A DNA stretch of 25,174 bases, from the IMG/VR virus record IMGVR_UViG_3300032331_001664, positions 1 through 25,174 of that record. One strand, given 5' to 3'. This DNA comes from a virus. Shown here piece by piece: positions 1 to 25,174 of the stretch. Under the pieces are notes generated by a model. It worked only from the letters and a program-made list of their open reading frames with translations. It searched no databases and had not been told where the DNA came from. A program made the translations under genes and the position numbers. How positions within the stretch are numbered: the stretch's first letter is position 1; each line of letters begins with the position of its first letter.

Positions 1-336
1 AACTTTAGTTAAATCAACTTCAGCTTCAGCATAAGTTTTACCATCATCAGGACATATTGTTTTAAATTTAGCAATTTCAGATACAGATTTTGCACGAATA
101 TTTAAAAAAATATATTCAACATCAAATATTGGTAATTGATCTACTTTTAATACATCAAACGTACATGCTTTAATAACTTCTTTTAAAGCTTCAACCATTT
201 GTTTATTATCACCTGTTTCAAGTGCAATATACAATATTTTTTCTTCTTTAACAAGAAAAGGTCTATATTTTATTTTTATATCTTGTGATGGTAACGTCAA
301 TTCATACGTAGGCACATCAACTCTTGGTAACGCCAT
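1..336 (-). CDS. 26: T4 gp26-like baseplate hub subunit (partial, 3' end outside window)
   Basis: The minus-strand frame is open from ATG at 336 to the window edge (112 codons) and begins MALPRVDVPTYELTLPS. This N-terminus, followed by a KIKYRPFLVKEEK segment and an acidic/hydrophobic 'LKEVIKACTFD' stretch, fits the T4_baseplate family (gp26-like hub proteins of T4 and cyanophages), which help assemble the central baseplate hub. An AAAGGAGTT ribosome-binding site lies just upstream of the ATG. It is the last gene seen of a minus-strand run gp4, unassigned protein, gp54, gp26, with only 17 bases after gp54. The C-terminus lies outside the window. The call rests on recalled family resemblance plus tail-gene context. 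Confidence 0.75.
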   Translation of the reverse strand, partial: MALPRVDVPTYELTLPSQDIKIKYRPFLVKEEKILYIALETGDNKQMVEALKEVIKACTFDVLKVDQLPIFDVEYIFLNIRAKSVSEIAKFKTICPDDGKTYAEAEVDLTKV

Positions 337-353
337 AATTAACTCCTTTTATA

Positions 354-1343
354 TTATAAATTAAGTGGTGGTAAATTGCCGAATGGAGGGAATACTCTAC
401 CACCTGTAATACCCCCAATTGGAATACGTCTTTTCAGACCTTCTAATACATCTTGACCAGCACGTCTTAATTCTGGTGGTAGATTATTTAGAATGCCTCC
501 AAAAGCACCATATCCACTTTTAACTGTAACATCTCTAAATGCTGGATTACCTACGCCAATTTCACCTGCTTTATCTAAGAAGTAGTTAATCCAATATCTA
601 AATGTAAATGTAACTGTAAATGTTTGCACAGCATTAGCTTCGTAATTATATTCAACTGGTCCAATAATTTTAGGAAACACATCATATAACTGAATAGCAT
701 AAGTTATGTCATCTCTTTCGTTACGACTAGCAAATTGACCTAATTGGTAAATGTTAACGTCAGATACATAGTTGTCATAAAAATTATAATTGTTAGATTG
801 ATTACTATAGATGGCCGATTGCCATAATTCAAAATATGATCTCTCTCTTAAAAACTTATCACAATAGAATGTTGCTGTAATATCTGCTGACTTATGGTCA
901 AAAGCAATTTTATATGCTGGACCATGGTGTCTAATTTCTTTTGTTTGTATATCTCTATCTGGCATAGCAATAGCAGAACAAAATGCTCTCACTCTACGGC
1001 CATTAGCATCATGTACTGCTTTCATATCACCAGGAGATTTAAAAGATGCTTGTTGTTCAGCACTTTGAGATGACATGCCTTGTTGAGTTGGATCATCTAT
1101 GCCTCTTAAATCGGCACCACCACCTTTTGGTAAATTAAACTCAACATAAAATCTTGCCTTACGAGCAAATCCTTCTGCTTCATTAACATAAGATTGAAAA
1201 CGGCCAATAGTAGTCTCTGGATTACCACCTGCCTTTTGTCTAAATCTTGGATCTGATTCAACGTTGTCTAATGATCTATCTCTAGGAATACCTAATCTGA
1301 TATCAAAACCACCAATACGAACACCACCTCTTAAAATTGCCAT
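354..1343 (-). CDS. 54: T4 gp54-like baseplate tail-tube initiator
   Basis: A 329-aa protein, close to T4 gp54 (about 320 aa). gp54 joins gp48 on top of the central hub and nucleates polymerisation of the gp19 tail tube. The central part (about residues 115-260) has the tail-tube-like pattern: a CSAIAMPDRDI segment, then an alternating beta region with DITATFYCDKFLRERSYFE, a YNFYDNY segment and an IQLYDVFPKIIGPVEYNYE strand pair typical of the gp19/gp48/gp54 tube fold. The N-terminal arm is Gly- and Arg-rich and the C-terminus is Pro/Gly-rich. Its start abuts the preceding gene's stop without a gap, implying co-translation. gp48 and gp54 are related in fold, so the exact name is inferred from length, from the separate gp48 candidate at 2394 and from the neighbours. 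Confidence 0.72.
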   Translation of the reverse strand: MAILRGGVRIGGFDIRLGIPRDRSLDNVESDPRFRQKAGGNPETTIGRFQSYVNEAEGFARKARFYVEFNLPKGGGADLRGIDDPTQQGMSSQSAEQQASFKSPGDMKAVHDANGRRVRAFCSAIAMPDRDIQTKEIRHHGPAYKIAFDHKSADITATFYCDKFLRERSYFELWQSAIYSNQSNNYNFYDNYVSDVNIYQLGQFASRNERDDITYAIQLYDVFPKIIGPVEYNYEANAVQTFTVTFTFRYWINYFLDKAGEIGVGNPAFRDVTVKSGYGAFGGILNNLPPELRRAGQDVLEGLKRRIPIGGITGGRVFPPFGNLPPLNL

Positions 1344-1898
1344 CTAAATCATACTCCTAGATGCACGATAAACTCCTGTATCGGATGCACCAACAAATCT
1401 TTGAACTGGTAAATAACATGCAATAGCAGCTGCTTGAGCATCAATCTTTAAAAAGTTTGATCGTACATGTTTATACAAATATTTTTTGATAGTTGGTCTA
1501 ACTAATGGAATAGATTTAACTCTACGCCAACTAACGTCAAATTTTGTAGTTGAATCTAATTTATTGTTTGTAGCCCAGCGTTGCATATTTTCTAATAACC
1601 TTAATCTTAGTACAGGTGGTAAATAGTGAAAGTTTAATCCACTGAAGCCGCCTGGTATTACTTCTAATGGTAATACTAATGGAAAAGTATCATAATAAGG
1701 TAATGTCTTTTTATATTTTGGATCATAAAGAAACAAATTTAAAGAACCAACACTTGGTCTTGGTGTCAATTTACCTTGAGCCATTAACTTGTTAGCACTA
1801 ATTCTATCAGCAATAGATGAAACGGCATTTTTATACCATGCTGCCGATTTTGTAGTATCGCCTTGTTGACTAACCAGTTTATCTAAAATACTAACCAT
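1344..1898 (-). CDS. Conserved T4-like virion assembly protein, unassigned
   Basis: A 184-aa basic protein with a motif block around residues 53-95: LFLYDPKYKKTLPYYD, then FPLVLPLE, then GGFSGLNFHYLPP. I recall this block from many marine T4-like phages, where it is annotated only as a structural or head/tail completion protein. The rest is rich in Arg and Lys, with 'WRRVKSIPLVRPTIKKYL' and 'HVRSNFLKI' segments suggesting nucleic-acid or protein contacts. It lies between the gp4 head-completion nuclease and the gp54 tube initiator in one minus-strand run, so a head- or tail-completion role is likely. T4 places gp2 (DNA end protector) and gp3 (tail terminator) near gp4, and either could be the functional counterpart, but I see no diagnostic residue that decides. 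Confidence 0.6.
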   Translation of the reverse strand: MVSILDKLVSQQGDTTKSAAWYKNAVSSIADRISANKLMAQGKLTPRPSVGSLNLFLYDPKYKKTLPYYDTFPLVLPLEVIPGGFSGLNFHYLPPVLRLRLLENMQRWATNNKLDSTTKFDVSWRRVKSIPLVRPTIKKYLYKHVRSNFLKIDAQAAAIACYLPVQRFVGASDTGVYRASRSMI

Positions 1899-1904
1899 TT
1901 ACTA

Positions 1905-1912
1905 TATTTATG
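1905..1912 (-). promoter_or_regulatory. Possible variant late promoter CATAAATA
   Basis: The minus strand reads CATAAATA, one base from the T4 late box TATAAATA, about 6 bases before the ATG at 1898. The distance is short and would give an almost leaderless message, so this may be chance in AT-rich DNA. Confidence 0.25.
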
Positions 1913-1913
1913 T

Positions 1914-2348
1914 CTAATTATAGACGCCTATATCTTTTTCAGTGAAGATTTTAAACTCTAAATCATTACCCTCACAATAGGTTTTGGCGGCTGTCCATTT
2001 AGCTTGATTTTTAATATATTCTAATTGTTCCTGTATGAAGTACTTGGTTTTTTTCTTAGGTGTTTTTGGTGGGAAACATTGTTTATAAGGTTTAATCTCA
2101 ACCATATATTTCTTACCAGTTTTTAACTTAAAAATAAAATCGGGATAATATCTATGAATACGATAATCAATAGGTGAACGATAAACAATAGGAACTTCTT
2201 CGCTCGCCCAAAATTCAATTTGATCATTTTTATCTAAGTAAACCATCATTCTACGTTCAAGCATAGAACGATAGACTATTCTGTTTGGATCACCAATGTA
2301 TTTTTTGGGGTTGATAGGTTTATATATTCCTTTATAACTCTTTGTCAT
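1914..2348 (-). CDS. 4: T4 gp4-like head-completion nuclease
   Basis: A 144-aa protein, close to T4 gp4 (about 150 aa), the head completion protein that acts on packaged DNA ends before tail joining. It starts in the family style (KGIYKPINPKKYIGDPNRIVYRS) and carries the residues expected of a TnsA-like/PD-(D/E)XK nuclease: Glu31 in the MLERRMM helix, Asp70 in HRYYPDF, and Glu84-x-Lys86 in VEIKP. A Lys/Pro-rich loop (KTPKKKTK) follows. It is the first gene of the minus-strand run and is divergent from gp48, with a late promoter box facing it at 2382-2389. No strong Shine-Dalgarno precedes the ATG. The nuclease fold is inferred from spaced motifs; the family call is fairly secure. Confidence 0.8.
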   Translation of the reverse strand: MTKSYKGIYKPINPKKYIGDPNRIVYRSMLERRMMVYLDKNDQIEFWASEEVPIVYRSPIDYRIHRYYPDFIFKLKTGKKYMVEIKPYKQCFPPKTPKKKTKYFIQEQLEYIKNQAKWTAAKTYCEGNDLEFKIFTEKDIGVYN

Positions 2349-2354
2349 ATCACA

Positions 2355-2362
2355 TATAAATA
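2355..2362 (+). promoter_or_regulatory. T4-type late promoter for gp48 operon
   Basis: An exact TATAAATA lies 31 bases before the gp48 ATG (2394). A start about 6-8 bases downstream gives a leader of roughly 24 nt. It faces the opposite-strand box at 2382-2389. Confidence 0.8.
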
Positions 2363-2381
2363 TTACTATTAATCATATAGA

Positions 2382-2389
2382 TATTTATA
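2382..2389 (-). promoter_or_regulatory. T4-type late promoter for gp4 operon
   Basis: An exact TATAAATA on the minus strand, 33 bases upstream of the gp4 ATG (2348). The two late boxes in this spacer point toward each other, so the 5' ends of the two transcripts start nearly at the same place and each runs through the other's promoter. Confidence 0.8.
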
Positions 2390-2393
2390 GACT

Positions 2394-3572
2394 ATGGGTA
2401 TAGCAGATATAATACAAAAGAACTTAGGCAATCTTACAGGCGGTGGTTTAGTAGGTATGGCAGGTGGTATTGCTGGTAGTTTATTTGATAAAGGCAAAAA
2501 CAACATGGCACAAAATAATGCTGCCGCAAAGATATTAAACAAATCACCATTAGAAATAGCAAACGATACAAGTCCTGTTTCTCATATGCAATCCAATCCT
2601 TATGAATATGGAACAGCATGGTATCCTGAAAATGTACAAAATTTAGGAACAGGTCATTACATTATATTTGATATATTAGAAACAGATACCGCTTATGGTC
2701 AAGTTTGGAATAGTATGAAAAAAGGTGGTAATGCAGTAGCTAAATCTTTAGGTAAGGATACTATTGCCGAAACTTATGCTGATCAAACTAGTAATTATAA
2801 AAATACTAGAAGCCAACAAGCAGCTCAAGCAAGAGTAACTCAACAGTCATCAGGTATTAATAGACAAACAAATCAAGCAAGTGGAATGTTTAATAGAATA
2901 GGAGTTGGGTCGAGACACACAAGAGTTTGCGACACATTAATATTATACACACCTGCAGGATTAAAAACAAGTTACAATGTATCACACGAAGGAACAGAAA
3001 CAGGAATGTTAGGAGACATATTAGGTACAGATATATCATCTGGCGCAGATATAGTAGGTAGATTAAAAGAAGTTAGTACTAAATTAGGTACAGAAATTGC
3101 TGGTATGGCATTGAGTTTAGTCCCAGGCGCCGGTGATTTAAAAGGTGCATTATCAAAACTAACAGGTATGGCATTTAACCCAAATTTAGAAATGGTTTTC
3201 AAAGGTGTACCAATGAGAGAATTTGATTATTCATTTGAATTTGCACCTAAAAATAAAAAAGAATTAGAAAGCGCACAAAAAATTATAAACAAATTTAAAT
3301 ATCATATGCACCCCGAAATGGGACCAAGTAATGATTTTATTGTGCCATCACAATTTCAAATAACTTATATGTATATGGAAAATAGAAACACATATATTCC
3401 TAAAATTAGTAAGTGTGTATTAAAATCTTTAGATTTACAACATGGTGATGAAGGAGTATTCAGTACTTTTGCCGCTGATGCTTTTGGTGCTGCTCCTATT
3501 TACACTAAAATGGTATTAAAATTTGCTGAAACAGAAATTATGACTAAAGGAACTATAAGCCAAGGATTCTAA
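2394..3572 (+). CDS. 48: T4 gp48-like baseplate tail-tube cap
   Basis: A 392-aa protein (T4 gp48 is about 364 aa). gp48 binds the hub and, with gp54, forms the platform on which the tail tube grows. The N-terminal 40 residues are Gly-rich (GNLTGGGLVGMAGGIAG) and probably flexible. The middle has tube-fold strands (YPENVQNLGTGHYIIFDIL; RVCDTLILYTPAGLKTSYNVS). The C-terminal third has the signature seen in gp48 homologues: FKGVPMREFDYSFEFAPKNKKE, then YHMHPEMGP, then PSQFQITYMY and a CVLKSLDLQHG segment. Residues about 120-170 are Gln-rich and of low complexity. It opens the plus-strand baseplate operon under a late promoter, with a 1-base gap to gp53. It has no clear Shine-Dalgarno, as for gp4. 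Confidence 0.82.
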   Translation: MGIADIIQKNLGNLTGGGLVGMAGGIAGSLFDKGKNNMAQNNAAAKILNKSPLEIANDTSPVSHMQSNPYEYGTAWYPENVQNLGTGHYIIFDILETDTAYGQVWNSMKKGGNAVAKSLGKDTIAETYADQTSNYKNTRSQQAAQARVTQQSSGINRQTNQASGMFNRIGVGSRHTRVCDTLILYTPAGLKTSYNVSHEGTETGMLGDILGTDISSGADIVGRLKEVSTKLGTEIAGMALSLVPGAGDLKGALSKLTGMAFNPNLEMVFKGVPMREFDYSFEFAPKNKKELESAQKIINKFKYHMHPEMGPSNDFIVPSQFQITYMYMENRNTYIPKISKCVLKSLDLQHGDEGVFSTFAADAFGAAPIYTKMVLKFAETEIMTKGTISQGF

Positions 3573-3573
3573 T

Positions 3574-4107
3574 ATGTATTTTTCTTATTTTCCAAAAGGC
3601 CTGTACGATTTAAAAGGTGATGGTAACGAAAAATTAGTTACCAATCTAATGAAAAGAGTTAAGGTTAGATCAAAGATTTTAGATCAAGCAAGTCTATATG
3701 ATCTATATGACGTACCAGAAGGAGAAACTCCAGAGATCACATCACTAAAACATTTTGGCAGTACATATTATCATTGGGTAATTCTAATGACAAATAATAT
3801 TACAGATAGATTTTATGGATGGCCATTATCATCATACGAATTTGAACAATATGTAAACGATAAGTACGATAATCCAGATGCTATACATCATTATGAAATA
3901 GATCAAACAAGTGGCAGTGTTAAGAATTTAGGCCCAAGTGATTATTCATACAAAATAGAAGTTAATAGTGATACACCTCTTGCAACATCAGTATCTAATA
4001 GAGAATACGAACAAAGAATACAAGATCAAAAAAGACAAATCAAATTACTAAATCCAGCTTACTTAACTTTATTATTGGAAGAATTTGAAAATTTAATGGC
4101 AGGGTAA
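3574..4107 (+). CDS. 53: T4 gp53-like baseplate wedge subunit
   Basis: A 177-aa protein; T4 gp53 is about 196 aa. gp53 clamps neighbouring wedges around the hub when the baseplate closes. The N-terminus (MYFSYFPKGLYDL), the LTNNITDRFYGWPLSSYEFEQYV-like segment at about residues 69-91 (here starting LMTNNITDRFYGWP), and the following NPDAIHHYEI are characteristic of gp53/LysM-like wedge proteins of T4-type phages. The C-terminal half ends in a Lys/Arg-rich helix (RIQDQKRQIKLLNP). It is packed one base after gp48 and one base before the gp27-like gene, consistent with one late transcript. Confidence 0.82.
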   Translation: MYFSYFPKGLYDLKGDGNEKLVTNLMKRVKVRSKILDQASLYDLYDVPEGETPEITSLKHFGSTYYHWVILMTNNITDRFYGWPLSSYEFEQYVNDKYDNPDAIHHYEIDQTSGSVKNLGPSDYSYKIEVNSDTPLATSVSNREYEQRIQDQKRQIKLLNPAYLTLLLEEFENLMAG

Positions 4108-4108
4108 A

Positions 4109-5605
4109 ATGAGCATATATGATACACTTGACGCCAGTTCAATAAAAAAACCTGGTGCATACTACCTATCTGATATCAGATTGGTCTCTTATAGAAGTAA
4201 AGACGGCGATAACGAACCTGATTCTATTGGTATTGAAACAATGGTTGTAGATTTAAACATCTATGAAAGTATATTCAATAAAACATTATCTGGTAATTTA
4301 TTAATCGTAGATGCTAATAACATAATAGGTAAATTACCGTTAACAGGTAATGAACGATTAGAATTTAAATTCTTTACACCATCACTATCAAAAGGGTACG
4401 ATTTCACATCTAAGACAGGCAATCCAATGTACATTTACAAAATACAAAATCGTACAGATATTTCACCTAGAGCACAAACTTACTTATTACATTTTTGCAG
4501 TAAAGAAATGATGACAAATGAATTAGTTGTAGTAAGTAATGCACAAACTGGACAATATTCAGATATGGTGGCTAACATAACAAGAAATGAAGATTTCTTG
4601 GCGTCAGTAAAAGATTTTCAATTTGAACCATCTTGGGGATTACATAAACACGTATTTCCTAGAATAAGACCTTTTGATGCTATTGATACATTGTCTTTAC
4701 AAACACGAAGTACAAAATTTGAAGGCGCAGGTTATTACTTCTATGAAACATCATCAGGTTTTAATTTCAGATCATTAGAATCAATGATGGCAATAGAAGC
4801 CAATACGGCACGACCTGCCTTGGCAAGATTTAGACCTAAACCGGCCAATGTAAATCAAGGTGGTGAAAAAGACATTAAGAACGAAATGCAAATCGCCATC
4901 AAATATAGAATCGTAGACCAATTTGACACATTAAAGAATTTAAGAAATGGTGTATTTGCATCTAAACTAATTACACATGACCAACTCAACAAAACATACG
5001 AAGAAACAGATTTTAGTTACCATGCTGAATATCAAAATTTATTTCATGTAGAAACAGGTAAAGACGGTGTAAGAACCGACAATCAAGGCATATTACCTTT
5101 TTATACAAGAGAAGGACAGACATTGTCCGACTATCCTGAATCAACATTATATCTATGGTCGCAAACATCAGACACACATTATTCAGGTGATACACCTTTA
5201 TACAATCCTGATATGAAAGAGATATTACAAAAACGATTATCACAAAGACTGGCATTACATTCATTTAAATTAGAATTAACTGTACCGGGAATGACAGGGT
5301 TACAGGCCGGCGATATCATTAACTTTGATATGCCTTCTTATGAACCTGCAGGTGGTTCAGAACCATTAGATCACGACCCTTACCTATCAGGACGATATCT
5401 GGTTACGTCTATACGACACCAATTAAATCGTAAACAAAACAAACACTTCATGGTCTTAGAGTGTATGAAAGACAGCGTTAAACGACCTTATCCTGAAGAA
5501 TACATAGATACATTTATTAATAAGGAAAAGGCACACGATGGAATAGTAGATATTTACGAAATAGATAAAATGGTTGCGGATTCGTCAAGTGGTCTTTTTA
5601 GTTAA
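4109..5605 (+). CDS. 27: gp27-like baseplate hub protein
   Basis: A 498-aa protein, longer than T4 gp27 (about 391 aa). gp27 is the trimeric hub torus that binds the gp5 spike. The N-terminal part (about residues 15-130) has strand patterns like LSDIRLVSYRSKDG and SGNLLIVDANNIIGKLP, which suit the first hub domain. Residues about 390-455 have the gpD/gp27-type tube-domain pattern: LELTVPGMTGLQAGDIINF, then YLSGRYLVTSIRHQL, then FMVLECMKDSV. The gene sits between gp53 and gp5, where the hub partner of gp5 belongs. The name is by analogy: sequence similarity to T4 gp27 itself is probably remote, so 'gp27-like hub' is safer than strict orthology. Confidence 0.7.
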   Translation: MSIYDTLDASSIKKPGAYYLSDIRLVSYRSKDGDNEPDSIGIETMVVDLNIYESIFNKTLSGNLLIVDANNIIGKLPLTGNERLEFKFFTPSLSKGYDFTSKTGNPMYIYKIQNRTDISPRAQTYLLHFCSKEMMTNELVVVSNAQTGQYSDMVANITRNEDFLASVKDFQFEPSWGLHKHVFPRIRPFDAIDTLSLQTRSTKFEGAGYYFYETSSGFNFRSLESMMAIEANTARPALARFRPKPANVNQGGEKDIKNEMQIAIKYRIVDQFDTLKNLRNGVFASKLITHDQLNKTYEETDFSYHAEYQNLFHVETGKDGVRTDNQGILPFYTREGQTLSDYPESTLYLWSQTSDTHYSGDTPLYNPDMKEILQKRLSQRLALHSFKLELTVPGMTGLQAGDIINFDMPSYEPAGGSEPLDHDPYLSGRYLVTSIRHQLNRKQNKHFMVLECMKDSVKRPYPEEYIDTFINKEKAHDGIVDIYEIDKMVADSSSGLFS

Positions 5606-5756
5606 TTGAAAGAAACTCAGAGTCCGACCGCTCCGAGGGTTTTTGAGACCGCAATTTTTTAGGGCTATGTAGATAACGACTATTTGGCTGGCCGATATTA
5701 CAGGTACCGAGAGAATGGCCTTCTAAATATTAGAAACAAACTAAGGTTACGAAACT

Positions 5757-5870
5757 ATGATATACAACATATTAAAGACACCATTAAGAACACTGCAAGG
5801 CATATTCTCACTAAGGGTATGTAAGTGTAAAGGGTGCAAATGTAAACCAGGCATTTTAAGAAGAAAGTAA
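5757..5870 (+). CDS. Small Cys-rich basic protein (37 aa), hypothetical
   Basis: An ATG-initiated 37-codon frame in the 471-base spacer between the hub gene and gp5. The product is basic with a compact four-cysteine block, CKCKGCKC (residues 22-29), and a KPGILRRK tail. The block is reminiscent of small metal-binding knuckles, but no family is recognised. No good ribosome-binding site precedes it (upstream reads GGTTACGAAACT). It is followed 5 bases later by another small ORF. Support is modest: a frame this short could arise by chance, though the clustered cysteines are unusual in such AT-rich DNA. Confidence 0.35.
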   Translation: MIYNILKTPLRTLQGIFSLRVCKCKGCKCKPGILRRK

Positions 5871-5875
5871 AAACA

Positions 5876-6007
5876 ATGAGTATATACGAAGGCGGCCTAC
5901 TGAAATACTTTGTAGATAAAGTCATGCTAGCGCATGCCTGGCTCATGAATAATATAGAAATGGTAAGTATTTTGGTATTTACTGGTGCGGCCAGCTGGCC
6001 TGCGTAG
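5876..6007 (+). CDS. Small hypothetical protein (43 aa)
   Basis: A 43-codon ATG frame, MSIYEGGLLKYFVDKVMLAH onward, with a hydrophobic C-terminal segment (MVSILVFTGAASWPA). The N-terminus 'MSIY' resembles the start of the gp27-like gene upstream. It begins 5 bases after the previous small ORF and contains the GGCCAGCTGGCC palindrome near its end. The Lys/Ala-rich GAAAGTAAAAACA upstream is a weak ribosome-binding region. No function can be assigned. An 18-codon ORF at 6028-6084 overlaps the start of gp5 and may serve only as a translational coupler. Confidence 0.3.
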   Translation: MSIYEGGLLKYFVDKVMLAHAWLMNNIEMVSILVFTGAASWPA

Positions 6008-6076
6008 AAAAGGGGAAATGAATAAAAATGACGTATGTTGAAGTGTTATTATCAGGCCATATAACGAAAGGCCGAA

Positions 6077-6952
6077 ATGAATAACGGCAATTATATGGGC
6101 CTAGGAGGTTTTCACTGGTTCACTGGTGTTGTTGAGGATAGAAACGATCCTCTCAAAGCAGGCCGTGTAAAGGTAAGAATACTCGGAGCGCACACATCCG
6201 ATAAAACAATTCTGCCTACGGAAGATTTATCTTGGTGTCTTGTTATGTTACCGATTACGGCCAGTGGTATATCTGGGATTGGCCAGTCGGCGACCGGACT
6301 ACTCGAAGGAAGTTGGGTGTTTGGTTTCTTTCGTGATGGTGAAAGAAGTCAAGATGCGGTTATATTAGGTAGTTTACCAGGAAGGCCAACTGGAGGAGCA
6401 AATAGCTCACAGGGCTTTTTTGATCCTAATGGAGTTTATCCTGTTTATATAAATGAACCAGATGTCAATCGTCTGGCCGTTAACAATGGTGAGAAACCAC
6501 ATCCAAGTCTGGCCATAGATGCGGCCAATAGAATTACGGATATACAGGCCTATAACTCGGAGTGGTCGCAACCAGCGAGCACCTATGCGGCCGTTTATCC
6601 TTTTAACCAAGTATACGAATCAGAGTCAGGCCATATAGTAGAGTTTGATGATACAGAAGGAGCGGAGAGAATACACATCCGCCATCGATCCGGTACTCGC
6701 TCTGAAATCACGGCCAACGGCGACCAACTGGCCATTACCAAAGGCGACAATCATATAATCATAGATGGTAATAACAAGGTCTATATAGCAGGCTCATCCG
6801 ATATCACAGTAAATGGAAACGCAAACATCAAAGCAGGTGGAGATGTAGGTGTGCTGGCCAGTAATATAGACATAACGGCCACAGGCAATATCAACATGGA
6901 TGCAGGTGGTAATGTAACAATCACAGGCACACGAATTGATCTAAACCCTTAG
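6077..6952 (+). CDS. 5: T4 gp5-like central spike / hub protein lacking the lysozyme domain
   Basis: A 291-aa protein. Residues about 12-100 form a gp5/VgrG-type OB-fold: FTGVVEDRNDPLKAGRVKVRI, then WCLVMLPITASG, then a GSWVFGFFRDGERSQDAVILGSLPG strand pair. Residues about 185-291 are a repeating beta-helix like the membrane-piercing needle of gp5 (ITANGDQLAITKGDNHIIIDG, then short Gly/Asn/Val repeats ending GNVTITGTRIDLNP). T4 gp5 (575 aa) carries a lysozyme domain between these parts. Here a spacer of about 80 residues joins them directly and no lysozyme motif is visible, as in other marine T4-like phages. It should bind the preceding gp27-like hub and be tipped by the PAAR protein at 16009. 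The gene is unusually dense in GGCC and in GC-ending codons such as CTG and GCC compared with its neighbours. Confidence 0.82.
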   Translation: MNNGNYMGLGGFHWFTGVVEDRNDPLKAGRVKVRILGAHTSDKTILPTEDLSWCLVMLPITASGISGIGQSATGLLEGSWVFGFFRDGERSQDAVILGSLPGRPTGGANSSQGFFDPNGVYPVYINEPDVNRLAVNNGEKPHPSLAIDAANRITDIQAYNSEWSQPASTYAAVYPFNQVYESESGHIVEFDDTEGAERIHIRHRSGTRSEITANGDQLAITKGDNHIIIDGNNKVYIAGSSDITVNGNANIKAGGDVGVLASNIDITATGNINMDAGGNVTITGTRIDLNP

Positions 6953-7011
6953 TGGTATAGAGACGGCCAGACAGTACTGGAGAACTTTTGCTAATCTATA
7001 AAGACTCACCT

Positions 7012-7101
7012 ATGGTTACTACTATTAGAACAGGCCCTTATTCTAAAGTAAACCCTTATGTTATTCCAATAGGAAACCTCGGAGATTCCAGGACCAGTTA
7101 A
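7012..7101 (+). CDS. Possible 29-aa ORF, weak
   Basis: An ATG frame of 29 codons (MVTTIRTGPYSKVNPYVIP onward) in the spacer after gp5. No ribosome-binding site or known motif is seen. It is listed because it is the only open frame in the 231-base spacer 6953-7183. That spacer also holds an 8-base palindrome CAGTACTG at about 6971-6978 and TTCCAGG repeats. Confidence 0.15.
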   Translation: MVTTIRTGPYSKVNPYVIPIGNLGDSRTS

Positions 7102-7183
7102 AAGATTGGTAGTATCTTTATAGGCGAAAAATTCCCTGGTGGATTTTACTTGTTCCAGGTTCGTTCATTCCATAAATAGGTTC

Positions 7184-7420
7184 ATGTATAAAATCATAAT
7201 ATTGATTTTATTATTATGTTTAACTTTGTTTTCGTCATCTTCTACATACTCTAAGACAGCAACTGGAACTATGATGGTTACAGCAACGGTACCTGTTAAG
7301 GTTGTACCTACTCATATATTCTTACCTAATAATACTTCTATAATTAAAGACTTGCCTACTGATACTAAGGTTACCACGGTTACAAATGGGCATATAACAA
7401 CCATTACTTTAATATATTAA
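7184..7420 (+). CDS. Small exported beta-rich protein (78 aa), hypothetical
   Basis: The frame is open from 7139, but the ATG at 7184 gives a textbook signal peptide: MYK, a hydrophobic core IIILILLLCLTLF, then SSSSTYSK. A cleavage near residues 20-24 would release a mature protein starting around TATGTMMVTATVPVKVV, followed by Thr/Val-rich beta-like sequence. The 'ATGTxxVTATV' style start resembles exported adhesin or coat-like proteins, but I do not recognise a family. It begins the accessory island after gp5. A CATAAATA box at 7171-7178 is only 5 bases from the ATG. A phage gene for a secreted protein could modify the infected cell's envelope; that is inference only. Confidence 0.5.
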   Translation: MYKIIILILLLCLTLFSSSSTYSKTATGTMMVTATVPVKVVPTHIFLPNNTSIIKDLPTDTKVTTVTNGHITTITLIY

Positions 7421-7421
7421 C

Positions 7422-7450
7422 TTGACATTGTTCCAGGTTTGATATATAAT
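7422..7450 (+). promoter_or_regulatory. Perfect-consensus sigma-70 promoter
   Basis: TTGACA (7422-7427), exactly 17 bases, then TATAAT (7445-7450): a full-consensus host housekeeping promoter. A start near 7457 gives a short leader with AGAAGGAG before the ATG at 7471. The spacer contains the 12-mer TTGTTCCAGGTT (7428-7439), which also occurs exactly at 7150-7161. Confidence 0.85.
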
Positions 7451-7470
7451 GTGTATAGAAGGAGTATTAT

Positions 7471-7671
7471 ATGGGTGTATCTAAGAACAATCCTGGCACA
7501 AGACAGGAACAGAAGAAGAAGTTTTATAAAGGTGTGGAGTTAAGACCTACTCTATATGTTGGTAGTGCAGTGAATAAAGGTAGATATCTAGCAGGTGCAA
7601 TTAATGGTGAATTGATTTGTGATGCAAATGGCACACCTTTACAATTAGCAAAGATACCTTTAGATAAGTAA
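7471..7671 (+). CDS. Small basic hypothetical protein (66 aa) under a strong early-type promoter
   Basis: The product begins MGVSKNNPGTRQEQKKKFYKG and continues with a small beta-like part (YVGSAVNKGRYLAGAINGELI). The N-terminal third is very basic and probably disordered; the second half looks like a compact strand pair ending QLAKIPLDK. The start is fixed by a strong AGAAGGAG site 6 bases upstream. A full-consensus sigma-70 promoter 21 bases before the start predicts immediate-early, high-level transcription by host polymerase. That is typical of host-takeover proteins, although no family is recognised and the role is inferred from the promoter only. Confidence 0.7.
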   Translation: MGVSKNNPGTRQEQKKKFYKGVELRPTLYVGSAVNKGRYLAGAINGELICDANGTPLQLAKIPLDK

Positions 7672-7691
7672 TAGTATAAGTATTCAGTACA

Positions 7692-7799
7692 ATGATTCAA
7701 TGGAATATAATTACTTGGTGTATTATTATTAGTTTATTAATATGTATGATATTGTTTCCGTCGGAATCGTATCTGAAAGCATTACTTCATGGCTATTAA
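7692..7799 (+). CDS. Small single-span membrane protein (35 aa), hypothetical
   Basis: An ATG frame of 35 codons: MIQWN, a hydrophobic span of about 20 residues (IITWCIIISLLICMILF), then PSESYLKALLHGY. Its stop overlaps the start of the Fe-S carrier gene by 11 bases in another frame (CATGGCTATTAA), which suggests translational coupling. No Shine-Dalgarno is obvious. Function unknown. Confidence 0.4.
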   Translation: MIQWNIITWCIIISLLICMILFPSESYLKALLHGY

Positions 7800-8118
7800 C
7801 ATCACAGACAAAGCAAAGGTTCAGTTAATTGAATTATTAACGAAGAACAATAAACCTTGTGTATTACTCCAAGCCAAAGGCGGTGGTTGTGCAGGTTTTA
7901 AATATGACTGGTCTTTTATAGAAGAAGATAAAGTGGACGGTAATGATTCGTTCATTAATCTAGGTAATGGTAAGTTCTTTATCATTGATAGTAATAGTGT
8001 ACCTTTAATTGACGGTATGACCGTAGATTGGAAAGAAGAAATCTTTGGTTCCAATTTTGAATTAATTAATCCCAACGCAAAGGCTTCATGTGGTTGTGGG
8101 GAGTCTTTTGGTGTTTAA
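7789..8118 (+). CDS. A-type iron-sulfur carrier (IscA/HesB/ErpA family)
   Basis: A 109-aa protein of the usual family length. It has the three conserved cysteines of A-type carriers: Cys34 in KGGGCAGFKYD, and Cys101 and Cys103 in the C-terminal SCGCGESF motif. The core between them has family strands (FFIIDSNSVPLIDGMTVDW, then FELINPNAKASCGCG). These proteins accept an Fe-S cluster and pass it to apo-enzymes in the cytoplasm. In a phage it would be an auxiliary metabolic gene, perhaps supporting Fe-S enzymes during infection. It overlaps the small membrane ORF upstream and the lipoprotein gene downstream, so the three are probably translated together. The family call is strong; which IscA subtype it belongs to cannot be told. 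Confidence 0.88.
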   Translation: MAINITDKAKVQLIELLTKNNKPCVLLQAKGGGCAGFKYDWSFIEEDKVDGNDSFINLGNGKFFIIDSNSVPLIDGMTVDWKEEIFGSNFELINPNAKASCGCGESFGV

Positions 8119-8314
8119 ACAATATCTTTATATTATAATATTAATAGTGTTAGTGTTTCTTATGTTAGGTTGTTCTAATGTAAGAATGGCCTGTACAATG
8201 AATGAAAGTAAGTATATAGATAAAAAAGACGCAAAAGAAAATGCACCTACTGTAACAGATAAAGCAAAAGATTGTGTAAACAATCCAAGTGTGATTGTAT
8301 TTAAAGAGTTCTAA
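8111..8314 (+). CDS. Small lipoprotein (67 aa), hypothetical
   Basis: The frame is open from a GTG at 8090, but a GTG at 8111 preceded by GGGGAG gives a proper lipoprotein start: MFKQYLY, a hydrophobic core IIILIVLVFL, then lipobox LMLGC with Cys at residue 21. The mature part is short, polar and Lys/Asp-rich (NESKYIDKKDAKENAPTVTD) with two more cysteines. It overlaps the end of the Fe-S carrier gene by 8 bases, and its stop overlaps the stop of the convergent hydroxylase-like gene by 3 bases. Phage lipoproteins can act in superinfection exclusion or as spanins. Here no partner inner-membrane spanin is evident, so the role is open. Confidence 0.6.
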   Translation: MFKQYLYIIILIVLVFLMLGCSNVRMACTMNESKYIDKKDAKENAPTVTDKAKDCVNNPSVIVFKEF

Positions 8315-8880
8315 GGGTTGTTCGGCGACATAGGCACATCAAAGATAAAAGCAATACGTTCTGCTGGCCCTATATTTTCTGCCATGTGATTCTTCTTATT
8401 GTTAAACCAAAAGAATGTTCCTGGTGCAACAACAATAACCTCTTTAGTATTATCGTCATCGCCATCGTCCCAAACTGTATAACGATATACACCTTTAATA
8501 GATAAGTGATAACGATCTTTAGTTGAATAATAATTACCTTGATCTATATGTTTACCTGTAATTTTACCTGCAGGTGTATTTAAAAAGGCACAACGACCTA
8601 CTTTTAATGATTTAGATGCTAACCATTGTTGAATGGCCGTATGGCGTCTTGTTGCATCTGTTGGTACACAGATTTCTGTATCACCTATAAATTCTTCTGG
8701 TTTAGAAATACCACCCATAACTAATTGAAGTACATCTGCTGTTACAAGTTTACTATGAGGGTCTTGACGATCAACACCTTTTAAACGGCTAGCATTACCC
8801 CAATCATCTGAGTATTGTTCCAACTGTTCACGTATTTTAGATACGTCTATATTCTTTTCAATAATACGTATGTTCTTCAT
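8311..8880 (-). CDS. Aspartyl/asparaginyl beta-hydroxylase-like Fe(II)/2-oxoglutarate oxygenase
   Basis: A 189-aa protein whose C-terminal half has the pattern of this cupin family: GKHIDQG with His111 and Asp113, RYHLSIKGVYRY (His125), APGTFFWFNNKKNHMAENIG with His165, and ERIAFIFDV with Arg175, a candidate 2-oxoglutarate-binding residue. His111-x-Asp113 and His165 would form the iron facial triad, although the classic family sometimes lacks the acidic ligand. The N-terminal 80 residues are less conserved. T4-like marine phages often carry related oxygenases of unknown target (protein side chain, tRNA or DNA base). It is the last gene of a chain of minus-strand ORFs and starts inside an ATGA overlap with the 31-aa membrane ORF upstream. 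Confidence 0.75.
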   Translation of the reverse strand: MKNIRIIEKNIDVSKIREQLEQYSDDWGNASRLKGVDRQDPHSKLVTADVLQLVMGGISKPEEFIGDTEICVPTDATRRHTAIQQWLASKSLKVGRCAFLNTPAGKITGKHIDQGNYYSTKDRYHLSIKGVYRYTVWDDGDDDNTKEVIVVAPGTFFWFNNKKNHMAENIGPAERIAFIFDVPMSPNNP

Positions 8881-8972
8881 TTACGAAGTATATCTTTAAT
8901 GATTAATACCCAAAAACATATTACGGTAATTATACCTACAAAGAAAAATGTGGTTGTTATGAGTGATATCAT
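8877..8972 (-). CDS. Micro-ORF, single-span membrane peptide (31 aa)
   Basis: MISLI, then a hydrophobic span (TTTFFFVGIITVICFWVLII), then KDILRK. The positive tail after the span suggests N-out/C-in topology. Its TGA overlaps the ATG of the hydroxylase-like gene (ATGA), and its own ATG overlaps the TGA of the 24-aa ORF (ATGA). Two successive 4-base overlaps make chance unlikely. No family is recognised. Confidence 0.55.
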   Translation of the reverse strand: MISLITTTFFFVGIITVICFWVLIIKDILRK

Positions 8973-9043
8973 TTGTTAATGTAATGTAAAATTATTAAAG
9001 CCGGTATTAACAGTAATAAAGGAAATACAAATTGATAGATCAT
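8969..9043 (-). CDS. Micro-ORF, hydrophobic peptide (24 aa)
   Basis: MIYQFVFPLLLLIPALIILH plus YINK: essentially one membrane span. It begins one base after the stop of the 22-aa ORF (TAATATG) and ends in an ATGA overlap with the 31-aa ORF. Without this chain I would not call so short an ORF. Confidence 0.45.
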   Translation of the reverse strand: MIYQFVFPLLLLIPALIILHYINK

Positions 9044-9044
9044 A

Positions 9045-9113
9045 TTATCTCATTGAATAATAGGTAGCTACAATTAACACGATAACGGTTACTATAATAT
9101 AAAAAGTTACCAT
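9045..9113 (-). CDS. Micro-ORF, hydrophobic peptide (22 aa)
   Basis: MVTFYIIVTVIVLIVATYYS plus MR: one short membrane span. It starts one base after the nuclease stop (TAATATG) and ends in the same TAATATG arrangement before the 24-aa ORF. It is supported by position and hydrophobicity only. Confidence 0.45.
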   Translation of the reverse strand: MVTFYIIVTVIVLIVATYYSMR

Positions 9114-9114
9114 A

Positions 9115-9546
9115 TTAATTACACCAAGATTGTTTGGCTTCGCCATAGTATTCTCTAGCGTAACCATTTTTAATTAATAATGATCTTAAACTCTGACCAT
9201 CCATTATTATATCACCTAATACCCGACCACCAAATTTATCCCAATTTGCAATTGCAACTTCTATCTTCTTAGCAGATGCAATTGACTTCTTTGTAAATTC
9301 TGTAGCAGCAAGACCTTTAGTGTTTTCAGATTCACATTTAGCACGGAATCCTTTTTCTGGTGTATCAACACCATAGACACGAATAGATAATTCTTTTTTA
9401 AGTGGTTCTGGTAAGAAATTTGCTTCGAATGCTACCGTATCACCATCTAATACTCTAGTTATTTTATAGTTGTAAATTTTCATTTCTACATCCTTCGCTA
9501 ACGCCAAAGTAGGTAGAATCATTAATATTAATAATAATCTTTTCAT
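9115..9546 (-). CDS. Secreted thermonuclease (staphylococcal nuclease-like)
   Basis: A 143-aa protein with an N-terminal signal peptide (MKRLLLILMILPTLALA, cleavage near residue 17) and an SNase domain from about residue 25. Catalytic and calcium residues match the family by spacing: Asp36 in DGDT, Arg56, Asp61 and Glu64 in RVYGVDTPE, and Arg108 in KFGGR. The enzyme should hydrolyse DNA or RNA in the periplasm or outside the cell. In a phage this could degrade competing DNA, scavenge nucleotides or act in exclusion; the role is inference. It heads a chain of overlapping minus-strand ORFs. The start at 9546 is only 7 bases from the -10 box of a strong promoter, so the mRNA may be leaderless. 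Confidence 0.85.
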   Translation of the reverse strand: MKRLLLILMILPTLALAKDVEMKIYNYKITRVLDGDTVAFEANFLPEPLKKELSIRVYGVDTPEKGFRAKCESENTKGLAATEFTKKSIASAKKIEVAIANWDKFGGRVLGDIIMDGQSLRSLLIKNGYAREYYGEAKQSWCN

Positions 9547-9553
9547 ATACCAT

Positions 9554-9582
9554 AATATATCAGTATTTGACTATTTTGTCAA
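9554..9582 (-). promoter_or_regulatory. Sigma-70-type promoter for the nuclease gene chain
   Basis: On the minus strand TTGACA (9577-9582), 17 bases, TATATT (9554-9559). The predicted start is at about 9547, directly at the nuclease ATG (9546). The -35 box lies in the last codons of the upstream 84-aa gene. Confidence 0.75.
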
Positions 9583-9825
9583 CAGCTTTTTAACTTCTTC
9601 ATACCAATAGATACCACCCTCACGTAGTTTATCGTTTGAATTACGTAGCTTTTCCATACCACGTTTAAACTTATATAACTGGCCTCTTTTTAATACATCT
9701 AATCTTTCAATAGAATCTATAATAGCATCTATATCTGGACAAGTAAATTCCGGTATCTTAGGTGCCTTTTTCTTTAATGTCTTTAAATTTGGTTTCTTTC
9801 TTTTTGTTCTCTTAATACCGAACAC
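9571..9825 (-). CDS. Basic hypothetical protein (84 aa)
   Basis: It starts at GTG 9825, fixed by AAGGAG five bases upstream. The product is strongly basic at the N-terminus (IKRTKRKKPNLKTLKKKAPK) and then largely helical, with a possible coiled-coil stretch (IDSIERLDVLKRGQLYKF, then RGMEKLRNSNDKLREGG) and a C-terminal WYEEVKKLLTK. No family is recognised. Its start lies inside the end of the 57-aa membrane-protein gene, a 14-base overlap, and that gene's tail supplies its ribosome-binding site. The basic N-terminus suggests nucleic-acid contact, which is inference. Confidence 0.65.
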   Translation of the reverse strand: MFGIKRTKRKKPNLKTLKKKAPKIPEFTCPDIDAIIDSIERLDVLKRGQLYKFKRGMEKLRNSNDKLREGGIYWYEEVKKLLTK

Positions 9826-9985
9826 GTTTTCTCCTTGTTAATCGTTGAGATAACAATTTCAGCTTCTTTAATCTTTTAAGTTTTTTAGTATAACGCTTTG
9901 ATTGACAATAGATTGAAAGGTACAACCATGCTAGTAATAAGAATATAATGCCTACTATAATTAGGCCTATGTATTTGTTGTCCAT
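9812..9985 (-). CDS. Small membrane protein with a basic tail (57 aa), hypothetical
   Basis: An ATG frame of 57 codons: MDNKYIG, a hydrophobic span (LIIVGIIFLLLAWLYLSIY), then a strongly basic cytoplasmic tail of about 30 residues (SKRYTKKLKRLKKLKLL, ending TRRKRVRY). The N-out/C-in orientation follows from the charge pattern. It overlaps the 84-aa gene by 14 bases. Its AAGGG ribosome-binding site lies in the 3' arm of a hairpin immediately before the ATG (see 9989-10029), so translation may be controlled by RNA folding. Function unknown. Confidence 0.6.
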   Translation of the reverse strand: MDNKYIGLIIVGIIFLLLAWLYLSIYCQSKRYTKKLKRLKKLKLLSQRLTRRKRVRY

Positions 9986-9988
9986 TTA

Positions 9989-10029
9989 ACCCTTTGTTGT
10001 GTCAAAGGGTGCCTAGTAAACTAGGCACC
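9989..10029 (-). promoter_or_regulatory. Two mutually exclusive hairpins before a start codon
   Basis: Hairpin A (10008-10029): a perfect 9-bp stem GGTGCCTAG/CTAGGCACC with a 4-base loop. Hairpin B (9989-10010): a perfect 8-bp stem ACCCTTTG/CAAAGGGT with a 6-base loop. They share 10008-10010, so both cannot form fully. Read on the minus strand, A comes first. The 3' arm of B contains AAGGG, 4 bases before the ATG at 9985, so B would hide the ribosome-binding site and A would free it. No U-tract follows, so a simple intrinsic terminator is less likely. Confidence 0.6.
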
Positions 10030-10046
10030 TGAAATATAGATTGTTG

Positions 10047-10223
10047 TTATTCTTCGTCTGTTTCGTCTATTTCCTCGTCCTCGTCAAAGTCGGAAACGTT
10101 TGAATCAGAAGAAACACTTATAGTGTCCTCTAAGTCCCACAATAAATCGTCAATTTCAGATTGTTTTTCTTTTATATCGTTAATGATATCTTCAGGAGTT
10201 TTAACTTTACTTTTTCTTACCAT
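10047..10223 (-). CDS. Small highly acidic protein (58 aa), hypothetical
   Basis: An ATG frame of 58 codons with AAGGAG five bases upstream. The first 30 residues form a mixed-charge helix (VRKSKVKTPEDIINDIKEK, then QSEIDDLLWDLED). The last 20 are almost all Asp, Glu and Ser, ending DEDEEIDETDEE. Such tails occur in DNA mimics, in prohead-core proteins (T4 gp67 type) and in small transcription factors; nothing here decides among them. It is transcribed from an exact late box at 10249-10256 and followed by the overlapping-hairpin leader of the 57-aa membrane protein. Confidence 0.65.
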   Translation of the reverse strand: MVRKSKVKTPEDIINDIKEKQSEIDDLLWDLEDTISVSSDSNVSDFDEDEEIDETDEE

Positions 10224-10248
10224 ACATACTCCTTAGTTGTTGGTAGTA

Positions 10249-10256
10249 TATTTATA
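10249..10256 (-). promoter_or_regulatory. T4-type late promoter for the acidic protein
   Basis: An exact TATAAATA on the minus strand, 26 bases before the ATG at 10223, with AAGGAG between them. It overlaps the plus-strand late box by 4 bases. Confidence 0.75.
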
Positions 10257-10260
10257 AATA
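10253..10260 (+). promoter_or_regulatory. T4-type late promoter, overlapping the opposite one
   Basis: An exact TATAAATA on the plus strand, sharing TATA with the minus-strand box in the 12-base palindrome TATATTTATAAATA region. The next plus-strand ATG is at 10266, only 5 bases downstream, so any message would be nearly leaderless. Confidence 0.6.
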
Positions 10261-10265
10261 ATCTT

Positions 10266-10403
10266 ATGACACACACAGAATTTAATGCAGGAAATTTTCA
10301 GGAATATGATTACGAATGTGAATGGATAGAATGTGTTTGGAATATTATCTATAAACAAATACATTTAGTATCAGCGTTCTACTACCCTTGGATTCAAAGG
10401 TAG
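10266..10403 (+). CDS. Small aromatic-rich hypothetical protein (45 aa)
   Basis: An ATG frame of 45 codons, beginning MTHTEFNAGNFQEYDYECEW and ending FYYPWIQR. It is rich in Tyr, Trp and Glu, with two Cys five residues apart. The frame is open further upstream, but that part is antisense to the acidic protein gene, and the late box at 10253 supports this ATG. No ribosome-binding site is present, so it depends on leaderless initiation if real. It ends in a hairpin (10380-10405) convergent with the symporter gene. Confidence 0.4.
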   Translation: MTHTEFNAGNFQEYDYECEWIECVWNIIYKQIHLVSAFYYPWIQR

Positions 10404-10405
10404 TA
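10380..10405 (+). terminator. Possible hairpin between convergent genes
   Basis: The arms TACTACCCTT and AAAGGTAGTA pair with one mismatch around a 6-base loop, at the convergent ends of the 45-aa ORF and the symporter gene. No clear T-tract follows on either strand, so terminator function is uncertain. Confidence 0.3.
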
Positions 10406-10427
10406 AAACACTTTCAATTATAACAAC

Positions 10428-11804
10428 TTATTTTTTAGATAACAATTTACTCAAAGCAAATGCAATAACAGGTGTAACAAACATTGCCAAACTAACTGCT
10501 ATAACATTAAACTCCGGAGTTTTAGTAATGATACCTTGTAAACCTAGATAAACGGTTAATGGTGCCATTATAATTGCTGCCCAAAATATTCCTCTACCTG
10601 TTAAGTATGCTGTTGTTAAAATACTTATTAAAATAATAAACAGATTAACACGTAATACTCCGTAAGTAAAGAATATGTAAGTTAAGTCCCAGTTTTGCAT
10701 TGCGATTAACCAAACTATAAATGCAACACCAACTATTGACCATCTTGCAACATTAACTGATTTGCTTTTATCTTTAACAAAGTCGTTTGCAATAATACTA
10801 GCAATAGCATTACCATGTGCATCAATGATAACACAAGCAACGTTTAGCATTGCAACACCAAAGATAGCAACAGCGGCTACACTTACAGATTTTAATAACA
10901 CTAGTTGATTTAAACTAACGTCTTTTATTTCTAAACCTGAAGCTAATGCAGCCGTTCCTATTAGTGCAATAATTGTTTGAAGTACAAAATATGTTGGTAC
11001 TCCCCACACCCATGCTTTCCAAGGTTTGAAGTTTTGTTGAGCATAGTTTTTTTGGTGGTGTGTTGCACTCATTAAAGGGCCAGTAAAAAATGTTAAAGCG
11101 GCTGTATAACCAAACGTTAACATAAGAGTAGGATCAAATAGATCACCAATCTGTTTTTTACCTGTTAAGAAATCAGAAAAAGACTTATCTGATGGAATAG
11201 CCTTAACTGCTATATAAAGTAAGACTGAAAATAATATAAAGTTTAAAGCCGTCTGTATAGAACCGGTTACTAAACTAGTTTTAATACCGCCACGGAAACT
11301 GTACAACGCTGTACCAGCCACTATTAAACCTGTAATTATTTCTGCATTACCTATTTCAATAAATTTAATGTATTTAAATGCTGCTGTAAATGTTGTTGCT
11401 AAATTGCCGAAACAAGCAAGTATGAAAATTATTTGAAATAAAGTACCTACGCCTGGACCATAAGTTTTTTTAATCCATTCACTTGTAGTGAAACCATTTG
11501 GTACTTTTTTGTTAATTCTAATTGTAAGCCAGGCAAACAATAAGAAACCTAATAGTTGAGGTACTGTAAACCAAAAATATCCTGCCCAACCATTATTATA
11601 AAATTGTTGACTGCCTGCAAACAGAGCTAAACCTGTTAACCAGCAACCAATCATACCTAGTGTACTTTCAACTAGGCCTGCGTTACGATTAGCTACAATA
11701 TAACCTTCTTTTGTATTACCGTAACTATTTGTAAATTTACTTATACCATAGAATATGGCAAAGTAACATACTAGAAATAGTATGACTGTTGTTATATCAA
11801 ACAT
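10428..11804 (-). CDS. Sodium:solute symporter (SSF/SLC5 family)
   Basis: A 458-aa polytopic membrane protein with roughly 12-13 hydrophobic spans. The pattern fits the SSF family: an N-terminal span, then SKFTNSYGNTKEGYIVANRNAGLVESTLGM, whose tail (here 'YIVANRNAGLVESTLGMIG') matches the YFLAGR..........S.......S region of family members. A Trp-Leu-Thr-Gly/Ala-Gly segment follows (CWLTGLALFAGS). Mid-protein loops GYTAALTFFTGPLMSATHHQKNYA resemble the SSF core before span 8. It would couple inward Na+ flow to uptake of a small solute (urea, proline, acetate and others are known substrates; this one cannot be assigned). The start is fixed by AAGGAG five bases upstream. It looks complete and is served by its own host-type promoter. 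A full-length secondary transporter is very unusual in a tailed phage. Confidence 0.85.
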   Translation of the reverse strand: MFDITTVILFLVCYFAIFYGISKFTNSYGNTKEGYIVANRNAGLVESTLGMIGCWLTGLALFAGSQQFYNNGWAGYFWFTVPQLLGFLLFAWLTIRINKKVPNGFTTSEWIKKTYGPGVGTLFQIIFILACFGNLATTFTAAFKYIKFIEIGNAEIITGLIVAGTALYSFRGGIKTSLVTGSIQTALNFILFSVLLYIAVKAIPSDKSFSDFLTGKKQIGDLFDPTLMLTFGYTAALTFFTGPLMSATHHQKNYAQQNFKPWKAWVWGVPTYFVLQTIIALIGTAALASGLEIKDVSLNQLVLLKSVSVAAVAIFGVAMLNVACVIIDAHGNAIASIIANDFVKDKSKSVNVARWSIVGVAFIVWLIAMQNWDLTYIFFTYGVLRVNLFIILISILTTAYLTGRGIFWAAIIMAPLTVYLGLQGIITKTPEFNVIAVSLAMFVTPVIAFALSKLLSKK

Positions 11805-11834
11805 CAGTTCTCCTTATTAAATTATTATCAATAC

Positions 11835-11863
11835 AATATATCACATATATGTTGTTTTGTCAA
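11835..11863 (-). promoter_or_regulatory. Sigma-70-type promoter for the symporter
   Basis: On the minus strand TTGACA (11858-11863), 17 bases, TATATT (11835-11840), with a predicted start near 11828 and a leader of about 24 nt carrying AAGGAG. The spacer contains the 10-base palindrome ACATATATGT, a possible operator. Confidence 0.78.
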
Positions 11864-11908
11864 GATATATATACAATATAATATTTGGTTAAGGTATTCG
11901 ATTGTATA

Positions 11909-11916
11909 TATAAACA
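11909..11916 (+). promoter_or_regulatory. Degenerate late promoter of binding-protein copy 1
   Basis: TATAAACA, one base off the late box, 27 bases before the ATG at 11944, at the position equivalent to the exact box of copy 2. A TATAAT at 11877-11882 without a convincing -35 box could be an alternative. Confidence 0.45.
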
Positions 11917-11943
11917 AACATGTTTAAACAAAAGGTTATTTAA

Positions 11944-12426
11944 ATGACAAAAACAACTAAAATTAAGTGGGTTATTGCTCACGAACCATTAAGTCTTTTT
12001 GAAAGAGCTGCTAAAGATTTTCAAAATTACGTTAATGCTGCTCAATCTGTTGAAAAGATTGAAGTGGAAGTAATGACATTAAAACAATACAGCGACAAAT
12101 ATAATAATGGTGTACAAGTTACTAAACACGATTTACTTGATCTTATGGAACAAGGCAAAATCGAAATGTCTCAAATGTACACAACTTGGTTAGCTGAAAA
12201 ATACGATCAAGATATGTTAGCATTAGAAATGCCTTTCATATTTAAAGATCATGCTCATGCTACTAGAGTACTAGAAGGCAAAGTAGGTGAAACTTTATTA
12301 GATAAAATTACTTCTTTCGGTAATGTACGTGGTATGGCGTTTACATATTCAGGCGGATTTAGAAATGTACTATCTAATAAAAAAGTTAGCGCATTAAAAG
12401 ATTTGACTGATGAAAGTAAGAACTAA
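11944..12426 (+). CDS. TRAP-type (DctP-like) binding protein, N-terminal half, copy 1
   Basis: A 160-aa protein corresponding to the first half of a DctP-family TRAP transporter solute-binding protein. It starts directly with strand 1 (TKIKWVIAHEPLSLFERAAKDF, equivalent to the mature family start '...LRLAH...'), continues with KIEVEVMTLKQYSDKY and a DLLDLMEQGKIEMSQMYTTWLAEKYDQDMLALEMPFIF segment (the family's '...G.idm......P.......lPf.f'), and ends at SGGFRNVLSNKKVSALKDL. Normal family members are exported and have a signal peptide; here there is none. The ORF stops just where the hinge into domain II and the ligand-binding Arg should come. It overlaps the C-terminal-half ORF by 17 bases in the +1 frame. 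Ligand unknown. Confidence 0.8.
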   Translation: MTKTTKIKWVIAHEPLSLFERAAKDFQNYVNAAQSVEKIEVEVMTLKQYSDKYNNGVQVTKHDLLDLMEQGKIEMSQMYTTWLAEKYDQDMLALEMPFIFKDHAHATRVLEGKVGETLLDKITSFGNVRGMAFTYSGGFRNVLSNKKVSALKDLTDESKN

Positions 12427-12898
12427 TAGAAATCCAGTAGCGCAAGAGACTTTTAAAGCTCTTGGTGTTGAAGATCCTTATATCTGCGAGATTGAGGATC
12501 TTGCAACACACATAAAAGCTGGTGACTGTGATGCAGGCGAAGGTGTATATAGCCGAGTATATCCATTAAAACAAAATGAGGTTACTAAGTCTGTAATTGA
12601 TAGTAAACATAGTTTATTTTTAACAACTATGATTATGCGTGAGGATTTTTGGAAAACATTAAGTCCAGAAGTTCAAAAGGTAATTAAAGATGCTGCCATT
12701 AAAGCTGGTAGACGAGAAAGACAAACTACAATTGAAGATGGTGAAGAAGCAAAGAAAAGACTTATAGAAGAAGGCGTCAATATACATGAATTAACACCTG
12801 AAGAAAAAGCTGATTGGGAAGAAAAAACCAAGAAGGTTTATGAAAAATTTGAACCTACCTTTACTAAAGGATTAATAAACGATATAAAGAAGTCTTGA
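12410..12898 (+). CDS. TRAP-type (DctP-like) binding protein, C-terminal half, copy 1
   Basis: A 162-aa protein that continues where the previous ORF stops. It starts MKVRTNRNPVAQETFKALG, matching the family's 'GLKIRVP.NP...E.FKALGA' with the carboxylate-binding Arg as residue 4. Then come EDLATHIKAGDCDAGEGVYSR, HSLFLTTMIMREDFWKTLSPEVQKVIKDAA (the family's 'W..L..e.Q..i.eaa') and a long C-terminal helical part to NDIKKS. Its frame has a TGA just upstream of the ATG, so it cannot be an extension in that frame. Expression needs coupled re-initiation at the ATGA-like overlap or a +1 shift in 12407-12426. All recognisable domain II features are kept, which argues against a decaying pseudogene. 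Confidence 0.78.
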   Translation: MKVRTNRNPVAQETFKALGVEDPYICEIEDLATHIKAGDCDAGEGVYSRVYPLKQNEVTKSVIDSKHSLFLTTMIMREDFWKTLSPEVQKVIKDAAIKAGRRERQTTIEDGEEAKKRLIEEGVNIHELTPEEKADWEEKTKKVYEKFEPTFTKGLINDIKKS

Positions 12899-12939
12899 TA
12901 TATACAAGATAATATTTGGTCAAGGTGATTGTTTGTATA

Positions 12940-12947
12940 TATAAATA
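12940..12947 (+). promoter_or_regulatory. T4-type late promoter of binding-protein copy 2
   Basis: An exact TATAAATA 33 bases before the ATG at 12981, within the duplicated leader. Confidence 0.75.
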
Positions 12948-12980
12948 TAACAAAACATGTTTAATCAAAGGGTTATTTAA

Positions 12981-13451
12981 ATGACAAAAACAACTAAAAT
13001 TAAATGGGTTATCGCCCATGAGCCTTTAAAGCTTTTTATAAGAGCTGCTAAAGATTTTCAAGATTTCGTTAATGCTGCTCAATCTGTTGAAAAGATTGAA
13101 GTAGAAGTTATGACATTATCAGAGTATAGTAACAAATATAACAATGGCGTACAAGTAACTAAACACGATTTACTTGATCTTATGGAACAAGGTAAAATAG
13201 AAATGTCTCAAATGTACACAACTTGGTTAGCTGAAAAGTATGACCACGATTTATTAGCATTAGACATGCCATATATATTTAAAGATCACGTACATGCCGC
13301 AAGAGTATTAGAAGGTAAAGTTGGTGAAACTTTATTAGAAAAAATTACATCTTTCGGTAACGTTAGAGGTCTAGCATTCACGTATTCAGGTGGATTTAGA
13401 AATATTGTAACTAATAAAAAACAAAGTAATTTAGAAACTTTAAAAAAGTAA
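12981..13451 (+). CDS. TRAP-type (DctP-like) binding protein, N-terminal half, copy 2
   Basis: A 156-aa paralogue of the 11944 ORF, with the same start (MTKTTKIKWVIAHEP), the same DLLDLMEQGKIEMSQMYTTW block and the same SGGFRN ending; it also has no signal peptide. Substitutions are spread along its length and mostly conservative, as expected under selection. It ends NLETLKK followed by TAA. The C-terminal-half ORF begins 18 bases later in the same frame: only the TAA and six codons (FKYYYN) separate the halves. Stop-codon read-through could therefore yield one polypeptide, but the absence of similar linker residues in the third paralogue suggests two chains are normal. Confidence 0.8.
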   Translation: MTKTTKIKWVIAHEPLKLFIRAAKDFQDFVNAAQSVEKIEVEVMTLSEYSNKYNNGVQVTKHDLLDLMEQGKIEMSQMYTTWLAEKYDHDLLALDMPYIFKDHVHAARVLEGKVGETLLEKITSFGNVRGLAFTYSGGFRNIVTNKKQSNLETLKK

Positions 13452-13469
13452 TTTAAATACTATTATAAT

Positions 13470-13964
13470 ATGAAATTAAGAGCAAATCGTAATCCAGTTG
13501 CGAAAGCAACTTTGAAAGCTCTGAAAGGTTCTGATAAAGATGTTCACGTTTGTGAAATTGAAGAACTTACAGATCATGTGGCTACCGGAAAATGTGATGG
13601 TGGCGAAACTAACTACAGCAGAGTCTATCCTTTAAAACAAAATGAAGTGATAGAATCTGTTGTGGATACAGAACATAGTTTATTTCTTACATCAATGATT
13701 ATGCGTGAGAATTTTTGGAAAACATTAAGTCCAGAAGTTCAAAAAGTAATTAAAGATGCTGCTATTAAAGCTGGCAGAAAAGAAAGACAAACTACAATTG
13801 AAGATGGTGAAGAAGCGAAACAGATGCTTATTAAAGAAGGTAAAACAATACACACTTTAACACCAGAAGAAAAACAAGAGTTTATTGATAAAACTAAGGT
13901 GGTTTATGAGGAGTTTGAAAAAACTTTTACACCAGGTTTAATAAACGATATAAAGAACGGTTAA
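13470..13964 (+). CDS. TRAP-type (DctP-like) binding protein, C-terminal half, copy 2
   Basis: A 164-aa paralogue of the 12410 ORF. It starts MKLRANRNPVAKATLKALKG with the ligand Arg at position 4, then VCEIEELTDHVATGKCDGGETNYSRVYP, HSLFLTSMIMRENFWKTLSPEVQKVIKDAAI and a closing helical segment to LINDIKNG. Compared with copy 1 it has a two-residue insertion (SDKD) and a changed linker. No Shine-Dalgarno precedes its ATG (upstream is TACTATTATAAT), so it probably depends on ribosomes terminating 18 bases upstream. It is followed within 2 bases by the first of two tandem late boxes for the third paralogue. Confidence 0.78.
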   Translation: MKLRANRNPVAKATLKALKGSDKDVHVCEIEELTDHVATGKCDGGETNYSRVYPLKQNEVIESVVDTEHSLFLTSMIMRENFWKTLSPEVQKVIKDAAIKAGRKERQTTIEDGEEAKQMLIKEGKTIHTLTPEEKQEFIDKTKVVYEEFEKTFTPGLINDIKNG

Positions 13965-13965
13965 T

Positions 13966-13983
13966 TATAAATAGGTATAAATA
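13966..13983 (+). promoter_or_regulatory. Two tandem late promoter boxes
   Basis: Exact TATAAATA at 13966-13973 and again at 13976-13983, 10 bases apart (one helical turn), upstream of the third binding-protein gene. A strong GAGGAGAG ribosome-binding site precedes the ATG at 14020. Confidence 0.8.
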
Positions 13984-14019
13984 TGGTAACAATTACTATA
14001 AAAAAGAGGAGAGATTTAA

Positions 14020-15072
14020 ATGTCTAACAAAAAAACTTTACGTTGGGTTATAGCACATCACCCAGTTTCATTATTTGAAAGAACAGCAAAATTGTTCAAA
14101 CAAGAATTAGAAAAAGAGTGCCCAAATCAATTTAATTTGGAAATTTATACACCTGGAACTTATGATAATAAATTCAAAAACCATCCAGAATTTAAAATTG
14201 TACCACCAGATGTTAATGGTTTAGAAGAAAGACCTTCTTCTGTAAAATCACTTAATGGTGAAGAAGTACAATTAAAAAAACAAAAACTTTGGTCAGAAGC
14301 TAAAGGAAGATGGACGTCTTTTTTCAATGCTCTTAGAGACGGAGATTTTGAAATCAGTCAAACACAAGTTGGTATCGTAGGTGGTTTCTTAGATAGAAAT
14401 TATCACGCTATTGATTTGCCTTTCTTATTTAATGGCCACGATCATGTATCTAAAGTATTAGATAACGAAATCGGCGATTATATGTCTGACAATTTAGCAA
14501 GAAAAACTGGAGTTAGAGGTTTAGCTTTTACATACTCTGGAGGTTATAGAGTAATTGGTGCTAAAAAAGGAATAACAGCTCTAAGCGATTTATCAGCATT
14601 AAAATTAGTAACTCACACTGCTCACAGTGATGAATTATTTAATAATGTTGGTGCTAAAACTCTTAGAAAAGATAAAGCAACTATTGAAGATGTTGCTGAT
14701 CTTAATAAAGATGAAAACGGAGCAATTGAAACAACTTATTTAAGATTTGCTGGTAAAAACGTGTTAAAGACACAGCACAGTATGTTTACTACTACAATCT
14801 TAACAGGTGATAAATTCTGGAATACATTAACATCAGAACAACAAGCAGCTTTCAAAAGAATTGCTAAAGTTGTTGCTAAAGAGGAACGTAAATGGTCTCT
14901 ACAAGATTCGGCTGCTTACGAAGCTAATGCTCAAGCAAATGGTGTTACTATTACAGAAATCAATAAATCTGATCTTGCAAAATTACAAGAATCAGCTAAG
15001 AAAGTTTATTCTAATTTAGATAACATTGGAATTGACAAAAAATTAGTTGACAGAATTATTGCTGCTGCTTAA
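14020..15072 (+). CDS. Full-length TRAP-type (DctP-like) binding protein paralogue
   Basis: A 350-aa unsplit member of the same group as the two split copies. It starts MSNKKTLRWVIAHHPVSLFERTAKLF without a signal peptide. Compared with copies 1 and 2 it has an insertion of about 40 residues (about 55-95, PPDVNGLEERPSSVKSLNG and following). Then come FEISQTQVGIVGGFLDRNYHAIDLPFLF, RGLAFTYSGGYRVI, a domain junction ALSDLSALKLVTHTAHSDELF and the C-terminal block FWNTLTSEQQAAFKRIAKVVAKEERKW. At the position of the conserved carboxylate-binding Arg (KVR in copy 1, KLR in copy 2) it has Val (KLV). The usual ligand mode is therefore probably lost or changed. It has the best expression signals of the three: two exact late boxes and GAGGAG. 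Confidence 0.8.
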   Translation: MSNKKTLRWVIAHHPVSLFERTAKLFKQELEKECPNQFNLEIYTPGTYDNKFKNHPEFKIVPPDVNGLEERPSSVKSLNGEEVQLKKQKLWSEAKGRWTSFFNALRDGDFEISQTQVGIVGGFLDRNYHAIDLPFLFNGHDHVSKVLDNEIGDYMSDNLARKTGVRGLAFTYSGGYRVIGAKKGITALSDLSALKLVTHTAHSDELFNNVGAKTLRKDKATIEDVADLNKDENGAIETTYLRFAGKNVLKTQHSMFTTTILTGDKFWNTLTSEQQAAFKRIAKVVAKEERKWSLQDSAAYEANAQANGVTITEINKSDLAKLQESAKKVYSNLDNIGIDKKLVDRIIAAA

Positions 15073-15093
15073 TTAATACTAAGTTTAAATCTC

Positions 15094-15121
15094 GAAGCAC
15101 TCAATTAACTTTGGGTGCTTC
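15094..15121 (+). terminator. Hairpin after the binding-protein genes
   Basis: A 10-bp stem, GAAGCACTCA/TGGGTGCTTC (one G-T wobble), with an 8-base loop, 22 bases after the stop at 15072. No T-tract follows on the plus strand; it also overlaps the end of the convergent 51-aa gene, so it may act on both strands. Confidence 0.5.
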
Positions 15122-15256
15122 AACCTCATCTACATCTTTACACCAATCATCAATTTCTTCTTTTAACATTACATTAGAAAAGCCTTTATACTTTACAAGA
15201 TAACATTTACCCCAAGCGCCAACGTAGTTTATATCAATAATTTCTGGTTTATCCAT
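15101..15256 (-). CDS. Small hypothetical protein (51 aa)
   Basis: An ATG frame of 51 codons, MDKPEIIDINYVGAWGKCYL onward, with an acidic second half (EEIDDWCKDVDEVEAP). The VGAWGKCYLVKYKGFSNVML part looks like a small beta-strand pair. Its ATG lies inside the stop region of the membrane protein upstream (ATGGATAA, 8-base overlap). Function unknown. Support: coupled position and a soluble, protein-like composition. Confidence 0.5.
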   Translation of the reverse strand: MDKPEIIDINYVGAWGKCYLVKYKGFSNVMLKEEIDDWCKDVDEVEAPKVN

Positions 15257-15476
15257 TTAAATAATATATAATAAGACCTATTGTAGTAACAACAGCAAAT
15301 ATAAGATTAGTAACTATCAAAGACATTTCTTTCCACATAATACTAACTATTAACCATACGATAGAACCTAGTCCTAATATCATTGGTCCTGCAGGATAAT
15401 AACCAAGAGAGTTAACTAAACTACCAACAATTAATATTCCAGTAGCAACCCATTTTAAAATTTGATCTGATTTCAT
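15249..15476 (-). CDS. Small membrane protein (75 aa) conserved in T4-like marine phages
   Basis: The frame is open from 15485, but ATG 15476, in a TAATG overlap with the previous gene, is the likely start: MKSDQILKWVATGILIVGS onward. Three hydrophobic spans (about residues 9-27, 32-48 and 53-72) are separated by short turns containing NSLGYYPAGP and MWKEMSLIVTN. I recall similar small proteins from marine T4-like phages, always hypothetical. It lies second in a three-gene minus-strand set (44 aa, 75 aa, 51 aa) with overlapping stop and start codons. A holin-like or envelope role is possible but unproven. Confidence 0.65.
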   Translation of the reverse strand: MKSDQILKWVATGILIVGSLVNSLGYYPAGPMILGLGSIVWLIVSIMWKEMSLIVTNLIFAVVTTIGLIIYYLNG

Positions 15477-15610
15477 TAAATACAACCTATAATACAGTTA
15501 GCAGTACCATAAGCAACCATATATTTTGCTCCAATGTAAAATAAAGCGTAACTTCCTAGTACAATAGCAGCAACAAGTAACAATGATTTAACATCTTCTT
15601 TAGTAAACAT
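15476..15610 (-). CDS. Small single-span membrane protein (44 aa)
   Basis: An ATG frame of 44 codons: MFTKEDVK, a hydrophobic span (SLLLVAAIVLGSYALFYIGA), then KYMVAYGTANCIIGCI. Its TAA overlaps the next gene's ATG by one base (TAATG). No Shine-Dalgarno is seen upstream (A/T-only sequence). A moderate promoter-like pair lies at 15643-15671. Function unknown. Confidence 0.5.
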   Translation of the reverse strand: MFTKEDVKSLLLVAAIVLGSYALFYIGAKYMVAYGTANCIIGCI

Positions 15611-15642
15611 TTATTTTATTTTTTTGTTGTTAATATACATAT

Positions 15643-15671
15643 AATATACACTGTATTTTTGCTTAAAACAA
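15643..15671 (-). promoter_or_regulatory. Possible sigma-70-type promoter for the small membrane operon
   Basis: On the minus strand TTGTTT (15666-15671), 17 bases, TATATT (15643-15648), about 33 bases before the ATG at 15610. Weaker than the other promoters but with the same spacing. Confidence 0.4.
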
Positions 15672-15756
15672 GCGAAAAATGCACTTTTTTAAAAATAAAA
15701 GGCAACAAAAACAGTAACTTAATTTAGTGTTGTAAAAATACAACAACAAAATTGTT

Positions 15757-15764
15757 TATAAATA
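15757..15764 (+). promoter_or_regulatory. T4-type late promoter for the tip/fibre operon
   Basis: An exact TATAAATA 9 bases before the ATG at 15773, and upstream of the PAAR, fibre and peptidase genes, which have no other exact late box until 20890. Confidence 0.75.
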
Positions 15765-15772
15765 GTAAATAT

Positions 15773-15904
15773 ATGATTGATTTTGATAAAATTGATGATT
15801 TGTCGTTTATGATTCAAGATTTTGATTCGAAAAAACTAAAAAGAATTAAAAAACATGGCAAAAAAAGTATCAAACAGCGCAAGCGCATTAAAAAACGCAG
15901 CTAA
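15773..15904 (+). CDS. Small basic protein (43 aa), overlapped by the next gene
   Basis: An ATG frame of 43 codons. The first 17 residues are acidic (MIDFDKIDDLSFMIQDFD), the rest extremely basic (KKLKRIKKHGKKSIKQRK, then RIKKRS). Its 3' 50 bases overlap the next ORF in another frame. No ribosome-binding site is seen; its message would have a very short leader from the late box. Unrecognised. Confidence 0.4.
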   Translation: MIDFDKIDDLSFMIQDFDSKKLKRIKKHGKKSIKQRKRIKKRS

Positions 15905-16004
15905 ACCAAAAAGAACTAGTATTGGTCGTGGATTTCTTAGCAAATCTATGATGAATAAAAATAAAAGAAGAAGTTTCAAGGCTTATAGAGGCCAAGGAAG
16001 ATAA
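15855..16004 (+). CDS. Small Lys/Arg/Ser-rich protein (49 aa)
   Basis: An ATG frame of 49 codons, MAKKVSNSASALKNAAKPKR onward, then TSIGRGFLSKSMMNKNKRR and SFKAYRGQGR. The composition is that of a DNA- or RNA-binding or internal virion peptide. It ends 4 bases before the PAAR gene start, so it is likely co-transcribed with the spike tip. The 15773 ORF overlaps it by 50 bases. No known family. Confidence 0.5.
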   Translation: MAKKVSNSASALKNAAKPKRTSIGRGFLSKSMMNKNKRRSFKAYRGQGR

Positions 16005-16008
16005 AAAA

Positions 16009-16299
16009 ATGCCAGGAATTTGTAGAGTAGGATTAGACAGGCATATTGGGCATGCTTGTGTAAAAGTACCTTATCATCAAACACCTTATAAGACCGGTTC
16101 CGCAAATGTTTTTATAAATGGTGCAAAAGTAGTTAGAATTGGAGATATTTGTGCTTGTACAGATCCTGCTATCAGAGGAAGTGAAACTGTTTTTGTAAAT
16201 GGCATAGGTGTACATAGAAAAGAAGATGCAACAGGCGGACATGGTTGTTGGGTGCCAAATAAGGCAGCTACAGGTTCAACAAACGTATTTGCGGATTAA
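16009..16299 (+). CDS. 5.4: PAAR-motif spike tip protein (gp5.4-like)
   Basis: A 96-aa protein of the PAAR family, which forms the metal-stabilised conical tip of the gp5/VgrG needle that first touches the membrane. Visible features are the N-terminal MPGICRVGLDRHIGHACVK, a SANVFINGAKVVRIGDICAC block, an ETVFVNGIGVHRKEDATGGHGC block and the closing GSTNVFAD repeat. Cys and His residues spread over the sequence (His20, His23, the Cys pair in CAC, His/Cys in GGHGC) suit a metal site. The gene is about 9 kb from its partner gp5, separated by the accessory island, whereas in T4 they are near neighbours. The start is fixed by the short gap after the 49-aa ORF. Confidence 0.85.
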   Translation: MPGICRVGLDRHIGHACVKVPYHQTPYKTGSANVFINGAKVVRIGDICACTDPAIRGSETVFVNGIGVHRKEDATGGHGCWVPNKAATGSTNVFAD

Positions 16300-16300
16300 T

Positions 16301-16552
16301 ATGGCACAATTAGATTCATCAGGTTTAACATTTACAAGTCAACCAACAAAAGCTGAAACTGAAAGATTTGAATATGCAGCTTTTGGTTACTTTGATAATA
16401 ACCCAGCGATAGTTGGTAATACATATCAGAGTCTTATTGGTATATATTATGATGATTTTGGAAATAAAACAGATGATAACTCTCAATACGATTATTTGTA
16501 TATGTTATTAAATTATGTACAAAGTGGATATGTTACTGTTCAAAATCAATAA
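16301..16552 (+). CDS. Hypothetical protein (83 aa) between the tip and fibre genes
   Basis: The frame is open from 16208 inside the PAAR gene, but the ATG at 16301, one base after the PAAR stop, is the likely start. The product begins MAQLDSSGLTFTSQPTKAET and has aromatic/acidic stretches (FEYAAFGYFDNNP, then GIYYDDFGNKTDDNSQYDYL). It is followed by the fibre gene after 17 bases. It is acidic and probably soluble. By position it could be a baseplate or fibre adaptor or a fibre chaperone, but no motif supports a choice. Confidence 0.6.
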   Translation: MAQLDSSGLTFTSQPTKAETERFEYAAFGYFDNNPAIVGNTYQSLIGIYYDDFGNKTDDNSQYDYLYMLLNYVQSGYVTVQNQ

Positions 16553-16569
16553 TAAAGAATAAATAAAGT

Positions 16570-19224
16570 ATGACTATAGTCTATCGAAATACAAAAGGAG
16601 CCGCTCTTACTTACAATGAGATGGACGAGAATTTACGTGATCTACGACAAGACACAACAATTGATAGAGTATTAGCAAATGGTAACACAACTACAAAAAG
16701 TTTAAATCTAGGTTCTTTAAATGCAACTACTATTACACTTAATGGTCAACCTTTAGCAGGATTAGGTTATACAGGTTCAGCAGGAACTTCAGGTTACACA
16801 GGAAGTTTAGGTTATACAGGATCAGCTGGCGCTGGTTACACAGGTTCAGCAGGCAGTTTAGGTTACACAGGTTCACAAGGTGATCAAGGACCGGCAGGTG
16901 GTTATACAGGTTCACAAGGTGATATCGGTTACACAGGCTCAGCATCAACTGTAGTTGGTTATACAGGAAGTTCAGGTTATGCCGGTTCACAAGGTGTAAT
17001 TGGTTATACTGGATCAAAAGGCGATCAAGGTAATCAAGGCATACAAGGGTTTACAGGAAGTTTAGGTTACACAGGTTCACAAGGCGTACAAGGTTATACA
17101 GGAAGTTTAGGTTACACAGGTTCACAAGGCGTACAAGGTTATACAGGAAGTTTAGGTTACACAGGTTCACAAGGTTATACAGGAAGTTTAGGTTACACAG
17201 GTTCACAAGGACCTCAAGGTGAACAAGGCGCAACTGGTTACATTGGTTCGCAAGGTACTGCAGGAGACAAATATAAAACAACATCACAAACTAGTTTAAA
17301 TTTATCTTCTTATGCTTTAAATGATACTATATCTTTAACAACTTCTGAATTTTCTTTAAGTTTTACATCACAACAGACAGTTATAATTGCTGAAGCTCCA
17401 TCATTAGGAAATCCATCACCAACAAATCATTTACATGCTCAAATTTTATCATTTGATATTAGTAATGGTAATATGGTGGGTGTTGTTACAAACAACAGTA
17501 ATGTACAAAATAGTATTTTAAGTTCTTGGATAGTTAACATAGATGGAGCCATTGGTGTACAAGGTTATACAGGTTCGAGAGGTTATAATGGTTCACAAGG
17601 TTATACAGGATCAAAAGGTGATACAGGTTATGTTGGTTCACAAGGTATACAAGGAGATTTTGGTTACACAGGTTCTCGAGGTATAATAGGTTATACAGGC
17701 TCACAAGGTTATACTGGAAGTTTAGGTTATACTGGCTCACAAGGTATTCAAGGTGTACAAGGTTACACCGGATCAAAAGGTGATCAAGGTATTCAAGGCA
17801 CAGCAGGATTTACAGGCAGTCAAGGAGTAGGTTATACAGGATCTGCTGGAGTTGGTTACGTAGGTTCAAAAGGAGATTTGGGGTATACTGGTTCTGCTGG
17901 AACAAATGGTTACACAGGTTCACAAGGTGAACAAGGACCGGCAGGTGGTTATACAGGCTCTCAAGGAGAAGCGGGAAATACTTTTTTAACATATTCTAAT
18001 AGTACATTTACATTATCAAGTACAGGTTCTCAAACAATTATTATAGGAATAGGTTTAGCATATTCTGTAGGACAGAATATTATTCTTTCAGCGGATTCAA
18101 ATAATATTCAATATGGAATGGTAACATCTTATAATGATGGTAATGGATTTTTCACATTTGATAAAATAAGTTATATTGGTACAGGAAGTTATGATAGTTG
18201 GACAATTAATTTAGCTGGACCTGCAGGAATAAATGGTTTTGCAGGCAGTAGAGGATATACAGGATCTGCTGGTGCTGGTTATACTGGTTCTGCCGGTTCA
18301 ACAGGTTATGTAGGATCAAAAGGAGATTTAGGTTATTCAGGATCAAAAGGCGATCAAGGCACAACAGGTTACACTGGATCAAAAGGCGATCAAGGTATTT
18401 TGGGTTACACTGGCTCGGCTTCAACTGTAGTTGGTTACACAGGAAGTTTAGGTTACACAGGTTCATCTGGTTACACCGGTTCACAAGGAGATCAGGGTCC
18501 TAGAGGAGGAAACGGATTTACAGGCTCGTTAGGTTATACAGGCTCGCAAGGATATTCTGGTTCAACAGGTTATACAGGATCATCTGGTGCTGGTTATACA
18601 GGCAGTCAAGGTATTCAAGGATATCAAGGTAACATAGGTTACACAGGATCAACAGGATATACCGGCTCTGCTTCAACAGTAATTGGTTATACAGGAAGTT
18701 TAGGTTACACAGGATCACAAGGCGCTGGATTTACAGGTTCAAGAGGAGAAACTGGATTTGTAGGTTCACAAGGTCCTGCAGGAGGTTATACAGGATCTAA
18801 AGGTGATACAGGTTACACCGGTTCAGGTGGAACAGCAAGTGGATTACAATCAAGAACAACTGCAAGTGTTACTACAAGTAGTTTGCCTAATAATGGAGTT
18901 GTTACTGCTAATATAACTGGTTCTAAATCTTATATGTTATTAAAAGTTACAACAAATGTTGCTTCTTGGATTAGAATTTATACTGACGATTCATCAAGAA
19001 CGGCAGATGTAAGTAGAAGTCAATATACAGATCCAACACCTGGTTCTGGAGTACTTGCAGAAGTTATAACTTCAGGAAGTCAAACAGTAATATTAACCCC
19101 CGCTGTATTGGGTTATAATAATGAAAATCCTGTAACAACAGATGTGCCTATCAGAGTAACAAATTTAAGTGGTAGTGCATCTACAGTTACCGTAACATTG
19201 ACATACATACAATTAGAGTCGTAA
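16570..19224 (+). CDS. Collagen-like tail fibre protein with GYTGS repeats
   Basis: An 884-aa protein. The N-terminal domain, about residues 1-65 (MTIVYRNTKGAALTYNEMDE onward), is of the type seen at the virion-proximal end of marine phage fibres. Three long Gly-x-y blocks dominated by GYTGSQG, GYTGSLG and GSKGDQG repeats cover about residues 66-236, 330-468 and 551-755. They are interrupted by two related beta-rich inserts (about 237-329 and 469-550, each ending in a WxxNxxG strand: SSWIVNIDGA, YDSWTINLAGP). A C-terminal domain (about 756-884) is probably the receptor-binding or trimerising tip. Collagen-like triplets imply a long, thin homotrimeric triple helix. It is followed one base later by an S53 peptidase. 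Fibre identity is inferred from location beside baseplate genes and from repeat type. Confidence 0.8.
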   Translation: MTIVYRNTKGAALTYNEMDENLRDLRQDTTIDRVLANGNTTTKSLNLGSLNATTITLNGQPLAGLGYTGSAGTSGYTGSLGYTGSAGAGYTGSAGSLGYTGSQGDQGPAGGYTGSQGDIGYTGSASTVVGYTGSSGYAGSQGVIGYTGSKGDQGNQGIQGFTGSLGYTGSQGVQGYTGSLGYTGSQGVQGYTGSLGYTGSQGYTGSLGYTGSQGPQGEQGATGYIGSQGTAGDKYKTTSQTSLNLSSYALNDTISLTTSEFSLSFTSQQTVIIAEAPSLGNPSPTNHLHAQILSFDISNGNMVGVVTNNSNVQNSILSSWIVNIDGAIGVQGYTGSRGYNGSQGYTGSKGDTGYVGSQGIQGDFGYTGSRGIIGYTGSQGYTGSLGYTGSQGIQGVQGYTGSKGDQGIQGTAGFTGSQGVGYTGSAGVGYVGSKGDLGYTGSAGTNGYTGSQGEQGPAGGYTGSQGEAGNTFLTYSNSTFTLSSTGSQTIIIGIGLAYSVGQNIILSADSNNIQYGMVTSYNDGNGFFTFDKISYIGTGSYDSWTINLAGPAGINGFAGSRGYTGSAGAGYTGSAGSTGYVGSKGDLGYSGSKGDQGTTGYTGSKGDQGILGYTGSASTVVGYTGSLGYTGSSGYTGSQGDQGPRGGNGFTGSLGYTGSQGYSGSTGYTGSSGAGYTGSQGIQGYQGNIGYTGSTGYTGSASTVIGYTGSLGYTGSQGAGFTGSRGETGFVGSQGPAGGYTGSKGDTGYTGSGGTASGLQSRTTASVTTSSLPNNGVVTANITGSKSYMLLKVTTNVASWIRIYTDDSSRTADVSRSQYTDPTPGSGVLAEVITSGSQTVILTPAVLGYNNENPVTTDVPIRVTNLSGSASTVTVTLTYIQLES
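17065..17190 (+). repeat. Near-identical tandem DNA repeats in the fibre gene
   Basis: A 45-base unit (encoding GYTGSQGVQGYTGSL) occurs twice without change (17065-17109, 17110-17154). A 36-base version lacking one 9-base block follows (17155-17190). Unit changes are multiples of 9 bases, preserving frame and the Gly-x-y register, so slippage could alter fibre length. Confidence 0.9.
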
Positions 19225-19225
19225 G

Positions 19226-20872
19226 ATGCCTGCAATTACAAACGCAGATGTTAATCAAACAATATTAGTTACTTTATATCTTAAAAGAGATTTGCATGAA
19301 AACGGCCAATCTTTGTCTGAATATGTTAAAGGTATACAATCAAAAGAAAATTCTATTTTAACGCATGAACAATTTACTTATCAATTTGGTACAATAGAAG
19401 AAGAAATGAAATTAGTAACAGATTATGTTACATCAAAAGGATTAACTATAGAAGATGATTGTAGATTAAAATCATCCGTTAAAGTATCAGGAACAATAGG
19501 TGCGTTTAATGATATATTTTCAATAACACTACAAACTGAGGTTGATGGTGATAGAACTTATACAACACATGAAGGAGATATTACTATTCCTACAGAAATA
19601 TCTTCTGTAGTGGAAAAAGTTTTAGGTTTAGATAATAAAATAGTCGTAGCAAGACCATCAGCAATAAGATTTGTTCAGGAAGAGTATGTACCACCTGAAA
19701 ATGTTCCTCCAGGAGTTTATATTGGTGCAGTTACTCCTGTTGAAGTTGCAAGTGCTTATAATTTACCGGCCGGAGATGGTTACGGTGGTTGTATTGGAAT
19801 TTATGAATTAACTTATTATGGTTATCAAACAGGTTGGAATCAAACTGATGTTAATAATTCTTTCAGTAGAATAGGAATTACTCCACCTACTATTGTAACG
19901 ATTAATACTGACGGCGTAACAACATTAACTACAAGTGATGCTGAAAGTATGTTGGACATTTATTGTGCTGGTGCGGTTGCGCCTAGAGCAAAGATTGCTT
20001 ATTATAATGCTCCTAATTCTTTTCAGGGAGTTATAGATAATTTTTTAACAGTAGCAGCAGATACTACAAATAGTCCTAGTGTTATTAGTTGTAGTTGGGC
20101 ATTTGGAGATTATAATCCATTATATTGGTTTACTGATGCCATGGCAGCTTGTGTAGCTGTAGGTGTTACAATATTAGTGGCTTCAGGAGATGCAGGTGCT
20201 CAAAATTTTAATATGTATTCTCCTTATGGAATAACTACTGATCTTAATGCTTGTATTTGTGGAGGAACTACTATCTATTTAAGTAATGATAAACAATCTT
20301 ATTCACAAGAAATAGGATGGAGTGGTTCGGGTGGAGGTATTAGCAATGTTAATAATTTACCATCTTATCAAATAGGTTGCAAATACACAACTAAAACTTT
20401 AGGAGGAATAACAGGAACTCCAACACAATTACCTAAGAGAGGTGTTCCTGACATAAGTGCTCCTTCAGATCCAGGTACAGGTTTTCAATTTTATCTTAAT
20501 GGAAGTTTAAGTCAATATGGTGGAACAAGTGCGGCTGCACCTTGGATAGCTGGAATGATAGTAAGATTTAATGTACTTACAAGTAAAAGAATGGGTCATG
20601 TAAATGAATTTTTTTATGCCAATCCTTCAACATATAGAGATACTGCTTTAGGAGATAACGTTAGAGGGTATGCAAATGGTTATACTACTACAGCAGATAG
20701 TTGGGATGCCGTTACTGGTTTAGGAAGTCCTTACGGACCTGGAATTTACACATTATTAAAGAAAGAAATGAAAATTGCATATCCCAAAGTAAATTATGGG
20801 TTTAGAAGTGCAAATAAACAAAGATATCCGAGATATACAACTGGTGTATCAGGAAGAACCAATAATTCGTAA
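19226..20872 (+). CDS. S53 family serine-carboxyl peptidase (sedolisin/kumamolisin type), complete
   Basis: A 548-aa protein. Residues about 1-150 fit a pro-kumamolisin activation domain (VTLYLKRDLHENGQSLSEY, then KVSGTIGAFNDIFS) and about 160-515 the catalytic domain. All active-site residues are present with family spacing: Glu240 and Asp244 in SDAESMLDIY, the oxyanion Asp322 in VASGDAGA, and the nucleophile Ser435 in YGGTSAAAP. A C-terminal calcium-site motif, DSWDAVTGLGSP (Asp494), follows. No signal peptide is seen. About 35 C-terminal residues (basic, Tyr/Arg-rich) extend beyond the domain. Its place between the fibre and gp25, with a 1-base gap, suggests a virion-associated or maturation protease. 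These enzymes usually work at acid pH and self-activate. Virion association is inference. Confidence 0.9.
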   Translation: MPAITNADVNQTILVTLYLKRDLHENGQSLSEYVKGIQSKENSILTHEQFTYQFGTIEEEMKLVTDYVTSKGLTIEDDCRLKSSVKVSGTIGAFNDIFSITLQTEVDGDRTYTTHEGDITIPTEISSVVEKVLGLDNKIVVARPSAIRFVQEEYVPPENVPPGVYIGAVTPVEVASAYNLPAGDGYGGCIGIYELTYYGYQTGWNQTDVNNSFSRIGITPPTIVTINTDGVTTLTTSDAESMLDIYCAGAVAPRAKIAYYNAPNSFQGVIDNFLTVAADTTNSPSVISCSWAFGDYNPLYWFTDAMAACVAVGVTILVASGDAGAQNFNMYSPYGITTDLNACICGGTTIYLSNDKQSYSQEIGWSGSGGGISNVNNLPSYQIGCKYTTKTLGGITGTPTQLPKRGVPDISAPSDPGTGFQFYLNGSLSQYGGTSAAAPWIAGMIVRFNVLTSKRMGHVNEFFYANPSTYRDTALGDNVRGYANGYTTTADSWDAVTGLGSPYGPGIYTLLKKEMKIAYPKVNYGFRSANKQRYPRYTTGVSGRTNNS

Positions 20873-20889
20873 TAACTATAGGAATATTG

Positions 20890-20897
20890 TATAAATA
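20890..20897 (+). promoter_or_regulatory. T4-type late promoter for the gp25-gp6 operon
   Basis: An exact TATAAATA 17 bases before the gp25 ATG (20907), in the only spacer of this plus-strand run longer than a few bases. Confidence 0.75.
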
Positions 20898-20906
20898 TTA
20901 CCACTT

Positions 20907-21332
20907 ATGCCAAATTACGATGCCTCTCTTACTAATAATAGCAAACGTGCTAATGTAAATTATAAAGATTTGGATTTAGATTTTGGTCGTAATGTGGTAA
21001 CTAATGATGTTAATAAATTAACAAATATAGAAGCTGTCAAAAGAAGTGTTAGAAATTTAATCAATACTTCTCACTTTGAAAGGCCTTTTCATCCTGAAAT
21101 AGGTTCTGATGTTAGAGCTTTGTTATTTGAAAATATGACACCATTAACCGCTTTGAATTTGCAAAGAAAAGTACAAGAAGTATTGATTAATTTTGAACCA
21201 AGAATTAGACTAGTACAAATCTATGCAACACCTGATTATGATGGCAATTCATATCAATTATCAGTTTATTTTTATGTTATTGGTACAACAGAATTAGTAA
21301 CTGTACAAACTTTTTTAGAAAGACTAAGATAA
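20907..21332 (+). CDS. 25: T4 gp25-like baseplate wedge subunit
   Basis: A 141-aa protein (T4 gp25 is about 132 aa). gp25 links the wedge to the first ring of the contractile sheath. It shows the gp25/lysozyme-like wedge family signature: DLDLDFGRNVVTNDVNKL, then NIEAVKRSVRNLI, then HFERPFHPEIGSDVRALLFENMTP, where the conserved EIG(S/T)..R..LFE motif is clear, and a C-terminal strand pair to the end. It is the first gene of a late transcript, one base before gp6, matching the T4 pairing of sheath-initiator and wedge proteins. Confidence 0.9.
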   Translation: MPNYDASLTNNSKRANVNYKDLDLDFGRNVVTNDVNKLTNIEAVKRSVRNLINTSHFERPFHPEIGSDVRALLFENMTPLTALNLQRKVQEVLINFEPRIRLVQIYATPDYDGNSYQLSVYFYVIGTTELVTVQTFLERLR

Positions 21333-21333
21333 T

Positions 21334-23196
21334 ATGGCAAGTAATAAATTAGAAGTATCAGATTTTGATTTTGATAATATAAAACTTAATCTTAAAAAGT
21401 TTTTACAAAGCCAAGCTGAATTTTCAGATTATAATTTTGAAGGTTCAGGTTTTTCCGTTCTTTTAGATGTCTTAGCTTATAATACACACTATCTTGGTTT
21501 TAATGCTAACATGCTAGCAAATGAAATGTACTTAGACAGTGCTGACATTAGAAAAAATATTGTTTCAATTGCAAAGATGTTAGGATATACTCCAGCATCA
21601 GTAACAGCACCAGTTGCAAATATTACTGTTCAAGTAAATGATGCGGCCGGTTCTACTTTAACTATGATTAAAGGAACACCCTTTACAACTTCTGTAAATG
21701 GAACAACCTATCAATATATTACAAATGAAGATTATACAATTTCTCCTTCAAGTGGCCTTTACAAATTTGAAAACGTAAATGTTTATGAAGGAACTTTAGT
21801 TACTTATAGATACACTGTTGATTCAACTGATACAGATCAAAAATTTATAATTCCTAGTAATACTACTGATATGACAACATTATCAGTAACGGTTCAAAAT
21901 AGTGCAACCGATCTTACACAAACAATATTTAATAGATTTGATGTTACAGTTCAAACTAGAGATTTTAGTACAGTACCAATTTATTTAATACAAGAAGTTG
22001 AAGATGGTAAATTTGAAGTTTATTTTGGAGATAATATAATTGGTAAAAAATTAGATGACGGCAATATTGTTATACTTCAATATATTGTAACAAATAGAGA
22101 TCAATCAAACGGCGCTTCTTCTTTTTCGGTATCGAATACGATTAATGGTTATTCAGATGTTTTAATAACTACAAATTCGGTATCTCAAGGAGGTGGTGCG
22201 GCCGAATCAAAAGAATCTATTAGATTTAATGCGCCATTATTTTATGCGGCTCAAAATCGTGCCGTTACTACAACAGATTATGAGGCATTAGTTAGAGACA
22301 TTTATCCAAATGCTTTATCAGTAAGTGCTTGGGGCGGAGAAAATGACGAAACTCCAACTTATGGTGCCGTTAAAATAGCAATCAAAGCAGCATCAGGTTC
22401 TACCTTAACAAATTATACAAAACAATCCATCGTTTCTCAGTTAAAACAATATAACGTTGCTGCTGTAAGGCCTATTATTGTTGATCCTGAAACTACTTAC
22501 ATATTATTAACAAGTAATATTAAATATGATTCAAGATTAACTTCTTATTCAGCAGATACTTTAAAAACAAATGTTATAACTAATATATCAAATTATAATA
22601 ACACTACATTACAAAGATTTGATGGTATTTTTAGATATTCAAAAATTGTAGGTTTAATTGATAATACTGACACAAGTATTATATCTAACATAACTACAAT
22701 TAAAATAAAAAAAACATTTACTCCAATATTAAATTCAACACAGAAATATAATATCTATTTTAGAAATGCTTTATACAATCCTGTTACAGGATATAATGCT
22801 TCTAATGGTGGTATTTTGCAATCATCAGGATTTAAAATAAATGGAGATACCACAAACATTTATTACTTAGATGATGATGGTGTTGGTAATGTTAGACGAT
22901 ATAAATTAACAGGTTCTACCAGAGTGTATTCAATAACAAATCAAGGCACAATAAATTATACAACAGGCCAAATAACATTAAGTACTTTAAATATTACATC
23001 TATTGAAAATATTAGAGGTAATGTTTCTACTTTTATAGAATTAATTGTAGTTCCTCAATCAAATGATATAGTTCCTGTTAGAGATCAAACATTAGAAATA
23101 GATTTAATAAATTCTTCAATCACTGTAGAAGTAGATGCCTTTGTTACTGGTTCTTCTGATGCGGGAATAGGTTATACAACTATATCAAGTAGATAA
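21334..23196 (+). CDS. 6: T4 gp6-like baseplate wedge protein
   Basis: A 620-aa protein (T4 gp6 is about 660 aa). gp6 dimers form the core ring of the baseplate and rearrange on contraction. It belongs to the baseplate J/gp6 class: an N-terminal helical part with the family pattern FLQSQAEFSDYNFEGSGFSVLLDVLAYNTHY, then NEMYLDSADIRKNIVSIAKMLGYTP. A middle part with FGDNIIGKKLDDGNIV follows, then the GGAAESKESIRFNAPLFYAAQNRAVTTTDYEALV motif, typical of baseplate J-like proteins, and a beta-rich C-terminal region. It is tightly packed between gp25 and the next wedge-region gene. The start is the ATG one base after the gp25 stop. Confidence 0.9.
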   Translation: MASNKLEVSDFDFDNIKLNLKKFLQSQAEFSDYNFEGSGFSVLLDVLAYNTHYLGFNANMLANEMYLDSADIRKNIVSIAKMLGYTPASVTAPVANITVQVNDAAGSTLTMIKGTPFTTSVNGTTYQYITNEDYTISPSSGLYKFENVNVYEGTLVTYRYTVDSTDTDQKFIIPSNTTDMTTLSVTVQNSATDLTQTIFNRFDVTVQTRDFSTVPIYLIQEVEDGKFEVYFGDNIIGKKLDDGNIVILQYIVTNRDQSNGASSFSVSNTINGYSDVLITTNSVSQGGGAAESKESIRFNAPLFYAAQNRAVTTTDYEALVRDIYPNALSVSAWGGENDETPTYGAVKIAIKAASGSTLTNYTKQSIVSQLKQYNVAAVRPIIVDPETTYILLTSNIKYDSRLTSYSADTLKTNVITNISNYNNTTLQRFDGIFRYSKIVGLIDNTDTSIISNITTIKIKKTFTPILNSTQKYNIYFRNALYNPVTGYNASNGGILQSSGFKINGDTTNIYYLDDDGVGNVRRYKLTGSTRVYSITNQGTINYTTGQITLSTLNITSIENIRGNVSTFIELIVVPQSNDIVPVRDQTLEIDLINSSITVEVDAFVTGSSDAGIGYTTISSR

Positions 23197-23198
23197 AG

Positions 23199-25174
23199 AT
23201 GTCTAAATTTAATAATAAGTTAACGAATTTAATAAATTCACAAGTACCTCAATTTGTTGTAGAAGATCATCCTAATTTTGTAGAATTTTTAAAAGCTTAT
23301 TACAAATTTATGGAATCGGCCGAATTGTCTGTTACGGCCACAGAGACAACTGATGGTATTATTTTAGAAGCTGATACAAATATTAAAGATAGAATAATAT
23401 TAAATGCTTCAAAGATTGGTTCTAGTATAACACCAATAGATGAAGGTGATAAAGTACTTTTAGAAAGTTCGTCTTACGGAAAATTTACAAATGGCGAAAT
23501 TATTATAGGTCAAACTTCAAATGCAACATCAACAATATTAGCGGAAGATTTAGTTAATAATCGTTTATTCATATCTGCACAAGATAAATTTATAATAGGT
23601 GAAACTATTGTGGGTCAAACCTCAAATGCAACAGGCACAATAATTAATTATAAACCTAATCCTGTGCAAACTATACAAGAATTATTAAATTTTAGAGATC
23701 CTGATAAAGTTATAGCTAATTTTTTAAATCATTTTAAAAACGAATTTTTAAATACTTTACCTGATAATTTGGATTCTAGTTTGAATATAAGAAATTTAAT
23801 TAAGAATATAAAATACATATATGGTTTAAAAGGAACTTCTAAGGGTAATAATTTATTTTTTAGACTTTTATTTAATGAAGAGGCTACCACAACATATCCA
23901 AGAGAACAAATACTAAGAGCTTCTGATGGTAAATGGAATACAAGTACAATATTAAGAGCTATTACGGTACAAGGCGAAACAAATAAATTGATAGGAAGAA
24001 CAATAACAGGACAAACATCCGGGTCTACAGCTATTGTAGAAACGGTAACTACATTTCAAATTGGTGCTGATACAATAGCAGAATTTATATTGAATACTGA
24101 AACTATAAATGGTAATTTTCAAATTGGGGAAGAATTATTGGGAACTGAAAAGGATCAAGATTCTTATTACATAAAATTAACGGTTACAGGTATACCTAAT
24201 AATCCTGTAATAACTAATGGTGGTAGTTTATACATTTCTGAAAATTCTGTTTCTGTTTCTGGTGGTGGAGAGGGAGCATTAATTCAAACACAAGCTATAG
24301 GTTATGGAAAAATTACACACCTTTTTATTGATAATCCTGGACAAGGTTATGATATAGGTGATGATTTGGTTTTTAATAATGCTAATACTAATGGTGGTGG
24401 TGCAGTAGCAAAAGTTTCTATAGTCAATGGAGGATTTGTAGATGAAACTTTAGGAGAAGATCGTATAGTTTTAGAAGATGCCACACAAGAAGGAGATTAT
24501 TATTCAGGAAATGTTTTAGTACAAGAAGCTGGAACAGGTATTAAAGATATTACAGATATTAGATTTATAAATGAAGGATCAAACTATACATCATTACCTA
24601 CGGTTACAATTAACACTGTATTGGGTATGAACGCTGTTATAAAAAGTTATGGTGATAATATAGGAAGTGTTCGATCATTAAAGATTATAGAACCAGGAAA
24701 AGGTTATGAAAATTCTCCGTCTCCAACATTATCTTTATCTACAAACATTTTATTTTTAAATCGTGTAGGAAATTTTATTGTAGGAGAAACAATTACAGGT
24801 TTAGGTTCAGATGGTTCTTCTATAGTATCTGCAACAATTGTTAGTATAAACAATAATACAAATATTTTAAAATTAAAAAATTTAACAGGAACTTTTGGAA
24901 CTAATGTTGTTATTACCGGTCAAAATACAGGTGCTTATGCTACTGTTGCAATATTTAATCAAGCAACAGCTGAAGTAGATGTTGTATCTATTTTAGACAC
25001 AACAGGTGCTTTTTTAAATTCTGATGGTAAAGTTTCTGAAAGTACAATGAAAATAGAAGATAATTTATTATATCAAGATTTTTCTTATGTAATAAGTGTT
25101 GGACGTTCTATTAATGACTGGCGTAATAGTTTTAAAAAGACTATGCACCCAGCAGGATTTTATTTTCAAAACCA
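23199..25174 (+). CDS. Large baseplate wedge-region structural protein (partial, 3' end outside window)
   Basis: The frame is open from ATG 23199, two bases after gp6, to the window end (658 codons). The N-terminus (MSKFNNKLTNLINSQVPQFV, then EDHPNFVEFLKAYYKFMES) and the helical FRDPDKVIANFLNHFKNEFLNTLP block are characteristic of large wedge-region proteins downstream of gp6 in marine T4-like phages. Their place corresponds to T4 gp7 (1032 aa), but sequence relation to gp7 is uncertain. At least four copies of a short beta motif occur (IIGQTSNATSTI, IVGQTSNATGTI, ITGQTSGSTAIV, ITGLGSDGSSIV). Two 'IxNPGQGYDIGD/IxEPGKGYENSP' repeats follow. The last residues YQDFSYVISVG...WRNSFKKTMHPAGF are a recurring motif of such proteins. 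Confidence 0.75.
   Translation, partial: MSKFNNKLTNLINSQVPQFVVEDHPNFVEFLKAYYKFMESAELSVTATETTDGIILEADTNIKDRIILNASKIGSSITPIDEGDKVLLESSSYGKFTNGEIIIGQTSNATSTILAEDLVNNRLFISAQDKFIIGETIVGQTSNATGTIINYKPNPVQTIQELLNFRDPDKVIANFLNHFKNEFLNTLPDNLDSSLNIRNLIKNIKYIYGLKGTSKGNNLFFRLLFNEEATTTYPREQILRASDGKWNTSTILRAITVQGETNKLIGRTITGQTSGSTAIVETVTTFQIGADTIAEFILNTETINGNFQIGEELLGTEKDQDSYYIKLTVTGIPNNPVITNGGSLYISENSVSVSGGGEGALIQTQAIGYGKITHLFIDNPGQGYDIGDDLVFNNANTNGGGAVAKVSIVNGGFVDETLGEDRIVLEDATQEGDYYSGNVLVQEAGTGIKDITDIRFINEGSNYTSLPTVTINTVLGMNAVIKSYGDNIGSVRSLKIIEPGKGYENSPSPTLSLSTNILFLNRVGNFIVGETITGLGSDGSSIVSATIVSINNNTNILKLKNLTGTFGTNVVITGQNTGAYATVAIFNQATAEVDVVSILDTTGAFLNSDGKVSESTMKIEDNLLYQDFSYVISVGRSINDWRNSFKKTMHPAGFYFQN

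Follow-up and report, generated by a model that had tools for sequence, protein, structure and literature searches.

Two adjacent genes of a phage each encode, as two separate open reading frames (ORFs), the N- and C-terminal halves of a DctP-like solute-binding protein. Our analysis makes it probable that the products form a cytosolic two-chain carboxylate-binding protein, in which the N and C chains reassemble, and which descends from a DctP gene of aquatic phages that was split only once. We infer both the physical assembly of the chains and the binding of a carboxylate from the conservation, predicted fold and residue patterns described below. The genes lie in the window, by which we mean the whole 25,174-nucleotide (nt) stretch of the 25-kb virus record IMGVR_UViG_3300032331_001664, itself a fragment; other loci and contigs are designated by L-numbers.

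Two split copies with a common break point

In the first copy, the N chain (N1; 11944..12426, + strand; 160 aa) starts 11 residues ahead of an H-E-P motif, is without a signal peptide and matches the Pfam DctP family PF03480 with E 6.7e-14. Its C chain (C1; 12410..12898, + strand; 162 aa; E 3.3e-29) overlaps N1 by 17 nt in the +1 frame and starts with MKVR, which contains the family arginine. The second N chain (N2; 12981..13451, + strand; 156 aa; E 4.1e-13), 86% identical to N1, ends in an in-frame TAA (13449-13451) that is followed by an 18-nt spacer of six codons (13452..13469, + strand) and then by the ATG, at 13470, of the second C chain (C2; 13470..13964, + strand; 164 aa; E 2.6e-24), which starts with MKLR and is 72% identical to C1. 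A preliminary description of this DNA had reported the two split copies with their dissimilar breaks and had placed the break at the same point in both, ahead of the arginine-bearing strand. Its coordinates and break types are exact, and all four halves match PF03480 above the cut-off of that family (E 4e-13 to 3e-29). The profile positions agree with it as well: the N halves extend from position 35 to 134 (copy 1) or 127 (copy 2) and both C halves from 138 to 284/285; hence, both copies are broken at one and the same position, just ahead of an M-K-[VLI]-R strand. Downstream lies a third, unsplit and diverged DctP paralogue (14020..15072, + strand; 350 aa; E 3.9e-27) from which the family arginine is absent and which is 100% identical in L010. 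This near relative is ~97% identical to the window and has a single split pair versus the two of the window.

Recurrence of the split and selection on the halves

A scan with N1 recovered 59 viral loci. As scans with the single proteins P0004, P0002 and P0005 gave few loci, an alignment of the C halves was used as the query instead and recovered 48 viral loci. The N and C halves are separate ORFs in 25 tabulated pairs (both window copies counted), which collapse into 18 clusters at 90-95% nucleotide identity, henceforth about 18 lineages; in all 25, the C chain starts at the same residue, a methionine or GTG-coded position followed by K-[VIL]-R. A single intact DctP-like ORF is present in other viral loci and in some contigs of bacterial MAGs. 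Searches of the INPHARED phages returned no match to P0002 or P0003; weak matches there to the fused relatives are ordinary TRAP proteins in unannotated or bacterial-looking records. The junctions of the 25 pairs come in five layouts that span all three frames: an overlap of -17 or -20 nt in phase +1 (10 pairs), an ATGA overlap of -4 nt (seven), TAATAA-ATG with a +3 gap (four), a +18/+19 gap (window copy 2 and L010) and a +82/+81 gap with a hairpin (L020 and L035). The preliminary description had proposed looking for the same split in relatives, and its occurrence in about 18 viral lineages cannot be put down to chance; as a cause of the split, sequencing error is ruled out by recurrence in independent contigs.

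The same description had also proposed computing dN/dS for each half. By pairwise NG86 estimates, the medians are 0.093 for the N half (range 0.026-0.152, 48 pairs) and 0.111 for the C half (range 0.057-0.343, 28 pairs), far from 1, and both halves are, on these values, under purifying selection. A somewhat higher value for C1 versus C2 (0.26) signals mild relaxation and would be the point in favor of regarding the halves as products of pseudogene decay or of sequencing errors; with about 18 lineages sharing the split, low dN/dS and both halves open throughout, we regard such an origin as extremely improbable.

A single split preceding the duplication

In a tree of 65 rows, the split forms constitute one clade (97/95), beside and inside the fused relatives, and the window copies are sisters or close kin in a group with L010 (100/99). 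The split clade is again recovered with the N halves only (91/88). With the C halves only, the fused L028 group falls inside the split set (86/88); the AU test does not reject a C tree in which the split rows are constrained to one group (p-AU 0.24). This placement counts against our main reading in that a later re-fusion in the L028 group is possible. Since the window copies are sisters inside one split clade, the split happened once, before the duplication, and the tree rejects two independent decays or splits in these copies. The argument of the preliminary description, that two unrelated events are unlikely to hit the same point, thus loses its footing, as there was one split.

We envisage that a phage acquired the gene of a bacterial DctP-type (TRAP) binding protein, the phage version being without an export signal. 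One break would then have occurred in one lineage of this phage gene, in the loop ahead of the K-x-R strand, where relatives often have an internal methionine: this residue is frequent in them precisely at the position of the later C start (L120/L121, for instance, have G-M-K-I-R), so that one stop codon or frameshift immediately ahead of it could have sufficed to produce the pair. Thereafter, the N chain (~155 aa) and the C chain (~162 aa) would each have been translated on its own and maintained by selection, and the window would represent a tandem duplication of an already split pair alongside an older unsplit paralogue.

Junctions and translation of the C chain

The alternative raised in the preliminary description, that recoding restores a full-length protein through frameshifting in copy 1 or readthrough of the TAA in copy 2, finds some encouragement in the +1 layout common to 10 of the 25 tabulated pairs. 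However, junctions occur in all three phases among the five layouts, and spacer indels shift the frame between close relatives: the spacer of window copy 2 (phase 0, 18 nt) differs by one base from that of L010 (phase 1, 19 nt), and those of L020 and L035 likewise differ by one base with a change of frame. Furthermore, terminator-like hairpins with a T run behind them lie between the halves in L020 and L035 (-16.5 and -18.9 kcal/mol; z -5.7 and -4.6; the L020 hairpin was found by folding and is not listed by the pattern scan), and folding of the window junctions yields no RNA structure above chance (z -0.03 and -0.34). We accordingly consider recoding very improbable. If the hairpin of L020 and L035 ends transcription, the halves would be on separate messages in that lineage.

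A Shine-Dalgarno sequence is weak at C1 and absent at C2, which counts against separate two-chain expression; in several relatives of the -17 class it is comparable at the C and N starts, and several relatives have an AAAGG-type sequence within LKG codons ahead of the C start. C1 is probably translated by reinitiation or by coupling from N1. Two candidate promoter signals were discarded: a sigma-70-like match before C2 did not exceed shuffled sequences, and a late promoter, proposed from TATAAATA ahead of N2 and of the third paralogue, was dropped, there being nine sites versus 7.5 expected from shuffles.

Predicted fold and a probable binding site spread over two chains

We modeled copy 2 read through its TAA, i.e., with the chains artificially joined, with an alignment of 54 rows, taken from the window and the loci, as input. 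The model is confident (pLDDT 94, pTM 0.90) other than in the junction block, where pLDDT drops to 64 in a loop of low confidence immediately followed by the K-L-R strand. Among solved structures, TRAP binding proteins come closest, 8t9t being the best match (TM 0.83), and the top two matches in a library of viral structures are an N-half of 159 aa and a C-half of 162 aa, both from uncultured Caudovirales phage entries. The model of the joined chain shows that the N and C sequences are compatible with one predicted DctP fold. The functional two-chain protein suggested in the preliminary description is hence supported by recurrence in about 18 lineages, dN/dS of ~0.1 in both halves, a confident fold of the joined sequence and a break located in a loop.

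Each chain has an invariant arginine: R140 in N and R4 in C. The latter, invariant in 20 sequences, aligns with the K-[VI]-R-T of 8t9t and 4p47, and by this family motif it is the equivalent of Arg-147 of SiaP, which in that protein is required for high-affinity carboxylate binding (PMC4646407). As the conserved arginines lie on different chains (GFR in N, MK[VIL]R in C), the predicted site would need both chains. Most likely, the chains would reassemble in the host cytoplasm into one two-domain protein of the DctP fold, in which the N chain would supply the GFR arginine and the C chain the carboxylate-contacting one. Unsplit paralogues without the family arginine occur in the window (14020-15072), at L009:8010-8981 and at L059:6001-6981; they probably bind something else than the split pair does.

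At L021:6467-7439, L020:6560-7539 and L035:6559-7536, a single N chain precedes two dissimilar C chains. On at least two occasions, once in the lineage of L020 and L035 and once in L021, the C chain has thus been multiplied without the N chain; the C chains of L021 occupy separate positions in the tree, suggesting C-chain exchange at the split point. This multiplication fits independent chains, and it is the observation that would favor halves that are made but not reassembled, acting as separate proteins, e.g., with the C chain as a stand-alone module. Such a state is nevertheless unlikely in our estimate: the N and C genes are adjacent in every split contig examined, the family arginines are parted between the chains and each domain of a DctP protein is composed of both sequence halves.

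Cellular location and transport partners

Nearly all members start 9-11 residues before H-E-P and have no hydrophobic stretch. The viral members are without a signal peptide, the exception being an optional upstream ATG in L059/L060; among the cellular relatives, L119-L124 and L126 (Bacteriovoracaceae/Bdellovibrionota and one MAG) have N-termini that resemble signal peptides. No DctM permease (PF06808) was found in 18 viral records, among them several T4-portal-bearing contigs of up to 357 kb. Given no signal peptide and no DctM in those 18 records, these sequences make a role in transport unlikely and point to a cytosolic location of the viral DctP proteins.

Side observations concern potential transport partners. 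On a viral contig (L112:6058-9519), a DctP without a signal peptide adjoins a permease, TctA, and a binding protein, TctC, and L114 is alike with respect to TctC. In the window, a sodium/solute-symporter-like gene (10428..11804, - strand; TIGR00813 E 3.9e-8, below the model cut-off) lies upstream of the DctP genes in divergent orientation and is 98% identical in L010. Together with the DctP family identity, these neighbors would be in keeping with periplasmic nutrient uptake, served by a host TRAP transporter or the symporter-like protein and reached through an unrecognized export route. We hold this to be quite unlikely: signal peptides are kept in the TctC neighbors of related phages and in the PstS of phage Mosig while the viral DctP members have none, DctM is missing from the 18 viral records, and, of the loci checked, just the window and L010 have a symporter-like gene near the DctP genes. 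For the cytosolic two-chain protein, the most likely role, proposed here with low confidence, would be to bind a small carboxylate within the cell or deliver it there, not to transport it.

A neighboring family with an SGGxDS motif

In most of the related viral contigs, a ~395-aa protein with an SGGxDS motif is encoded within a few kb of DctP, often along with a signal-bearing TctC (e.g., L078:5297-6481, L082:5294-6481, L094:5282-6463, L107:5301-6482 and many others). It has no match in Pfam, NCBIfam, the solved structures or the INPHARED sequences; its predicted model bears a weak likeness to PP-loop ATPases, of which GMP synthetase and LarE are examples. In L013-L016, L020, L035 and L118, the same DctP-adjacent place is taken by another SGGxDS family, which is more distant (L074:6133-7395, L088:4914-6089, L118:6546-7784). 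The ~395-aa protein is absent from the window and its 45-kb relative within the available sequence and, hence, does not explain the window copies. As a speculation that we would sooner doubt than adopt, the anciently split cytosolic TRAP binding protein could be an intracellular ligand-binding device of phages with interchangeable C chains, whose partner, in many relatives, is a PP-loop-type enzyme and not a transporter.

Relationship to known systems

With the TRAP DctP proteins (PF03480), such as the isethionate-binding IseP (8t9t) and SiaP, the phage proteins share the family, the predicted fold and the carboxylate-contacting arginine; they differ in having two chains, no signal peptide and no DctM in the viral records. 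Database entries already hold the halves as two proteins: A0A6J7WI33 and A0A6J7WKL0 of uncultured Caudovirales phage are separate matches to the N half (79% identity) and the C half (65% identity), and they bear only the automatic name 'TRAP transporter solute receptor DctP/TeaA'. Both halves and the third paralogue also match PHROG phrog_31178 (unknown function), a single profile of 336 positions that corresponds to the unsplit form.

In T4-related phages, the split nrdA of Aeh1 is active and the products of the split gene 43 of phages 25 and 44RR co-purify (PMC2988022). Split phage proteins that reassemble are therefore known, which we count in favor of the two-chain protein. There, too, two ORFs encode what is ordinarily one protein, with both halves conserved. 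However, a homing endonuclease or inserted untranslated sequence is associated with those splits, and neither is seen in the window, where the gaps at the split points are -17 and +18 nt (an 81-82-nt hairpin spacer occurs only in L020/L035); moreover, nrdA and gene 43 encode enzymes of DNA metabolism, whereas the window protein is a binding protein. The literature searched contains no description of this split or of a natural two-chain solute-binding protein. With split functional genes already known from T4-related phages, what has no counterpart in the literature searched is a split solute-binding protein, kept in about 18 lineages and with changing junctions. In these lineages, nature supplies about 18 examples of a single viable split point, useful for the design of split proteins and biosensors. 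The consistent lack of signal peptides suggests, further, that some phage 'TRAP transporter' genes act intracellularly and have been misread as nutrient-uptake genes.

Genomic context in the window

The window carries contractile-tail genes, namely those for a hub, a gp25-like wedge and a gp6-like wedge, the last of which is 63% identical to gp6 of Pelagibacter phage Mosig (Kyanoviridae). The two adjacent split DctP-like genes and, after them, the unsplit paralogue lie between the hub gene and the PAAR/fiber genes. Farther along, between a collagen-like fiber gene and the baseplate wedge genes, is a gene (19226-20872) for a protease-like protein with a pro-kumamolisin activation domain and a weak subtilase match.
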